DNA of 64,000 bases, from NCBI GenBank assembly GCA_028283245.1, contig JAPYNU010000072.1, positions 1 to 64,000 on the forward strand. Direction: 5' to 3'. This DNA comes from Candidatus Aldehydirespirator catecholifindens (GTDB taxonomy: Bacteria > Actinomycetota > Acidimicrobiia > Acidimicrobiales > Aldehydirespiratoraceae). The notes under the pieces are model-generated. The model had not been told where the DNA came from, made no database searches, and worked only from the letters and a program-made list of their open reading frames with translations. Of this stretch, positions 1-64,000 are shown in pieces. The translations under genes and the position numbers were made by a program. The stretch's first letter is position 1. Each line of letters begins with the position of its first letter.

Positions 1-214
1 AGGTTAGATAGGCTAAGCCTGCTCAGCACGCTTCAGGCGCACACCAAGCGAGCGCCAGTTGAGTGCTAGCAAAACCCCGGCTTGTCACACCCCCTAAGTA
101 GTTTCCGAAATGCTCCGGCTAAGCACCACAGCCAAGTCCGATGACTTGCTCGCAGAGCCGACAACCACCCAACAACTAAGCCCGAACGGGCGCAACAACC
201 AAGAGGAGAAGAAA

Positions 215-1312
215 ATGGACGATCGCAACAAGGCACTCGAAATGGCGATGAGTCAAATCGAGAAGCAGTTCGGCCAGGGTTCGGTCATGAAGATGGGCGA
301 AAAAGCCACGATGAGCATCGAAGCGGTGCCTACTGGGGCGCTTTCGCTTGATCTGGCTCTCGGCATCGGTGGCCTGCCTCGAGGCAGGGTCACTGAGATT
401 TACGGGCCCGAGTCCTCCGGTAAGACCACACTGGCTACTCATGTAGTGGCTGAAGCTCAGCGCAACGGCGGGGTCTGCGCCTACGTCGACGCCGAGCACG
501 CTATGGACCCCACATACGCCAAGGCCATCGGTGTTGACATTGACGAGCTGCTGATATCGCAGCCCGACACTGGAGAGCAGGCTCTGGAGATCACCGACAT
601 GCTGGTTCGCTCCAGTGCTCTTGATGTCGTGGTGATCGATTCGGTGGCGGCGCTCACCCCGCGTGCCGAACTTGAAGGCGACATGGGCGACTCTCATGTC
701 GGTTTGCAGGCCCGGCTCATGTCGCAGGCGTTGCGCAAGCTCACCTCTAATCTCAACAAGTCGAACACGATCTGCGTCTTCATCAACCAGCTGCGCGAGA
801 AGATCGGGGTGATGTTCGGTTCGCCGGAGACCACTCCAGGTGGTCGGGCGCTCAAGTTCTATTCGTCTGTGCGTCTCGACATCCGCCGCATTGAGTCGAT
901 CAAGAACGGTATGGAAGTCGTGGGCAACCGCACCCGTGTCAAGGTGGTCAAGAACAAGTGTGCCCCACCTTTCAAGCAGGCAGAATTTGACATCATGTAC
1001 GGACAGGGCATTTCTCGTGAGGGTTCTGTGCTTGATCTGGCGGTCGAGCAGTCCATCGTCAAGAAGTCTGGTGCCTGGTATACCTACGAAGGCGAGCAGC
1101 TTGGTCAGGGGCGCGAGAACGCCAAGTCCTTCCTGCAAGACAACACCGAGTTGATGGTCGAGATATCTGACCTGGTCTGGAAGGCGGTCATGCCCACCCC
1201 CGACCCGCAAGACGAGACTTCCGGCGAGGCTGAGGCTGTTGAGGCATCGGCCGAGGCTGCAACAGCCAGCGTGTCAGCCAATGGCGCAGCCGCCAAGGCA
1301 AGCCGCAGGTGA
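215..1312 (+). CDS. recA: Recombinase RecA
   Basis: This is RecA, the ATP-dependent strand-exchange protein that also stimulates LexA self-cleavage. The 365-residue length is normal. The Walker A motif GPESSGKTT lies at about residues 64-72, and Walker B ([10 protein letters not shown]) and the [20 protein letters not shown] loop region are present. An in-frame ATG at 110 would add 35 residues. I chose the ATG at 215 because AAGAGGAGAAG lies just upstream and [11 protein letters not shown] is a typical RecA N-terminus. The C-terminal tail is rich in Ala and Glu. No actinobacterial LexA box (GAAC-N4-GTTC) is visible in the preceding 214 bases, and recX does not follow. Family identity is certain; SOS regulation is not shown. 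Confidence 0.97.
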
Positions 1313-1363
1313 CACAACGGCATCAAGCCACTCCTAGCAGCCAAGCGAACCCAGAGTTGGCGG

Positions 1364-1401
1364 CATGCATACTGCCAGGATTCATACTGGCGATATGCAT
1401 G
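1364..1401. terminator. Hairpin downstream of recA
   Basis: An inverted repeat with an 8-bp outer stem (CATGCATA/TATGCATG), a 2-nt mismatch and a 5-bp inner stem (GCCAG/CTGGC) closes an 8-nt loop. It begins about 50 nt after the recA stop. There is no T-run, so intrinsic termination is only an inference. Confidence 0.4.
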
Positions 1402-1532
1402 TTGACGGCATGAACATGGATCAAGGCTGTGCTGCGAAAGCCTGAAACCTAGTCTGGTGTCCCTTGCACAGAACAACTTTCGTTGACGGAGGTGGCGTTG
1501 ACGACAACCATGCAGAAGCAAGCCATATGAGC

Positions 1533-1634
1533 CAGCAACTGCGCGGGAGCGTAGCCAGCCATGAAACAGACTGCAGGACAGGCAACCGCAGGACAGGCGA
1601 CCATGCAGAAGCAAGCCTGATGAGCCAGCAACTG
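1533..1634. repeat. Direct repeat, copy 1 (about 102 bp)
   Basis: This segment recurs with few differences at 1813-1915. It runs from CAGCAACTGC through a GCGGGAGCGTAG block, a CATGAAACAGA block and two near-identical CAGGCA/CCGCAGG units, to ACCATGCAGAAGCAAGCC and ATGAGCCAGCA. The last part (about 35 bp) also occurs a third time at 1507-1541. The 588-bp gap between recA and the methyltransferase contains these repeats and the 1364-1401 hairpin; I see no convincing gene in it. Confidence 0.85.
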
Positions 1635-1812
1635 CTACTACTAGCTGTCGGTTCGCGTGGGGTTGTGAGCCGTGAGGCTGGTCTCAGAGCAGACGGCATG
1701 AGACAGCAATTGCTTAATCCGTAATGCTCAATCCTCAATGCTCATACTGCTAGAAAGTAGCAATGCAAGCAAAGCAGGTCCGGTGGCAGCAATCTCCCGC
1801 AGCAGCGTGAAT

Positions 1813-1915
1813 CAGCAACTGCTGCGGGAGCGTAGTCAGCCATGAAACAGATTGCAGGGCAGGCAGCCGCAGGGCAGGCGACCATGCAGAAGCAAGCCAT
1901 ATGAGCCAGCAGCTG
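1813..1915. repeat. Direct repeat, copy 2, ends inside a methyltransferase start
   Basis: This second copy of the 1533-1634 unit reaches into the first codons of the methyltransferase at 1901, so the ATGAGCCAGCA that starts that gene is itself repeat sequence. It contains the perfect 12-bp palindrome CAGCAGCTGCTG at 1907-1918. Confidence 0.85.
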
Positions 1916-3142
1916 CTGTTGGAGCGAGCAGCACTCGCATCCGCGTCCGCATCAGTGTCCACAGGTGACTTTCTGAATGATGTGCAAGGTTTCGCGGATT
2001 TCGGCACGCAAACGCTAGTCACCCACAACAACGGCATCGCATATTTTGTCAACGAATTTTGGACTGCCCGCCAGCGCCAAGCTCATCGGCTGCACGAAGT
2101 CAGCTATCGGGCATGCTTCAAGCCGCAGCTTCCCGCCTTCTTCATTGAGAGGCTGACAGAGCTGGGAGACATTGTCTTTGATCCGTTCATGGGTCGTGGC
2201 ACTACACCGATAGAAGCCGCGTTACGAGGTCGCATTCCATACGGCAATGACATTAACCCATTGAGCAGAGCACTGGCTGAGCCTAGAATGAACGCACCCA
2301 CGCTTCAGCAGATCGATGAGCGGCTTGCCGAGATTCCGTGGCGCGACTTCCACACGTTCAAAAACCCTGAACTGCTGGAGTTCTATCATCCAACAGTTCT
2401 GGCTCATATCGAAGGCTTACGTGCCTGGTTGCTTGAACGCCAGGCAACCGGACTCTTCGACAAGGCCGACTGCTGGATCAGGATGGTGGCGCTGAACAGG
2501 CTTACTGGGCATTCGACAGGTTTCTTTTCGGTCTACACGCTGCCGCCCAATCAGGCTGTGTCTGTTGAGCGGCAGCGCAAAATCAACGAGAAACGAAATC
2601 AGACACCACCAGTTCGAGATGTGCCTGGCATTATCGCGAAAAAGTCGCGTAACCTCCTGTCGCAGGGATCAATCGAAACGCCTCGAAGCCTGTTTACGAC
2701 ATGTGAGTCACACAATGTCTCAGACATTGCAGACAACACTGTTGCGTTGACGGTTACATCGCCTCCGTTCTTGGACATCGTGAATTACGAAGCCGACAAC
2801 TGGCTGCGCTGCTGGTTTCTAGGCGTTGACCCCAGCAACGTCAAGATCACCTGCCATCGCAACCTAAAAGACTGGCAAGCTTTCATCGCCGCCACCCTAA
2901 GAGAGCTAGCTCGGATCACACGTCTAGGCGGGCATATCGCTTTTGAGGTTGGCGAAGTCCGCAACGGCACTGTCCGCCTTGAAGAAAACGTAATCGCCGC
3001 AGCGCAAGGCTTGCCTCTGCAAACGCTTGGCGTGATGATAAATCAACAGGACTTCACAAAGACTTCCAACTGCTGGGGAATCGAAAACAACAGCAACGGA
3101 ACCAACACCAACCGCATAGTAATATTCCAAAAGCACCCATGA
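1901..3142 (+). CDS. Orphan DNA methyltransferase (probable N4-cytosine or N6-adenine type)
   Basis: This 413-residue SAM-dependent DNA methyltransferase has a motif I-like FDPFMGRGTTPIEA at about residue 92. It has the catalytic motif TSPPFLDIVNY at about residue 283. TSPPF is usual for N4-cytosine enzymes. The SAM motif comes before the catalytic motif, which is permuted relative to classical beta-class enzymes, where TSPP comes first. The start ATG lies in a repeated sequence, and codons 8-20 are a low-complexity Ala/Ser stretch, so a GTG near 1955 is an alternative start. No restriction endonuclease gene is adjacent. The stop overlaps the start of an RNase HI remnant. Target sequence and role are unknown. 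Confidence 0.85.
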   Translation: MSQQLLLERAALASASASVSTGDFLNDVQGFADFGTQTLVTHNNGIAYFVNEFWTARQRQAHRLHEVSYRACFKPQLPAFFIERLTELGDIVFDPFMGRGTTPIEAALRGRIPYGNDINPLSRALAEPRMNAPTLQQIDERLAEIPWRDFHTFKNPELLEFYHPTVLAHIEGLRAWLLERQATGLFDKADCWIRMVALNRLTGHSTGFFSVYTLPPNQAVSVERQRKINEKRNQTPPVRDVPGIIAKKSRNLLSQGSIETPRSLFTTCESHNVSDIADNTVALTVTSPPFLDIVNYEADNWLRCWFLGVDPSNVKITCHRNLKDWQAFIAATLRELARITRLGGHIAFEVGEVRNGTVRLEENVIAAAQGLPLQTLGVMINQQDFTKTSNCWGIENNSNGTNTNRIVIFQKHP

Positions 3143-3348
3143 CCAGAAATCGCGAAAAAATACCAGAAGCAGCCCTCGTGCAGTTTCGGGAACCGATGAA
3201 AAATATTCCATTGGATCAACCGGGCCGGGTTGAGGTGGTGTCTGACTCCAATTATGTGGTCAACTGCTTCCGTGATCGCTGGTATGAAGGATGGCAGCGC
3301 CGCGGCTGGCCCACGTCAGCCTCAGGCTCACGTCAGCGTCTGGATTAG
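3139..3348 (+). pseudogene. Ribonuclease HI remnant
   Basis: The 69-codon frame overlaps the methyltransferase stop by 4 bp (ATGA). Its middle (VVSDSNYVVNCFRDRWYEG, then WQRRGW) closely matches the RNase HI region around the third catalytic Asp (consensus DSqYV...W...W..rgW). The N-terminal strands with the first two catalytic acidic residues are not recognisable. After WQRRGW the sequence leaves the family and ends within 12 codons. It is therefore a fragment, probably non-functional, although it is still open and translationally coupled. Confidence 0.6.
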
Positions 3349-3415
3349 GCTCACTCTTGGTGACGGGTGGCTGGGTTTCTGGTTCTGGTTGCACGCTTTT
3401 GAGTTTTGGCGGTCT

Positions 3416-4927
3416 TCACCACAGTGTTGCTGGGGCTGGGTCTCTGGCTTTGTTTTCAGTCTGAATTGCCCTGCTCTTCTTAGCTTTGGGCGGGGATCGC
3501 TTACGGCGGGTTGATGGTTCTGGTTCGGGTTGTTGATTTTCGGCATGGGCAGGCCCGTGTCGGGATTGGTTGGCTTGGTTGCTTGGTGGGTGCAGGGTGT
3601 GGCTGCCGTCTTCGTGTTTGTGTATTTGCCAGTTGTCGTGATGGATTCTGTGATGACAGTTCCAACACACCATGATCAAATTGTCGAGACTGGTAGCTCC
3701 ACCTCGCGCATACGCGGTGATGTGATGCGCTTGACACATACTCGGCTCAGCTCCACAGTGAAAACAACCACCGTAGATCGCGAGCAAAGCCTGCCATTGT
3801 GTTTCGGTAACTGTGCGACGAGATCGGGTGCGCCATAAAGCGTCTCCGTTGCGGTCATAAACCAATCCAGTCAGCCGGGCGTTGCAGGTCAGTTCTTCAA
3901 CAACGGCGGGAGGTAGCCGTGACCCGTCTGAGAGTTCATAAATCAGATCACGGCTCGTTTCGTCCACGCGAGCCAACACATCGATATCAGCCACCCAACC
4001 ACCGCTGAACTCTGCCGATGCTGCGCCTGTCTCAACACCAACGGCGGCATCGGTGACTCCAGACTGGATGCGGGATCCTTCATCGGCATCAACCCCGCCA
4101 TCGTGTCCCCTGTTGACGTTACCGGTGCCGGTGATAGTCCTGCGGCTGCTGGTGTGGCTGTTCGCGTTGCCGGTGGCATGGCTGCTGTTACGTCGGTGGG
4201 CATTACGAGCGCTGCGAGTGCCGGTGGTTTGATGCTGCAACGCGTCTGCCATGCATTGGGGGAACTCTCGGCGTTGGTCTTTTGGGAGCCGTTGGTCGTT
4301 GTTGAAGAGCTGTTTGGCGATGTGTTGTATCCGGTTTGAGATGCGTGTGCCGGTGATCTTGTCGAACTCGCCATGCATAGCGATCATGCCTTCCGTCGTG
4401 TCATAGAACTTCAAATAACGCCTCGCACGCTGACGTGCATGCTCGCTAGCACCGTTATCGCCTTGCTGAGAAGCGATCCAACGATTCGCGGCACCAACAA
4501 ACTGCTCAGGCCGCATTGAGCCAGCCTGTCTTAACAACTCAGCATCACCCGCTACTGCATCGGAGCCGGTTTTGGTGATCGCGTCAGCAAGCCTGCGAGC
4601 GTTAGCTTGCGGCACTTCACCAGATTGCACCGCTTCACGCAGTTCAGGCACTTTACGCACGGCTTGCGCAACTTTGACCTGGCTATGAGCTTCGCTTTGC
4701 GACAACCCAGCAGCCACCGCCAAAACCTCAGCACCACCATCGCCGTGATGTTCCCGAACGGCGATCAACTCTGCTGCTGTGGTCTGCACAGAGGTGATCG
4801 CTGCCGCCACGAAACGGGTCACACGCAGCACTTCTCGCAGTTCGTCACAACAAGCATCACCGCCATCAACGGCGGCTAGCAGTTCGTTAGCTGCGGTTTC
4901 GACTCTTTGAGCGATCTGCATAAGCAT
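3416..4927 (-). CDS. DUF222 / HNH endonuclease domain protein (13E12 family)
   Basis: This 503-residue protein has an N-terminal DUF222 helical domain (about residues 1-230) and a low-complexity Ser/Thr/Asn/Arg linker. Its C-terminal HNH nuclease domain has zinc-binding CxxC pairs (CFHC, CWNC) and the core QAHHITAYARGG...NLIMVCWNCHHRIHH. The tail is basic and Pro/Glu rich. Such proteins are very common in actinobacteria and often multicopy; their role is unsettled, and mobile-element or recombination functions have been suggested. I chose ATG 4927 (MLMQIAQRVETAANEL); ATG 4921 is equally possible. An open extension upstream to 5068 encodes atypical hydrophobic residues. The A+T-rich upstream segment carries two ACCTGAAAACAC copies (4962-4973 and 4991-5002) and a TATATATA stretch. 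Confidence 0.88.
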   Translation of the reverse strand: MLMQIAQRVETAANELLAAVDGGDACCDELREVLRVTRFVAAAITSVQTTAAELIAVREHHGDGGAEVLAVAAGLSQSEAHSQVKVAQAVRKVPELREAVQSGEVPQANARRLADAITKTGSDAVAGDAELLRQAGSMRPEQFVGAANRWIASQQGDNGASEHARQRARRYLKFYDTTEGMIAMHGEFDKITGTRISNRIQHIAKQLFNNDQRLPKDQRREFPQCMADALQHQTTGTRSARNAHRRNSSHATGNANSHTSSRRTITGTGNVNRGHDGGVDADEGSRIQSGVTDAAVGVETGAASAEFSGGWVADIDVLARVDETSRDLIYELSDGSRLPPAVVEELTCNARLTGLVYDRNGDALWRTRSRRTVTETQWQALLAIYGGCFHCGAEPSMCQAHHITAYARGGATSLDNLIMVCWNCHHRIHHDNWQIHKHEDGSHTLHPPSNQANQSRHGPAHAENQQPEPEPSTRRKRSPPKAKKSRAIQTENKARDPAPATLW

Positions 4928-4961
4928 AAACAGCAGTATATATACTAGGTGTAACAAAATA

Positions 4962-5002
4962 ACCTGAAAACACAAAAAATATTCAACAACACCTGAAAAC
5001 AC
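4962..5002. repeat. Paired 12-bp direct repeat upstream of the HNH gene
   Basis: ACCTGAAAACAC occurs at 4962-4973 and 4991-5002, 29 bp apart, in an A+T-rich segment just upstream of the nuclease start. It could be an operator or a promoter remnant. Function is inferred only from position. Confidence 0.45.
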
Positions 5003-5075
5003 TGGGAATGATCTACATAGAACCTGCAGACCAGAAGCAACCAGATCGCTCGCCTCGCGCAACAGCACCGACTCA

Positions 5076-5265
5076 GGGGTCTCCTGCTCTCAACCCCAGA
5101 CAGCCACCGGACCCACCAGACGGACAACAGCTATGACATTCGATTGGACACTTGACTAGACAATTAATTGGACAAAAAAGTGCTTGTTAGTAGCCTGATC
5201 TTGTGAGACGCTATCAGCAGTCGCATCCTTGGATCACTTTCAGGGCTAACGACATCAACGATTTG
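5076..5265. repeat. 190-bp tandem duplication, copy 1
   Basis: This is copy 1 of a head-to-tail duplication; copy 2 follows directly. Each copy contains ATTGGACA motifs, the palindrome CAATTAATTG (5161-5170 here) and a tiny frame starting ATGACATTCGATTGG that stops after eight codons. Together the copies fill most of the 698-bp gap between the HNH and GNAT genes. I see no larger gene. Confidence 0.9.
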
Positions 5266-5457
5266 GGGCTCTCCTGCGCTTAACCCCAGACAGCCACCAG
5301 AGCCACCGGACGGACAACAGCTACGACATTCGATTGGACACTTGACTAGACAATTAATTGGACAAAAAAGGTGCCTGTTAGTAGCCTGATCGTGTGAGAC
5401 GCTATCTGCAGTCGCATCCTTGGATCACTTTCAAAGCTAACGACATCAACGATTTGG
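5266..5457. repeat. 190-bp tandem duplication, copy 2
   Basis: This copy matches copy 1 at an offset of 190-191 bp with scattered substitutions and one inserted G after the A-run near 5370. The palindrome CAATTAATTG is at 5351-5360. The few substitutions indicate a fairly recent duplication. Confidence 0.9.
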
Positions 5458-5524
5458 GCGCTGGACAGCCAACCACGAGACCGTCGAAGCTTTCCTGGCT
5501 CCGCTAGTCGAAACCGAAACCTGA

Positions 5525-5535
5525 CCCCCCCCCCC
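5525..5535. repeat. C11 homopolymer tract
   Basis: There are eleven consecutive C residues in non-coding sequence about 90 bp upstream of the GNAT gene. Such tracts are slippage-prone, and the length may be a sequencing artefact. Confidence 0.8.
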
Positions 5536-5625
5536 GAGCAAGCCAGCACCCGAACGTCGCTGCGTGTTGGGATCAAAGCCTGCTTGAATCCCAGAGAAAT
5601 TCAAACCGCCATTAAAGTTTGAAGC

Positions 5626-6654
5626 ATGAAGATCGTGGATGCGGCCGAACTGGTGGCGGCTGACGCTGACAGCACAGACTTTGCAGCGATGCTGGCACTC
5701 CAGCAGGAACTAGATCGTCAACGCGACCCTGATATGGCTGTCACAACGCCAGCAGAACTTGCAGCGTTGTGCAGCGGCGACTCAAGCGACTACGCCCAAC
5801 ACCACCGACTAATCGCATTCGACGGCACAAGCAACATCGCTGAAGCGATCGGGCATCTGGAACTACCGATGGACACCGCCAACTTGAACTTGGCTGGAGT
5901 TGAGATCACACCGTCAAGCAATAAGACCGCCGCCGCCGCGGTGCTGAAAGAACTGCTGGACATAGCCCGTGACGCCGGGCGCTCTTCGGTGATGGCTTCG
6001 GCGGAGGCAACATCGCAGCATGATCAGTTCTGGACATCGCTTGGTGCCGAACTTCGCTACACCGAACAGGAATCCCACCTAGACATGGGCTCAGTGGATC
6101 CACGGTTGATGGCCCGATGGATCGAAGCTGCGCCAACAGACATGCAAGCCGTGCATTGGGCGCGGCATTGCCCTGACGAATGGATTGATGCTGCGGTTGC
6201 TACAGCCAACGCCATGAAAGACGCTCCCATTGACGACCTTGAAGTGGCTGCCACCGTGGTAGACGCAGCGATGCTGCGCGCCGACATTGAAGCCCGCGCC
6301 GCGCTAGGACTCGAATATCACGGAGTGATCGCAGTCACTGCTGACGGTGAAGCTGCTGGCACCACAGAAGTGTTCATTAATCGGCATCGCCCGGCGGCTT
6401 CATGGCAGTGGAGCACGGTAGTGCTACCAGCTCATCGAGGCAAAAGCATCGGGCGCTGGCTCAAAGCGCTCATGTGGCAGCAGCTGCGTGACTGCGAGCC
6501 CGAAGTGACCGGACTGCAAACAGGCAATGCGGCCAGCAACTCTCACATGCTGGCTATCAACATTGAGATGGGTTTCAAGCCCACACGCTTGATGGGCTGC
6601 TGGCAGGGCGACCTTAACACCCTGCAGCGGCGACTCTCGACGCTGCGAAGCTAA
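5626..6654 (+). CDS. Tandem GNAT-family N-acetyltransferase
   Basis: This 342-residue protein appears to have two GNAT folds in tandem. The N-terminal half is degenerate. The C-terminal half carries the acetyl-CoA binding segment VVLPAHRGKSIGRWLKALM (Q/RxxGxG/A-like) followed by NAASNSHMLAINIEMGFKP, the usual motif B region of GNAT enzymes. The substrate is unknown; double-GNAT proteins of this sort in actinobacteria include mycothiol synthase-like and antibiotic-type acetyltransferases, but nothing here identifies one. The ATG at 5626 fits, although no strong ribosome-binding site is visible. It is transcribed toward cinA (convergent). Confidence 0.8.
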   Translation: MKIVDAAELVAADADSTDFAAMLALQQELDRQRDPDMAVTTPAELAALCSGDSSDYAQHHRLIAFDGTSNIAEAIGHLELPMDTANLNLAGVEITPSSNKTAAAAVLKELLDIARDAGRSSVMASAEATSQHDQFWTSLGAELRYTEQESHLDMGSVDPRLMARWIEAAPTDMQAVHWARHCPDEWIDAAVATANAMKDAPIDDLEVAATVVDAAMLRADIEARAALGLEYHGVIAVTADGEAAGTTEVFINRHRPAASWQWSTVVLPAHRGKSIGRWLKALMWQQLRDCEPEVTGLQTGNAASNSHMLAINIEMGFKPTRLMGCWQGDLNTLQRRLSTLRS

Positions 6655-6667
6655 GTCCTCAGCAGGC

Positions 6668-6758
6668 TCAGCGGGTCGCAGTCGCCATCAGACAGGTGCT
6701 CAGCGAGGCTAAAACTTCAGCGAGTCGCAGCCGCCATCAGACGGGTACGCAGCAGGTT
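6668..6758. repeat. Imperfect duplication of the cinA 3' end
   Basis: The last ~42 bases of cinA (6717-6758) are matched by a diverged copy at 6668-6709, offset 49 bp, outside the coding region. Shared blocks include GTCGCAG and CGCCATCAGAC. Confidence 0.7.
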
Positions 6759-8060
6759 CAATGCAGTTATCACCCCGAGCTGACGGACAGTGTTTCTGTC
6801 CATATTGGTGAACCGAACCTCTATCGCTTCAGAGACTCCGCTGCTTCGGCTACTTCGGCTGCTTTCAGACTCCGACTCCCCTGCTGGGTCGTTGAAATGC
6901 AAGCCGATCCAGACGGTTCCCGGTTCTGCGCCTTCATGGCTCTGAGGCCCGGCGGCGCCGGTGGTTGCCAGACCCACATCAGTGCCAAGCACCCGACACA
7001 CTCCAGCAGCCATAGCCAACGCCATCTCTTCGCTAACCGCAGCCACTTCAGGAGAACCAAGAACCCCAGTCTTGACGGCACGGTCATAGGGCACGACCGC
7101 ACCGCGAAGCACATCACTGGCCCCAGCGACTGCGGTCAAGCGAGCCGCTATAAGCCCTCCGGTTACTGACTCCGCCAAACCCAGTGTGAGTCCCCGAGAG
7201 CGCATCATCTCCAACACCACCGACTCCATAGTGTCGTCATCTATGCCGAACACTGCATCACCGATTACTGCACGTATCCGCTGCTCAACTGACTCAAAGA
7301 TTTCGTTCACGTTTGAGTCGTCGTCCGTTTTAGCGGTTATGCGCAATTTCAGACCCTCAATTCCGCTGGCCAGAAAAGCGATCGTGGCTTCACCAGTGGA
7401 ATCAAGATGCCTGATTTCGTGATCTAAGCGTTCAGCCAGATCCGACTCCGAGAAACCCCAAGTGCGCAAAGTGCGACTGCGGATCATCTGACGATGGCCT
7501 GCTCTTCGCTGCAAATCTGGCATCACACATTCGCTGATCATCTTGCGCATTTCCCAAGGAACCCCTGGAACGGCGTAAAGCACTTTCTGCTGACCACCAG
7601 CCGCCGAGCCTGAGCCCGAGCCCGTGGATTTAGCACTAATAGGACAGATCAAGCCTGGAGCTGTGCCAGGCTTAACATCCATCACTTGAGCCCCTACAGG
7701 CACATCAGCTTGACTCAGATTGCTTTCGGGCATGTGACGGCCACGCTTAATGAACATCTGCTTGATGTGTGCAACCACATCATCATCACGACGCAGTTCG
7801 ACACCCATTACTGTGGCGATGGCATTGCGGGTGATGTCATCATGGGTGGGCCCTAAACCTCCGCAGACGATCACTGCGTCGCTGCGATCCACAGCCTGCT
7901 GTAATGAGGCAACGATGCGTTCGAGGTTGTCACCTACTTTCGTCTGGTAGTAACTGTCAATACCGGCGAGCGCTAACTGCTCACCGATCCACGACGAATT
8001 GGTGTCAATGATCTGACCCAGCAGCAACTCGGTGCCGACCGCTACCACTTCGCAGTTCAC
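6717..8060 (-). CDS. cinA: CinA family protein (competence/damage-inducible; NMN deamidase)
   Basis: This full-length CinA has 447 residues. An N-terminal molybdopterin-binding-like (MoCF) domain (MNCEVVAVGTELLLGQIIDT, then CGGLGPTHDDIT) is followed by a C-terminal PncC-type domain (GLAESVTGGLIAARLTAVAG, then ATTGAAGP). The C-terminal domain hydrolyses nicotinamide mononucleotide to nicotinate mononucleotide; the N-terminal domain has ADP-ribose pyrophosphatase activity in some bacteria. Two Ser/Gly-rich insertions (about residues 145-157 and 400-412) are unusual low-complexity segments. It lies downstream of pgsA on the same strand, as in many actinobacteria. Confidence 0.93.
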   Translation of the reverse strand: MNCEVVAVGTELLLGQIIDTNSSWIGEQLALAGIDSYYQTKVGDNLERIVASLQQAVDRSDAVIVCGGLGPTHDDITRNAIATVMGVELRRDDDVVAHIKQMFIKRGRHMPESNLSQADVPVGAQVMDVKPGTAPGLICPISAKSTGSGSGSAAGGQQKVLYAVPGVPWEMRKMISECVMPDLQRRAGHRQMIRSRTLRTWGFSESDLAERLDHEIRHLDSTGEATIAFLASGIEGLKLRITAKTDDDSNVNEIFESVEQRIRAVIGDAVFGIDDDTMESVVLEMMRSRGLTLGLAESVTGGLIAARLTAVAGASDVLRGAVVPYDRAVKTGVLGSPEVAAVSEEMALAMAAGVCRVLGTDVGLATTGAAGPQSHEGAEPGTVWIGLHFNDPAGESESESSRSSRSSGVSEAIEVRFTNMDRNTVRQLGVITALNLLRTRLMAAATR

Positions 8061-8148
8061 GTCTTCACCACAAAGCGATCATTCAGCAACAAACCACGGT
8101 GGCCATTGAAATCGAAGCCGAAAACGATCATCTCAGCGATACCAAACA

Positions 8149-8808
8149 TCAAGACGCAGCCTGAGAACGTGCTTGTGCTCGCACACTGCGACCGTCAAGC
8201 AGATACTGAACTCCAGTGATCGTAGTGAAAGCTACCGCCACCCACAGAGCCACAGCTAGAACCGTGTCAGCGTCTTTCAAGCTAGGCATCACAGCCATAG
8301 CCAAAGCCACGCCTTGAACAAAGGTCTTGTATTTAGCTGAACGCCGAGCCGGGATCGACACACCCTCACCAGCCCAACGTGCCCTCCAAGCGGTGATACC
8401 AAGCTCACGGAACGCCAACAAAGTAACCGGCACCCACCAGTAGCGCTCCACAGCCACCAAGCAGTAAGCAGCTCCGAGAACCACCACCTTGTCAGCGAGC
8501 GGATCAAGGAAAGCACCACTGCGGCTAGTGACACCAGACCGACGAGCGACTCGACCGTCAAAATAATCGGTGCCAGCCAAAGCCACTCCCAAACCAAAAG
8601 CCGCCCAAGAAGCACCCCGAGTGTCGTCGGCCTGCAGGATCAACAAAAACAGCAACGGCGCAAACAGCAGCCGCGCCAATGTCAACAAATTGGCTGGATG
8701 CAACAGACTAGCTCGCGAAGGCACGCCCGGCGAACCTTGTGGCGCTGACCTTGCTTGCCGATCTGGCACACTCGAAACACTCATTCTGAAACACTCATTC
8801 TGAAACAC
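8149..8808 (-). CDS. pgsA: CDP-diacylglycerol–glycerol-3-phosphate 3-phosphatidyltransferase
   Basis: This integral membrane enzyme makes phosphatidylglycerol phosphate from CDP-diacylglycerol. The CDP-alcohol phosphatidyltransferase signature is complete: DYFDGRVARRSG followed by GAFLDPLADK. Several hydrophobic segments flank it. The GTG at 8808 overlaps the region of the rimO stop and gives 219 residues. An ATG at 8784 (MSVSSVPDRQ) gives 211 and is equally plausible, because the intervening bases are part of a 14-bp triplicate repeat. It likely forms an operon with rimO upstream and cinA downstream. Confidence 0.9.
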   Translation of the reverse strand: MFQNECFRMSVSSVPDRQARSAPQGSPGVPSRASLLHPANLLTLARLLFAPLLFLLILQADDTRGASWAAFGLGVALAGTDYFDGRVARRSGVTSRSGAFLDPLADKVVVLGAAYCLVAVERYWWVPVTLLAFRELGITAWRARWAGEGVSIPARRSAKYKTFVQGVALAMAVMPSLKDADTVLAVALWVAVAFTTITGVQYLLDGRSVRAQARSQAAS

Positions 8809-8811
8809 TCA
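8774..8811. repeat. Triplicated 14-bp unit at the pgsA start
   Basis: GAAACACTCATTCT (plus strand) is repeated two and a half to three times at the rimO/pgsA junction, generating several candidate start codons. Confidence 0.8.
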
Positions 8812-10215
8812 TGATGTCGCGACGGTAGCAGCCTCTAGGTCACAGCCGAAAGCTCCCGTGACGATGACTTGGGCGAAGGTGCCCGCTGGCAGTTCTGCTG
8901 ACAGCTCTGGTGACAGGTTGACGACACCATCGATTTCGGGTGCCTCACGGTGGGTGCGACCCACGCCGGGTTCATCCACCAACACTTCAACACTGCGACC
9001 GATCAGCATGTCACGACGATAAGCGGTGATGGAATCTTGCAGTTCGGTCAGCTCAGTGAGACGCTGCGAACGCAACGCCGGGTCAACTTTGCCGTCAAGC
9101 GATGCCGAATAAGTGCCTTCCTCCTCGGAGTATGCGAAGAAACCGCACCAGTCAAGCTGAGCCTGCTGCACGAAACGCAACAGCAGGTCGTGATCGGTTT
9201 CGGTTTCGCCTGGATAACCGACAATGAAATTGGATCGAAAGGCTGCTTCAGGCTCACGGCTTCGAATGGCTTCGATCTTGGCGAGGAAACGTTCACCATC
9301 ACCCCAGCGACGCATCCGCCGCAGCAAAGGTGGCGACACATGCTGAAGCGACAGATCGAAATACGGCACGCCGGTTGCACAGATTGCGTCGATCAAAGCA
9401 TCGTTCAGATCCGACGGATACAGGTAAAGCAGCCGTGTGCGCGGCACTCGCTGCGCGACTGCCTCAATGAGCGGCACGATGCGACGCTCGCCGCGGCCCT
9501 GGTCACGTCCGTAGGCGGCGAGATCCTGAGCGACCAGCACAATCTCAGCCGCTTCAAGTTGGTCTACCTCGTCCAAGATCTGTCGAATGTCTCGGCTGCG
9601 TTGCGGGCCACGGAAGCTGGGAATAGCGCAGAACCCGCAAGCCCGGTCGCAGCCCTCAGCGATCTTCACGTAGGCCCAAGGACGTGGCGACGCAGGTCTC
9701 AACAGATTCAACAGATCAAACTCAGGAACTTTCTGCGCAGCTTTCTGCGAGGGCTGCGCTGACTGCGCGGACTCTGACGCAGGTGCCTGACGGCGACCAA
9801 GTTGCACTGGTGTTGTGGTGCTGTGGCCTGCGCTGGTCAACGCTGCACCGAAACCGGCTACATGATCGATTTCGGGCAGGTGCTCTTGTAGTTCGGTGCC
9901 GTAACGTTGCGCTAGGCAGCCGGTCACCACCAGCGAAGCTTCCGGTGCTTTGCTCTCGGCCAGAGCCAAGATCGTGTCGATTGACTCTTGGCGAGCTTCT
10001 TCAACGAAAGCACAAGTGTTGACGATCACCAGATCGGCCTGTTCGTCAGTGCTGACGTGCGCTAAACCGTCGGCTGTGAGCAGACCTACGATCTTGTCGG
10101 AGTCAACCTGATTTTTGGGGCAGCCAAGAGTGTGCATCACAAAGGATTGCGCTTGGGCTTCAGAAGGTTTGGCACCAGCACGCTGTGAGTCGGCTGATAG
10201 CGATTCGGGTGACAC
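8809..10215 (-). CDS. rimO: Ribosomal protein S12 methylthiotransferase RimO
   Basis: This 468-residue radical-SAM methylthiotransferase has three parts. The N-terminal UPF0004 domain carries cysteines in HTLGCPKNQVDSD, NTCAFVEEA and VTGCLAQRY. The radical-SAM motif is CDRACGFC at about residue 196. A C-terminal TRAM domain ends the protein. The GRTHREAPEIDGVV segment favours RimO (which methylthiolates a ribosomal S12 aspartate) over MiaB. An Ala/Ser/Gln-rich linker near residue 150 is longer than usual. The start is GTG 10215; CTCTAT-like degenerate repeats lie in the short gap upstream (about 10219-10267). Confidence 0.93.
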   Translation of the reverse strand: MSPESLSADSQRAGAKPSEAQAQSFVMHTLGCPKNQVDSDKIVGLLTADGLAHVSTDEQADLVIVNTCAFVEEARQESIDTILALAESKAPEASLVVTGCLAQRYGTELQEHLPEIDHVAGFGAALTSAGHSTTTPVQLGRRQAPASESAQSAQPSQKAAQKVPEFDLLNLLRPASPRPWAYVKIAEGCDRACGFCAIPSFRGPQRSRDIRQILDEVDQLEAAEIVLVAQDLAAYGRDQGRGERRIVPLIEAVAQRVPRTRLLYLYPSDLNDALIDAICATGVPYFDLSLQHVSPPLLRRMRRWGDGERFLAKIEAIRSREPEAAFRSNFIVGYPGETETDHDLLLRFVQQAQLDWCGFFAYSEEEGTYSASLDGKVDPALRSQRLTELTELQDSITAYRRDMLIGRSVEVLVDEPGVGRTHREAPEIDGVVNLSPELSAELPAGTFAQVIVTGAFGCDLEAATVATS

Positions 10216-10267
10216 TGCTCTATCTATTCTGCTCTATCCGCTCTATTCTGCCCGCTCTATATCCGTT

Positions 10268-11533
10268 CTATCCGCCAGCAGTGCCGGTGGGTGGCGGCAA
10301 AGTGGTTACGGGCGCTGTGGTGAGAGGCGCTGTGGTGGGAGGCGGCGCGTAGGGGCCGCAATCTCCTGAGACGATGGCACGGATGCGTTCAACACGAGTC
10401 CCTGAATCAGCTGGTATCGGAACTCCGTCAGCGTTGGTCAGATGCGGATGAAAAACCCAGTTGATGACTGTGTCACCGTCAAAGTCGATTTGTAGCACGC
10501 CGGTTTCGCCGCCCATGCTCTGGCGGGGCTCCCAGATGAAGTTCCCCAGCGAAAAGGCAATCAGCTTCTCGCCGGTGAACACTACCGGCTGCAGCACATG
10601 AGGATGATGGCCGATGATTGCATCCGCTCCTGCGTCCAGCAACTGTTGTGCTAGAACGCGCTGCTTCTCAATAGCGCAAGGGTTGCGTTCGACTCCCCAG
10701 TGAATCGCCACCACCACAGCATCAGCTGCGGCTTGCGCGTTACGCACCGAGTCAAGCAAGCGCGGTACGTAGCCAACATGAGCCGAAGCTATGCCAGCCG
10801 TTGATGGTCCAGCCGCGAAATTCGCTGGCACTATCTGGGAAGCACCCACGAACGCCACGCGAAGACCGCCCTCGGTAGACAGAACCCGATAGCTGAATGC
10901 CTCATTGATGTTGCTGCCAGCACCGATAGTGACAACCCCAGCAGCCTCCAGCAGATCAATCGTGTCAGCCAGGGCATCAGGTCCGTAATCCATGGCATGG
11001 TTGTTGGCGAGAGTGGCGACCCGAACACCTCCGTTTGCGATGCGCTGAGCAGCCGACGGCGGCGCACGGAACACGAACTGCTTATCTCGGGGTGCGCCCC
11101 GGTCGCTGATCGTCATCTCCACGTTTATTAGCGACAGGTCTGCTGATCCCAGTGACGGGTTGAGCCATGCGAAAGGATCTAGATCAAGACTCTCGGAGAG
11201 TTCCATCAAAGTGTCGCCTCCCGCGAGGAGAGTCCATTCGGTGGCGGGCCTAGCAGCGGCATCAGCTTCGGTGCCAGCGGAGTCAGCGGGAGTGCTTGTC
11301 GTGACCGACACAGGTGTGAAGATTGTCTGTGACCCTGAGGAGGTTTGGGAGGTTTCGGGGGAAGTAACTTCGGGCGTTGCTTCAGATGAGATTTCATTTA
11401 CCTGACTGCAAGCGACTGCCAGCACAACTGCAACAAAGAGCATTGCAACGAAAGCAAAGCCTGAAAAGCTTGACCATCGCCGGGGTGGCGTGCCAAGCGG
11501 ATGGGATGCACACCTATGGGCCCGCAACCACAT
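10268..11533 (-). CDS. CapA-family (poly-gamma-glutamate synthesis-like) lipoprotein
   Basis: This 421-residue secreted lipoprotein has a hydrophobic signal segment ending in the lipobox LAVAC, then a Ser/Thr-rich linker. The CapA/metallophosphatase-like domain shows LLAGGDTLME, LINVEMTISD, VATLANNHAMDYG, VVAIHWGVE, IIGHHPHVLQPV and FSLGNFIWE, the conserved Asp/Glu/Asn/His set of this family. The C-terminus is a Pro/Thr tail. CapA-like enzymes act in extracellular polymer metabolism, but the substrate here is unknown and no capB/capC is adjacent. The ATG directly follows the stop of the upstream glutamine cyclotransferase-like gene, so they are probably co-transcribed. Confidence 0.87.
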   Translation of the reverse strand: MWLRAHRCASHPLGTPPRRWSSFSGFAFVAMLFVAVVLAVACSQVNEISSEATPEVTSPETSQTSSGSQTIFTPVSVTTSTPADSAGTEADAAARPATEWTLLAGGDTLMELSESLDLDPFAWLNPSLGSADLSLINVEMTISDRGAPRDKQFVFRAPPSAAQRIANGGVRVATLANNHAMDYGPDALADTIDLLEAAGVVTIGAGSNINEAFSYRVLSTEGGLRVAFVGASQIVPANFAAGPSTAGIASAHVGYVPRLLDSVRNAQAAADAVVVAIHWGVERNPCAIEKQRVLAQQLLDAGADAIIGHHPHVLQPVVFTGEKLIAFSLGNFIWEPRQSMGGETGVLQIDFDGDTVINWVFHPHLTNADGVPIPADSGTRVERIRAIVSGDCGPYAPPPTTAPLTTAPVTTLPPPTGTAGG

Positions 11534-12877
11534 TTAGGATGCCTCCACTAAACGAACCCGGTAAAGCCTGGGCCAGAGTTTGCCGGTCATCCAAAAGGTG
11601 TCAGTCTCGGCATCGTGCGCCACACCATTGAGCACATCAATGCTTGCACCATCGGTGTAGCGCAGCACGTCGTTGAGCAGAGGCGCAGCGTCAATGCTGG
11701 CCAACACGGTGGTGTTAGCCGGGTTGATCACCAGCAGCCGGTTGGTCTGCCAAACGTTGGCGATAACCAGCCCTTCAACGCATTCAAGTTCGTTCAAGTA
11801 ATCAAGTCTGCCGTCGTAGTTGGTTGCTGTGATCGCAGCTCTAGCAAGCACTTCGAATGTTGTTGGATCTCTAACGGTGAGATGGTCAGAGCCGTCAGAC
11901 ATGACCAGCACCTGACCCGACATACCGTATTGTGAGCCCTCATCAAGAGCGCACAAACCCCAGCCCTCGCCCTGATAAAAGTGCTCTAACAACAGTTCAA
12001 GTGAAGCTCGGTCATAAACCAGCGCTCGACCCGACAGCCAAGTGAGCTGAATAACCCGGTCGCCTACAACTGTGAGACCCTCACCAAAAAGGCTGTCATC
12101 TAAATCGACTTTTGCTTTGACCTCACCAGTGATGCTGTTGACCGTTCGCAGAGAAGAACGTCCGAACAGACCTGTGCTTTCGTAGAGCACGCCGTCGGCT
12201 TTTTCGAGCCCTTGAGTGAAGGCAGCGGGGTCATGCGGGAAGCTTTCGATGATTTCTACCGTCCAGCGAGCCACTCCCTGAGACGGGTCACCGAGGTCAT
12301 CAAACAACGTTATGGAGCTCGAAGCGGGAGTCGGCTCAACTACCTCAGCGCTGGATGCCGGAGTCGGCGAATCAACCACGACAGCACTAGTTGTGGGCGA
12401 CTGATCAACTACCTCACCGCTGGATGCTGGAATCGGCGAATCGACCACGACAGCACTAGTTGTGGGCGACTGATCAACTACCTCACCGCTGGATGCCGGA
12501 GTCGGCGAATCAACTACGACAGCACTAGTTGTGGGCGATGGGATGCTGACGGTCGGATCGGTCACAGCGGGGCTGTTCGTCAAAGGTGTCTGCACTTGCG
12601 GAGGCGTAACTTCAAGCGAGGTCACAGGAACGTCCAAAGGCGCAGCAGCGGGCAAAGAAACGTTCGGCGAGCTAGTCGTAACAGCACTCAAAGTGTTGCC
12701 GGTTGGTGCCGTTGATTCAGGCTGCTGTGTCGTTGAAACGTCGCCGCATCCCGCAACAACAATCACCGCTATCACGCTGCACAGCACCAAACGCATCACA
12801 GACATCGCAGGTGTTGCAGGTGTCACAGACACTTGATTGTGCAATTTCACTTTTTTGGTGTCACTTCTTGGTGTCAC
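11534..12877 (-). CDS. Lipoprotein with glutamine cyclotransferase (glutaminyl-peptide cyclotransferase) domain
   Basis: A signal peptide with lipobox VVAGC is followed by about 150 residues of Ser/Thr/Pro/Val linker. The linker holds three copies of a 23-residue unit (SPTTSAVVVDSPTPASSGEV...). The C-terminal ~250 residues form the beta-propeller QC domain (ESFPHDPAAFTQGLE, YESTGLFGRSSLR, GEGLTVVGDRVIQLTW, YDGRLDYLNELE, VLNGVAHD). Family enzymes convert N-terminal Gln to pyroglutamate; here it would act outside the membrane. The start is uncertain: GTG 12877 lies 5 nt after the antiporter stop, but ATG 12805 or 12796 gives a more compact signal peptide. Confidence 0.85.
   Translation of the reverse strand: MTPRSDTKKVKLHNQVSVTPATPAMSVMRLVLCSVIAVIVVAGCGDVSTTQQPESTAPTGNTLSAVTTSSPNVSLPAAAPLDVPVTSLEVTPPQVQTPLTNSPAVTDPTVSIPSPTTSAVVVDSPTPASSGEVVDQSPTTSAVVVDSPIPASSGEVVDQSPTTSAVVVDSPTPASSAEVVEPTPASSSITLFDDLGDPSQGVARWTVEIIESFPHDPAAFTQGLEKADGVLYESTGLFGRSSLRTVNSITGEVKAKVDLDDSLFGEGLTVVGDRVIQLTWLSGRALVYDRASLELLLEHFYQGEGWGLCALDEGSQYGMSGQVLVMSDGSDHLTVRDPTTFEVLARAAITATNYDGRLDYLNELECVEGLVIANVWQTNRLLVINPANTTVLASIDAAPLLNDVLRYTDGASIDVLNGVAHDAETDTFWMTGKLWPRLYRVRLVEAS
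12340..12550. repeat. 69-bp in-frame tandem repeat
   Basis: Three nearly identical units encode the Ser/Thr/Pro/Val linker of the glutamine cyclotransferase-like lipoprotein. Copy number is likely to vary between strains. Confidence 0.8.
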
Positions 12878-12881
12878 TTTG

Positions 12882-13856
12882 TCAACCAGCTAGCAAGGCG
12901 ATGCTCACCAGCCACAAAATCAGCAGTACCACACCGTCGCTGCGGCTAACCCGATGCCCGATAGCCATATCGGCCCAACTGGTGACGCAGATCACAACCA
13001 TCATCAACACGCCGAGAGTCTGCACTGGAACATCGCCCACCGAGCCGGGTCCCACAAGAGCAATCACGCCACCCACCGCTAAAGAGTTGAACACGTTGCT
13101 GCCCAAAAGGTTGCCTACCAGCAGCTCGGTTTGGCGCTGGCGAGCTGCTGCGACAGCAGTGACCAACTCGGGTGCTGATGTTCCCACCGCCACCATCGTG
13201 TATCCGACGAAGCCTCCTGAGAGGTCGAGTGCTTCGGCTACTCGTTCAGCGCCTTCCACCAGCATGTAAGCCGAACCCGCTACCAGTAGCAGCGACACAA
13301 GCGTGCGCGCTGTTTCGAGCCCCAAAGCTGGAGGCTCTTCACCGACTAGCTCATCAAGTTCAGACCCGCCTGTGGTGTCAAGCTGCTCAGAGCCGATTGA
13401 CACGCCTGGGGCGCTGCGAGAACCGCGCAGCACCATCACGAACCAGGCGGCCAGCGCCAGCAGCAGCACAACCCCTTCGATACGAGTGAGATCGCGCTGC
13501 ACCAGCAACGCAAACAAGGCAACCGCAGCCACCGACACGGCAGCATCACGGCGAACCACCGACGAACTCACTGGAACCACTGCCACAAAAGATGCTGTGC
13601 CCAGCACCAACGAAATGTTGGCCACGTTAGAGCCGACGATGTTGCCGACTCCGATGTCGAGACGTCCGTTGACCGCAGCCAGCCCAGACACCAGCAGTTC
13701 GGGCGCGCTGGTTCCGAATCCCACAACGATGGCACCCACCACTATCGGTGAGATCCGCAGGACAACCGCCAGCCTGGCAGCGCCACGCACGAACTGGTCG
13801 GCTGCCAGCGCCAGCACCAGCAGCCCCACCACAGAAAGAATCAAACCAATCAGCAT
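12882..13856 (-). CDS. CaCA-family sodium/calcium antiporter
   Basis: This 324-residue membrane protein has about ten hydrophobic segments and the two alpha-repeats typical of CaCA exchangers: GFGTSAPELLVSGLAAV...GNIVGSNVANI in the N-half and AVGTSAPELVTAVAAA...GNLLGSNVFNS in the C-half. The central loop is acidic. It resembles YrbG-type exchangers, which exchange cytoplasmic Ca2+ for external Na+ or H+. It lies 21 bp downstream of ftsK and 5 bp upstream of the cyclotransferase-like gene. The ion specificity is inferred from the family. Confidence 0.92.
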   Translation of the reverse strand: MLIGLILSVVGLLVLALAADQFVRGAARLAVVLRISPIVVGAIVVGFGTSAPELLVSGLAAVNGRLDIGVGNIVGSNVANISLVLGTASFVAVVPVSSSVVRRDAAVSVAAVALFALLVQRDLTRIEGVVLLLALAAWFVMVLRGSRSAPGVSIGSEQLDTTGGSELDELVGEEPPALGLETARTLVSLLLVAGSAYMLVEGAERVAEALDLSGGFVGYTMVAVGTSAPELVTAVAAARQRQTELLVGNLLGSNVFNSLAVGGVIALVGPGSVGDVPVQTLGVLMMVVICVTSWADMAIGHRVSRSDGVVLLILWLVSIALLAG

Positions 13857-13877
13857 CAGAGGTAACTCAGAGAGCGG

Positions 13878-16649
13878 TCAGCCGGAGCGTAGCTTCTCAA
13901 GGTCTTCCGCAGTGATTAGAACTTCGCGTGCTTTTGAGCCGGTGGAAGGCCCAACAATGCCACGCTGCTCCAGCAGATCCATGATTCGCCCCGCCCGAGC
14001 GAAACCGACTCGCAGCCTGCGCTGCAACATTGAAGTCGAACCAAGCTGGTTCTCCACCACTAAATCCATCGCCTGATCAAGCAACTCATCGTCGTCATCG
14101 TCGTTGTTGTTTCTCAAAGAAGGCGGCAGATCTGTAATATCTCTTGAAATACCCGAAGATGCAGTGTGTGTTTGCATTGTTGTTGTGTGTTTGTTGGTGG
14201 TTTGTGTGATGTCTTCTGAGATATCCGGCGATGCAGTGTGCGAAGCTTGCTCAGTGTTCGGTCCGGCTTGAGTTTCTGTGGGATCATCAGTCAATACCGA
14301 CTGCTCGTCAATGAAGTCAGGGGCTTGATCCACCCAGTGCGACACCACAGAGCGCACCTCTGCTTCGGTGACCCAGCAACCCTGGATTCGGTGAGGTGTT
14401 GACGACGACGGGCCGAGATAAAGCATGTCGCCCTGGCCGACGAGCCGCTCAGCGCCGGGCTGGTCAAGTATCACCCGCGAGTCGGTCAAGCTTGACACTG
14501 CGAACGCCAGCCTTGCGGGAATGTTGGCTTTGATCACCCCGGTGATGACGTTAACCGACGGTCGCTGAGTGGCTATAACCAGATGGATTCCCACCGCTCG
14601 CGCCATTTGTGCAATACGGGCGATTGACTCTTCAACGTCGCGTGCCGCCACCATCATCAAGTCGGCTAACTCATCAACCACCACCATCACGAACCGCAGG
14701 CTCAAATAGGTCGGCGGCTCACCGTCGGCGCCCCTAACGAGACCACCCAGGACAGGCACAGCTTCAAGCCACTCGGAGTTGTTTTTGCTCCCCTGTGCAA
14801 GAACTCGCGCCGAAGGCTCTAATGCACCCGCCGCAACAGCTGCGTTGTATCCGGTTATGTCGCGAAATCCTGTTTTAGAGAGCAGGTCATAGCGACGCTC
14901 CATTTCTTTAACAGCCCACCTCAATTTTTCGGCTGCTTTGCTGGGGTCAGTGACCGGCGCTGTAAGCAGGTGAGGCACACGGTCGTATTGACCCATCTCA
15001 ACCCGTTTGGGATCAATGAGGATCATACGCACCTCATCAGGCGTGGAACGCATCAGCACCGAAGTGATCACCGAGTTGAGACAAGACGATTTGCCAGCAC
15101 CGGTAGCACCCGCAATCAAAAGATGGGGGGTGGCCGCTAAGTTCATCATCACCGCCTGCCCGTCAATGTCGCGTCCGACGGCCACCTCTAAGGGATGATC
15201 CGCCTGAGATGCTTCTTTGGAGTTCAGAACATCACCGAGACGCACAATCTGACGATCAAGGTTGGGTACTTCCACGCCGATAGCTCTGCGACCCGGGATG
15301 GGGGCGAGAATCCGTACGTCGGGTGATGCCATGGCGTAGGCGATGTCTTTGCGGAGACTCTCAAGCTTCGCTACTTTTACGCCCTCACCGAGTTCAAGCA
15401 CGAAACGGGTCACGGTTGGGCCCACCACAGGCTCCAGCAGATGAGTGGGTACATCGAAGCGACTCAGCGTTGATTGAAGCAGTTGACCGCGTTCGGCGAC
15501 TTCGTCTTTGTCGATGGCGCGTGAAGGTGTCGCAGCTAGCAGATCGGCTGACGGAAGCTTCCACTTCGACTTCCAGGGACGGGACTTCTTTTTGGGTGTT
15601 TGCTCATCTTGGCCAGTGCCAGCGGCCTCTAACTCAGGTCTACTCACCGCTGGCAGAGCAGCGTCTTGGCCGATGGTCGCTGCGATTGTTTCAGCATGAG
15701 CGTCTTCGCTGGGGTCAGGGCTAGCTCCGCCATCAGCAAAAGGCGGAAATTTTGGCTCTTCAGCGACAGAGTCTTGAGCTTTGGGTTCTCGACCTTCAGG
15801 TTCTTTGATGTCGCTAAAGAGATGGATAAAACCGGCGCGCAGCATCCGCCACAACGGCTTCAGCACTGCTTTTAGTGCTGCTGCTATGCGTTGCGCAGCA
15901 ACCGGCACAGAAAGCTGCGTCACAAAGATTGCTCCGAGCAGTCCCACAAAAATCAGCAGCAGCAGCGACCCCCAAAGAGCAGTCCAGGCGTGAAGGAAGC
16001 CGCCGAGCGCTACTCCCAGCGCGCCACCAGCATCACCTAGTTCGGAAACGCCATCTCCCAGGCCGGGGCGCCCGGCTGCTAGATGAAGCAGTCCCGTAGA
16101 CGACACGAGCAGCAACAAACCGCCTAGCAGCATCCTGATAACTGGGTCACCACTATCGCTCGCTTCTTGCTGTGAAAGCTGCGAGGGCTGCTGTGCAAAG
16201 GTTGCACCCGACTCGCCTCCGGCAGGGTCAGTGTCGCTGCTAGCAGTGGCGGTTGTGGTTCGGCTCGCTGAGCGGAGCCGGGCATCCAGCGCTACGGAAC
16301 CAATCACGGCCAGCCCGACCGGCAAAGCCATGCGCACTAAGCCGAAACAAGCCGCTAGGGCACGGTTGATCTGCTCACCGACAGGCCCCGAAACATCAAA
16401 CCAGACACTTCCAGCCACAAGCAGAGCAGCCACAATCGCTGCCAAACCCGAAATATCGCGTCGATGGCGGCGGAACACCGAACGAACCGCTTCGGAACTT
16501 CGCCGCGAAGCCCGCTTAGACGTGGCTGCGCCCCGCTTCTTGTGTTGAGGCCTGCCCGTTTGTGCAGTTCTACGCGAAGCGGACGCTTCTGCGTCTGATG
16601 CCTGCGGTGAGGGCGGCGACGGAGCAGGCGGAGTCACCTTCTTGGCCAT
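13878..16649 (-). CDS. ftsK: DNA translocase FtsK
   Basis: This is a septal DNA pump of 923 residues. A basic/Pro-rich N-terminus is followed by four or five transmembrane helices (about residues 60-240) and an acidic linker. The RecA-like motor has Walker A IAGATGAGKSS and Walker B FVMVVVDELADLM. A Gln/Thr-rich insert with an NNNDDDDDE stretch precedes the C-terminal winged-helix gamma domain (LLDQAMDLVVENQLGSTSML...), which reads KOPS-type motifs. I chose ATG 16649 (MAKKVTPPAP); an upstream TTG at 16700 is open but lacks support. It is followed by the antiporter gene. Confidence 0.95.
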   Translation of the reverse strand: MAKKVTPPAPSPPSPQASDAEASASRRTAQTGRPQHKKRGAATSKRASRRSSEAVRSVFRRHRRDISGLAAIVAALLVAGSVWFDVSGPVGEQINRALAACFGLVRMALPVGLAVIGSVALDARLRSASRTTTATASSDTDPAGGESGATFAQQPSQLSQQEASDSGDPVIRMLLGGLLLLVSSTGLLHLAAGRPGLGDGVSELGDAGGALGVALGGFLHAWTALWGSLLLLIFVGLLGAIFVTQLSVPVAAQRIAAALKAVLKPLWRMLRAGFIHLFSDIKEPEGREPKAQDSVAEEPKFPPFADGGASPDPSEDAHAETIAATIGQDAALPAVSRPELEAAGTGQDEQTPKKKSRPWKSKWKLPSADLLAATPSRAIDKDEVAERGQLLQSTLSRFDVPTHLLEPVVGPTVTRFVLELGEGVKVAKLESLRKDIAYAMASPDVRILAPIPGRRAIGVEVPNLDRQIVRLGDVLNSKEASQADHPLEVAVGRDIDGQAVMMNLAATPHLLIAGATGAGKSSCLNSVITSVLMRSTPDEVRMILIDPKRVEMGQYDRVPHLLTAPVTDPSKAAEKLRWAVKEMERRYDLLSKTGFRDITGYNAAVAAGALEPSARVLAQGSKNNSEWLEAVPVLGGLVRGADGEPPTYLSLRFVMVVVDELADLMMVAARDVEESIARIAQMARAVGIHLVIATQRPSVNVITGVIKANIPARLAFAVSSLTDSRVILDQPGAERLVGQGDMLYLGPSSSTPHRIQGCWVTEAEVRSVVSHWVDQAPDFIDEQSVLTDDPTETQAGPNTEQASHTASPDISEDITQTTNKHTTTMQTHTASSGISRDITDLPPSLRNNNDDDDDELLDQAMDLVVENQLGSTSMLQRRLRVGFARAGRIMDLLEQRGIVGPSTGSKAREVLITAEDLEKLRSG

Positions 16650-16748
16650 GACCGCGACGCTACCAGTGACTCTGCGGCTGCCTGTGAATCTTGTGACCAA
16701 GCGGTCGGCTCATTGCGCTCATTCTGGTGAGTATCTGACGACTAATCA

Positions 16749-18434
16749 TCAGGTTCCGCCGATAACTGCGGCGATCACAGGCTTGCGGCGGGTGCGCTCT
16801 CTTGAAGTGCGGCGCGCTGTGCTTGTCATTAGATCCTCCAGAGCTTTGCGATCTGTCTCTCCCGCTGCCAAAGCACTGTTCAACTCTTTTTGGACAGCAT
16901 CACCGATAGCGGCCAAATGGCTTTGCAACGCTGGCTCCTCAACCCAGCCGTGCGTTCTGATCTGCGGACCCGAAATGAGTATCCCTTGGTCGGTGTCAAC
17001 AACTGCGAACACGGCAACGAATCCGTCGGCGCCGAGTTTGCGTCGTTCTGTCAGAACCTGCGAACCGAGATCTCCGACGGTTCCGTCGACATACACATGA
17101 GCTCCACCAACAGAGTCGACATGACGCAAGCCGTCGTCGCTTAGTTCGATGAGGTCTCCGTCGCAGCACAGCAGCACCCGGTCGGTGGTCATACCCATGT
17201 CGCGTGCCAGGTTGGCGTGAGCCACTAGGTGTGAATACTCGCCGTGAACCGGCACGAACCACTCTGGTGATGCCACCGAATGCAGCACTTTCAGTTCTTG
17301 GCGCTGCCCGTGACCGGTGGTATGCACGTCAAGGTTGCCGGTGTGCAGCACCCGAGCGCCTTGCCTTGCTAGGCCGTTGCGCAACGCTGCGACAGCCGCC
17401 TCGTTGCCTGGGATGGGATGCGAACTGAAGATCACTGTGTCGGTGTCGTTGATGTCGATCCACTTGTTGGTTCCCTCAGCCATCTGAGTTAATGCAGCGA
17501 AAGGTTCGCCCTGCGAGCCGGTGCAGACGATCAGCACCTGTTCGGCAGGCAGATCTTGTAGGTCGGAGATGTCACAAAGGCAATGACTAGGGATCTGCAG
17601 CAAACCCAGCTCACGGGCTAGGGCCACGTTGCGCTGCATCGAACGACCCAGAGTTGCTACTGTGCGGCCGGTGGCTGAAGCCGCTTCGATTACTTGTTGG
17701 ATGCGGTGAATATGGCTAGCGAACGCTCCCACGATCACACGACGTCCAGCCTGTTGTGCTATCGCTTCACGAAGCACCGCTCCCACGTCGGTCTCAGAGC
17801 GTGACGACCCGGGAGCGTCGGCGTTGGTTGAGTCGGCCAGCAGCAGCCTGATGCCGGGGTTATGCGCCAGCGCACCTATGCGTGACAGTGCGGTGCGACG
17901 ACCATCGACTGGGGTGAGATCAAGCTTGAAGTCGCTGGAGTGCAGGATCACTCCCTGCGGTGTGGTGAAAGCCGTGATCAGTCCTCCTGGGACTGAATGA
18001 GTCACCGGCATCACTTCGCATTCGAAGGGTCCGACCGCGAAACGGTCACCGTCGCCGACTTCGCGCAGTTCGGCTCGATCAAGCAATCCCGCTTCGCTCA
18101 GTTTGTGATGAATCAAACCGAGCGTGAAGGCCGAGCCGTAGACGGGAAGAGTCAGCGTCGGCAGGCGCTCCAGCAAATGCGGAAGCGCTCCTATGTGATC
18201 CTCATGAGCGTGGGTGGCTACGCACGCCTCCACCGCCCCAGACGGACCGCCACTTTCGAGCAGCCATCGGAAATCGGGAATCACCGACTCAACACCGGGG
18301 AGTTCATCACCGGCGAACATCCGTCCGCAGTCAAGCAGTACTCGTCGTCCGGCGGTTTCGAGGACGGCGCAGTTTCGCCCTATCTCACCGAGGCCGCCGA
18401 GAAAGGTAACTGCGACCGGTGCAGCCAAAGCCAA
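16749..18434 (-). CDS. rnj: Ribonuclease J
   Basis: This 561-residue metallo-beta-lactamase/beta-CASP ribonuclease has the zinc motif THAHEDHIGA (about residue 78) and further ligands at MPVTHSVPG and LLADSTN. The beta-CASP region has GAFASHIHRIQQ, CTGSQGEPFAAL and FSSHPIPGNE, and PVHGEYSHL is present. Family members combine endonuclease and 5'-3' exonuclease activity in mRNA decay and 16S rRNA maturation. The TTG start at 18434 lies 9 bp after the dapA stop, as in many actinobacteria where dapA and rnj are paired. Confidence 0.95.
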   Translation of the reverse strand: MALAAPVAVTFLGGLGEIGRNCAVLETAGRRVLLDCGRMFAGDELPGVESVIPDFRWLLESGGPSGAVEACVATHAHEDHIGALPHLLERLPTLTLPVYGSAFTLGLIHHKLSEAGLLDRAELREVGDGDRFAVGPFECEVMPVTHSVPGGLITAFTTPQGVILHSSDFKLDLTPVDGRRTALSRIGALAHNPGIRLLLADSTNADAPGSSRSETDVGAVLREAIAQQAGRRVIVGAFASHIHRIQQVIEAASATGRTVATLGRSMQRNVALARELGLLQIPSHCLCDISDLQDLPAEQVLIVCTGSQGEPFAALTQMAEGTNKWIDINDTDTVIFSSHPIPGNEAAVAALRNGLARQGARVLHTGNLDVHTTGHGQRQELKVLHSVASPEWFVPVHGEYSHLVAHANLARDMGMTTDRVLLCCDGDLIELSDDGLRHVDSVGGAHVYVDGTVGDLGSQVLTERRKLGADGFVAVFAVVDTDQGILISGPQIRTHGWVEEPALQSHLAAIGDAVQKELNSALAAGETDRKALEDLMTSTARRTSRERTRRKPVIAAVIGGT

Positions 18435-18443
18435 CCGCTGATT

Positions 18444-19613
18444 TCAGCCGACCGAGTCGGGCGGTGGAGGAGGTAACGGTGCCGAACGCGGTGAAGACGA
18501 TGGCGATGCAGGCGGTGCGGGTGGAGAAGCCAGCCCAGGAGGCGACACAGGCGGTGCGGAAGACGACACAGGCGGTGCATGCGGAGGATACGACACAGGC
18601 GGTGCTGGTGGTGTGGGTGGCGCAGAAGCAGCAGGAATTGGCGCAGGAGACGAAGCTGGGGGCGAAGCGAACAACGACCCCGAAGGTTCGAACAATATCT
18701 CTGAGGTTTCGAGATGAGGCTCTGGGGTTTCGGGCTCGTTCAACGCGGCTAGCACTTGGCGTGCTTGGTGTTCAAGACCTTCAGGCTCTGGGCCCATCGG
18801 CAGGCGGCAGGGCCCTGCTGGCAGTCCCATGACGCGCAGCATGCATTTGGTTGGTACCGGGTTGGGGGCTTCATCGCTGCTCTCAAAGCGGTAGGAGTCG
18901 ATTAAGCGGCGATTAATCGCAGCCGCTTCAGACACTCGGCCACTTGCATGAGCTTCGATCATGTTGAGCATCTCAGAGGCCACCCAGTGGGTAGCCACAC
19001 CGATCACACCAACCGCTCCAACCGCCAGCAACGGCAGGGTCAACGAATCATCGCCTGAGTAAACCTCAAAATCGTCGGGCGCGAGGTCCAACAACCGTGC
19101 GGTTTCGTCAACACTTCCGGCTGCGTCTTTGACAGCCACAATGTTGGGCACTTCATGCGCCAAACGCACTAGGGTCTCGGTGGCGATCTTGCGGCCGGTA
19201 CGCACCGGGATGTCGTAGATGATCACCGGCAGGTCGGAAGCAGCTGCGCAATGCCGAAAATGCGCCTCCAAGCCAGCTTGTGACGGCCGGTTGTAATAGC
19301 CAGCCACATGCAACAAACCGGCTGCACCAGCTTGCGCGCAAGCCTCGCTGAGTTCGACAGCGGCTCGCGTGTCGTTGCTGCCAGCACCGGCCACCACCGG
19401 CACGTCCACCGCCTTCACCACTGCTGCCACAAGCTCAGCCTGCTCGCTGTGGGTTAATGTGGGGCTTTCGCCGGTGGTGCCAGCCACCACAAGACCTTCG
19501 TTGCCTGCCGACACCAGTTGCTGAGCAAGCTGTGTCGCCCCTTCAAGATCAAGTTCTCCGCCTTCAGTGAAGGGGGTCACCATCGCTGTGAGCACACGTC
19601 CAAAAAGAGCCAT
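18444..19613 (-). CDS. dapA: 4-hydroxy-tetrahydrodipicolinate synthase with Pro-rich C-terminal tail
   Basis: This is the first committed enzyme of lysine/diaminopimelate synthesis, condensing pyruvate with aspartate semialdehyde. The TIM barrel spans residues 1-290: AGTTGESPTLT, the proton-relay Tyr in HVAGYYNRPSQ, YDIPVRTG, the Schiff-base Lys in VAVKDAAGS, and GVIGVATHW. The normal length is about 290-300. The extra ~95 residues form a Pro/Ser/Ala-rich tail encoded by degenerate ACAGGCGGTGCGG-like repeats, which run into the rnj start. The tail is unlikely to be catalytic. ATG 19613 is a clear start. Confidence 0.93.
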   Translation of the reverse strand: MALFGRVLTAMVTPFTEGGELDLEGATQLAQQLVSAGNEGLVVAGTTGESPTLTHSEQAELVAAVVKAVDVPVVAGAGSNDTRAAVELSEACAQAGAAGLLHVAGYYNRPSQAGLEAHFRHCAAASDLPVIIYDIPVRTGRKIATETLVRLAHEVPNIVAVKDAAGSVDETARLLDLAPDDFEVYSGDDSLTLPLLAVGAVGVIGVATHWVASEMLNMIEAHASGRVSEAAAINRRLIDSYRFESSDEAPNPVPTKCMLRVMGLPAGPCRLPMGPEPEGLEHQARQVLAALNEPETPEPHLETSEILFEPSGSLFASPPASSPAPIPAASAPPTPPAPPVSYPPHAPPVSSSAPPVSPPGLASPPAPPASPSSSPRSAPLPPPPPDSVG

Positions 19614-19616
19614 TGC

Positions 19617-20369
19617 CTACAACTGTAGTTGCATATCGCCAGAGACTTGACGCCTAGTGAGGGCTCGACGCAAGATCAACCCGTAGACGACCACTGTTCC
19701 AGCGGTGAAGAAGAACCACTGGAACGCATATGAGAGATGCGATCCCTCCCCGAGATCGGGGTCTGGCACCGGCACCGGCAGGCCGTCGGTTTGTGTCGGT
19801 GACTGGGCGCGCAGCCGTATCCAGACATCTTCCACGTCAAGGCCTGTGACCTCGGCAAAGCGGATCAGATCCACCTGTGAAATCTCAGGGGTGTCACCCA
19901 ACGACACCTGAGCGACGCGCCCGCCGGACACGCTTTCAAAAGCCAGGCCAGCCACTATTACCGAGCCTGTCGGCGCAGCAACACTGCGGTCATCAAGGTC
20001 TGCCAGTATGCGTCTCGGCACCCAGCCTCGAACTACAGCGATGATGCGTCCGTCTTGGAGTTGCAAAGGTGTCGCCAACCAGAAGCCGGGCTGTCCCCCA
20101 CTGCTGCGATTAGCGATCCGCACTTCAACATCGGCGAGGTAGGTGCCTGTGGTAGCGACTGCCGTGTAGTCGGGCGGCGCACCGAACTCGTCAAGATACG
20201 CGGCTACGTCAACGGGTTCCGCAGCGATTGCAGCAGCGATCACAGTGTTGTCGGTGCGACGATCATCAAGGCGGCGCAACTGCCACAACCCCAGGTTGAA
20301 CATCAGCACCACCATCACCGCCACAAAGAGATGCGAGGCGATCCATCCTGGCGATGCCAGCCGACGCAT
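19617..20369 (-). CDS. SURF1 family cytochrome oxidase assembly protein
   Basis: This 250-residue membrane protein has the SURF1 topology. A transmembrane helix near the N-terminus (SHLFVAVMVVLMFNLGLWQL) is followed by the conserved GLWQLRRLDDR. A large extracytoplasmic domain contains VRIANRSSGGQPGFWLATPL and VVRGWVPRR. The second helix near the C-terminus follows SYAFQWFFFTAGT. SURF1 proteins assist haem/copper insertion into aa3-type cytochrome c oxidase. It lies between dapB and dapA on the same strand, 3 bp from dapA. Confidence 0.93.
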   Translation of the reverse strand: MRRLASPGWIASHLFVAVMVVLMFNLGLWQLRRLDDRRTDNTVIAAAIAAEPVDVAAYLDEFGAPPDYTAVATTGTYLADVEVRIANRSSGGQPGFWLATPLQLQDGRIIAVVRGWVPRRILADLDDRSVAAPTGSVIVAGLAFESVSGGRVAQVSLGDTPEISQVDLIRFAEVTGLDVEDVWIRLRAQSPTQTDGLPVPVPDPDLGEGSHLSYAFQWFFFTAGTVVVYGLILRRALTRRQVSGDMQLQL

Positions 20370-20413
20370 CCTCAGGAGTTCCTGATCCGATGTTTCACCT
20401 TCAGCCCAGGCTT

Positions 20414-21145
20414 TCAGACGCCCAGAACCTCACCGAGCCCGACGGTCACTCCCGGCGGCAAGCTCACCACCTGCTTCGCAGCCAGCAACATGCCCGGCAT
20501 GAACGCCGAACGGTCAATGGCATCTTGACGGATGGTGAGAGTTTCGCCGACACCTCCGAGCATTACCTGCTGGTGAGCAACTAAGCCTTTGAGGCGCACC
20601 GAATGCACCGGTATCCCCGCCGGGCCGCGACCGCCTCGCGTGCCAGGCAGAGTTTCGCTGGTGGTGGGGTCAGCCATCCAGTCAGCGGACGCTTCGGCCA
20701 TTGCTGTGGCGGTCGCCAAAGCTGTGCCCGAAGGTGCGTCAGCTTTGCGCTCGTGATGCATTTCGATCACTTCAGCAGTATCAAAGAATGGTGCTGCCAA
20801 AGCCGCGAAACGTGTCATTAGCACAGCCCCCAAAGCGAAGTTGGGTGCCACGATGCAGTGACTCCGAACGAAAGCAGCCCTGAAAGCCTCAAGGTCTGCG
20901 TCACCGATGCCGGATGTGCCGATCACTGCGTGGATACCCGCGCCAGCTAGCACTGCCGCGTTGTTGCGAACCGCTTCCGCCACGGTGAAGTCCACTACTG
21001 CGTCAACTTCCGCCTCAACGAACTCCTCAGGGGCACCGCTTGATCCGATAGCGACCAGCAACTCAGTGTCAGGATCAGCTGCTATAGCCCGACAAGCTTC
21101 GGTGCCCATTCGCCCTGTTGAGCCGCAAACACCTAGTTTGATCAC
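20414..21145 (-). CDS. dapB: 4-hydroxy-tetrahydrodipicolinate reductase
   Basis: This 243-residue NAD(P)H-dependent reductase acts one step after DapA in diaminopimelate/lysine synthesis. The nucleotide-binding GVCGSTGRMG is at residues 5-14, VDFTVAEA follows, and the family signature EMHHERKADAPSGTA contains the catalytic His pair and Lys. The length is slightly below average but complete. It lies just downstream of pnp and upstream of the SURF1 gene. Confidence 0.95.
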   Translation of the reverse strand: MIKLGVCGSTGRMGTEACRAIAADPDTELLVAIGSSGAPEEFVEAEVDAVVDFTVAEAVRNNAAVLAGAGIHAVIGTSGIGDADLEAFRAAFVRSHCIVAPNFALGAVLMTRFAALAAPFFDTAEVIEMHHERKADAPSGTALATATAMAEASADWMADPTTSETLPGTRGGRGPAGIPVHSVRLKGLVAHQQVMLGGVGETLTIRQDAIDRSAFMPGMLLAAKQVVSLPPGVTVGLGEVLGV

Positions 21146-21156
21146 GGCGCGCCCTC

Positions 21157-23604
21157 TCAGCGTGAGTTGCGAGGACCGCGGCGTCCGCCACGACGCGCCC
21201 GCTGATCGGGACCCAGTTCACCGAAGTCGCGTTCTAGTTGCTGATCAAAGGAATCCTCAAACGAAACCGACCTTGCGCCCGGCGCGGAGCGTCGCTCGCG
21301 ACCTTCGCCACGACCCGACCCGCCACGCGAACCACCACGGGGGTCGCTTGAGCCACGACGACGCGACGGTTCAAAGTCGTCGTCATATCTTGAACGCCTC
21401 GAAAACCCCTCTGACTCCTGTGCAGCCTGGGATTCTTTCAGTGATTTGGGTAGCAGCGAGATCTTGCCGTTGGGATCAACATCTTCGACCACGACCTCCA
21501 TTTCTTCGCCGAGTTCGAGCACATCCTCAACCCTGTCTATGCGCCTGCCGCCTCCTAGCTTGGAAATATGCACTAGGCCGTCACGTCCAGGGAGGATGTT
21601 GACGAAAGCACCGAACTTGGTGATATTGACGACTCTGCCCAGATACTCAGCACCAATGTCAGCGGTGGGAGGATCAAGGATCAGCTTGATCTGGCGCTCA
21701 GCTTCCATCACAGCGTCACGGTTGACTGAGGCGATGGCCACAATGCCGACCGCTCCGTCGTCATCAACGCTGATGTCTGCACCGGTCTCGCCTTGAATGG
21801 CGTTGATGACTTTGCCTTTGGGTCCGATCACCTCGCCGATCTTCTCCACCGGGATCTCAAAAGAGACAACCTTCGGAGCGGTGTCACGCACATCAGGCCG
21901 CGGTTCGATGATGGTTTCTGCCATCACATCAAGAATGTCTAGGCGAGCGGCACGAGCCTGACGCAAAGCGTCGGCCAGCACTGTCGCCGGGATGCCTGCA
22001 ATCTTGGTGTCGAGCTGCAATGCGGTGATGAAATCAGTGGTTCCCGCCACTTTGAAGTCCATATCACCGAAAGCGTCCTCAGCGCCGAGAATGTCGGTCA
22101 GTGTCACCCAGGCACCTTCAGCGTGAACCAGTCCCATAGCCACTCCAGCTACCGGCGCTTTGATCGGCACTCCGGCATCCATCAACGACAACGTCGAACC
22201 GCAAACCGATGCCATCGAACTAGACCCGTTAGAGGCCATCACCTCCGACACGGTGCGCACCGTGTAAGGCCATTCGTCATAGCCGGGCACCACCGGGAAC
22301 ACAGCCCGCTCAGCCAGCGCTCCGTGACCAATCTCGCGGCGTTTGGGGCCGCGCATGAAACCAGTTTCACCAGTGCTGAACGGCGGGAAGTTGTAGTGAT
22401 GGAAGTAGCGCTTCTTGTCGGTGGGCGAAAGATCGTCAACCAGCAGATCGCTGCGGCCAATGCCGAGCGTGGTGAAGTTCAGCACCTGAGTTTCGCCGCG
22501 CTGGAACAGCCCTGTGCCATGCGCGGTAGGCACCACTCCGACACGGCACATCAGCGGACGCAGTTCGTCGGTGGCGCGCCCGTCAATGCGAACCCCTTCG
22601 CTGACGATGCGGTGTCGCACTGCCTGTTTGGTGACGGAGCGAATGGCGTTAGCGATTTGTTTGGCTGCGGTGGGGTCATCACTGAAACGCTCGGACAGTT
22701 CTGCCATGATCTCGGCTGATAGTTCAGCCTCGGCGGCTTGACGGTCGGCTTTGTCAGCGATCTGCTGTGTGGCAGCGATGCGCTCTTCAGCGCTGGAACG
22801 CACGGCCTCAAAGATTTCTTCGCTGTAATCAACAGCTAGAGGCACTTCCATTTTGGTGATCGGACCGACCGCGGCGATCAGCTGCTGTTGCAGTTCGATC
22901 ATCTCACGAATCCAGATCTTGGAAGCTTCTAGACCGCCCGCGAGAACCTCTTCATCCACCTTGGGCACTCCGTCGGCGTAGAGCTCCCAGGTGGCTTCGG
23001 TTCCGCCTGCTTCGACCATCATCACAGCCACGTCATCGCCGTCAAGTCGGCCAGCTACCACCATCTCAAAAGCCGCGGCTTCGCCTTCGCCGTAGGCCGG
23101 GAACGGCAGCCATTCGCCGTCGGGCGACCAGCACAAGCGCACAGCACCGATCGGTCCGTCAAAGGGGATCGGCGATATGCATAGGGCTGCTGACGCTGCG
23201 TTGAGCGCGGCAATGTCGTATGGGTTCTTCTGATCGGCACCGAGCACGGTCGCTACCACATGCACTTCGTTGCGGAAACCGTCACCAAAAGCGGGGCGCA
23301 AAGGGCGATCAATGAGCCGGCAAGTCAAGATGGCCTGCTCACCGGCACGAGCTTCACGCCTGAAGAACGACCCAGGAATGCGACCCGCCGCATACATTCG
23401 CTCTTCAACGTCAACGGTGAGCGGGAAAAAGTCGGCACCCTCGCGGGGCGCTTTGGCGGCGGAGGCGGTGACTAGCACCACCGTGTCGCCTACCTGAGCT
23501 GTTACTGCGCCAGCTGCGAGAGGTGCCAGCAGGCCCGTCTCGAAGGTGACATCTTTGCCTGGAGCGCGCGTCAATGCGCCGCTTACAGAAATGGCATCGG
23601 CCAT
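21157..23604 (-). CDS. pnp: Polyribonucleotide nucleotidyltransferase (PNPase)
   Basis: This is a phosphorolytic 3'-5' exoribonuclease of 815 residues. Two RNase PH-like domains flank a helical linker, then come a KH domain (VEKIGEVIGPKGKVINAIQ) and an S1 domain (YLGRVVNITKFGAFVNILPG). The phosphate/active-site region includes GETGFMRGPKRREIGHGALAERA and SSSMASVCGSTLSLMDAG. The tail is Arg/Gly/Ser rich. The start is ATG 23604 (MADAISVSG) behind an AAGGAG ribosome-binding site. It follows rpsO as usual, with a structured leader in between. Confidence 0.96.
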   Translation of the reverse strand: MADAISVSGALTRAPGKDVTFETGLLAPLAAGAVTAQVGDTVVLVTASAAKAPREGADFFPLTVDVEERMYAAGRIPGSFFRREARAGEQAILTCRLIDRPLRPAFGDGFRNEVHVVATVLGADQKNPYDIAALNAASAALCISPIPFDGPIGAVRLCWSPDGEWLPFPAYGEGEAAAFEMVVAGRLDGDDVAVMMVEAGGTEATWELYADGVPKVDEEVLAGGLEASKIWIREMIELQQQLIAAVGPITKMEVPLAVDYSEEIFEAVRSSAEERIAATQQIADKADRQAAEAELSAEIMAELSERFSDDPTAAKQIANAIRSVTKQAVRHRIVSEGVRIDGRATDELRPLMCRVGVVPTAHGTGLFQRGETQVLNFTTLGIGRSDLLVDDLSPTDKKRYFHHYNFPPFSTGETGFMRGPKRREIGHGALAERAVFPVVPGYDEWPYTVRTVSEVMASNGSSSMASVCGSTLSLMDAGVPIKAPVAGVAMGLVHAEGAWVTLTDILGAEDAFGDMDFKVAGTTDFITALQLDTKIAGIPATVLADALRQARAARLDILDVMAETIIEPRPDVRDTAPKVVSFEIPVEKIGEVIGPKGKVINAIQGETGADISVDDDGAVGIVAIASVNRDAVMEAERQIKLILDPPTADIGAEYLGRVVNITKFGAFVNILPGRDGLVHISKLGGGRRIDRVEDVLELGEEMEVVVEDVDPNGKISLLPKSLKESQAAQESEGFSRRSRYDDDFEPSRRRGSSDPRGGSRGGSGRGEGRERRSAPGARSVSFEDSFDQQLERDFGELGPDQRARRGGRRGPRNSR

Positions 23605-23617
23605 GGGTTTCTCCTTG

Positions 23618-23639
23618 AGGGACTTCACAATAAGTCCCT
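23618..23639. promoter_or_regulatory. Hairpin immediately upstream of the pnp ribosome-binding site
   Basis: A perfect 8-bp stem (AGGGACTT/AAGTCCCT) with a 6-nt loop ends a few bases before the pnp Shine-Dalgarno sequence. Post-transcriptional control of pnp through leader hairpins is established in E. coli; the same role here is an inference. Confidence 0.55.
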
Positions 23640-23666
23640 GATTACGGCACGACCCCGCCAGTTCCC

Positions 23667-23757
23667 AGTCGTATCGGTCCCGCCAAGATTTTGACCTTGC
23701 TCAAGCCGTGGGTTGCACTTTGAGAGCTTGAGTTTGATGGCCGGGGCCGATACGACT
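23667..23757. promoter_or_regulatory. Long-range inverted repeat in the rpsO–pnp spacer
   Basis: AGTCGTATCGG (23667-23677) and CCGATACGACT (23747-23757) are perfect 11-bp complements closing a ~69-nt loop in the 321-bp gap between rpsO and pnp. The gap has no gene; it holds this element, the pnp hairpin and the likely rpsO terminator. It may be a structured pnp leader. Confidence 0.5.
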
Positions 23758-23845
23758 AGCACCGGAGCGGTCGCACCTGAAATAGCTTTGTTACTGGGAT
23801 GTGTCGCCGGTGAAGCACTTTGGGGTGCATAGCAGCCGGATTCTT

Positions 23846-23897
23846 AGACGGCTCTTGATTTTTGAGCGGTTTCGCCTTTCTGTGGTTTGAGCCGTCT
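23846..23897 (-). terminator. Probable rpsO terminator/processing hairpin
   Basis: A perfect 9-bp inverted repeat AGACGGCTC/GAGCCGTCT encloses about 34 nt that contain the smaller GCGGTTTCGC palindrome. It lies about 30 nt beyond the rpsO stop. There is no clear U-run, so it may be a processing or attenuation structure. Confidence 0.45.
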
Positions 23898-23925
23898 GTG
23901 GTGTGTGAGAGTGTGTGCTTGTGTG

Positions 23926-24213
23926 TCAGCGTCGCAGACCGAGATGAGCGATCAACGCCCTATACCGCTCGACATCGTTGTTCTTGACGTAGTCGAGCAG
24001 CCTCCTGCGCTGGCCCACCAGCATCAGCAAACCCCGCCGACTGTGGTGATCCTGGGTGTGGATCCGCAGATGATCGGTGAGATGGTTGATGCGATCAGAA
24101 AGCAGCGCCACTTGAACTTCGGGAGAACCGGTGTCGTTCTCAGCGAGTTTGAAGGCTTCTGCTATTGAGGCGATAGTTTCGGCTTTAGGGGGGAGGCTGG
24201 TTGTGGTTGGCAT
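23926..24213 (-). CDS. rpsO: 30S ribosomal protein S15
   Basis: This primary 16S rRNA-binding protein of the small subunit has 95 residues. The S15 core is clear: [43 protein letters not shown] (given here as one span of conserved blocks), then [12 protein letters not shown] and [14 protein letters not shown] at the end. The ATG at 24213 has GGAGAAACT upstream. About six N-terminal residues exceed the E. coli protein. It is paired with pnp. Confidence 0.96.
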
Positions 24214-24419
24214 AGTTTCTCCGTCGGGTTTCGGACCCTGCTGCATGACCCGCAGTGCGAAGTCAACAGCCTGCGTGTTCACACACGTCTGGTCTCGCCA
24301 CTTGACGAGACCCGTAAAGCCTAGCGGTGCAATCCGCTCATCGGCTCAAGCCATGCATGAGGCGAACTTTTTGCTCTGCCCTGCTCTGCCTTGCCAGCAG
24401 GCGATGCTGCTGCCAGCGA

Positions 24420-24446
24420 TTGCATGAAACTTAGAGGCTCTATAAT
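24420..24446 (+). promoter_or_regulatory. Possible promoter for the left aspartic protease pair
   Basis: A consensus -10 hexamer TATAAT is at 24441-24446, with TTGCAT at 24420-24425 as a weak -35 and a short 15-bp spacer. The predicted leader to the ATG at 24590 is about 135 nt and contains two copies of CAACAACTAGA (24551-24561 and 24568-24578). The gap 24214-24589 holds no other gene; it probably also contains the rpsO promoter on the opposite strand. Confidence 0.35.
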
Positions 24447-24589
24447 ATTTTTTAGGTGCATTGGTTGCAATCGATATGCTCAACGTGCTTTAATCAACCA
24501 CAGTTAGCTCATTAGCAGCAGAAGCTGCGAAATATCGTGAGACCAACGAACAACAACTAGATACAAACAACAACTAGAAAGGAAAACTT

Positions 24590-24976
24590 ATGGGAGCTAC
24601 ATATGTGGATGTTGCGGTCACAAACCCGTTGGCACCTCAACGGACCTGGGAAGGCAATTTCCTTGTGGACACGGGTGCAACTGACAGCATCATACCCCGC
24701 AGCAAACTTGAAGAGATTGGTCTCAGCCCCAAACGCCAGTTCACCTATGAGTTGGCCGACGGCAGCCAAGTTGAACTTGATGTCGCTCAGGCGCAGCTTG
24801 ATTTCATGGGCGAAACCTGCATTGTCAACGTGGTGTTCGGAAACGAAGACGCAGAGCCGCTACTGGGACATCTCCCCCTTGAGGCCACCAATATGGAAGT
24901 GGATCCCTCGGGGGGACGGCTCAAGAAGCGGCGCAACGGCAGATACATGGTGGGCATTCGCCGCGTTGATGACTAG
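24590..24976 (+). CDS. Retropepsin-like clan AA aspartic protease, array member 1
   Basis: This small single-domain retropepsin-fold protein has 128 residues. The catalytic motif is FLVDTGATDSIIP (residues ~25-37), followed by ELADGSQVELDV and a second core motif EPLLGHLPLEA. As in retropepsins, two subunits would have to dimerise to build one active site. There is no signal peptide, so it is probably cytoplasmic. An AAAGGAAAAC ribosome-binding site precedes the ATG. It is the most diverged of five related genes in this window and has a longer basic C-terminus. The substrate is unknown. Confidence 0.82.
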   Translation: MGATYVDVAVTNPLAPQRTWEGNFLVDTGATDSIIPRSKLEEIGLSPKRQFTYELADGSQVELDVAQAQLDFMGETCIVNVVFGNEDAEPLLGHLPLEATNMEVDPSGGRLKKRRNGRYMVGIRRVDD

Positions 24977-25033
24977 CCCTGTACGCGGCTGACAGCAGCA
25001 GCGCCGATTATTACATCAAGAAAGGTTGAGGCA

Positions 25034-25432
25034 GTGGGTGAAACATATGTGACTGTGACAGTCAAGAATATGGCAAACCGCAGCCGGAGTTGGACAGGCG
25101 AGTTCTTGGTGGACACCGGTGCCCATGAGACGTTCGTACCGCGCTGTCACCTCGAGGCCATCGGCATTGAGCCTGAAGGCAGCGAGACATACGAACTCGC
25201 TGACGGCAGCACCGTGCAATTCGACGTGGGAGGGGCCGTCATCGAGGCGCTGGGGCGCTTCAGCCCTCTCGCAGTGGTATTCGGAGACGACCATGCCGAG
25301 CCGCTGCTAGGAGTTATCGCCCTGCAAACGCTCGGTGCCGAGGTGGATCCACGCAACGAGTGCCTGAGACTGCTACCAGCGAAGCGCGCCGTCACCCCGC
25401 GACGCGTCCGCAGGCGAGAGCGCGGCGGCTAG
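25034..25432 (+). CDS. Retropepsin-like clan AA aspartic protease, array member 2
   Basis: This protein has 132 residues, with the catalytic motif FLVDTGAHETFVPRCHLEAIG, then YELADGSTVQFDVGGA and EPLLGVIALQ. The GTG start follows AAAGGTTGAGGCA, almost the same leader as member 3 at 35305. Member 3 is its closest relative here, although 10 kb lies between them. The C-terminus is strongly Arg-rich. Its TAG overlaps the oppositely oriented helicase stop in a shared CTAG, so the two genes converge with no spacer. Confidence 0.82.
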   Translation: MGETYVTVTVKNMANRSRSWTGEFLVDTGAHETFVPRCHLEAIGIEPEGSETYELADGSTVQFDVGGAVIEALGRFSPLAVVFGDDHAEPLLGVIALQTLGAEVDPRNECLRLLPAKRAVTPRRVRRRERGG

Positions 25433-26667
25433 GACTCGTCCACCAGAGCCACAGCCCCGAGAAGCTCGTTGAGCAGGTCGTCAAGCAGTGGAGTTCCCCA
25501 GGTGAGCAGCACCACATCATCGTTGTCGGCGCACAGCCTGCGGTCAAAAGCGACCGCAACAGGTGCTGTGAACCTAGTGCTGCGGTGGTGGAGGTTCAGC
25601 ATCCACACCCCGCTGCGCTGTTTCGGGTCGGGCACCAGCATCGCGGCAGCGTCTGGAAGCGACAGCAGCTTGTCGCGTAGGTCTTCGAGGGTCATCGCTG
25701 GCTCGAGTTCGCCGTCGGGCTCTGGCACGGCATCAAGGTTTTCTAGAGTTATCGGTGCATCGGCAGCGATTTGTATCGACTCATTTATCTGCTCGAACGC
25801 CTGCTCAGGACCGATTGTGCCCATCGCCGCGTCTTTCAGAGTGCCCTCCATGGCAGCAAGCACGGGAGCGCTAGTGCCCAACACATTCTCGAAGCTGCCA
25901 AAACGCTCACGCAGGCGGTTGTAGATATCTACCTCGACCGTGTCTTTGTAATACAGGTTATGGACCGCAATTTGTGGCATTCCGCCGATGCGGTCGAGAC
26001 GCCCGATCCGCTGCTCAACCCGAGTGAAGTTCCACGGCAAATCGAAGTTCACCATCACGTCACAGGTTTGCAGGTTGAGTCCTTCCGACATTGAGTCGGT
26101 GCCGATCAAAATCTGGATCTCTCCCGAACGGAACTTTGTCTTGATGCGCTCTTTACCGACCCCGCTCCAGCGACCAAGCGAATTGTCCCACATTTCGCCT
26201 GTGCCGCCGTAGTAGCAGGCCAAACCGTTGCGGTAGGTGCCGAGCAGCCGATCACGGATGTAGCAAAGCGTGTCGGTGTACTGAGTGAAGATCACCACGC
26301 TGCGGTGACCTTGCGCGAAGTTGTCGGACAGGATTTCTGCCAGCCGCTGCATTTTTGGTTCGTCGGGGGCTAACGCTTCGAGGTCAGCAACGAAGCGGTC
26401 AAGTTCTTCAAGTTCGAGTGACGGATCGCTGATGCCTTCAATCGCTAGCTGCACATCATCGCCAGACTCAGCGGCGGCCGAGTCGGGAATCAGCAACGAA
26501 TCGTCTAACCAGAAAGCGCCCTCCGCTGCGTGAAGATCGTCGTCGTCTAGCAGGCTTGCTGCCGGGCTTTGGCTAGTGAGCGCCTGCCGACGACGCTCAA
26601 GCGAGCAAGCAATGGCGTGAAAGCTGGAGGTGAGCCTGCGACGGTAGACCGTCATGATGAAACCCAT
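25429..26667 (-). CDS. SNF2-type helicase, C-terminal part (downstream of a frameshift)
   Basis: This is the C-terminal 412 codons of the PLD–SNF2 helicase that begins at 28610. It has superfamily-2 motifs IV-VI: SVVIFTQYTDTLCYIRD, LIGTDSMSEGLNLQTCDVM and VEQRIGRLDRIGGMPQIAVH with the arginine finger region. Coding continuity extends upstream in this frame to about 26820 (KLASGTVIPEREICDHFDD...), so the gene was originally one. A single missing base near 26820 separates the two parts. The first in-frame start (about 26667) may never be used. The C-terminal tail ends at the CTAG shared with the aspartic protease gene. Confidence 0.85.
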   Translation of the reverse strand: MGFIMTVYRRRLTSSFHAIACSLERRRQALTSQSPAASLLDDDDLHAAEGAFWLDDSLLIPDSAAAESGDDVQLAIEGISDPSLELEELDRFVADLEALAPDEPKMQRLAEILSDNFAQGHRSVVIFTQYTDTLCYIRDRLLGTYRNGLACYYGGTGEMWDNSLGRWSGVGKERIKTKFRSGEIQILIGTDSMSEGLNLQTCDVMVNFDLPWNFTRVEQRIGRLDRIGGMPQIAVHNLYYKDTVEVDIYNRLRERFGSFENVLGTSAPVLAAMEGTLKDAAMGTIGPEQAFEQINESIQIAADAPITLENLDAVPEPDGELEPAMTLEDLRDKLLSLPDAAAMLVPDPKQRSGVWMLNLHHRSTRFTAPVAVAFDRRLCADNDDVVLLTWGTPLLDDLLNELLGAVALVDES

Positions 26668-28610
26668 GCCCCGTGCCCGCGAGTCGCTACTAGCGGAGTA
26701 GGCCTCGTAACGAGCACTGATATAGCGGTCGATGCGCTCATACAGTGCTGTGGCTTCGCCGAGGTCATCGAAGTGATCGCAGATCTCACGCTCAGGGATG
26801 ACAGTGCCCGATGCGAGCTTGCCTCATCAAGATAGGTGCGCAGCGTGTTGCGGGTGGTGCGAAACACGCGGTCGCGCACTGGCGTGCAAGCCCGTAGCCA
26901 CTCATCCCAGACCAGCCGCTTAGATTTCGCAATGTCTTGGGGCTGGCGCAAGCCGTTATCGGCAAAGTTAGCGATGCGACGCTGCTCTACTAGGCCCACA
27001 CTCGCCAGCGCCGCCGAGGTTCGTTTGTCTGAGGGGGTGTCAGCCTCCAGCAACTGCGATTTGACCATGGAACGCAAGAAATCCCAGTCACGATCGTTGA
27101 ACGGTGCGCTGAGTTGTTGAAAATATCGCGCCATCGCTTGATCGCCACTCGCCCAACGTTCGGGCAGGCCAACAAGTTGCAGCAGATCCCATAGTTCGCG
27201 GGGATGCATCTGCATCGGTGTCGCCGAAGCAAGCAGCAACGCCTTGAACTTGCCGTGCTTTTTTAGATCGCGCAGCATTACGAGCATCTGGTTTGGGTTG
27301 CTGTCGGGTTTTAATCCGCTGCGACGGGCGTGATGGGCTTCGTCGACTACTACTAGATCCCAGCCCGGCGCGTTTAGCAGTCTCTGGCGATGGACTCGCC
27401 TGCGGGCCAGATGCGACGATGCCAATAGCACCGGCACTGATGCCCACGGATTGCTGCCGGACTTAATCGGGCGGCGACGAGGCGGGTCACTGAACACTAG
27501 GTTCGTGCCGTCAAGGCGAGGCACATCAAGACAGAACTTCTCTTGAAGTTCTTGTTGCCACTGAATCAGCAACGACGCTGGAACCAGGATTAGCGCACGG
27601 TTTGCTCGGCCCGACAACAGCAGTTCGCGCAGTATCAAACCCACCTCAATGGTTTTGCCGAGACCCACTTGATCTGCTAGCAGATACGACCGCGGCCAAG
27701 TATCAAGAACACGGCGAGCGATAGCCAGCTGATGTGGCCACGGCTCTAGCGCTGCCGATATGAGCCCTACACCTGTGCAAGTGGCTGGCGCGTTGCGGAT
27801 CTCCTCAACGACTTTGACTCCGCGATCGGGTTCGCTAAACGGTTCGAGGGTTGTGTGCTCGGCGGGATCAAAGTCAGGGACTACATAGTCGTCGGGCACC
27901 ATTTCTAGAAGCTGACGCTTGAAGGCTTCGGGCAGTTTGACTATGCGCCAGCCTGGCATAGCAGCACCGCTCCAGAGTCGCTCGAAGTCCTGCACTTCGG
28001 GTGCGCCATAATCGTCCCATGACTCAGACTTCCATGACATATAAGCCTTGAACTGCTCAAAGTTGCGTGACCAGCCTTGTGACGATTCGTTGATGCTGCC
28101 ACTGAACGCCACTATGTCACCGGCAGCGTCATACAGGATCCCGGATTTGGAGTGGAAGTAGCGTCCGTCGTTTTCGGGATGATCGGTCGCCAGCGGCGCA
28201 CCAGTGGGGCTACTCGGCACGCCGACGCGTATCTCTAGGCGACCTTGGCGCACTAGCCAGGCGATGACCTGCAAACGCTGGCGAGCCATATCGTCTTGAA
28301 GCAGGCTCGCCGTGCTGAGACGCTGCGCTAGCACTGCGTCGAGTTCTGCGGCAAGTTCTGGAGCGCCGAGCATGGCTTCACAATCGGCGTGGCTGAGTTG
28401 CACTCCAACGATCATGCGTATCGTGCCGCCACCGTTAACGAATCGCGCCAGTCCTGCGGCAGCGCTCACAAACGCTGAGGATGCAAAATATCCAGCGATG
28501 CGGTCATAGCGGATCGCTCGGCTCAGGATCGGCACATAAAAGTCGTTAAGCAGATCGCCGCTAGCAGACGAATAGCTGGGCTGAAGCTGCAAACCCCGAA
28601 AACCGTTCAA
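26652..28610 (-). CDS. PLD-nuclease/SNF2 helicase, N-terminal part (frameshifted near 26820)
   Basis: The N-terminal phospholipase-D-like domain carries the HxK motif YFHSKSGILYD (His153, Lys155) and FSGSINESSQGW. The SNF2/DEAD motor follows with Walker A LLADQVGLGKT (~311-320), LVPASLLIQWQ, VVVDEAHHARR (~421-430) and LLLASATPMQ. After RTYLDEA (about 26822) the frame diverges into about 57 unrelated codons. Adding one base restores the helicase C-terminal lobe, giving about 1,060 residues in total. The TTG start lies 20 bp after the methylase stop. It is the last gene of the defence-type operon, presumably the effector or translocase. Confidence 0.85.
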   Translation of the reverse strand: MNGFRGLQLQPSYSSASGDLLNDFYVPILSRAIRYDRIAGYFASSAFVSAAAGLARFVNGGGTIRMIVGVQLSHADCEAMLGAPELAAELDAVLAQRLSTASLLQDDMARQRLQVIAWLVRQGRLEIRVGVPSSPTGAPLATDHPENDGRYFHSKSGILYDAAGDIVAFSGSINESSQGWSRNFEQFKAYMSWKSESWDDYGAPEVQDFERLWSGAAMPGWRIVKLPEAFKRQLLEMVPDDYVVPDFDPAEHTTLEPFSEPDRGVKVVEEIRNAPATCTGVGLISAALEPWPHQLAIARRVLDTWPRSYLLADQVGLGKTIEVGLILRELLLSGRANRALILVPASLLIQWQQELQEKFCLDVPRLDGTNLVFSDPPRRRPIKSGSNPWASVPVLLASSHLARRRVHRQRLLNAPGWDLVVVDEAHHARRSGLKPDSNPNQMLVMLRDLKKHGKFKALLLASATPMQMHPRELWDLLQLVGLPERWASGDQAMARYFQQLSAPFNDRDWDFLRSMVKSQLLEADTPSDKRTSAALASVGLVEQRRIANFADNGLRQPQDIAKSKRLVWDEWLRACTPVRDRVFRTTRNTLRTYLDEASSHRALSSLSVRSAITSMTSAKPQHCMSASTAISVLVTRPTPLVATRGHGAWVSS

Positions 28611-28630
28611 AGATGCTGCCCCACTGAGGT

Positions 28631-31579
28631 CTACGAATAGTTGATGGTTTGTTGCTCTTGAGGGAGCGGGGACTCGGCCCGGAGACTGATGTCGCTGAAG
28701 TGAGTGGAGATAAGCGAATGCAGCACCTGAGCCTCAGCCACATTCCACGAACCATCCGACTTGCGAGTGTTGGGCAGCGCTGCTGCGAGAGCGCCTAAAC
28801 AGCTCTTGAAGTCGGTGTCGTTGCGTAAGCCGCGTTCATCTAGCCACGCTTTGGCGGTGCTCAGACCATCAGAGGCGGCCACATATATGGCCGTGTGAAC
28901 CGCGTCGATCTGGCGGCTGAAAGTGAAAGCGGCCCGATCCACGCCAGCGCCGCTGCGACGACGCTCATCAGGGGTGCATAAAGTGACCTTGCCTGCGGAT
29001 GCTGAAACGATCCCCTGTGACCGCAAATCTTTCATATCTAAGCCACCGGTTGCATAGGCGAGACGGCGTGCATCATCAAACGGAAAAACCCTCGCACCGA
29101 AAATCTCCCAGGCCAGGATCGTGAAATCGGTTACCGGATCAAAACCGGCCTGCGATCCGACCAAGCGAGCCAGCATCAAGCGGGTTACTTCAGAGCGGGC
29201 AATGTTGAGCGCCTCCTCAGGCTGTAAACGCCGCGAACGTCCATCCTCGCCAGCCTCAGCAGCATGCACAGGCCAACTACGCGACAGCACCGACAAAGCC
29301 GGGCCGTAAGTGGCGAGCATTAGATCAACACCGCTTAGGCCGTTGCTTTGCGCTTGGTGCAAGGATGCCGCTACGGCATCACGCAGTTCGGGTTCGATGT
29401 CGCTGAGATAGCGCAACCCAGCATCGGCGCTGCGTGCTGGTCGTTTGCGGCACACCAAAAAGATTGTTGAGTTGGCTGAGTTCTGTCGGGCTTGATGCAG
29501 CGAACTCTGCGACTCGGTGCGTACCGGCCATGATGTTTCGATACTGAAACCGGCTTCTAGCAGCGCCGTGCCCAGAGCATCCCAAGCGTCAGCGGCTTTG
29601 TGGGTGAACATCACGCACATCACCCCTTCGCTGCGCAGCACTCGACGGCATTCTGAGAAGATTGCCGACATTTTCAAGGTGTAATCGTCGTGAGCCATCT
29701 CGTTGGCTCGATGACCAAGCGCAGCGAAACGGGATTTGTTTTTGACAGCTTCCTCGGCTTTGTTGGTGAGCTGTGCCGCGAAACTTTCAGGTTGCACATG
29801 CCCGAGAGTGCGTTTATGCCACACATAGAAGTAGTCCGACAGTTCAGCATATTGCACGTTGTCGTAGTAAGGCGGATCAATACACACCAACGTTCGTGAC
29901 TCATCTGGCACCTGCGCAAGGTTGGCGGCGTTGGCGTTAGTAACGGTCACTTCAGCGCGTGGCACAGCAGGCATCCCGCCAAGATCAGCCGACTGTTGAG
30001 ACCCGGCATCAATAAGCCCAGCTATGCCCTTGTAAGCATCAAGCATCTGCGACAAGCACCAGGGATAAAGCTCGCGTCCGCCCTCAAACTCGCCAAAAGT
30101 CTTCTTAAACGGAAAAGCGTGGACGCTGAACGCGTGAGCAAGTTTCTGACGGCTTACATCCCAGCCCGCTTGGCGGGAGTTGTAATCCACGGCTTTGGCG
30201 TTGATCATGGCTAGCAGTGTTAGTACGGCATCGGCGCGGGCTGGGTCGCTGGGATATGCCTTGCGTATCTCGGGTATCAGCTTGCGGTATTCCTCCACGA
30301 AGCAGCCATGCACCAGCAATTGCCGTGGTGTGAACATGTCACGCCAATACCCGACACCGTAGTTATGAGGCTCTTTGGTCTTGTCTCCGGTTGGCACGGG
30401 CTCATCGGGCAATATGTCGGCGGCTTGCCACTCTGGTAGCAGCCGCTGCAACTCTGACTCGGCCTCAGCGATGCCTTGTAGGTCTGTGTCGGTCGGCGCA
30501 CGAAAGCTGCGTTTCTTGCCGACCCGCACCGCCACCGCGTAAAGCAGATCACCCATACGACCAGCTTGGGCTTCGGCACGGATGTAATCACCGTCAATGA
30601 CTTGACCATCCCAGGGTGACACTGCTTTGCCTCGAGTCCATGTAGCTGCCGCTTTCGGGTCGTAACCCGCTAGCGCTTCACGCCCATCAAGAATCTCAAA
30701 ATCAGGTTCGTCTAACTCCACTGCGTTGCGCTGTGTGATCAGCCGCACCGCTACCGGTTGATCATCTCGCCGCAACGACCAGTCCCCCGCCAAAGGAACC
30801 GTCTTACCAGTCCGAGGACAAGCCACAGTCCGCGCGTAGATGAACGAAACGACACGCTCGTTGGCATCATCTAGCGGGAACCATCTCACTAAGCGGCCCT
30901 TGAGGCGCTCTACCAGTCGATTACCCCATTCGTCTAAGTCCTTAAGCAAATCCAAGCCGTAGACGAATGGCATCGTGACTCCGCTGCGCAGCACGGCGAC
31001 TGCGACCGGGTTCAGTTCGTTTGCCAGTGTTGGGAGACCGTAACGCAGCGCCTCAAACGGAATGGATCCACCGCCAGCGGTTGGGTCAATAACAGAAGGA
31101 GTAGCACCCCAGACATAACTCAGCACCTCATTCAGACGCGACAAATCCTCAGGTGTTGGGCTGTTCTTGAAAGCCTGCTTGTAGTCGTAGGCATTTCCCT
31201 TCGTTGTGGTGCCCTTCGCTACCGCTTCATCGATTTGCTTGCGGGCTTTTACTGGGTCGCCGAGGATTCCGCAGAGCTTCAGGAACCACTTGCGGTAGGC
31301 ATCCTCGGACTGCAGTTCGTCGTATTGGCGGAACTGCTGCGCCAGATCAGGTGACCAGGCGGGCATCAAACTGCCAAGCACTGCCGCAGCGCTAGCCACC
31401 AACGGACGCCGAGCCCACCAAACATGCAGAGTCTTGATTTTCGGGAACTGCCCTGGGATCGGAGCGCTCTCACGGACACACTCAATGCCGATCTCCTCAA
31501 CAGGTAGCCAGTCCTCTATCAGCACCCTCGGTCGGGTGTCGCTGCTTTCGCCAAACTCGACTGAGGGCATCTCAGTCAT
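28631..31579 (-). CDS. DUF1156 DNA methylase of a defence-type operon
   Basis: This 982-residue protein has the DUF1156 N-terminal signature LIEDWLPVEEIG, then IKTLHVWWARRPL, a SAM-binding motif VIDPTAGGGSIPFEAL (~165-178) and the catalytic motif CIDPPYYDNVQYAELSDYFY (~565). Proteins of this family are predicted site-specific DNA methylases found with DUF499 ATPases and helicases. The ATG at 31579 overlaps the stop of the preceding small gene by 8 bp, implying translational coupling. The C-terminal part after the catalytic region (~300 residues) has no motif I recognise. The frame is intact, unlike its two large neighbours. Confidence 0.9.
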   Translation of the reverse strand: MTEMPSVEFGESSDTRPRVLIEDWLPVEEIGIECVRESAPIPGQFPKIKTLHVWWARRPLVASAAAVLGSLMPAWSPDLAQQFRQYDELQSEDAYRKWFLKLCGILGDPVKARKQIDEAVAKGTTTKGNAYDYKQAFKNSPTPEDLSRLNEVLSYVWGATPSVIDPTAGGGSIPFEALRYGLPTLANELNPVAVAVLRSGVTMPFVYGLDLLKDLDEWGNRLVERLKGRLVRWFPLDDANERVVSFIYARTVACPRTGKTVPLAGDWSLRRDDQPVAVRLITQRNAVELDEPDFEILDGREALAGYDPKAAATWTRGKAVSPWDGQVIDGDYIRAEAQAGRMGDLLYAVAVRVGKKRSFRAPTDTDLQGIAEAESELQRLLPEWQAADILPDEPVPTGDKTKEPHNYGVGYWRDMFTPRQLLVHGCFVEEYRKLIPEIRKAYPSDPARADAVLTLLAMINAKAVDYNSRQAGWDVSRQKLAHAFSVHAFPFKKTFGEFEGGRELYPWCLSQMLDAYKGIAGLIDAGSQQSADLGGMPAVPRAEVTVTNANAANLAQVPDESRTLVCIDPPYYDNVQYAELSDYFYVWHKRTLGHVQPESFAAQLTNKAEEAVKNKSRFAALGHRANEMAHDDYTLKMSAIFSECRRVLRSEGVMCVMFTHKAADAWDALGTALLEAGFSIETSWPVRTESQSSLHQARQNSANSTIFLVCRKRPARSADAGLRYLSDIEPELRDAVAASLHQAQSNGLSGVDLMLATYGPALSVLSRSWPVHAAEAGEDGRSRRLQPEEALNIARSEVTRLMLARLVGSQAGFDPVTDFTILAWEIFGARVFPFDDARRLAYATGGLDMKDLRSQGIVSASAGKVTLCTPDERRRSGAGVDRAAFTFSRQIDAVHTAIYVAASDGLSTAKAWLDERGLRNDTDFKSCLGALAAALPNTRKSDGSWNVAEAQVLHSLISTHFSDISLRAESPLPQEQQTINYS

Positions 31580-32000
31580 CGGCCAGAAGTATTCGCAGTG
31601 CCCGCAGTGCTCTGTTGCCAGCGCTGCCACGGACTTGGGCATACCAGTAGAGGCACTCCTCGTCACCCAGAGACTCAATGCCCGCCAGCACTGCTGTGCG
31701 CCGTTGACCGCTGCGCATAGGCGACACTGCGAGAGTCGTCAAGGCGAGACGAACCCCTGGTGTCTGAGTGAGGTTGAACGGCCGTTTCCTGGTCGAGTTA
31801 AGGGTCTCTGGTGAGTAACCGTCAGCGATGACTGCGCTGGCCACAGCCCGCTTTAGCGGGGCAGCGTGCTGCGGCGATATTGCAGCCACCGGCTCAACGC
31901 TGATCTGTGACTCTTCGCATAATGCGAAACCCCACTCGTTGTGGGTGTCGGTGATCAGGCGGAGCACAAAACGCCTCTGCGCTCGATTAGGAACCGGCAC
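31572..32000 (-). CDS. Small unknown protein between the DUF499 and DUF1156 genes
   Basis: I do not recognise this 142-residue family. The GTG at 32000 lies inside the last codons of the DUF499 gene (its stop TAA is at 31989-31987), and the stop overlaps the methylase start by 8 bp. It is therefore locked into the operon. The sequence looks like a compact alpha/beta protein: FVLRLITDTHNEWGFALCEE near the start, a central SAVIADGYSPETL, and VRGSAGNRALRALRILLADD at the end. There are no transmembrane segments or catalytic motifs. It may be a partner or specificity subunit; that is inference from position only. Confidence 0.75.
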   Translation of the reverse strand: MPVPNRAQRRFVLRLITDTHNEWGFALCEESQISVEPVAAISPQHAAPLKRAVASAVIADGYSPETLNSTRKRPFNLTQTPGVRLALTTLAVSPMRSGQRRTAVLAGIESLGDEECLYWYAQVRGSAGNRALRALRILLADD

Positions 32001-34665
32001 GCCGGTGCGATGACTCGGCTGCGTCAGTGCCTTCTGACGCTTCGGCAACAAGCGTCACATGACCTGGCGCAGCCCGGCGCAGCACCGCAGCCAAATGCTT
32101 AAAGTCGGATCCTGCGCTGTCGAAGCCGTCAGCCAAAGAAGCGGTCAGCGTCAAGCTGCCGGTCATGTCCGAAGCACTGTCAAGCGCCTTCCAGAAAAGC
32201 TCAAAGACTTCAGCGCAAGCTTTGGCAGAGCCCTCAAAGCGAACTTCGGCTGTGCCTGACGGGTCGGTGAACTCTGCTGCTGCTTCAAGCTTGAAACGCA
32301 ACTCGAAACGTGGGAGCTGCGGCACGCACATCGCCAAAATCCGAAACGGTTGTAAACCTTGAGCGGTTTCGGCGTTTACCCGAACCTTGATCTCCGACAG
32401 GTGACGAACGCCAGCGTCACGAATGGCATCATCAAGCTTCTGCAACGCCTCAGCAGCACTGCCTTTAGCTTCTAGGAGGCTTTTGGCGGCTGGGGTCTGC
32501 TGGCCGTTTTTGGCCTCTGTGCTTTCAGGTGTCGGATCGGTGCCGGGGGTTTCAGTGTCAGTTGGCGGCTCAAGCAGGCCGAGTTCCTCAGCTCGTTTGA
32601 CTGTGTAAAGCATCACCTCGGCTGAGATGCTGATGCTGCCTGGTTGCTTGTCTTGTATATACACAGCGTCCGACGTTGTGTCGTGGCAAATCCAAGTGCC
32701 GTTGCTTATACCGGCGTTGATCGCCTTAACGATCAACGCCTGGTCAAGTGCGAGGGTTTGTGACGGGTCGCGCCATGGCGCACGCGCCAGCGCCTCGGTT
32801 GATATTTCTTCGCTCTGCTCGAATCCTGATGACCGAGCCAGCGAGTCGGTGGCTGGTGGCGTGTCTCGAACCTTCGAGTAGCGGCGCATCAGCTTGAGCA
32901 CATGCTCGGTTTGTGAGCCGCTCGCTTTGCCTTGATCCGCTGGCGGCAAAGGCAGCGCCCGAAGCTGCACCCCGCCGTCGCTGCGGGCTCGTTCAGGCCA
33001 CCAGACATGCTGATAGGCACGGCTCAGCGCTAGGCGCGACTCCAGTTCGGCTTTGGCGGCGAGCTCTTTCAGCTTCTTGACCACTGCTTCGCTGAAGTCA
33101 CCGCTGCGCTGTCGCGTTACGACACGTTTAGCAGCCAACTCAAAACTGATTTTCTCTCGGGCCCCAGAAATGTGATCTGCTTCAGCCACTACAAACACCA
33201 AGCCGTTACGGAAAGTTCGCAGCGATTCGGCAGCACCGCTGCGATCAGCGATCAAGCGCACCAGACGCGGCGGTGCTGAAACGCCCGACTTGATGGCTTC
33301 AGCCGGGCTCATAACCACCAACTGCAAACGTGGCGCATCGGATACATCACCTGGGGAAGCCGGGAAGTTGACCGTCTGCAACGCTCCCGACGACGAGAAC
33401 AAGCTGCGAACTTTTTGCTCTAGCTCCTCGGTGATCTCCGACTGAGAAATGTTGGAGATTTCGGTGGCGACGATCTTGTTGGCGTTGGGTTCCACACGAA
33501 AACGCCATCTGCCACCGTCGGAATGCAGATGCCAAGCCACTTTCAGTGATTCGCTCAGCGCTTCATCCAAAAGCGCCGGATCTTCATGCGGGCGCAGCGT
33601 CCCTAAGTAAATGTCGGCGGCGCTAGCACCGTGGGATTCACCAGCGACGCTGTGACAAAACACTGTGGTGCATCCACGGCGGGCCGGTCGTTGCTGTGGC
33701 CAGCGCTGCGAATCGACACTCACCGCGTGGGAGGCTTCACCAGCGAAGTCTGCTACCGCGGGCGGGTCGAGCTCGGCTCGATTGATTCCACCGGTGATGC
33801 AAGAACGCACCGTTGCGGCTTCAAGCGGCAAGTCACCGAGGTTGATGATCGGCAGGGGCGTGCGTTGCGTGACGGGCTCGTTGTAGAGCACGGCCAGCGA
33901 CTCGGCCAGCAGTTTCAATGCGCCGCGGGCTCGCTGGAAACCGGGCAGAGGCCCGATGCGCTTGTCGAGACAATCAATCAGTGCCGGATGAAACGGATAG
34001 CACGTCCTGATCCGCTCGCAATAAGAAGCTGGATCATCCGCAGCAGCACCCAGCGACTGCGGCTCGCGTTGTGACAGTTCGGCGTAAAGATCTTTGAAGG
34101 CTGCTAAGGCTTGCTCGGCTGCTGTGTCATCAACATGTTCAAGCAGACGTCGGCGCAGAATGTGACCGATTTCGTAGTCATCAGCGGGGCGTCCGACTGC
34201 GCCTTTTGAGCGGGCCATCACGTCATGAGCGGCTTCGCTGGTGCTTTCGATCGAAACGCTTGAGATCGCTTCAGCGACTTTGTCGGTGGATGACGCAAAT
34301 GCTGTCGTGCCGGTAGCGAGAGTGAAAATCAGCCGCACTCTCGGTGCTGCTGTGACCGCTTCGAACAGCACCTTCAACGCTTGGATCGTGGCTTCCTCTT
34401 GGCGGCGCACGTCGGGATTTTTTGAGCTGGCTAACTGGCTGAGATGCAGCGCCAGTTCGTCGATGACGATCAGAGTGGGGTGCTGACCGAAGGCATCCAT
34501 CCACAACTGTTTGCCGGGAGCGGTGCGTTCGCGGTCGCTGCGCTCAAAGCGTTGCCATGTCTCGGGCCCGAGTTGACGGGCGATCTCACCCCAGAAAGTG
34601 AAGGTGGTGACAGCCGTGGAAGGGTCTGTGAGCCCGTTAACGGGATCAAGTTGATCGCCGACCAC
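31987..34665 (-). CDS. DUF499 AAA+-like ATPase, main part (out of frame with its N-terminus)
   Basis: This is the main part of a large DUF499 ATPase. The same frame is open upstream to the G tract at 34848-34859 and encodes YRYETSFGGGKTHGLIALWH, the family's Walker A region, before the nominal GTG at 34665. Downstream are Walker B LIVIDELALHL and LIFTLATGTT, then family blocks such as ASAADIYLGTLRPHEDP and FRVEPNANKIVA. The N-terminal ~85 codons lie in another frame (34849-35089). With 11 instead of 12 G the two parts join into about 1,033 residues. Starting at 34665 would lose the Walker A motif, so that product should be inactive. Confidence 0.87.
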   Translation of the reverse strand: MVGDQLDPVNGLTDPSTAVTTFTFWGEIARQLGPETWQRFERSDRERTAPGKQLWMDAFGQHPTLIVIDELALHLSQLASSKNPDVRRQEEATIQALKVLFEAVTAAPRVRLIFTLATGTTAFASSTDKVAEAISSVSIESTSEAAHDVMARSKGAVGRPADDYEIGHILRRRLLEHVDDTAAEQALAAFKDLYAELSQREPQSLGAAADDPASYCERIRTCYPFHPALIDCLDKRIGPLPGFQRARGALKLLAESLAVLYNEPVTQRTPLPIINLGDLPLEAATVRSCITGGINRAELDPPAVADFAGEASHAVSVDSQRWPQQRPARRGCTTVFCHSVAGESHGASAADIYLGTLRPHEDPALLDEALSESLKVAWHLHSDGGRWRFRVEPNANKIVATEISNISQSEITEELEQKVRSLFSSSGALQTVNFPASPGDVSDAPRLQLVVMSPAEAIKSGVSAPPRLVRLIADRSGAAESLRTFRNGLVFVVAEADHISGAREKISFELAAKRVVTRQRSGDFSEAVVKKLKELAAKAELESRLALSRAYQHVWWPERARSDGGVQLRALPLPPADQGKASGSQTEHVLKLMRRYSKVRDTPPATDSLARSSGFEQSEEISTEALARAPWRDPSQTLALDQALIVKAINAGISNGTWICHDTTSDAVYIQDKQPGSISISAEVMLYTVKRAEELGLLEPPTDTETPGTDPTPESTEAKNGQQTPAAKSLLEAKGSAAEALQKLDDAIRDAGVRHLSEIKVRVNAETAQGLQPFRILAMCVPQLPRFELRFKLEAAAEFTDPSGTAEVRFEGSAKACAEVFELFWKALDSASDMTGSLTLTASLADGFDSAGSDFKHLAAVLRRAAPGHVTLVAEASEGTDAAESSHRRAGS

Positions 34666-34825
34666 GGTAGCTACAGCGCACGGCTCATCAGGTAGCAGCG
34701 ACGGATCAACAAAATCCGCCGCGTTGGATGGTCGCGCACCTTTGGCGAGATGCCAAAGCGCGATCAGGCCGTGAGTTTTGCCTCCCCCGAAAGAGGTTTC
34801 GTAGCGGTAAACAGCGTGATGCGCG

Positions 34826-35089
34826 TCAGGGTGAGTTTGCGGCGATGCCCCCCCCCCCCGCGGGGTTGAGTCGCGAGAAGGTGCTAGCCAGCAAGTCTTT
34901 GAGACCTTGCGTAGGGTAGGTCAACGCAAAGAACTGCTCGGCATCGGCATAGGCTTCATAGCCGGGAGCCGCGAGCACAACCTGGTCAAGTTGCGCGGCG
35001 AAGTGCTTCTCTTCTAGACCGCCTTTGAGTACTTCGGCACGCGGTTTGCAGGCATCTCGAACGTCTATGACTGCGCCTGCGCTATCCAC
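34826..35089 (-). CDS. DUF499 ATPase, N-terminal part upstream of a G12 tract
   Basis: The 87 codons start at GTG 35089 and read VRDACKPRAEVLKG, FAAQLDQVV and YPTQGLKDLLAST, the expected N-terminus of a DUF499 protein (promoter-proximal gene of the operon). The frame passes through the 12-G tract and stops 8 codons later. An upstream in-frame TAG limits the start to codons after it, and GTG 35089 is the only usual start codon I found. It is best read as the first segment of the gene continued at 34845-31987. Confidence 0.75.
   Translation of the reverse strand: MDSAGAVIDVRDACKPRAEVLKGGLEEKHFAAQLDQVVLAAPGYEAYADAEQFFALTYPTQGLKDLLASTFSRLNPAGGGGIAANSP
34848..34859. repeat. C12 (G12 on the coding strand) tract inside the DUF499 gene
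   Basis: Twelve C residues on the plus strand lie between the N-terminal and Walker A portions of the DUF499 gene. The reading frames on either side differ by one base, and 11 would make the gene continuous. Homopolymer slippage is a known phase-variation mechanism; a sequencing error is the alternative. Confidence 0.85.
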
Positions 35090-35304
35090 GGAGGCGAAGC
35101 CTACACCGATGATCTTCTCATCGCTTAGCCCGTAGCTACCAGACGGCGTGCCTGCAAGATGCTATGTGGCTGCTATGTCGCTATGTCATATTAGTGTTAT
35201 ATTATGATTTATGATGATAATATGAGCTTTTTAGAGGCAGCTTGCTAAGGTGGTTCGTGAGGGCAATAGCACTTAAAGCCAAGCACTAGAGGAAGGTTGA
35301 GACA
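35090..35304. promoter_or_regulatory. Divergent promoter region between the defence operon and protease array
   Basis: The region separates the operon start (minus) from protease member 3 (plus). It is A+T rich around 35185-35235 (TATTAGTGTTATATTATG) and contains three GCTATGT copies around 35160-35185. It probably holds promoters for both directions. No specific operator is recognised. Confidence 0.45.
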
Positions 35305-35694
35305 GTGGGTGAAACCTATGTGACTGTGACGGTCACGAACCCTGCCGACCCAGAGCAGTCATGGCAGGGCGAATTCCTTGTGGACACCGGTGCCCACGAC
35401 ACTGTGGTTCCCCGTAAACATCTCGAGGCGATCGGCGTTAAACCCGAAAGTGATCGGGTATACGAGCTTGCCGACGGTGCCCTAGTCAACTTCGATGTAG
35501 GCGGCGCAAAGCTCGGATTTCTGGGCAGGAGCACACATGTAGATGTGCTATTCGGCTCGGATCAAGCAGAGCCGCTACTTGGTGTGATCGCCCTGCAAGC
35601 CATAGGTGCCGAAGTGGATCTGCGTAACGAACAACTTGTGCTCAAGCCTGTGCTGCCGCTCCCCACCTTGCGGTTGCCCCGCCAGCGCAGCTAG
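35305..35694 (+). CDS. Retropepsin-like clan AA aspartic protease, array member 3
   Basis: This protein has 129 residues, with the catalytic FLVDTGAHDTVVPRKHLEAIG, then VYELADGALVNFDVGGA and EPLLGVIALQAIGAEVD. The GTG start has the leader AGGAAGGTTGAGACA, nearly the same as member 2. From DTGAH to the C-terminal strand it is more similar to member 2, on the far side of the defence operon, than to its neighbours 4 and 5. It has no signal peptide. It would act as a homodimer. Confidence 0.82.
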   Translation: MGETYVTVTVTNPADPEQSWQGEFLVDTGAHDTVVPRKHLEAIGVKPESDRVYELADGALVNFDVGGAKLGFLGRSTHVDVLFGSDQAEPLLGVIALQAIGAEVDLRNEQLVLKPVLPLPTLRLPRQRS

Positions 35695-35737
35695 TGGCAA
35701 TAGCACCAACCATTGCATCAAGGAAGGAACAACGACA

Positions 35738-36094
35738 ATGGGTGAAACCTATGTGACTGTGACAGTCAGCAACCCTTCAGAACCCGAACGAGCCTGGACA
35801 GGCGAGTTCTTGGCCGACACAGGGGCGACCCTCAGCGTTGTCCCGCGCAAGCGCCTCGAAGAGATCGGCATAGTCCCCACAGACGACCGGTTCGCTGAGT
35901 TGGCAGACGGCAGCGTTATCCGCCTTGAAGTAGCTGTCGCAGGTCTCGAATTTGTCGGTGAGCGCACCCTCGGGCTGGTGATTTTTGGCTCTGACGATGC
36001 CGAACCGCAGCTCGGTGAAACCGCCATGCTAGGCGTGGGAGTCAAGGTGGACACCGTCAACCACTGCCTCGAACCCGCCAAGATCCGCGCCTAG
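35738..36094 (+). CDS. Retropepsin-like clan AA aspartic protease, array member 4
   Basis: This protein has 118 residues: FLADTGATLSVVPRKRLEEIG, AELADGSVIRLEV and AEPQLGETAM. The catalytic DTG is intact. In the second motif LLG is replaced by QLG. I chose ATG 35738 because it follows AAGGAAGGAACAACGAC and because MGETYVTVTVSNP aligns with the other members; an open extension upstream overlaps member 3. It is nearly identical at both ends to member 5. Confidence 0.82.
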   Translation: MGETYVTVTVSNPSEPERAWTGEFLADTGATLSVVPRKRLEEIGIVPTDDRFAELADGSVIRLEVAVAGLEFVGERTLGLVIFGSDDAEPQLGETAMLGVGVKVDTVNHCLEPAKIRA

Positions 36095-36168
36095 CTGACA
36101 GCCGTATCGCTCGCAAACAGCGACCAAAACACAGAAATGAACCAGCACAAAACAGAAAGGACAAGATT

Positions 36169-36525
36169 ATGGGTGAAACATATGTGACTGTGACGGTCAG
36201 CAACCCTTTAGAGCCTGAGCGCTGCTGGACAGGCAAATTCCTAGCCGACACTGGGGCGACCTTCTGCATTGTCCCGCGCAATCGCCTTGAAGAGATCGGC
36301 ATAGTTCCCATATCTAGTCGGCATGTAGAACTGGCCGACGGCAGCATTACGCGCCTTGAAATGGGAATCGCAGGCATTGAATTCATTGGCGAGTACACCG
36401 CTGGCAGGGTGGCATTCGGGTCCGACGATGTCGAACCACTGCTCGGCGTGTTGACCATGCAAGAGGTGGGGGTCAAGGTGGACACTGTCAACCACTGCCT
36501 CGAACCCTCCAAAGCCCGCGCCTAG
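36169..36525 (+). CDS. Retropepsin-like clan AA aspartic protease, array member 5
   Basis: This protein has 118 residues: FLADTGATFCIVPRNRLEEIG, VELADGSITRLEM and VEPLLGVLTM, ending VDTVNHCLEPSKARA. An AGAAAGGACAAG ribosome-binding site precedes the ATG. It is the closest paralogue of member 4, and the pair shares its post-stop sequence (CTAGCTGACAGCC... then AGCGACCAAAACACA). This indicates a recent tandem duplication that included the flanks. Confidence 0.82.
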   Translation: MGETYVTVTVSNPLEPERCWTGKFLADTGATFCIVPRNRLEEIGIVPISSRHVELADGSITRLEMGIAGIEFIGEYTAGRVAFGSDDVEPLLGVLTMQEVGVKVDTVNHCLEPSKARA

Positions 36526-36615
36526 CTGACAGCCATGCCGCTCGCAGATAGCGACCAAAACACAAAGCAGTCCGCCAAGAAGCTTCTGTGTGCTAGCTGT
36601 TGGCGGTGACCGTTC

Positions 36616-37830
36616 TCAGAACTCGGCGGCTAGAGCTTCTTCGAAGCTTGCCTGCTGTGCAATGAGCGCGCGATAACGCATCACATGGCGGGGGCGGTTG
36701 AATCCCAGCACCCCAGTAATACGCCCAGCACGGCCGTAGATCGCAGCAAAGCGGCGCTCTTGCAAAGACCCAGTCACCACTTGGATCTCATCATCAGGGC
36801 GAACCCGTCCCGCTAGTTGAATCTTGCGATCGTACTGATCGCTCCAAAACCACGGCACTGGCGCGAACGGCTCCACGCTCTCATCTAACAGCCGTCGAGC
36901 TGCGTGAGTTCCTTGAGCAGCCGCGTTATCCCAGTGCTCGACACGCATCATTTCGCCAAAAAGCTCATTGGGCCAGCGTGCAACATCACCAGCCGCTACC
37001 ACCCCGGGCGCTGCTGAGCAGGTGGCATCACACACCACGCCATCATCCAAAGTCAAACCCGAACCGTGAAGCCATTCAGTGTTGGGGATTACTCCAATGC
37101 CCACGACTACCACATCAGCATCAACACTTGAACCATCCGACAACACCACACTTTGCACACGATCGGTGCCTACCACGGCATCCACCCCCACGCCGGTTCG
37201 CAGATCCACGCCATGATCGCGATGCATTTCGGCGCATACGCTGCCCATCTCATCGCCGAGCACTCGGCTCAGCGGATTGGCAAGCGCTTCCACCATCGTC
37301 ACCTGCAAGCCGCGGCCGCGCGCTGTTGCGGCTACCTCAGCACCGATGAACCCTGCGCCCACCACAACCACCCGCTGCGGCGAAGCCTCGAAATCAGCGC
37401 GCAACGCTAAGCAGTCGTCCAATGAGCGCAGCACATGCACCCCGGCAAGGTTCTCGGTTCCAGTCAGGGTGCGACAGCGCGCCCCAGTGGCGATCACGAG
37501 ACCGTCAAAGTCAAGCGTCTCACCGTTTTCGAGAGTCAGCCGACGTGAAACCAAATCCAGCGCTGCAGCTTTTTCGCCGAGCCGGATGTCGATGCTGTCA
37601 GCAGCCAGTTCCTCGGCATCGCTCAGAGCGGTTCGCTCGGGTTCCCAGTCACCTGCCAGCACCTGCTTAGAAAGCGGCGGACGGTCATAGGGAAGATGCG
37701 GCTCTTCGCCCAGAAGCGTTATCTGGCCTTCAAAGCCAGCGCGACGCAGCGCTTCGGCGGCGTTCAATCCAGCAAGCGAAGCCCCGACAATCACCACAGA
37801 ACCAGACGACAGGTTCAGCGATTCAGTCAC
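36616..37830 (-). CDS. Ferredoxin–NAD(P)+ reductase, FAD-dependent
   Basis: This 404-residue pyridine nucleotide-disulphide oxidoreductase-like flavoprotein has an N-terminal FAD site VVIVGASLAGLNAAEALR. The NAD(P)-binding VVVVGAGFIGAEVAATARG is at about residue 150, with VAAGDVARWPNELFG, and a C-terminal reductase domain (WFWSDQYDRKIQLAGR). There are no redox-active CxxxxC cysteines, as in putidaredoxin-reductase-type enzymes, which pass electrons to a ferredoxin serving a P450 or dioxygenase. The ferredoxin gene lies immediately upstream in the same operon. No terminal oxygenase is in the window. Confidence 0.93.
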   Translation of the reverse strand: MTESLNLSSGSVVIVGASLAGLNAAEALRRAGFEGQITLLGEEPHLPYDRPPLSKQVLAGDWEPERTALSDAEELAADSIDIRLGEKAAALDLVSRRLTLENGETLDFDGLVIATGARCRTLTGTENLAGVHVLRSLDDCLALRADFEASPQRVVVVGAGFIGAEVAATARGRGLQVTMVEALANPLSRVLGDEMGSVCAEMHRDHGVDLRTGVGVDAVVGTDRVQSVVLSDGSSVDADVVVVGIGVIPNTEWLHGSGLTLDDGVVCDATCSAAPGVVAAGDVARWPNELFGEMMRVEHWDNAAAQGTHAARRLLDESVEPFAPVPWFWSDQYDRKIQLAGRVRPDDEIQVVTGSLQERRFAAIYGRAGRITGVLGFNRPRHVMRYRALIAQQASFEEALAAEF

Positions 37831-37926
37831 AGCAGAAACGAACCTAGCCTCGAACGGGTTCGCAGGCTCGGGCTTAGTAATAAAGGCAGTTGTTGAAGCT
37901 GGCTGGGACGATCACAGCGAACTGGA

Positions 37927-38121
37927 CTAATCCTCAGCAATAGAGATGGCCTGCTTAGGACAGCGCCGCACGCATTCCTGCACCCGTGCGCGGTCAGCCT
38001 CGTCAGGGGTTTCGTTGAGGATGTAAAGAAAATCGTCGTCGCGCACCTCGAAAATGTCGGGTGCGATCTCCATGCAAACGGCGTTGCTCTCACACAGATC
38101 AAAATCAACAACTATGCGCAT
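37927..38121 (-). CDS. 3Fe-4S ferredoxin
   Basis: This 64-residue single-cluster ferredoxin has the typical VDFDLCESNAVCMEIAPDIF with the C-x5-C spacing of 3Fe-4S proteins and a last cluster Cys in RRCPKQAISI. It resembles the small ferredoxins that serve actinobacterial cytochromes P450. It is the likely partner of the reductase encoded 96 bp downstream. The ATG has a GGAGTC ribosome-binding site upstream. Confidence 0.93.
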   Translation of the reverse strand: MRIVVDFDLCESNAVCMEIAPDIFEVRDDDFLYILNETPDEADRARVQECVRRCPKQAISIAED

Positions 38122-38266
38122 GAGGTTTGACTCCTAAGGTTTGAGGGGTTTATTTGCCATTGCTGTGCGTGTCGCCTGCCGCGACTCGTGTCGAATGACT
38201 TTTGCGTTGCTCTAGAGCATTACGCCAAAACTTAGCCTGTCTTCGCCGCGACACTAAAACCGAAGC

Positions 38267-38641
38267 TCAGGCTAGGAACTCGGCTACGCGGTCTTTGGCT
38301 TTTAGGTCGCCGAGGGGTCGTCCGATGATGGCCCTATCGCCGCGCATTAGCACTGGACGCTGCATAAGCCGCGGGTACTGCAACAGCACCTCCACCACCG
38401 CCTCGGGGTTAGCTACGTAATCGTCAGCATTGAGCCCCAGTTTGGTGAATTGTGAGTCTTTTCTGACCAGGTTCTCAACCGGATCCTCTAAACGTTCAAC
38501 CAGGCTCTGCAGCGCTGCTCGGTCTGGACGATCCGACATGTAGAGCACCACATCAAAATCCACGCCAGCATCCGTGGCGACCGCCACAGCATTGCTTGAA
38601 GAGTTTCAATGCTTGTTGTGATAGATGGTTACTTCAGCCAT
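38267..38641 (-). CDS. ArsC-like selenoprotein candidate (in-frame UGA at the catalytic Cys)
   Basis: An ArsC/Spx-type thioredoxin-fold protein of 124 residues if TGA at 38608-38606 is read as selenocysteine (U12). The N-terminus MAEVTIYHNKH-U-NSSSN aligns without gaps with E. coli ArsC, whose catalytic Cys is residue 12. Conserved Arg positions follow in NLVRKD, MQRPVL and IGRPLG. A perfect AAGGAGG lies 8 nt before the ATG at 38641, 24 bp after the upstream gene's stop. The phase is preserved on both sides of the TGA (54 nt from ATG to the next usable GTG at 38587). A pipeline would start at that GTG and lose the active site. Whether it reduces arsenate or another thiol/selenol substrate is unknown. 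Confidence 0.85.
38574..38608 (-). promoter_or_regulatory. Candidate bacterial SECIS element
   Basis: The region after the TGA (38608-38606) can fold into GTGGC-GGTC-GCCAC (38587-38574), a 5-bp apical stem with a GGUC loop 23 nt downstream of the codon. The loop matches the GGUC of the E. coli fdhF SECIS and lies within the spacing accepted for bacterial SECIS elements. AGCA/TGCT could extend the lower stem. SelB binding is inferred. Confidence 0.6.
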
Positions 38642-38665
38642 AGGTGTCGGCCTCCTTGTTGTTGT

Positions 38666-40021
38666 TTAGTTGGCGGCATCTTGGTAGGCGGACAAGATCG
38701 GCTCTATCTCAGCGGCAGCCCACTCCTCACCTTCGGTGGCAAGAATGTCTTCGGCTTTTCCGGTCAAAGTCAAATGACCATCCCTGCTGAGCACACCCAG
38801 TACACCGGTGCGGAAACGGCCCCGAGCGTCAAACGCTTTGGCATCCAAAGAGGGGTCGGTGTATCCCGAGAACAGCATCGGGCCGCTCACCCTCACTTCG
38901 CCCTGAATACCCGCAGGGGCGGGTGCCTCGCCGCCGTCAGCGCCGACCGCCACGATTGACACCCGGCAGCCGGGCACTGGGCGACCAGCGCTATGAGCGA
39001 GTTGTTCGTCACTGTCGTGCGGTGATCCCTGCACAATCATCGGGCATTCATGCATGCCGTATCCGTGGGCCACGGGCACACCCATCTGCTCTTTCACTTG
39101 GAAGTAGAGCTTCGGCGCAATTGCGGCCCCCGACCCTGCCAGCAGCCGCAGCGCAGGCATGGCTGGACGTCCGTTTATTTTGCGTGAGCGGCGATCTTCA
39201 GCCAGAAACATCCGGTAGAACGCTGCTGAACCGCCAGCCATAGTCACGCCGTGACGAGCGTAGATCAGCATGGCATCAATCGGATCGAAGTTCTCAATGA
39301 GCAGAGTGGATGTCCCTGCTGCAAGCATCATGATGATGTAGCACGGTCCGCGAATATGGGCGTATGGAAATGCAATCGAGCCGACATCGTCGGTGCCAGC
39401 TTCAAGCGCCTGCATCATGGCGAGACCGCCAGCAAGCAGCGACGCGTCGGTGTGCTTCACGCCTTTGGGGGCTGAGCTGACACCGGAGGTGCCGAAGTTG
39501 TAGTAGAGCCAGCGCACCGCATCAGACGCACTAGCGGGCTGCTGGGGCAGAGTCGCCGGGTCGTCCTCGGGAAGGTCCTTGTAACCGTTAAGCACTGTTA
39601 CTGCGTGCTCAAAGCAGTCATCAGGCTCATCAAGGATTTCGGTGAGCATGGCACCATAGTCGAAACCGCCCCAGACACCCGGATGGATCACCAACTGCGC
39701 CTGGGTCTGGCGAATGCAGAACTCAACTTCGCTGCGTCGATAGACGTGAACGATTGGATTCTGCACGACACCGAGCCTGCTGAGCGCGAAGCTCAACACC
39801 ACGGTCTCGATGCGGGTGGGCAACATCCAGGTAACAGGCGTGTTTTCGGTCACACCCATTCGGTGAAGTCCCGCCGCCACCCGTTCTGCCTGATCCTTGA
39901 ACTCGGCGAAACTCATCACATGACCCGAGTCATCAATCAACATCTTTTCGTCGGGAGTAGTCGCCACCCTCTGGCAGAGCAGATCCCAGATTGAGGATGC
40001 TGCGTGGATCGGCTCGCTCAA
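38666..40021 (-). CDS. AMP-binding (acyl-CoA synthetase-like) protein lacking its C-terminal domain
   Basis: This is the large domain of the adenylate-forming superfamily, with 451 residues. It has the P-loop-like YYNFGTSGVSSAPKGVKHT, AGGSAAFYRMFLAE, LLAGSGAAIAP, the A5-like HGYGMHECPMIVQG and FRTGVLGVLSRDGHLTLTGKAED. It ends at AEIEPILSAYQDAAN, just past the hinge. The usual ~100-residue C-terminal domain with the catalytic Lys (A10) is therefore absent. I chose TTG 40021 because AAGAGG lies 7 nt upstream; the frame is open to TTG 40084. It is the first gene of the operon with the ArsC-like selenoprotein. The substrate is unknown. Confidence 0.82.
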   Translation of the reverse strand: MSEPIHAASSIWDLLCQRVATTPDEKMLIDDSGHVMSFAEFKDQAERVAAGLHRMGVTENTPVTWMLPTRIETVVLSFALSRLGVVQNPIVHVYRRSEVEFCIRQTQAQLVIHPGVWGGFDYGAMLTEILDEPDDCFEHAVTVLNGYKDLPEDDPATLPQQPASASDAVRWLYYNFGTSGVSSAPKGVKHTDASLLAGGLAMMQALEAGTDDVGSIAFPYAHIRGPCYIIMMLAAGTSTLLIENFDPIDAMLIYARHGVTMAGGSAAFYRMFLAEDRRSRKINGRPAMPALRLLAGSGAAIAPKLYFQVKEQMGVPVAHGYGMHECPMIVQGSPHDSDEQLAHSAGRPVPGCRVSIVAVGADGGEAPAPAGIQGEVRVSGPMLFSGYTDPSLDAKAFDARGRFRTGVLGVLSRDGHLTLTGKAEDILATEGEEWAAAEIEPILSAYQDAAN

Positions 40022-40150
40022 GTCAGACCTCTTCAGGGTATTTTTCAGGGTTTCTCTGCCTGATTGCGACCATGCCCAAGGCAAGCTTCAAGCATGTTTG
40101 AAAGGGTTCAGGCAATCTTACAAGCCTAGTTGTCATGCTCAGCACGCGCC

Positions 40151-40181
40151 GGAGCCCGTCAGTGAAATGCTGACGGGCTCC
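40151..40181. terminator. Strong perfect hairpin in the der–ligase spacer
   Basis: GGAGCCCGTCAG and CTGACGGGCTCC form a perfect 12-bp stem around a TGAAATG loop. No T-run follows on either strand. It lies between der and the AMP-binding gene and may end der transcription or stabilise its 3' end. The rest of the 433-bp gap (40022-40454) holds the repeats noted separately and no gene. Confidence 0.5.
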
Positions 40182-40356
40182 GCACGGTCCCTGGAGGGGG
40201 TTGGTGGATCCGGGTGTCTCGAATCCTGATGCTTTGACCCGGTTCCTGTTCAGTAGGTTACATCATTGTTACGGTTATGTCACACTCCGGTTGGCCGATT
40301 TTCTTAAAGTTTCGGCAACATCACCTAAAACTGCGATAAATCAAGGTAAAACCGTC

Positions 40357-40478
40357 GTTAACAGATCATCAGCCACTGCGACAGCGAACCCTCCAAATAT
40401 GTCAGAAACACGTATGTCGGAAACACGGTCGGGAGTGACATCGTGAACAGATCATCAGTCGTCGCGACGGCGAACCCT
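40357..40478. repeat. Duplicated der 3' end plus a 14-bp direct repeat
   Basis: The last coding bases of der and its stop region (40443-40478) are matched by a diverged 36-bp copy at 40357-40392. Between them ATGTC(A/G)GAAACACG occurs twice (from 40399 and from 40414). Confidence 0.7.
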
Positions 40479-41861
40479 GAACTTGAGCGCAGTTGCTCCA
40501 AGATCAAAATGCTCTCTGAGACTGCGTTCGATGTAGCGAAGATAAGTGCGCGGCAGGGTGCGATTGACGAACAATGTGAAGGTGGGCGGGTCCGCGGCCA
40601 CCTGTGTGGCGTAGAGGATGCGAGCGCCTGCGGGTGCAGGCTGAGCACTCTGAGCGGCTCTCACCACTTCGTTGACTCTTCGCGTCGGTATGCGCGTTCG
40701 ATACTGCGAAACAGCCGAGTTCAGCGACGGCCACAGCCGTGAGACACCCTTGCCGCTGAGCGCGCTGACATGCAAAACCGGCGGAGACCCCAAAAATTTC
40801 AGCCTGTCGGCGACATCCAGACTCACCTTGCTGCGATTCTCGGCATCAAGCAAATCCCACTTATTGAGCAACACCACGATCGGACACCCGGCAGCATCAA
40901 CACGTTCAGCCAGTCGCTGATCCTGATGGGTCACACCAACCGACGAGTCGATCACTAGCAGCGCCACATCAGCAGAGTCCACCGCACGCAAGGCTCGCAA
41001 CAGCGAGTAATACTCGGTGCCGGAGTTGATGCGTGCCCGACGGCGCATTCCGGCAGTGTCAATGAAGCGCACCGGGCCTTGGTCGGTCTCGACAAGTGTG
41101 TCGATTGAATCGCGGGTTGTGCCGGGAAGGTCATGCACAATGGCTCGATCTTCTCCGGTCAATCGGTTAAAGAGAGTCGACTTGCCGACGTTAGGGCGGC
41201 CCACGAGCACCACCGAGAACGCTTCGGCTGCTGCTAACGCCAAGTCGTTTTCACCTATACCGTTTTCACCTATACCAATGCCAGATATGGGGCTGGGATC
41301 ATCAACCGATGCCGCCTGAGTACCTGTTGTTGCGTTGAGTCGAGCTGTCAAGTCGTCCAACAGGTCGCCGGTTCCTAAACCGTGAAGAGCGCTCACTTGA
41401 TGAGGGGTGCCATGCCCCAGCGCAAGTAGTTCCCAGGCCAGTTCGCCACCGCCGGAATGATCAACCTTGTTAGCCACCACCAACACCGGCACATCAGCAG
41501 CGTGAAGCACTTTGGCCACCTGCTCATCATCGACTGTCACCCCCACTAGGGCATCCACCACGAACAGCACTGCATCAGCCTGGCTGACAGCCTGCTCGGC
41601 TTGCGCGCTTACCTTGACCTCAAGAGCGTCACCGCCAGCGCTCCAGCCGCCAGTGTCAAGCAGCGTGAAGTTCTGGCCCTGCCATTGAGCGTCAAGAGCT
41701 TTGCGGTCGCGGGTCACGCCGGGACGCTCCTCCACGATCGCTTCGCGCCTTCCCAAGATGCGGTTCACCAAAGTCGATTTGCCAACATTGGGCCGTCCCA
41801 CCACAGCCACAACCGGACTCGACAATCCTGAGCCTGCGAATCTCGCAGCGAAATCGCTCAT
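40455..41861 (-). CDS. der: Ribosome biogenesis GTPase Der
   Basis: This 468-residue double GTPase needed for 50S assembly has two G domains. Each has GRPNVGKST (about residues 22 and 222), DTGGW or DTAGM as G3, and NKVD or NKWD as G4. A C-terminal KH-like domain ends in ALKFRVRRRDD. The linker between the G domains contains a small duplicated IGEN unit. The start is ATG 41861, 15 bp from the upstream DUF512 gene's stop. Confidence 0.96.
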   Translation of the reverse strand: MSDFAARFAGSGLSSPVVAVVGRPNVGKSTLVNRILGRREAIVEERPGVTRDRKALDAQWQGQNFTLLDTGGWSAGGDALEVKVSAQAEQAVSQADAVLFVVDALVGVTVDDEQVAKVLHAADVPVLVVANKVDHSGGGELAWELLALGHGTPHQVSALHGLGTGDLLDDLTARLNATTGTQAASVDDPSPISGIGIGENGIGENDLALAAAEAFSVVLVGRPNVGKSTLFNRLTGEDRAIVHDLPGTTRDSIDTLVETDQGPVRFIDTAGMRRRARINSGTEYYSLLRALRAVDSADVALLVIDSSVGVTHQDQRLAERVDAAGCPIVVLLNKWDLLDAENRSKVSLDVADRLKFLGSPPVLHVSALSGKGVSRLWPSLNSAVSQYRTRIPTRRVNEVVRAAQSAQPAPAGARILYATQVAADPPTFTLFVNRTLPRTYLRYIERSLREHFDLGATALKFRVRRRDD

Positions 41862-41876
41862 TAGCCGTATTGCAGT

Positions 41877-43262
41877 TCAGTTGCGTTCGAGCGCATCACG
41901 CAAAGCCTGACCATGGGTCGAGACGATCTCCACTCGGCGAGGCAACTCTTGCGGGCTCGTGCCGTCAAGGAAACGACCCCGGCTGAGGCAAACATCGGGC
42001 AGCAGGTAGCGATCCCCTTCGGGCTGCTCGGCAAGCACCCGAGCCACATCGCTGCCAACCATCAAGCCTGTGACACCAATATTGCCGCCAAAGAACTGGT
42101 TCTGCACTGGCAGCACTCGCACGTCACTGCGATCCAGCGAAGCTACAAGCGGCGACACGACTGCTGCGCCCAAAGTGCCGGTCAGCACTGCTGCTGGGGC
42201 ATCGCGCGCGACATGTCGCTTGCTCAGCTTCACAGACACAGCGCCCGAGGCAGCCGAGCCGTGTCGAGGCGCTCGGTAGCCGTCAGCGGGAGCACCGTCG
42301 GCCCAAGCAAAGAAACCCGACCGAGGTGGTGTTGGTTTTTGGCCTTGCGTCATGAACTGCGATTGGAAGGCTCGAGCCATACCGATGCCGTCTTCGTGCA
42401 TATCGAAACCCTCATAATGATTGATGTTGGGGAAGTTGCGGCCGCTCATCAGGTAGTACTCGTCAGCCAAGAACGCTAAGCGTCGGCCAAGCACCTGCAA
42501 GAACCGCAACTGCCAGCCCTCAACCAAATCGACCACAGCCTCGGCTTCGCTGCGGGTGTGAAGCCGCATTCGTGGCTGTCGGTTGTAGCGCGACAAGCCC
42601 AAAGGCACCACGCACAGCGTCCGCAATTCGGCGAAGCGTTCGAGAACACCCGCAAGAGTGCTTTCCAACACGGCACCGTCGTTGACGCCTGGGCACACCA
42701 CCACCTGGCCGTGTACTTCAATGCCTGCGTCAAGCAATAACCGCAGCCAGCGCAACGACACTGCGCCGCGGCGATTCTGGAGGATCGCGGCCCGCACATC
42801 TGGGTCGGTGGCGTGAATCGACACATACAACGGTGATAGCTGCTCGCTGATCACTCGCTCGTAGTCGAGTTCGTTGAAACGAGTCAGGGTGGTGAAATTG
42901 CCGTAGAGGAACGACAGCCGATAGTCGTCGTCTTTGAGGTAAAGCGAGCGCCGCATTCCACGCGGCAGCTGATGCACGAAACAGAACTCGCAATGGTTGT
43001 CGCAGGTTTGCACACCATCGAAAACAGCCGTATTGACCTCGGCGCCTAAAGGTTCGCCGTCGCGCTTTGAGATCAGCACGCTGAAGAAGTCCTCTTGACG
43101 CTTGATCTCTAGGGCTACCTGAGTCCCGTTGCTCAGCAACTGCCAGCGGATTACGTCGCGTGGTGATTCTCCAGCGATCGTCAACACTTCGTCGCCGGGT
43201 TGCAGCCCCGCCCGCTGTGCCGGAGAACCGGACGCGACAGCCACAATCTGCGGACCGGCCAC
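41877..43262 (-). CDS. DUF512 family radical-SAM-like Fe-S protein
   Basis: This 461-residue protein has an N-terminal PDZ-like segment (VASGSPAQRAGLQPGDEVL) and a radical-SAM-like cluster motif CDNHCEFCFVHQLPRGMR (CxxxCxxC) at about residue 87. The DUF512 blocks follow: YRLSFLYGNFTTLTRF, LSPLYVSIHATDP, VCPGVNDG, and a C-terminal region with NQFFGGNIGVTGLMVG. Homologues commonly sit next to der in Gram-positive bacteria, as here. The function is not established. Confidence 0.88.
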   Translation of the reverse strand: MAGPQIVAVASGSPAQRAGLQPGDEVLTIAGESPRDVIRWQLLSNGTQVALEIKRQEDFFSVLISKRDGEPLGAEVNTAVFDGVQTCDNHCEFCFVHQLPRGMRRSLYLKDDDYRLSFLYGNFTTLTRFNELDYERVISEQLSPLYVSIHATDPDVRAAILQNRRGAVSLRWLRLLLDAGIEVHGQVVVCPGVNDGAVLESTLAGVLERFAELRTLCVVPLGLSRYNRQPRMRLHTRSEAEAVVDLVEGWQLRFLQVLGRRLAFLADEYYLMSGRNFPNINHYEGFDMHEDGIGMARAFQSQFMTQGQKPTPPRSGFFAWADGAPADGYRAPRHGSAASGAVSVKLSKRHVARDAPAAVLTGTLGAAVVSPLVASLDRSDVRVLPVQNQFFGGNIGVTGLMVGSDVARVLAEQPEGDRYLLPDVCLSRGRFLDGTSPQELPRRVEIVSTHGQALRDALERN

Positions 43263-43653
43263 CCGTCAAGAATACTCGGCGCGCTTTAGCCAGAAACATC
43301 AGCGAAACCGCAGCAGCAGAGAAAGCCGCTGAGCTGTCGCCAAGACCAGTCGGGCCTGACAGGGCAAGCGCAGCAGACGGCTCAGCATCGCCAGAACCCG
43401 ATGATACTGAACTGTCGCCGGGGTCAAGCGCAGAACTTTTCATCAGATATGTTGCTGATTCGTTAATTACTAAGTATTTTCGTGTTATGTATTTTTGTGC
43501 TATAAACATAATTTTAGGATTATCACAGGGGTATGACATTGCTCATGGGATCGGGTTTGCATTCGGATCAATCACGCTTCATCCCCCTGCGCAACTCCAT
43601 ATGAGCCGCAGCACCCAAGCGAGGTGCCGCACCAAAAGTCAGGGAGGGCAGCA
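43263..43653. other. Divergent intergenic region
   Basis: This 391-bp gap lies between the DUF512 gene (minus) and the pseudokinase gene (plus). The first ~180 bp encode only low-complexity Ser/Ala frames. The segment 43440-43530 is clearly A+T rich (TTAATTACTAAGTATTTTC and similar) and is the likely promoter zone. No RNA gene is seen. Confidence 0.5.
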
Positions 43654-45069
43654 ATGACAGCAGTCACAGTGAGTCGCTGCGATGAGCAACTGATAGCCGT
43701 CAAGCAGACATCCGCAGAGCGGGCCGCGCATCTGGAGCGAGAAGCAGAGATGCTGAGGCGTCTTGCTCATCCTGGCCTGGTGCGTTTTGTGGATCTCGTA
43801 GAGACGCCCGATGGTGGTCGCGCTCTGCACACCGAGTTCGTGAACGCCGACACATGGGCTACCCGACCGTTGAGCGACCCGGCTGAGCGTGCTGCGGGAA
43901 TGGCTGCGCTCGCGGCTGTGGTGGCTGACTTGCATCAACTGGGGGTGGCACATCTTCAACTGAACGAAACACATGTGCTTCACGGTGCTGATGATCGCCC
44001 CGTGCTGTGCAGTCTTAGCCGAGCCGATGAGGCCAGCCCCGAGAATTGCCAGCGGGACTTGGCAGCTTTAGCAGAGCTGTGCCATGACTCGTCGCTAGGA
44101 AAGAGTGTTCTCGCGGGGAAACTTCTGGCGGTGGCGGATGCAGCTCGCGGCGGCTTAATCGGCACACGCGAAATGGCGAGACGGCTTGACTTGTTAGCCG
44201 CTAAGAAGTCGACCAGAAACGCAAAGCAAACCAGCCGGGCCGCTCAGGCTTCGGATGCTGCCAGCAACACAGCCATCTCACAAGGCAACAACACAAACAG
44301 TGTTGGGCGCAGTTCGCAGATCAAGCGACTAGCTGTTGGCGCAGCGTTAGGAGTGGCGATATTTGCGGGGTTCGCGCTCGGCAGCCGCAGCGTCACCATT
44401 GACGCACCTGAACCATCACCTGAAACATCGTCGGAAGCCTCGCGGATGACGACGGAAATTGAGGATGTTGATACCTCACGAGATGCCGTTGATGCTCTAC
44501 AGGATGCTGTTGATGCCCCACAAGGTACTGAAGACATGGGTGCTAGGGGTAATGAAAACAGTGCTGCTAGGGGTTATGAGGATTCTGATCAAGAACCAGC
44601 AGACGACATGAGCGAAGGCAACTCAAGCGAACGCTCAGGCAGGGCTGCTACCGCCACAGCTACTGCCACGGTGAGCATCTCGGGACTTGCTAGCACGGCT
44701 GACTCCACCGTCGGCAGCGAAGCATCGGCGCTACAAGCTGCGGCGCTGCTGGCGCATGAAGGCCGTCGCTATGCGCTGGGCGCTGTCGGCGACTTCGTTG
44801 AGATGGGAGACTGGGACTGTGACGGCACTGCCACCCCAGCGCTTGTGCGTCCAGGCAGCGGCGCGATAGTGCTGTTTGATGAATGGCCCGAACCGGGCGA
44901 GACGCTGGCACTACCGCAACGCTGGCGCATTGACCACCCCACCGGTGTCGAAACCGTCACCAACGGAGAATGCGATCTGCTGCGGGTCTACACCATCAAC
45001 GGCTCAAAGCTGTTTGACCCGTCAAGTGAAGACAATCTTTTTACGGCTACTCAGATCTTCAGCCGCTGA
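43654..45069 (+). CDS. Membrane-anchored pseudokinase-like protein
   Basis: This protein has 471 residues. The N-terminal ~190 residues resemble a Ser/Thr kinase (IAVKQTSAERAAHLEREAEML, LAHPGLVRFVDLVETPDG, VADLHQLGVAHLQLNETHVL). The HRD catalytic triad is replaced by HLQL, and no Gly-rich loop or DFG is seen, so it should not phosphorylate. A transmembrane helix (LAVGAALGVAIFAGFALG) follows, then an acidic disordered region. A C-terminal domain contains GDFVEMGDWDCDGTATPALV, which resembles FG-GAP-like extracellular repeats. The start is ATG 43654 behind GGGAGG. The role is unknown; a second such protein is at 59761. Confidence 0.75.
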   Translation: MTAVTVSRCDEQLIAVKQTSAERAAHLEREAEMLRRLAHPGLVRFVDLVETPDGGRALHTEFVNADTWATRPLSDPAERAAGMAALAAVVADLHQLGVAHLQLNETHVLHGADDRPVLCSLSRADEASPENCQRDLAALAELCHDSSLGKSVLAGKLLAVADAARGGLIGTREMARRLDLLAAKKSTRNAKQTSRAAQASDAASNTAISQGNNTNSVGRSSQIKRLAVGAALGVAIFAGFALGSRSVTIDAPEPSPETSSEASRMTTEIEDVDTSRDAVDALQDAVDAPQGTEDMGARGNENSAARGYEDSDQEPADDMSEGNSSERSGRAATATATATVSISGLASTADSTVGSEASALQAAALLAHEGRRYALGAVGDFVEMGDWDCDGTATPALVRPGSGAIVLFDEWPEPGETLALPQRWRIDHPTGVETVTNGECDLLRVYTINGSKLFDPSSEDNLFTATQIFSR

Positions 45070-45113
45070 ACAACCACCAGCCGATGCACAACCACCAGCA
45101 GGATGCCCAGATG

Positions 45114-45881
45114 CTATGTCAAAGGCAGATGTCCGCTACGCCGGGCAGCCAGCAGCGCCCCTGCCGCTATCGCAGCCGTCTCGGCGCGCATCGTCTGCAC
45201 GCCAAGGCAAACGCGCTGATTCACCGCAGCAAACTCTTCGGGGCTCCAGCCGCCCTCTGGCCCCACCAGCACGAAGTTCTGACCCGATAAAACACTTCCT
45301 CCAGCGGGATCCGCAAGCGCAGCCAGACGCAGGTCAAGCTCACTGAAATGTTTCAGCGGGGTTACCTGCGGCAGCCATAAACGTCGGCACTGCATCACCG
45401 ACTCAACCGCAACCCTCTGCCAGCGAGACAACATCTGCTGCGCTTTGGCTTCATCCCAACGCACCACCGAACGTGCCGCCACAAAAGGCATAATCCGATC
45501 AATTCCCAATTCGGTGAGCTTCTGCACGACCGTTTCGCTGCGCCCTCCTTTGAGCACTGCAAAACCCACCGTCAACTCAGGACTAGGTACAGACACCGAA
45601 ATCGCCTCGCCTACCGGTTCGAGCTGAGCTGTTGAGCCAGCGCCAAGACGACCGAGACGGCACTGCCGCCAAGAGCCAGCCCCGTCACCCACGGTGAACG
45701 AATCCCCGGCACGCAGCCGCAGCACCCGTGTGAGATGATGCTCGTCGTCGTCGGTCAACTCGGGAGCGCTGACATCGGCCACCAGAACATGCGGACCCAA
45801 CATGGTGTCACTAGCTGAAGTGGCATCACTAGCTGACCTTGCGTCACCGGCTGAAGTGGTGTCGAAGCGGCTGCCTGTCAC
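45114..45881 (-). CDS. rsmE: 16S rRNA (uracil-1498-N3)-methyltransferase
   Basis: This SPOUT-class methyltransferase has 255 residues, with an N-terminal PUA-like domain (EHHLTRVLRLRAGDSFTVGDG). The knot region has FAVLKGGRSETVVQKLTELG, FVLVGPEGGWSPEE and MRAETAAIAAGAL. It methylates U1498 in the decoding centre. The GTG at 45881 overlaps the dnaJ stop by 4 bp. The first 26 residues are a repeated Thr/Ser/Ala/Asp stretch, so ATG 45803 (MLGPHVLVADV) is a possible alternative. Confidence 0.93.
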   Translation of the reverse strand: MTGSRFDTTSAGDARSASDATSASDTMLGPHVLVADVSAPELTDDDEHHLTRVLRLRAGDSFTVGDGAGSWRQCRLGRLGAGSTAQLEPVGEAISVSVPSPELTVGFAVLKGGRSETVVQKLTELGIDRIMPFVAARSVVRWDEAKAQQMLSRWQRVAVESVMQCRRLWLPQVTPLKHFSELDLRLAALADPAGGSVLSGQNFVLVGPEGGWSPEEFAAVNQRVCLGVQTMRAETAAIAAGALLAARRSGHLPLT

Positions 45882-46990
45882 CGGAAAGCGTTGCGGATCC
45901 GCCCGAGCAGACCCTCGCTGGGTTCAGCGACTTCCTCGCCTCGTAATTCAGCCAGTTGACGCACCAGATCCTCTTGCTCATCAGTCAAATCGTCGGGCAC
46001 ATCCACCACCAACTGAATCAGCAGATCACCCCGGCCGAAACTGTTAACACGGGGAACACCGAGTCCACGCAGCCGCAGCACTGCACCCGTTTCGGTGCCT
46101 TTCGGGATCACCACAGTTTCGCTGCCGTCAAGGGTCTCATAGTCAAGCCGCGCTCCCAGAGCCGCCTGAGTGAACGGCACATGCAGTTCATGTATCAGAT
46201 CGTTGCCGTTTCGGTGAAGACGCGGATGAGGCCGCACGCGTACCTGCACGTAGAGATCGCCGTGAGGGCCGCCACGAGGACCAGCAGCACCTCTGCCGGT
46301 CAAGCGCAGCGTGGTGCCGTCATCCACACCCGCCGGAACTTCCACGTTGTAAGTGCGTCGCTTGAGCTGACGTCCGTGGCCGTCACAATCCGTGCAGGGA
46401 CTTTCGATCATTTCACCGAGCCCGCCGCAAACCTCACAGGCGGCTGCTGTCACCATCTGTCCCAGCATCGACTGACGCACCTTGCGGACCTGCCCTGAGC
46501 CTGAGCAGTGCGAACACCGCACTACTGACGTGCCCTCAGCAGCACCAGAACCATCGCAAGTCTCGCAGCGCACCGCGGTTCGCACCGACACCTCACGCTC
46601 AACACCGAACACCACATCATGCAAATCAAGCTCTACATGGGTTTCGAGGTTCTCTCCCGCAGGTGGACCGCGGTGCTGCGAAGCCGAACCGAAACCGAAG
46701 TTGGCATCCCCAAAAAAGGCATCGAAGATGCTGCCTAAGCCTCCACCGAAAGGATCGGACATGCCCGATGCTCGCATGTCGTCGGTGCCGAAACGGTCAT
46801 AACGCGAGCGACGCTCAGGGTCTGACAGCACTTCATAAGCGGCGCTCAATTCTTTGAAGCGAGCCTCAGCGTCTGCGTCTCCAGGATTGGCGTCGGGATG
46901 ATACTCACGAGCTTTTTTGCGATAAGCCCGTTTGAGTTCTTCATCGGTGGCATCACGCGCCACTCCCAGCGTCTCGTAGTGATCTGCCAC
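45878..46990 (-). CDS. dnaJ: Chaperone protein DnaJ
   Basis: This 370-residue type I Hsp40 co-chaperone stimulates DnaK ATPase. The N-terminal J domain has the HPD motif (REYHPDANPGD) and is followed by a Gly/Phe-rich segment. Four zinc-finger repeats follow: CETCDGSG, CSHCSGSG, CEVCGGLG and CTDCDGHG. The C-terminal peptide-binding domains end the protein. It is downstream of hrcA, so it is probably heat-shock controlled with it. grpE and dnaK are not in the window. Confidence 0.96.
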   Translation of the reverse strand: MADHYETLGVARDATDEELKRAYRKKAREYHPDANPGDADAEARFKELSAAYEVLSDPERRSRYDRFGTDDMRASGMSDPFGGGLGSIFDAFFGDANFGFGSASQHRGPPAGENLETHVELDLHDVVFGVEREVSVRTAVRCETCDGSGAAEGTSVVRCSHCSGSGQVRKVRQSMLGQMVTAAACEVCGGLGEMIESPCTDCDGHGRQLKRRTYNVEVPAGVDDGTTLRLTGRGAAGPRGGPHGDLYVQVRVRPHPRLHRNGNDLIHELHVPFTQAALGARLDYETLDGSETVVIPKGTETGAVLRLRGLGVPRVNSFGRGDLLIQLVVDVPDDLTDEQEDLVRQLAELRGEEVAEPSEGLLGRIRNAFR

Positions 46991-47024
46991 TTAAAGGCCG
47001 CACCGGTAGACGGGCTTCACTGGC

Positions 47025-48029
47025 TCAGACCTCGCCGAGGGCCGAACCGAGCCTTCTGCTCACCGCAGCCACAGCCGACAAGGCTTGCGGATAGTCCATC
47101 CGGGTGGGCCCAATGATGCCGATCGCTCCGCCGTCGGTGTCTTCGGTGCTGTAAGGTGCCAGCACTATTGAGCAGTCAGCCAGTGACGGCACCCCGGTCT
47201 CTTCACCGATAGCCACCCTGCGTCCGCCGTCAATCACTCGACGCATCAGCGTCACCACAGCTAGCTGCTGCTCTAGCAGGCTCAGCACTTCGCTCAACTG
47301 TTCGACAGCGTCGAAAGCAGCGGCAAGTTTGGATGTGCCACCAACAAACACTTCGTGATGCGCTCGAGCTTCCTGCAAAGCCGTGATGGCTGCCATTAGC
47401 AGCAGATCGTCGTAGAGATCACAGTCACCGATCTCGACCAGGCTTCGTCCCACGATACGGCGAGCCAGACGCTCCGAAGCGTCAGCTACCACTTCTGGAT
47501 TGAGGTCTACCGGTGCGTCCAGGGTGCGTTTCTCGATCACGCCGTTGGACATCACCGCCACCACCAGAACCGTCGCCGACGACAGTTCCACCAACTGCAC
47601 AGAGAGCACGGTCGCTGCTGAGGGGCTTGGTGCCACCACTACCGCAGTCCAGTCGGTCAGATCCGACAACAAGCCGGTGGTGTCACTGAGGATCGCCTCA
47701 AAGCCTGCGTGCGGTGCCGAAAAGAACTTGTTGACTTGCCTGCGATCCGCAGCATCAAGAACGGGAGCGGGCGACTGCTGACGCCACTGATCGACAAAGC
47801 ACCGGTATCCCTTGACTGTGGGCACTCGACCGGCACTGGTGTGAGGCTGAGTCAGATAATTCTGCTCTGCGAGTGCAGCCATCTCGTTGCGGATAGTGGC
47901 TGGCGAAGCGTCGATCGCAGGCAAACCGGCGACACGTCCAGAGCCGACAGGCTGCGCGGTGCGGATGTACTCCTGCACAACAGCGTAGAGAATGGCGGCT
48001 TTGCGATCATCAAGTATCGGGGCGCTCAT
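47025..48029 (-). CDS. hrcA: Heat-inducible transcription repressor HrcA
   Basis: This 334-residue repressor of class I heat-shock genes has an N-terminal winged helix (DRKAAILYAVVQEYIRTAQP, SPATIRNEMAALAEQNYLTQ) ending in the family signature PHTSAGRVPTVKGYRCFVD. The C-terminal GAF-like region includes IGIIGPTRMDYPQALSAV. I chose ATG 48029 (MSAPILDD), which gives a normal length; the frame is open to GTG/ATG 48149. It is followed by dnaJ. I found no CIRCE inverted repeat upstream in this window. Confidence 0.94.
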   Translation of the reverse strand: MSAPILDDRKAAILYAVVQEYIRTAQPVGSGRVAGLPAIDASPATIRNEMAALAEQNYLTQPHTSAGRVPTVKGYRCFVDQWRQQSPAPVLDAADRRQVNKFFSAPHAGFEAILSDTTGLLSDLTDWTAVVVAPSPSAATVLSVQLVELSSATVLVVAVMSNGVIEKRTLDAPVDLNPEVVADASERLARRIVGRSLVEIGDCDLYDDLLLMAAITALQEARAHHEVFVGGTSKLAAAFDAVEQLSEVLSLLEQQLAVVTLMRRVIDGGRRVAIGEETGVPSLADCSIVLAPYSTEDTDGGAIGIIGPTRMDYPQALSAVAAVSRRLGSALGEV

Positions 48030-48184
48030 GTCGCCCTGTTGAGCGTCACGTTCATGTAGGCGCGTGCGATCGCTCAGATCGTGAGCCGAACTGTTACGAG
48101 TGTCTCCAGACATGCTGACATAAGTGCCACCGGACGTGTCGTCACGCATAGGACAAACTCTAGCGGAGCATCCGGTTTCGCCTA

Positions 48185-49969
48185 TTAATCTTCCAGGGTC
48201 AGAGCTGAGATGAAGGCCTCCTGTGGGATGTCCACCCGACCGATGCTCTTCATGCGCTTCTTGCCAGCCTTCTGCTTCTCAAGCAGTTTGCGCTTGCGGG
48301 TGACATCGCCACCGTAGAGCTTGGCGGTGACATCTTTGCGGTAGGCCTTTACTGTTTCGCGGGCAATGATCCGCCCCCCTATAGCTGCTTGGATCGGCAC
48401 CTCGAACTGCTGGCGAGGGATCAGCTCTCTCAACCGTGCCGTGAGCGAACGTCCGTAGCTGTAGGCCTTGTCACGATGCACCACAGCAGAAAAAGCATCA
48501 ACCGCTGTTCCCTGCAACAAGACATCTACCTTCACGAGGTCAGCCTGCTGGTAGCCGCCAATGTCGTAGTCGAAGCTGGCGTAACCCTGCGTACGGCTTT
48601 TGAGCTGGTCAAAGAAATCAACCACAACCTCCGCCAACGGCAACCGGTAACGCAACTCGACCCGCTCGGGCGATAAATACTCCATGCGTTGCAGTTCACC
48701 GCGACGCGACTGGCACAGTTCCATCAAAGCACCAGTGTAGTCGGACGGGGTTATCAGCGACGCAGCCAAGCAGGGCTCAGCGATGGCTGAGATCTTGGCG
48801 GCTTCGGGCATGTCCGAAGGGTTAGACACATCCAGCGTGTCACCGCTGCTCAAAGTCACCTGATACTGCACTGACGGTGCAGTGGAGATCAAAGCAAGGT
48901 CGAATTCGCGTTCTAGGCGCTCACGCACTATCTCCATGTGCAGCAGACCCAAGAAGCCGCAACGGAAACCGAATCCCAGTGCGCCCGAGGTTTCGGGCTC
49001 ATAAGTGAAACCTGCATCGTTGAGTCGCAGCTTCGACAGAGCCGCCCGCAGGTTAGAGAAATCGTCGCCGTCGGTGGGGTAAAGCCCCGAAAAGACCATC
49101 GGTTTGGGCTCGGAATACCCAGCTAGCGGCTGCGAAGCTGCTCGGGTGTCGTCGGTGACGGTCTCACCGGAGCGGGCTTCGCCCACGTCTTTGATGCCAG
49201 CTATCAGATAGCCGGTCTCGCCAGGCCCGAGACTCTCGACTGTTTGATCCGCGGGTGTGCGCACCCCAAGTTCATCAACGCTATGCACCGTGTCTGCTTG
49301 CATGAAACGCAGCCGTGTGCCAGCTGTCAACACTCCGTTCACCACCCGCAGCGACGACACCACTCCGCGGTACTGATCAAAATGCGAATCAAAGATCAGA
49401 GCTTGCAGCGGCTCGTTAACCGAACCTGTTGGTGGCGGGGTGCGTTCCAGCACAACATCAAGCAGTTCAGCCACGCCTTCGCCGGTCTTAGCAGAAATTT
49501 GCAGCACCTCAGCAGCATCAATGCCAAGCACCCGCTCTATCTCCTCGGCTGCTCGGTCGGGGTCGGCTGCAGGCAGGTCGATCTTGTTGAGCACCGCCAC
49601 CACATCAAGATCGTTCTCCATAGCCTGATAACAGTTGGCTAGGGTCTGGGCTTCTATGCCTTGGGCTGCGTCCACCACCAATATCACCGACTCGCACGCC
49701 GCCAGCGAGCGGCTCACCTCGTAGCTGAAATCAACATGGCCAGGAGTGTCGATCAGGTTGATCACATGGTCGCGCCAGTTGAGCCGCACCGACTGAAGCT
49801 TGATGGTGATGCCTCGCTCGCGCTCTAGATCCATCGAATCGAGATACTGCTCACGCATCTCACGAGCCTCAACCGCACCGGTTAGTTCCAGCATCCGATC
49901 AGCCAGCGTCGACTTGCCGTGATCAATATGCGCGATGATCGAAGTGTTGCGTATGCGGTTCAGGTCCAT
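48185..49969 (-). CDS. lepA: Elongation factor 4 (LepA)
   Basis: This translational GTPase has 594 residues, the usual length. The GTPase motifs are [13 protein letters not shown] (G1), RERGITIK (G2), [11 protein letters not shown] (G3), NKIDLP (G4) and SAKTG (G5). The EF-G-like domains follow, and the LepA-specific C-terminal domain has [20 protein letters not shown]. It acts on stalled or misassembled ribosomes. It is divergent from rpsT, with a 222-bp promoter region between. Confidence 0.97.
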
Positions 49970-50191
49970 TTGTGAGAAAGCTTGGAGCGGTCTCGAAACT
50001 CGAAACTGTCTTGAGAATCGTAAAGCTGATTGGGGAGGCGGTCATAAAGGCGCTCGCGTCAGCTGCTCGTGACAGTGCGACCGCATCCTCACAACGCTAG
50101 CTTTGGGTGTCGTCTATACACAGCTACTCGCTAGGTTCGCGATTCGCAAAACCTTGGCGGGAAGGCTTTTCACACAGACCGGCAGGTAAGC

Positions 50192-50461
50192 GTGGCCAAC
50201 ATCAAATCCCAAATCAAGCGCAATCGCCAAAACGAGAAGCGTCGCCTGAGCAACCGTAAGGTCCGCTCCGAGGTCAACACTCGCACCAAAGCTGCCCTAG
50301 CAGCAGCCGAGCACGGCGACGAAAACGCCGATGAGGCGCTGCGTCTAGCGGTCAAGCGCATCGACAAGGCAGCCGCCAAGGGTGTTCTTCACCGCAACAC
50401 CGCCGCTCGACGCAAGAGCCGTCTAGTGCGCGAAGTGCAGCAGCACCGCGCTGCTGACTGA
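50192..50461 (+). CDS. rpsT: 30S ribosomal protein S20
   Basis: This 89-residue basic ribosomal protein binds 16S rRNA in the small subunit. The typical S20 pattern is MANIKSQIKRNRQNEKRR at the start, NTRTKAALAAAE in the middle, and the near-terminal AAKGVLHRNTAARRKSRLVR. The start codon is GTG. It sits alone on the plus strand, convergent with holA. Confidence 0.96.
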   Translation: MANIKSQIKRNRQNEKRRLSNRKVRSEVNTRTKAALAAAEHGDENADEALRLAVKRIDKAAAKGVLHRNTAARRKSRLVREVQQHRAAD

Positions 50462-50506
50462 GCAACCTGAGCGGTCTCTCCGATATCTCTGCGTTATCCC
50501 AGCCGA

Positions 50507-51520
50507 TTAGCGCCTTGACAGCGAGGCCAGTCGAGCGACTAAGACCTCCATCACTAGTTCGTTGGGCCAGTCGATCGCTCCACGCAGAGAAAGGTCGGCA
50601 TCAGCTAGCAGCCGGATCGCTCTGGCGAGCTTGTCAGAACCAAGCCTGCGCGATTGACCCAATAGCTTTTTTGCTGGGAACGTTGAGCCTTTCATTTCTA
50701 GGATCGCAGCAGCCTCGTTTTCGTTGGATGCACCAGAGCCGTCAAGGCGCAGCATCCGCTGATAGCGGCCCGCCAGAGCCGCCAACAATTGCAGCGAGTG
50801 ACGAGATGCCAGCTGACGATGCAGCACTTCAAGGGCACCACTGACATCACCGCGGTCAATGGCATCGTCAAGTTCCCACGGCACCACCGCCCCAGGGTCT
50901 CCGCCATATACCGCTACATCATCAGCAGTGACAGTCGCTTCAGTTCCTAGAGCACCTTCAAGGGTGCGTATCAGCCCCACGATGCTGCCGTGCTCAGCGC
51001 CGACATGGTGCTCAATGGCTTTGATCGCGGCTGGCTCAAAGTGCAGCGACGACTGGCCGAGCTGATCACGCAACCACTGACTGGCCTGAGATTTGCCTCG
51101 TGGCGGGGTGACATTTTGCGAAACGCCGCCTGCTGCGGTGACTGCTTCGGTGAGCGCCTTAGGCAACGGGGGCAACCGGTTCATGGCCGGATCAACTCCT
51201 CGCTCCCACACCAGCACCAGCCGTGTGGTGGCAGGCAGCGCCTCCAATAAGCGCAGCAACTCGCTGTAGTCGCTCTTGTTTGAGAACCGGGCCAAGTGTC
51301 GGCCCACCACTACTCGTCTTGAGGTGAGGAACGGCTCGGTCTGCGCGGCGTTCACTAACGGCGTGAGCCGCCAGTTGCCGTCGGGGTCGCGCAGGCTGCT
51401 CTCATCGAGTTGCTGCAATGCCAGAGCGCGGTCCTCATCACCCAATGCCTCGGTGATGGCCTTATCGACCGCCTCCGACACCAGCAACGGGTCATCACCA
51501 CTAAGCAGCTGCACACTCAT
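50507..51520 (-). CDS. holA: DNA polymerase III subunit delta
   Basis: This clamp-loader subunit opens the beta clamp. The 337-residue protein has the HolA pattern: VQLLSGDDPLLVSEAVDKAI at the start, RRVVVGRHLARFS, RLVLVWERG, LSLRGAIDWPNELVMEVLVARLA at the end. I chose ATG 51520 because it is 13 bp after the comEC stop and fits the family N-terminus; the frame is open 70 codons further upstream inside comEC. comEA-comEC-holA-rpsT clustering is common in many bacteria. Confidence 0.92.
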   Translation of the reverse strand: MSVQLLSGDDPLLVSEAVDKAITEALGDEDRALALQQLDESSLRDPDGNWRLTPLVNAAQTEPFLTSRRVVVGRHLARFSNKSDYSELLRLLEALPATTRLVLVWERGVDPAMNRLPPLPKALTEAVTAAGGVSQNVTPPRGKSQASQWLRDQLGQSSLHFEPAAIKAIEHHVGAEHGSIVGLIRTLEGALGTEATVTADDVAVYGGDPGAVVPWELDDAIDRGDVSGALEVLHRQLASRHSLQLLAALAGRYQRMLRLDGSGASNENEAAAILEMKGSTFPAKKLLGQSRRLGSDKLARAIRLLADADLSLRGAIDWPNELVMEVLVARLASLSRR

Positions 51521-51533
51521 AGAAGCACCGATG

Positions 51534-53411
51534 CTAAGTATCAGGGGCGCGAACTTGCACTTCGAGACGCGGCTCAGCGCTGAGTATCTGCACCTCCAGC
51601 GAACCGACACGCACCAGATCACCAGCGCGAACTGTGCGAGCGCCAGGTACTCGATGCAGCGGCGGTGCCAGCACCGAAACCTTGCCATAGCGGTCACGGA
51701 TCGCCAGCACGGCGTAAGCATCAGAGGCACCGCCTTTAGGTGCCACTACAAGGTTTAACTCGCTAACCCCTGCAAGACGCAGCGACTCCAGCAGGTCTTG
51801 GGGCCTGACCGAAGCTTCCAGCACCACAGTGACTGTGCTCTGATGGCGAAACAGTCTGCCCCCAGAGATTTCTGACCATCCCGTCGGCGGCGAAGCGGCT
51901 GTGACCAGGCTGTGCGCCAACGTGACGACCACCAGTGTCACGCCCAGCAGACCTAACAGCCGACTGAGGCCGAAGCGACTCGCAAAACTCCCAAAACCGT
52001 GTTGAGGGCCGAGTTGTCCAGGGCCGAGTTTCGGGGCTGCAAGCAGCAAGGCCACTCCAGATCCGAGCACTATGGCACTAGCGGCGGAGAGCATCGCAGG
52101 CGGTGCGGCTGTCGCAGTCTCGGCGACGGTTCGCACCCACCACAGCAAAGCCGCAGTGGGCCGATGCATCAACCACGCAACCGGCTCACCGATCAGACCA
52201 GCACCGAGCCCTCCCGTAAGTCCCCACATCATCACCGGCGCAGTCGCAGGTCCAGCGGCCACATTGGCAGGAAGCGAAGCCACAGGAACGACACCGAATA
52301 CTGCTATCAGCAGCGGTGTCACTCCCAGTTGTGCGCCTGCTGTGGTGGCTACTGCCAAACGCAACGCGGCAGGGCCTCGCAGCCTTGCCGCCAGTGCAGG
52401 CGTGATCCACAGCAGGCCGCAGGTAGCGCAAACCGAAAGCTGAAAGGCGAGCACCCGCACCAGAAACGGGTCAACCAGCACCACCGCAGTCACAGCCCAA
52501 GCCAAGGTTCTGCGACCCGTTTCGGGGCGACCCAAAGCAGCGCTGATCACGGCTGTTCCGGCCATGGTCACAGCCCGCAGCACCGAAGGCTCAAAACGGG
52601 TCAGCACTGCGAACACTGCCAGCAGCACCATCAAAATCAGCAGCCGTAGACCCGGTCGGGTGCGACACACCAACGGCGACGCCAACGCCAACACGAAAGC
52701 CACATTCTGCCCCGACACCACCAACAGATGACCCAGACCAGCTGCACGAAAGTCGTCATACAAACGCGGCGACTGGTTGCGGTCGTCGCCGTAAACCATG
52801 CCTGTGAACATGGCCCGGCTGTCATCGGAGAGGCTGCGAGCCCCCGAATCCAGCAGTCGCCTGATCCGGTTAGTGAAAGCCGAAAGCGGTGCTGCATCAG
52901 CTCGGTCGCCAACGGTGTTTATGTTCAGTGTTGCTGCCACATGTCGCCAGCGATGCCAGTCGCTGGTTGAAGGTTTAGCGGTTCCCGTGATCCGCAGGCG
53001 TTCACCGGCCAGCAGATCGTTAAGGCGTGAGGCGGTCGCTCCGTAGGCTCGTGCCTCTAATCGGGCACCGTCATAACGCACGGTGACTCTGATTCCGTGG
53101 CTTCCTAGGGGCCTCGGATCCTCAAGAAGAGTCACCCAGCCTTCAACAGGCCCCGATACTGGATCTTCGAGGCCAGCAAGCGCTCTGGAACCCAACAAGC
53201 CGCAGAGAGCCGCCACCGTAACCAGCACAAGTATTGGCTTGGGACGCCATAAGCAGATCCCTGCCAGCATCACCACCAGCAACAGAGGCACCGCTGCGTT
53301 GATCAGCAGCCATGCTCCAGCCAAGGCACCAGCAGCCGCTGCGTAAGGCAAAGCCGGGCCACCCCAGTTGTTTCGCAAATCAAGCAGCGCCACCGTCGGG
53401 CGAGCTTTCAA
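51534..53411 (-). CDS. comEC: ComEC/Rec2-type DNA channel protein, shortened
   Basis: This polytopic membrane protein forms the inner-membrane channel for transforming DNA. An N-terminal DUF4131/OB region is followed by the competence domain with AMFTGMVYGDDR, LGHLLVVSGQNVAFVLAL and about ten hydrophobic helices. The C-terminal ~110 residues occupy the place of the usual metallo-beta-lactamase domain but contain no HxHxDH motif. With 625 residues it is shorter than typical ComEC. The start is uncertain; TTG 53411 follows GAGG by 8 nt and lies just after the comEA stop. GTG 53393 is possible. Confidence 0.87.
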   Translation of the reverse strand: MKARPTVALLDLRNNWGGPALPYAAAAGALAGAWLLINAAVPLLLVVMLAGICLWRPKPILVLVTVAALCGLLGSRALAGLEDPVSGPVEGWVTLLEDPRPLGSHGIRVTVRYDGARLEARAYGATASRLNDLLAGERLRITGTAKPSTSDWHRWRHVAATLNINTVGDRADAAPLSAFTNRIRRLLDSGARSLSDDSRAMFTGMVYGDDRNQSPRLYDDFRAAGLGHLLVVSGQNVAFVLALASPLVCRTRPGLRLLILMVLLAVFAVLTRFEPSVLRAVTMAGTAVISAALGRPETGRRTLAWAVTAVVLVDPFLVRVLAFQLSVCATCGLLWITPALAARLRGPAALRLAVATTAGAQLGVTPLLIAVFGVVPVASLPANVAAGPATAPVMMWGLTGGLGAGLIGEPVAWLMHRPTAALLWWVRTVAETATAAPPAMLSAASAIVLGSGVALLLAAPKLGPGQLGPQHGFGSFASRFGLSRLLGLLGVTLVVVTLAHSLVTAASPPTGWSEISGGRLFRHQSTVTVVLEASVRPQDLLESLRLAGVSELNLVVAPKGGASDAYAVLAIRDRYGKVSVLAPPLHRVPGARTVRAGDLVRVGSLEVQILSAEPRLEVQVRAPDT

Positions 53412-53421
53412 GGGGGCAGCC

Positions 53422-54129
53422 TCATGGACTGTCCACAGAAACTCGAGGACGGATTTGCTCCAGCTTGGCGGGTCCAATCCCCGCCACATCGTCCATCTGG
53501 TCTATTGAGGCAAACGGGCCTCGAAGCTGCCTGTGCTCAATGATCGCTGTGGCGAGTGCTGGTCCGACGCCTGGCAGTTGCTCTAGTTGTGAAGCCGTGG
53601 CTGTGTTGATATTCACCACTTCTGAGCTGCTGGCGTTGCTCGGGCTTGAGATGCTGTCGTTGCTTGACGGCACTGGACGGGTCACTACCTCCAAGGCTGC
53701 TTCATCGTCAAGCGTCGGCACGTAGAGACGCGCGCCGTCTTGCAGCGGCTCAGCGAAGTTAAGCCTCATGCGGTCGGCTTGCCCTGTCAGCCCTCCAGCT
53801 GCGAGCACTGCATCGATTATGCGGCTGCCTTCGAGAAGCTCATGAACGCCAGGGCTAGCTACGGCACCGACCACATCCACAACAATTCGGCTCGCCTCAG
53901 AGGTGGTTGTGGGTATGGGGATCTCCACAGAGCTGGCTCGGGGAAGTATCTCCGCGGGATCCGGGGTTGAGGGGGATCGCAAAGCCCACCACCCACCCAG
54001 CGCAGCAGCGATCACAGCCAAAAAGCCCAGCAGCACTACTGCAGGCGACACCCCGAGCCGGTCAGCCAGCGCTGTCAAAGAGATGCTGCTGAACCGCTTG
54101 TTGAAGGAGCCCCCTGCTGGGTTGTCCAA
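53422..54129 (-). CDS. comEA: ComEA-family DNA-binding protein
   Basis: This is the DNA receptor for natural transformation. One N-terminal transmembrane helix (AVVLLGFLAVIAAALGGWWAL) is followed by an SLBB-type domain (VVDVVGAVASPGVHELLEGS, then LYVPTLDDE) and a Ser-rich spacer. The C-terminal helix-hairpin-helix pair has INTATASQLEQLPGVGPALA and FASIDQMDDVAGIGPAKLEQ. I chose TTG 54129 because GGAGAG lies 6 nt upstream; the frame is open to TTG 54177. It is followed directly by comEC. No other type IV pilus genes are in the window. Confidence 0.88.
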   Translation of the reverse strand: MDNPAGGSFNKRFSSISLTALADRLGVSPAVVLLGFLAVIAAALGGWWALRSPSTPDPAEILPRASSVEIPIPTTTSEASRIVVDVVGAVASPGVHELLEGSRIIDAVLAAGGLTGQADRMRLNFAEPLQDGARLYVPTLDDEAALEVVTRPVPSSNDSISSPSNASSSEVVNINTATASQLEQLPGVGPALATAIIEHRQLRGPFASIDQMDDVAGIGPAKLEQIRPRVSVDSP

Positions 54130-54239
54130 TGTTCGCTCTCCTGCTGTCTCTGCCGCCGGAGCAATGCCCAGACACAATTCGGTGCCCTTAGGTGCCCGGC
54201 TAGCTGGAGGCGTTCAGCGGATCGCATCCAGCAATAAAT

Positions 54240-54269
54240 AGTTTTTACCAGCATATACTGATAAAAACT
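54240..54269. promoter_or_regulatory. A+T-rich inverted repeat upstream of comEA
   Basis: AGTTTTTA (54240-54247) and TAAAAACT (54262-54269) are perfect complements around a 14-nt spacer containing GCATATACTGA. They lie about 110 bp upstream of the comEA start. This could be an operator of the com genes, or the extended -10 region. GCGATATAGG-like direct repeats follow at 54288-54370. Confidence 0.4.
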
Positions 54270-54421
54270 CATATTTACTGAAAATAGCGATATAGGGATC
54301 GCGATTTAGGGATGTGGTGCTGGCTCCGTGCCGCACGTTGACGGTGCCGACCGAGTGGCGATATAGGTATGTGGTGTTGCTGTTTTCTAAGCGCCGCTGT
54401 CAGGGCGCTTGTGGCACGAAA

Positions 54422-55141
54422 TCAGAAAAGTGCTGCTGCAAGCCGCCCGCGCCAGACCGCAGTACGTGGATCCTCAGGCCCGAGCACCTCCAACAGATCC
54501 ACGAAACGTTGGCGAGCGTCTTCGTCTGTTTTGACTGCTGGCAGCAGTTCGGCTAGTTCGGCTTCCACTTCCGTTGGCCGGACGGCTTCGCCGTCATCGG
54601 CATTCTGCACCCGGATCAACGCTGCCAGGCGTCGGGTCTCGGGTGTTTCGGGTATTCGCCCCAGCAGGTCGGTGGCTTCAGCAAATCGGCCGTCGTCAAC
54701 CAGCAGCTGCGACAAAGCCGTTACCACCTCGGCGTTATCGGATTCGAGTTCAAGGGCAGCACGTAGCGAAGCCTCATCACCGGCTTCTAGCAGCCGTTCG
54801 ATCTCGGTCTTCTCCTGAGTGGGCAGCAGCCGCTGCACGAACTCACGAACTTCGGCCTCGCCTTGTGCTCCTAGAAAGCCGTCAGTCACCTGCCCGCCGA
54901 CCATGGCATACACCGCTGGTATCGACTGGACCTTGAAAGCCTGAGCGATCCCTGGGTTCTTCTCAATGTCCACCTTGGCGAGTTCGACTGCGCCGTTGGT
55001 GGAGGCGATTGCTTTTTCGAGCAGCGGTGTCAGCTTCTTACACGGCCTGCACCATGCAGCCCACAAATCCACCACAACTGGAACGGTCTGAGACCGCTCC
55101 ACCACTTGAGCCTGAAAAGTTGCATCGGTGACATCAGCCAT
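54422..55141 (-). CDS. Thioredoxin-domain protein with TPR-like C-terminus (CnoX/YbbN type)
   Basis: This 239-residue cytoplasmic protein has an N-terminal thioredoxin domain, with active site VDLWAAWCRPCKKLTPLLE (CRPC) and the cis-Pro in VQSIPAVYAM. A C-terminal helical repeat region (LLEAGDEASLRAALELE, QLLVDDGRFAEATDLLGRIP) follows. The architecture matches E. coli CnoX (YbbN), a chaperedoxin working with GroEL. The CxxC is intact, unlike E. coli CnoX, so it may be redox active. It is transcribed toward the com genes with a 240-bp gap. Confidence 0.88.
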   Translation of the reverse strand: MADVTDATFQAQVVERSQTVPVVVDLWAAWCRPCKKLTPLLEKAIASTNGAVELAKVDIEKNPGIAQAFKVQSIPAVYAMVGGQVTDGFLGAQGEAEVREFVQRLLPTQEKTEIERLLEAGDEASLRAALELESDNAEVVTALSQLLVDDGRFAEATDLLGRIPETPETRRLAALIRVQNADDGEAVRPTEVEAELAELLPAVKTDEDARQRFVDLLEVLGPEDPRTAVWRGRLAAALF

Positions 55142-55260
55142 ATGCCAAAACGCTAGCGCTCCCAGAGACTATTCGCGAACCAGCCCAACCTCGGTAGCCA
55201 GCGCAGACACTTGTTCAGTTCGTTGGTCTGCTTCAGCAAGCATCCTGCGCTTTGCTCAGA

Positions 55261-56436
55261 TCACCCATTCCCCCAGTCGCCATATTCGGGCAATCTGGCA
55301 CACGGCGCTAACGGTATGACATCTTGATACTGCCTAGCTTGATCAATGCAATCAAGGTCTTGGAGTCGCAGACCTGTTATCTGTTGTAACCATGAGGACT
55401 GATAACTTCCTCTTGCGGAGCAGCCTCCTTCGTAAAACTCTAATCCATTTTCGGACTTCTGAAAATGGTCATTAATTCCCACATAATCTCCAGTGGTAAC
55501 AGGGCCGTCCTCGCCCACCCACAGAGAGTTACTGTCGGCATCAAAGCGAACCAGTGGGCGAGGCAACCGCAGGAAGTATCTGTGCTGGATCAAACTGTTC
55601 GCTTCACGGGATTCCCAGACCGGAATCGGAACCACGAACACGCAGGGTGGCTCAATGTGCAGAACCATATCAACACCTATATCAGGGTGCGCCATGCCAA
55701 CGTGATAAGGAAATAGTCCTGCCAATGGCTCCCTATCAGTGAGTCGCTCACCGTGATTCTGCGACAACGACCTCAGAGAGGTAACCCAGAAAGAGCCATG
55801 TGCATGACAACCACGGCCCCAAGCGGCCCAAGGCGCAAAATCGTATAGTTCGGCGCTTTCGGCATTCCGTTCTATTGGTCGACCAGCGCTACCAACGACT
55901 TCAACTAGGTCACCACTTGACATCGGACCGTCATCACCGACCCAGATCGCGGCAGAGTCATATTCGTAACGAGTCAGTGGCTCAGACAATCGAAGAAACA
56001 CGCGGGCATCATCAGTGCTACGGCTTACCTTGGCGGTGTCAGCAGTCGACAAATCGATAAACACGCACGGAGGTGACACAATAAGAGTGCCCTGCCACAC
56101 AGCGTCAGGGAAACCACCCGCAGGCGCCCAGTCGTACATGCCCTCAAGTCCTACCGTCTTTAGGTATTCACCAAGTTCTTGCTCGGATAATGCAGGCAAC
56201 GTCGAAGGGGTTGCTAGATCTGAGACAGTGTTCTGGCCGTATCCATTCTGACCGTATCCGTCTGCGGCAGTAGTTACTGGATTCTGCCAGGTGTCGATCA
56301 AGACTTCATCTGAATACGGTACATCTATCTCTGCGGTGTCTGTATCCCCTGAAGTACAAGCTGCCGACAACAGTGCCAGCAGCAAGACAACAACAGAGAT
56401 GCGATCACAGCGGTTCATACTGCATCGCAAAAACAT
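55261..56436 (-). CDS. Lipoprotein with two repeated domains, function unknown
   Basis: I do not recognise this ~391-residue secreted lipoprotein. The signal peptide (VVVLLLALLSAAC) ends in a lipobox Cys. The mature part contains two homologous halves: SPPCVFIDLS...VFLRLSEPLTRYEYDSAAIWVGDDGP and EPPCVFVVPIP...YFLRLPRPLVRFDADSNSLWVGEDGP. Each is followed by a GD-V segment and a Cys near CHAHGSFW or CSARGSYQ, so there are probably two disulphide-linked beta domains. A YGQNGYGQN dipeptide repeat lies in the linker. The start may be ATG 56436 or 56418. It follows gatB, overlapping its end if an upstream TTG is used. Confidence 0.75.
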   Translation of the reverse strand: MFLRCSMNRCDRISVVVLLLALLSAACTSGDTDTAEIDVPYSDEVLIDTWQNPVTTAADGYGQNGYGQNTVSDLATPSTLPALSEQELGEYLKTVGLEGMYDWAPAGGFPDAVWQGTLIVSPPCVFIDLSTADTAKVSRSTDDARVFLRLSEPLTRYEYDSAAIWVGDDGPMSSGDLVEVVGSAGRPIERNAESAELYDFAPWAAWGRGCHAHGSFWVTSLRSLSQNHGERLTDREPLAGLFPYHVGMAHPDIGVDMVLHIEPPCVFVVPIPVWESREANSLIQHRYFLRLPRPLVRFDADSNSLWVGEDGPVTTGDYVGINDHFQKSENGLEFYEGGCSARGSYQSSWLQQITGLRLQDLDCIDQARQYQDVIPLAPCARLPEYGDWGNG

Positions 56437-56444
56437 GACACTCT

Positions 56445-57926
56445 TCAAGAACGCGCCACAAAAAATTTGGCGCGTTCACTTAGGAGGCGGTTGACTGCAG
56501 CGCCGTCGGCTTGACCCTTAGTTGCACGCATTACCTGACCAGTGAAGAACCCTGTGAGTTTCTTGCGCTCAGTTTCGTCGCCATCAAGATAACGCTGCCA
56601 AGTGTCGGCGTTGCTAGCGATGATCTCGGTGACCACAGCTTGCAGATCATCACCCGTCATGGCCTCAAAGCCGAGACTTTCAGCGATCTTTTCGGGAGGT
56701 TCACCAGACTCGACCATCGCCTCTAGCAGCTGTTTGGCTTGAGTGGAGGTCACCTGATTTGATGACACCATCGCAACCAGAGAAGCCAGACCGGCGGCTG
56801 TGACTTTTGACCAGTTATCAACAGCCAGATCATTCACCACTCGTGTCACCGTCACCGCAGGATCAGCACCGGCTTGCAAGGCACCAGCCACCAGATCATC
56901 TTGGATCCGCTCAACGAGCAGCGCAGCATCTTCAGGCGATATGACATGGCCTGCAGCACCGCAAGCGGCCACTAGTGCAGTTCTGCGATCAGCAGGAAGC
57001 CGAGGCAACGAAGCATCAATGGCTGCCACATCAGCAGCGTCGGGTGCTAGCGGCACTAGATCAGGATCTTGAAAATACCGGTAATCGTCGGCGTCCTCTT
57101 TGGAACGGCCCGGCGTTGTGCGGCTCTTGGCTTCATCCCAGTGACGGGTTTCTTGGCGGGGCTGATCATCGTTCTCCCACAACGACACATGGCGTTGCGC
57201 CTCATAGACGATGGCACGGCCCAGCGAGCGCAACGAACTCAGGTTCTTGATTTCGCAGCGGGTACGCAACTCGTCGCTGCCAGCAGGACGCACCGAAACG
57301 TTGGCATCCACCCGCATCGATCCTTCTTCCATTCGAGCATCAGACACTGCTGTGGCCAGCAACACGCCACGCAGTTCACGCACATAAGACCGGGCCTGTT
57401 CGGCGCTGCGAATATCGGGACGGCTAACTATCTCAACCAGCGGCACACCGGCACGGTTGTAGTCAATCAAGGCGTAGTCAGCGTCGTGGATGCGGCCACC
57501 TCCGCCGATGTGAACGGTTTTGCCTGTGTCTTCTTCGATGTGTGCCCGCTCTATACCGACGCAATAGCCATCAGGAAGTTCGATGCTGCCGTTGATGTTG
57601 GTGGGCTGGTCATATTGCGAGATCTGATAGTCCTTAGGCATGTCAGGGTAGAAATAGTTCTTACGAGCAAAAACCGCTCCTTTGACGGCGCAGCCCAGAG
57701 CCCTTCCCAAGCGCATCGCGAAGTTCACGGCTGTGGCGTTCACCACCGGAAGCGAACCCGGCAACCCCAAACACACCGGACAGACGTTGGTGTTGGGTTC
57801 ATCTCCGAAACGATTAGCGCAACAACAAAACAGTTTGCTGGCTGTGCTGAGTTCAACATGAACCTCTAGGCCGACCACCAGTTCCCAGCCGGATGGCAGT
57901 GCCAACTCTCGCAAAGCCTCACTCAC
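56445..57926 (-). CDS. gatB: Aspartyl/glutamyl-tRNA amidotransferase subunit B
   Basis: This subunit binds mischarged Glu-tRNA(Gln)/Asp-tRNA(Asn) and phosphorylates the side chain for transamidation. The 493-residue protein has GWELVVGLEVHVELSTASKLFC, NVCPVCLGLPGSLPVVN, KNYFYPDMPKDYQISQ and RMEEGSMRVDANVSVRP. The C-terminal GatB/YqeY tRNA-binding domain ends the protein. Its ATG overlaps the gatA stop by 4 bp. Confidence 0.97.
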   Translation of the reverse strand: MSEALRELALPSGWELVVGLEVHVELSTASKLFCCCANRFGDEPNTNVCPVCLGLPGSLPVVNATAVNFAMRLGRALGCAVKGAVFARKNYFYPDMPKDYQISQYDQPTNINGSIELPDGYCVGIERAHIEEDTGKTVHIGGGGRIHDADYALIDYNRAGVPLVEIVSRPDIRSAEQARSYVRELRGVLLATAVSDARMEEGSMRVDANVSVRPAGSDELRTRCEIKNLSSLRSLGRAIVYEAQRHVSLWENDDQPRQETRHWDEAKSRTTPGRSKEDADDYRYFQDPDLVPLAPDAADVAAIDASLPRLPADRRTALVAACGAAGHVISPEDAALLVERIQDDLVAGALQAGADPAVTVTRVVNDLAVDNWSKVTAAGLASLVAMVSSNQVTSTQAKQLLEAMVESGEPPEKIAESLGFEAMTGDDLQAVVTEIIASNADTWQRYLDGDETERKKLTGFFTGQVMRATKGQADGAAVNRLLSERAKFFVARS

Positions 57927-59404
57927 AGCGCCGCCTGAGCAGCGGCAGCGGCGTCTTCGAGAACGGCTGCGGTTCGCAATAGCACTGGCTCTGAGAGTGC
58001 CGGACCCATCAGTTGCACCCCCACCGGAAGGCCGTCGTCACCCACCCCGAAAGGCACCGACACCGCTGGATGACCTGTCAAGTTAGAAGGGATCGTGCAG
58101 ACGTCGTTCAAATACATCAGCAGCGGGTCAGCAGTTTTGGCACCCAACTCAAACGCAGTAGTCGGCGTGGTCGGGCACAGCAGCAAATCCACATCGGCGT
58201 AAGCGTTTGTGAACTCCCGCAACATTAGGGTGCGCACTCGCAAAGCTTTGCCGTAGTAGGCATCGTAGTAGCCAGCCGACAACGCGTAGGTTCCCAGCAT
58301 GATGCGACGTTTGACTTCTGCGCCGAAACCTGCGGTGCGACTCTCAATGTTCATCTCCGCCGCGTTGGCGGCATCAACACGCAGCCCGTAACGCACTCCG
58401 TCATAGCGGGCCAGGTTGCTGGAAGCCTCTGCTGGAGCGATCAGATAGTAGGCCGACAAACCCAGCACCACGGAAGGCACCGACACGACGCTGACCGTCG
58501 CTCCCGCTGCCTCCAACACATCGGCTGCTTGATCAAGTTGGCTGATGACATCGGGAGCAATGCCGCTGAGGCCCACCGACTGCAGTCCGGCTTGCTTGAC
58601 GCGGACGCTCTCGCCACACAATTCAGCTAGTAGCCCTACCCGCAAACCTTCTACTCCATGTTGCAATCCCGCAGTGACCGACTCAGCGGCACTTTCAAGC
58701 GAGGTTGAATCTCGCGGATCATGGCCAGATATCACCTCAAAGCAGGTAGCCGCATCTGTGACGTTGGCGGCGATCGGGCCGATTTGATCCAGCGAAGAAG
58801 CGAAAGCCACAAGCCCGTAGCGTGACACTCGTCCGTAGGTGGGCTTCAAACCAACCACACCACACAGCGCTGCCGGTTGACGGATCGAACCTCCCGTGTC
58901 GGAACCCAACGCCAGCGGCGAGAAACCGGCCGCTACAGCCGCTGCGGAGCCGCCGCTTGAACCGCCCGGCACCCGACTGAGATCATGAGGATTGCGTGTA
59001 GGGCCGAAAGCTGAGTTCTCGGTGGAGGAGCCCATGGCGAACTCATCAAGGTTGGTTTTGCCGACGATCACTGCGCCAGCGGCTCTTAGTCTCTGCACCA
59101 CAGTGGCGTCATAGGGGGGCCGCCAATGCTGCAGCATCCGCGACGAGCAGGTGGTGGGGATTCCTCTGGTGCAGAGATTGTCTTTGAGCGCCACCGGTAC
59201 CCCTGCCAAAGGCCCTGCTGGCTCGCCGGACGCTATAGCAGCATCGACAGCATCGGCTTGGCTGCGGGCTTCGTCGGTCAGCACCAGGTTGAAAGCACCC
59301 AGCTCAATGTCTTGAGAAGCGATGCGAGCGAGATGCTCTTCAAGCACCTGTCGTGCTGTGCGCTGACCGGAGCGAACCTCAGCTACGAGCGATGACGCGT
59401 TCAC
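57923..59404 (-). CDS. gatA: Aspartyl/glutamyl-tRNA amidotransferase subunit A
   Basis: This is the glutaminase/amidase subunit of GatCAB, releasing ammonia from glutamine. The amidase-signature triad is visible as Lys74 (PVALKDN), Ser149 (RVPGGSSGGSAAA) and Ser173 (GSDTGGSIRQPAALCG). The 493-residue length is normal. It overlaps gatC and gatB by 4 bp on each side, consistent with translational coupling of the three subunits. Confidence 0.97.
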   Translation of the reverse strand: MNASSLVAEVRSGQRTARQVLEEHLARIASQDIELGAFNLVLTDEARSQADAVDAAIASGEPAGPLAGVPVALKDNLCTRGIPTTCSSRMLQHWRPPYDATVVQRLRAAGAVIVGKTNLDEFAMGSSTENSAFGPTRNPHDLSRVPGGSSGGSAAAVAAGFSPLALGSDTGGSIRQPAALCGVVGLKPTYGRVSRYGLVAFASSLDQIGPIAANVTDAATCFEVISGHDPRDSTSLESAAESVTAGLQHGVEGLRVGLLAELCGESVRVKQAGLQSVGLSGIAPDVISQLDQAADVLEAAGATVSVVSVPSVVLGLSAYYLIAPAEASSNLARYDGVRYGLRVDAANAAEMNIESRTAGFGAEVKRRIMLGTYALSAGYYDAYYGKALRVRTLMLREFTNAYADVDLLLCPTTPTTAFELGAKTADPLLMYLNDVCTIPSNLTGHPAVSVPFGVGDDGLPVGVQLMGPALSEPVLLRTAAVLEDAAAAAQAAL

Positions 59405-59727
59405 GGTGCTTCGCCCAGAAGCGGCGGCACACGGAACTGGCCTTCGCTTTGCGCTGGCGCTTGAGCCAGAACCTCGTCACGGTCAAGTGACGGTCGAATC
59501 TCGTCTGGGCGAGTGACATTCACCAGTTGATGCGGATGAGACGTGGGTTCAACATCGGTCAAGTCAAAGGCTTCGACATCAGCTGCATGGTCCAACACAG
59601 CCGCCAGCTGAGCGGTCAGCTCATCAAGTTCGTCGTCGCTGACCCGCAACCGAGCCAGGCGTGCCACATGAGCCGTCTCTTCACGCGATATTCGAGCGAT
59701 TCGAGCGGGTTCTGCGGGGCTGGACAC
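59401..59727 (-). CDS. gatC: Aspartyl/glutamyl-tRNA amidotransferase subunit C
   Basis: This small subunit helps the GatA-GatB interface assemble. The 108 residues show the GatC pattern: EETAHVARLARLRVSDDEL, LAAVLDHAADVEAFD, DVEPTSHPH and ...VLAQAPAQSEGQFRVPPLL at the end. The GTG start has a slightly long N-terminus. The stop overlaps gatA by 4 bp. Confidence 0.94.
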   Translation of the reverse strand: MSSPAEPARIARISREETAHVARLARLRVSDDELDELTAQLAAVLDHAADVEAFDLTDVEPTSHPHQLVNVTRPDEIRPSLDRDEVLAQAPAQSEGQFRVPPLLGEAP

Positions 59728-59760
59728 GCTGTCAGGCTAGCCATCGCTCACATCGGCACC

Positions 59761-61446
59761 CTATTGTGTTTGTGATTCTGCTTCGTCTGATTCTTGCGGT
59801 GCTGGCAACAGCATCGGGCCTTGAGAGATCCGAACCCGAACTGTGCTACCAGCTGGCACAGAGGCACCACTCGCAGGCGAAAAGCCGATCACGGCACCTT
59901 CTGCGACGTCATCTGAGAACTCGGCCACCACCCGTGGCGATAACCCAATCGCAGTTAAAGCACGGGTGGCATCCTGTAGCACAGCGCCCAGCGGAACTTG
60001 AGGCACTTGTTGATCCGCTGGACCTTGAGAAACCAGCAAACCCACTTCGCTGCCTAGCTCAAGCTCATAGACCGTCTCATCAAGCGCAAGGCCGATCACG
60101 TTGCCTGCTGGCACCACTGGGTCGTTGACTAACGCTTCACTCGCCACCGTAAAGCCAGCTTCGGCTAGTTCTGTCACGGCGTCTTGGGTTGTGAGTCCGT
60201 AGAGGTTGTTTAGTTGCGATACCTGCACCAACGGCTCACCCAAAGACACGAACACAACTAGAGCTTCGCCTTCACTGAGCGGCTCACCAGCGGCTGGCTC
60301 GCTGTTGACGATCTCACCGCGGACAGTGTCGGGGTTTCGCACCAGTATCTGGTTGAGTGTCCAGCCTGATTCGCTTGCGGCTGCGACAGCAGCAGTCTGA
60401 TCCAAACCTTTCAGCTCAGGAACAGTGGCGGCAGACCCTGCCGATAGCCACACCCAGATACCCCCAAAAGCGCCGCCAATTACCAGCAGCGAAGCCAGCA
60501 CCAGCCCTGGCCAGCGCCAGCGAGGCACATCATCAAGAGGCACTGCGTAACGCTCAGCCACTGTGGGGCCGGTCTGATCAAACGTTTCGGCATCACTAGC
60601 AACGCGGGGTTTGGTATCGGCGGGGTGAACTTGGTCAACGACACGCGACAACGGATCAGGGCGTGGCAGCATCGGCGCAGCTCGCAATAGTTCGGATGCA
60701 AACCCTTCAGCGGTGAACCTGGCTACGGGATCTGCTGCGGTGGCGTTCTCTAGCAGAGTCCCGAGAGGGCCAAGAGCGGCGAGCTTGAGCGGATCCGAGC
60801 TGTCAAGGATCACCTGACTGTTGCCGGTGACTGCCTCGCACAGCACCACCGCTAGGTCATACACATCCTGGGACTGCTCAACAAGCGTGTAACTTGGCGA
60901 TGCGCCTAACGTGTCAACTTCATGGACTGTGGCGGGCTTGTCAAGCGAAGCTATCGCAGCCGCCAGCCCCAAATCAGAAATGTAAGGCCGAGCGCTTGAG
61001 TCAAACAGGATTGCTGCGGGTGTCAAACCCAGATGAGCGCGTCCACTGCGATGAATATCCATCAGAGCTCGAGCGGCTTCAAGCCCGACCATGAGACCCT
61101 GCGAAACCGTTAGCCGGTGACCTTGCTTTATCAGTATGCCCAGGCTGCCGCCAGCGAGATGCTCGGTAACCACATACGGCTGCGGTTCCAGACCCCATTC
61201 ATAGACGGGCAGCACCCGAGGATGACTGAGCGCTGCGGCTGCTCGCATCTCCGCAGCAAAAACTTCAGCGAAACCCTCCCGCTCCGCAACATCAACACGC
61301 ACGATTTTGAGAGCTACTTGGCGTCGCAGTGTTAGATCCTCAGCCAGGTAGACGCGAGCGTGGGATCCTTCTCCCACGAACTCCAGCAGCCGGTAACGTC
61401 CGCCGAAAGCCCCATCGGTTTCCTGCCTGGGATTCACCTCGGTCAC
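59761..61446 (-). CDS. PASTA-domain membrane pseudokinase
   Basis: This is a PknB-like layout of ~561 residues. The cytoplasmic kinase-like domain has a Gly-loop VGEGSHARVYLAED and VALKIVRV with the ATP Lys. The catalytic HRDLKxxN is replaced by HLGLTPAA, and DFG reads DLG. One transmembrane helix (WPGLVLASLLVIGGAFGGIW) is followed by three extracellular PASTA repeats, which in PknB/Stk proteins bind peptidoglycan or lipid II. Loss of the catalytic Asp and Mg-binding Asn predicts no phosphotransfer, so it may be a wall-sensing scaffold. I chose GTG 61446; the frame is open to 61533. It is upstream of gatCAB. Confidence 0.85.
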   Translation of the reverse strand: MTEVNPRQETDGAFGGRYRLLEFVGEGSHARVYLAEDLTLRRQVALKIVRVDVAEREGFAEVFAAEMRAAAALSHPRVLPVYEWGLEPQPYVVTEHLAGGSLGILIKQGHRLTVSQGLMVGLEAARALMDIHRSGRAHLGLTPAAILFDSSARPYISDLGLAAAIASLDKPATVHEVDTLGASPSYTLVEQSQDVYDLAVVLCEAVTGNSQVILDSSDPLKLAALGPLGTLLENATAADPVARFTAEGFASELLRAAPMLPRPDPLSRVVDQVHPADTKPRVASDAETFDQTGPTVAERYAVPLDDVPRWRWPGLVLASLLVIGGAFGGIWVWLSAGSAATVPELKGLDQTAAVAAASESGWTLNQILVRNPDTVRGEIVNSEPAAGEPLSEGEALVVFVSLGEPLVQVSQLNNLYGLTTQDAVTELAEAGFTVASEALVNDPVVPAGNVIGLALDETVYELELGSEVGLLVSQGPADQQVPQVPLGAVLQDATRALTAIGLSPRVVAEFSDDVAEGAVIGFSPASGASVPAGSTVRVRISQGPMLLPAPQESDEAESQTQ

Positions 61447-61464
61447 GGTACCGTGATCGCTGCA

Positions 61465-62043
61465 ATGACTGTCTATCCGCACAGCAACGGTCAAACCAGC
61501 CAACAAGACATCCGTGAACAGGCCGCCGGTCAAGGATCCGGCCAGACTCCACCAAGCCGCAAGACTCCTCCTGCTCAGAAGACTCCTTTTGCTCAGAAGA
61601 CTCCGCTAACTCGCAGTTCTTTGCGGATTCGGGTGAGCATCGCCGCTCTGATCCTTTTCGGGATTGCGGGACTAGTGGTGGCGGTGCTGGTTTCAGGTGA
61701 AGACGACACTGATGGCACAGCAACGCCCAGCCCGGCAGTGGATCGTGTAATACCTGCTGCCGGTGACGAGGTGCTGCAGCAACAGCAGGTGGGAGTGGTG
61801 CTGGATCCCCGCTACCGGCTGTCGTCGCTGGTGATCTACCCCAGTTCTGGCGCGGGCGGAGCGGTGGATGTGACAGGCGAGGTGGTGCATGTGGAAGGGC
61901 TCAACCGTTTCGAGTTCAACCCGGGCGCAGGTCGGCTAGTTGAGGCTCTGTCACCCGACATCAACTGTGCGGTGGCGACTTTTGTGCTGATCGCCCGCCC
62001 TGAAGAGGCCGACACTGTGCGCTGGTGCTTCACAGTGTCTTGA
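61465..62043 (+). CDS. Single-pass membrane protein, function unknown
   Basis: I do not recognise this 192-residue protein. The N-terminal ~55 residues are Gln/Pro/Thr/Lys rich with a repeated (P/F)AQKTP unit and are predicted cytoplasmic. A transmembrane helix (VSIAALILFGIAGLVVAVLV) and an extracytoplasmic domain of ~110 residues with two Cys near the end (DINCAVATF, VRWCFTVS) follow. It starts back-to-back with the PASTA pseudokinase, so they may share a promoter region. It converges on ligA. The start is ATG 61465. Confidence 0.7.
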   Translation: MTVYPHSNGQTSQQDIREQAAGQGSGQTPPSRKTPPAQKTPFAQKTPLTRSSLRIRVSIAALILFGIAGLVVAVLVSGEDDTDGTATPSPAVDRVIPAAGDEVLQQQQVGVVLDPRYRLSSLVIYPSSGAGGAVDVTGEVVHVEGLNRFEFNPGAGRLVEALSPDINCAVATFVLIARPEEADTVRWCFTVS

Positions 62044-62095
62044 GAGTCTTTAGTGTCTTGAGAGTCTTTAGTGTCTTGAGAGTCTTAGTGTCTCC
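62035..62095. repeat. 18-bp tandem repeat at a gene end
   Basis: TTGAGAGTCTTTAGTGTC is repeated about three times across the stop codon of the preceding membrane protein gene. It fills the short convergent gap before ligA. Confidence 0.8.
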
Positions 62096-62101
62096 AGCGT
62101 C

Positions 62102-64000
<1,899 letters not shown>

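What the first reader, a model, noticed from the sequence alone, without database searches (positions are those of the whole stretch)
38267..38641. Unannotatable-by-default ArsC-like selenoprotein with UGA at the catalytic Cys
Seen: AAGGAGG 8 nt before ATG 38641, then MAEVTIYHNKH, TGA and NSSSNAVAVATDAG in one uninterrupted phase. The TGA falls exactly at E. coli ArsC Cys12, and downstream ArsC Arg positions (VRKD, QRP, GRP) are kept. A hairpin with GGUC loop begins 19 nt after the TGA. Known: ArsC-like selenoproteins have been reported from marine metagenomes, and bacterial SECIS elements lie just downstream of the UGA. Inference: this gene is translated with selenocysteine, within a redox operon that also encodes a ferredoxin, its reductase and a truncated adenylate-forming enzyme.
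Basis: partly seen in the sequence, partly recalled or inferred. Interest (0 to 1): 0.9.

Follow-up and report, generated by a model that had tools for sequence, protein, structure and literature searches.

The report
ArsC-family selenoprotein gene, UGA as selenocysteine
A small redox-enzyme gene in an uncultured actinobacterium reads a UGA 'stop' codon in its active site as the rare amino acid selenocysteine; the family was already known from the ocean, but this is an unusually well-supported member that ordinary gene finders would cut in two.

Summary
On the minus strand at 38641-38267 lies a 124-codon ArsC-family gene with one in-frame TGA (38608-38606), at the position of E. coli ArsC Cys12; the three ArsC arginines are kept. 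The same genome carries selA, selB, tRNA-Sec and selD, and selD itself has an in-frame TGA. Orthologues in 38 other genomes of the same family and order keep the TGA; in the other homologues read, the codon is TGC or TGT. A hairpin with a GGUC loop, 16 nt after the TGA, is conserved to the synonymous sites (variation 0.12 of expectation, against 0.79 in the gene as a whole) and shows compensatory changes in three base pairs, some silent. Cys relatives show no such constraint. It is therefore a selenoprotein gene with a bacterial SECIS, of a known kind: the UxxS arsenate-reductase-like selenoproteins reported from the Sargasso Sea (2005) and GOS (2008). Its substrate is open: the genome yields no ACR3 or ArsB match, and the gene sits between an acyl-CoA-ligase-type gene (truncated here) and a ferredoxin with its reductase. 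New member of a known kind.

The parts
38267..38641 (-). ArsC-family selenoprotein gene, 124 codons, UGA (Sec) at codon 12, terminal stop TGA 38269-38267
38606..38608 (-). in-frame TGA read as selenocysteine; aligned with E. coli ArsC Cys12; TGC/TGT in non-TGA homologues
38572..38589 (-). bacterial SECIS hairpin: 7-bp stem CUGUGGC/GCCACGG with GGUC loop, 16 nt after the UGA
   Evidence: synonymous constraint, covariation, covariance-model hit E 4e-11 in own genome (model built partly from this sequence)
38651..38657 (-). Shine-Dalgarno AAGGAGG, 9 nt before the ATG
   Evidence: read directly
38666..40084 (-). AMP-binding (acyl-CoA ligase type) gene just upstream, without the AMP-binding_C domain here; pairing with the selenoprotein gene is conserved in many relatives
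37927..38121 (-). small single-cluster ferredoxin (Fer4_13/15/19)
   Evidence: neighbour in the genus and in one other genus of the family
36616..37830 (-). ferredoxin-NAD(P)+ reductase type flavoprotein (HcaD/AndAa-like, below curated cut-offs)

Best explanation
The gene encodes a selenoprotein of the ArsC family. SelB, bound to a hairpin just after the UGA, delivers Sec-tRNA-Sec, so that the UGA at codon 12 is read as selenocysteine instead of stop. The Sec takes the place of the nucleophilic cysteine of glutaredoxin-type arsenate reductases, in an ArsC fold with the three oxyanion-binding arginines kept. Shown by comparison: recoding of the UGA, the SECIS, the fold family and the active-site residues. 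Inferred: that the Sec attacks an oxyanion or oxidised substrate and is then reduced by a small thiol or a redoxin. Arsenate as the natural substrate is possible but unproven; a general thiol-redox or other reductase role, perhaps linked to the neighbouring ligase, ferredoxin and reductase genes, is at least as likely. The confidence given is for the selenoprotein reading, not for the substrate.
For: Own genome: selB over cut-off, selA two ORFs before it, tRNA-Sec with anticodon UCA, 68.3 bits, selD with its own in-frame TGA. TGA kept in 39 genomes of this family and order (own included); homologues without TGA that were read have Cys. TGA genomes have selB over cut-off in 38 of 39, the exception having selA and tRNA-Sec, and in 27 of 27 in a class-wide sample of 247 in which 130 have selB (Fisher p = 7e-9, genomes counted as independent). 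Lowest 7-codon window after the UGA (+6 to +12): synonymous variation 0.12 of expectation, median window 0.79; no constraint in Cys homologues (1.00 against 0.96). Stem pairs: 99% canonical in 28 GGUC-type sequences, 14 double-sided changes, 0 of 500 shuffles reach the covariation score, no slid register comes near; one covarying pair (columns 24/33) is silent in both codons (p = 4e-5, sequences counted as independent). TGA is the commonest stop in the window, 20 of 32 long ORFs, so the code is not reassigned. AlphaFold2 model pLDDT 93 matches ArsC structures (3rdw E 1.9e-9, 1jzw 1.5e-6).
Against: No protein-level evidence. The genome is a draft in 104 contigs. The hairpin's folding energy alone is not special (z = -0.46). 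Rfam gave no match at its gathering score, nor a relevant weak one. About ten relatives with TGA have a different loop (CAUU at these columns) and do not fit the same stem well. For arsenate as substrate: no ACR3 or ArsB match in this genome, and no arsenic gene next to it.
Confidence: 0.96

Rival explanations
1. A pseudogene or sequencing error: TGC or TGT mutated or misread to TGA, splitting a Cys-type ArsC gene.
For: A single-base change would give this sequence; the genome is a draft.
Against: The same TGA occurs in 38 other genomes of family and order and in Verrucomicrobiales records, and the 3' part is under protein-level and RNA-level constraint.
Confidence: 0.01
2. Two separate products: an 11-residue leader ending at the TGA and an independent 106-aa protein starting at GTG 38587.
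For: The downstream ORF exists and a gene finder would report it.
Against: The first residues (IYHN) are conserved and form the first strand of the ArsC fold; Cys homologues read straight through; the GTG lies inside the SECIS stem; the Shine-Dalgarno is at the upstream ATG.
Confidence: 0.015
3. UGA recoded as another amino acid (code change) or generally read through.
For: In-frame TGA.
Against: TGA ends 20 of 32 long ORFs in the window; the column is Cys in relatives; Sec genes and a SECIS are present.
Confidence: 0.005
4. It is a selenoprotein and its natural job is arsenate reduction for arsenic resistance (a refinement of the best explanation, not an alternative to it).
For: Catalytic position and all three arginines of E. 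coli ArsC are kept; TIGR00014 arsC E 3.8e-23.
Against: 82 bits, below the 106-bit TIGR00014 cut-off; no ACR3 or ArsB match in the genome (93% complete); neighbours are not arsenic genes. Other exporters were not searched.
Confidence: 0.35

Closest known systems
Arsenate reductase (ArsC, COG1393) UxxS selenoproteins of the Sargasso Sea and GOS (PMC1088965, PMC2398784; listed as TIGR00014 UxxS in PMC13188914)
   Same: ArsC family, Sec in place of the catalytic Cys, UxxS motif (here U-N-S-S), SECIS after the UGA; 14 sequences in 2005, 77 in 2008
   Different: Those were found in metagenome sequence; here the gene is set in genomes with the Sec machinery, with operon context, SECIS covariation and Sec/Cys exchanges on a tree. 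Their sequences were not compared directly.
Glutaredoxin-dependent arsenate reductase ArsC of E. coli plasmid R773 (PDB 1i9d, 1jzw)
   Same: Fold, position of the nucleophile (residue 12), Arg60, Arg94, Arg107
   Different: Cys instead of Sec; about 26-28% identity in the fold comparison; encoded in an ars operon (general knowledge)
ArsC-like selenoproteins of Deltaproteobacteria (PMC1794560) and the UxxC arsenate reductase-like selenoprotein NF041106 (PMC13188914)
   Same: Sec in an ArsC-family protein
   Different: NF041106 has a UxxC motif, here UxxS; NF041106 was not among the NCBIfam matches
Spx / YffB branch of the ArsC family
   Same: Same fold
   Different: Spx is a CxxC transcription regulator (general knowledge); the match to ArsC is better here

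Membership tests
Bacterial selenoprotein genes | in-frame UGA aligned with Cys of homologues | tested here: met
Bacterial selenoprotein genes | selA, selB, selC, selD in the genome | tested here: met
Bacterial selenoprotein genes | SECIS hairpin shortly after the UGA with G in the apical loop | tested here: met
   loop GGUC
Bacterial selenoprotein genes | selenium in the purified protein | not testable with these tools
   needs 75Se labelling or mass spectrometry
ArsC family (Pfam PF03960) | profile match over gathering score | tested here: met
   44.9 bits against 24
ArsC family (Pfam PF03960) | ArsC fold | tested here: met
   predicted model, pLDDT 93; 3rdw, 3f0i and E. coli ArsC are the top matches
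Arsenate reductase (glutaredoxin) TIGR00014 | score over the curated equivalog cut-off | tested here: not met
   82.2 against 106.05 bits, Sec given as Cys
Arsenate reductase (glutaredoxin) TIGR00014 | nucleophile at residue 12 and Arg60/94/107 | tested here: met
   U12, R60, R95, R108
Arsenic-resistance (ars) system | arsenite exporter ACR3 or ArsB in the genome | tested here: not met
   genome 93% complete
Arsenate reductase | arsenate reductase activity | not testable with these tools
   needs the purified Sec protein

The most novel reading that the evidence does not exclude
The ArsC-type selenoprotein of this clade is not an arsenic enzyme but a redox component tied to the co-encoded acyl-CoA-ligase-type enzyme (and, in this genus, to a ferredoxin and its reductase): a physiological role not yet described for ArsC-family selenoproteins.
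Probability: 0.3. Interest if true: 0.55.

Novelty: new member of a known kind. Interest (0 to 1): 0.4.

Why it matters
Standard annotation would call a 106-aa fragment or nothing here. The set of about 55 distinct TGA sequences gives a clean case of SECIS covariation and frozen synonymous sites, and pairs of close relatives with Sec or Cys (for example G109 and G078 of one genus, where the Cys genome shows no selA, no selB over cut-off and no tRNA-Sec over cut-off) for studying how selenocysteine is exchanged for cysteine. The conserved ligase neighbour gives a first handle on the function of a selenoprotein family whose biological function, per PMC13188914, remains largely uncharacterised.

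Tried and rejected
Rfam on the window and at low threshold around the hairpin: no relevant match. Relatives in viral contigs: none. Covariance-model search of the own genome for further selenoprotein genes: the next best hit (E 0.08) lies in a coiled-coil ORF and is a false positive. A first pair count with the structure string off by one column was wrong and was redone. Folding energy of the hairpin alone is not informative. I first counted genome G055 as lacking selB; it scores below the cut-off but has selA, tRNA-Sec and a selB-like ORF, so a Cys form can persist with the machinery, and the selB cut-off undercounts. Papers tying ArsC selenoproteins to Acidimicrobiia or to this operon: none found in the held library.

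Full report
Observation. The minus strand at 38641-38267 holds ATG, ten further codons, TGA, 112 sense codons and a final TGA, with AAGGAGG 9 nt before the ATG. Read through, it matches Pfam ArsC at E 1.4e-11; the part after the TGA alone matches at 2.8e-8. In NCBIfam it is nearest to TIGR00014 arsC (E 3.8e-23) but below that model's equivalog cut-off. Against solved structures the best sequence matches are arsenate reductases; U12, R60, R95 and R108 stand at E. coli ArsC Cys12, Arg60, Arg94 and Arg107 (residue roles from general knowledge of ArsC). The AlphaFold2 model (pLDDT 93, Cys for Sec) matches ArsC structures in Foldseek.

Machinery. The genome (2.59 Mb, 104 contigs, 93% complete) has selB over cut-off with a selA gene two ORFs upstream, a tRNA-Sec with anticodon UCA scoring 68.3 bits, and selD, whose reading frame itself contains one TGA in HGAG-U-GCK. 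TGA is also the commonest ordinary stop in the window (20 of 32 long ORFs), so the genetic code is not changed.

Conservation of the TGA. Among 61 genomes (own plus relatives), 39 have the gene with exactly one TGA at this place; two of them also have a paralogue with a TGA. Homologues without TGA that were read have TGC or TGT there. Related genes with TGA also occur in records titled Verrucomicrobiales. TGA carriers have selB over cut-off in 38 of 39 cases; the exception, G005 (84% complete), has selA and tRNA-Sec. In a class-wide draw of 247 genomes all 27 TGA carriers have selB, against 130 of 247 overall. The reverse need not hold: G055 has a Cys gene although selA, tRNA-Sec and a selB-like ORF are present. 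G109 and G078 are of one genus: the first has TGA, selA, selB and tRNA-Sec, the second has Cys, no selA, no selB over cut-off and only a sub-threshold tRNA-Sec match. On a protein tree of 88 rows (the Sec/Cys residue left blank), five changes between Sec and Cys suffice, with Cys rows nested among Sec rows; many forks are weakly supported.

SECIS. Codons +6 to +11 after the UGA read GCC GTG GCG GTC GCC ACG in nearly all 34 family members; the most frozen 7-codon window (+6 to +12) has synonymous variation 0.12 of expectation, against a median of 0.79. In Cys homologues the same codons vary freely (1.00 against 0.96; these are more distant, so the contrast is only supportive). The hairpin is C(C/U)GUGGC-GGUC-GCCACGG, columns 20-26 with 31-37 counted from the T of the TGA. 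In 24 varied sequences 92% of cells pair and three pairs have double-sided changes; in 28 GGUC-type sequences 99% pair, with 14 double-sided cells, and none of 500 shuffles reaches the covariation score, nor does any slid register. The A-U pair at columns 24/33 in four sequences is silent in both codons (p 4e-5, counting sequences as independent). About ten TGA sequences, mostly of one other family, have a CAUU-type loop and fit this stem less well; their SECIS is presumably a variant. The base before the TGA is T in 91 of 94 TGA genes and in 2 of 23 Cys genes (rows partly redundant), which I cannot explain.

Surroundings. Upstream lies an AMP-binding ligase; in many relatives across the family, and in one other family of the order, a ligase precedes the selenoprotein gene, in most of the genus ending about 10 nt before its start. 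In most of the genus the ligase is 541 aa or longer, and the one scanned has AMP-binding_C; in the window (472 aa) and the nearest relative (463 aa) that part is missing. Downstream ferredoxin and reductase genes are shared by the genus and one further genus. In several other genera none of these neighbours was found. No ACR3 or ArsB match was found in the genome.

Comparison with what is known. ArsC-family selenoproteins with a UxxS motif were described from the Sargasso Sea (PMC1088965: 14 sequences, with a predicted SECIS shown) and the Global Ocean Sampling data (PMC2398784: 77 sequences), and are listed in the 2022 and 2026 reviews (PMC9312934, PMC13188914). The gene here fits that kind in every sequence feature tested. 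The added elements are its place in assembled genomes, the SECIS covariation, the operon and the Sec/Cys exchanges. Function remains inferred: the Sec is very probably the catalytic nucleophile; the substrate may or may not be arsenate.

Verdict. New member of a known kind.

Noticed in passing
window 38666-40084 and L117:3515-4906: The AMP-forming ligase lacks its C-terminal domain in the window and in its nearest relative, while other members of the genus keep it; possibly a decaying or altered enzyme.
   Followed up: partly
L018:1483-2532: selD of the same genome has an in-frame TGA (HGAGUGCK) and is probably itself a selenoprotein.
   Followed up: partly
L070, L071; second hits in G221, G238, G259, G293: Paralogous ArsC-family genes with their own TGA; in L070/L071 a GGUC hairpin with a different stem lies 6 nt closer to the TGA.
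   Followed up: partly
window 38609 (base before the TGA) and the same base in relatives: T in 91 of 94 TGA genes against 2 of 23 Cys genes; possibly a context preference for Sec insertion.
   Followed up: no
window 35305-36525 +: Three tandem paralogous ORFs with an FxxDTGA motif; two scanned give weak aspartyl-protease (retropepsin-like) matches.
   Followed up: no
L009:6980-8368: An ORF lies between selA and selB in the same direction; by eye a metallo-beta-lactamase-type protein (not searched).
   Followed up: no
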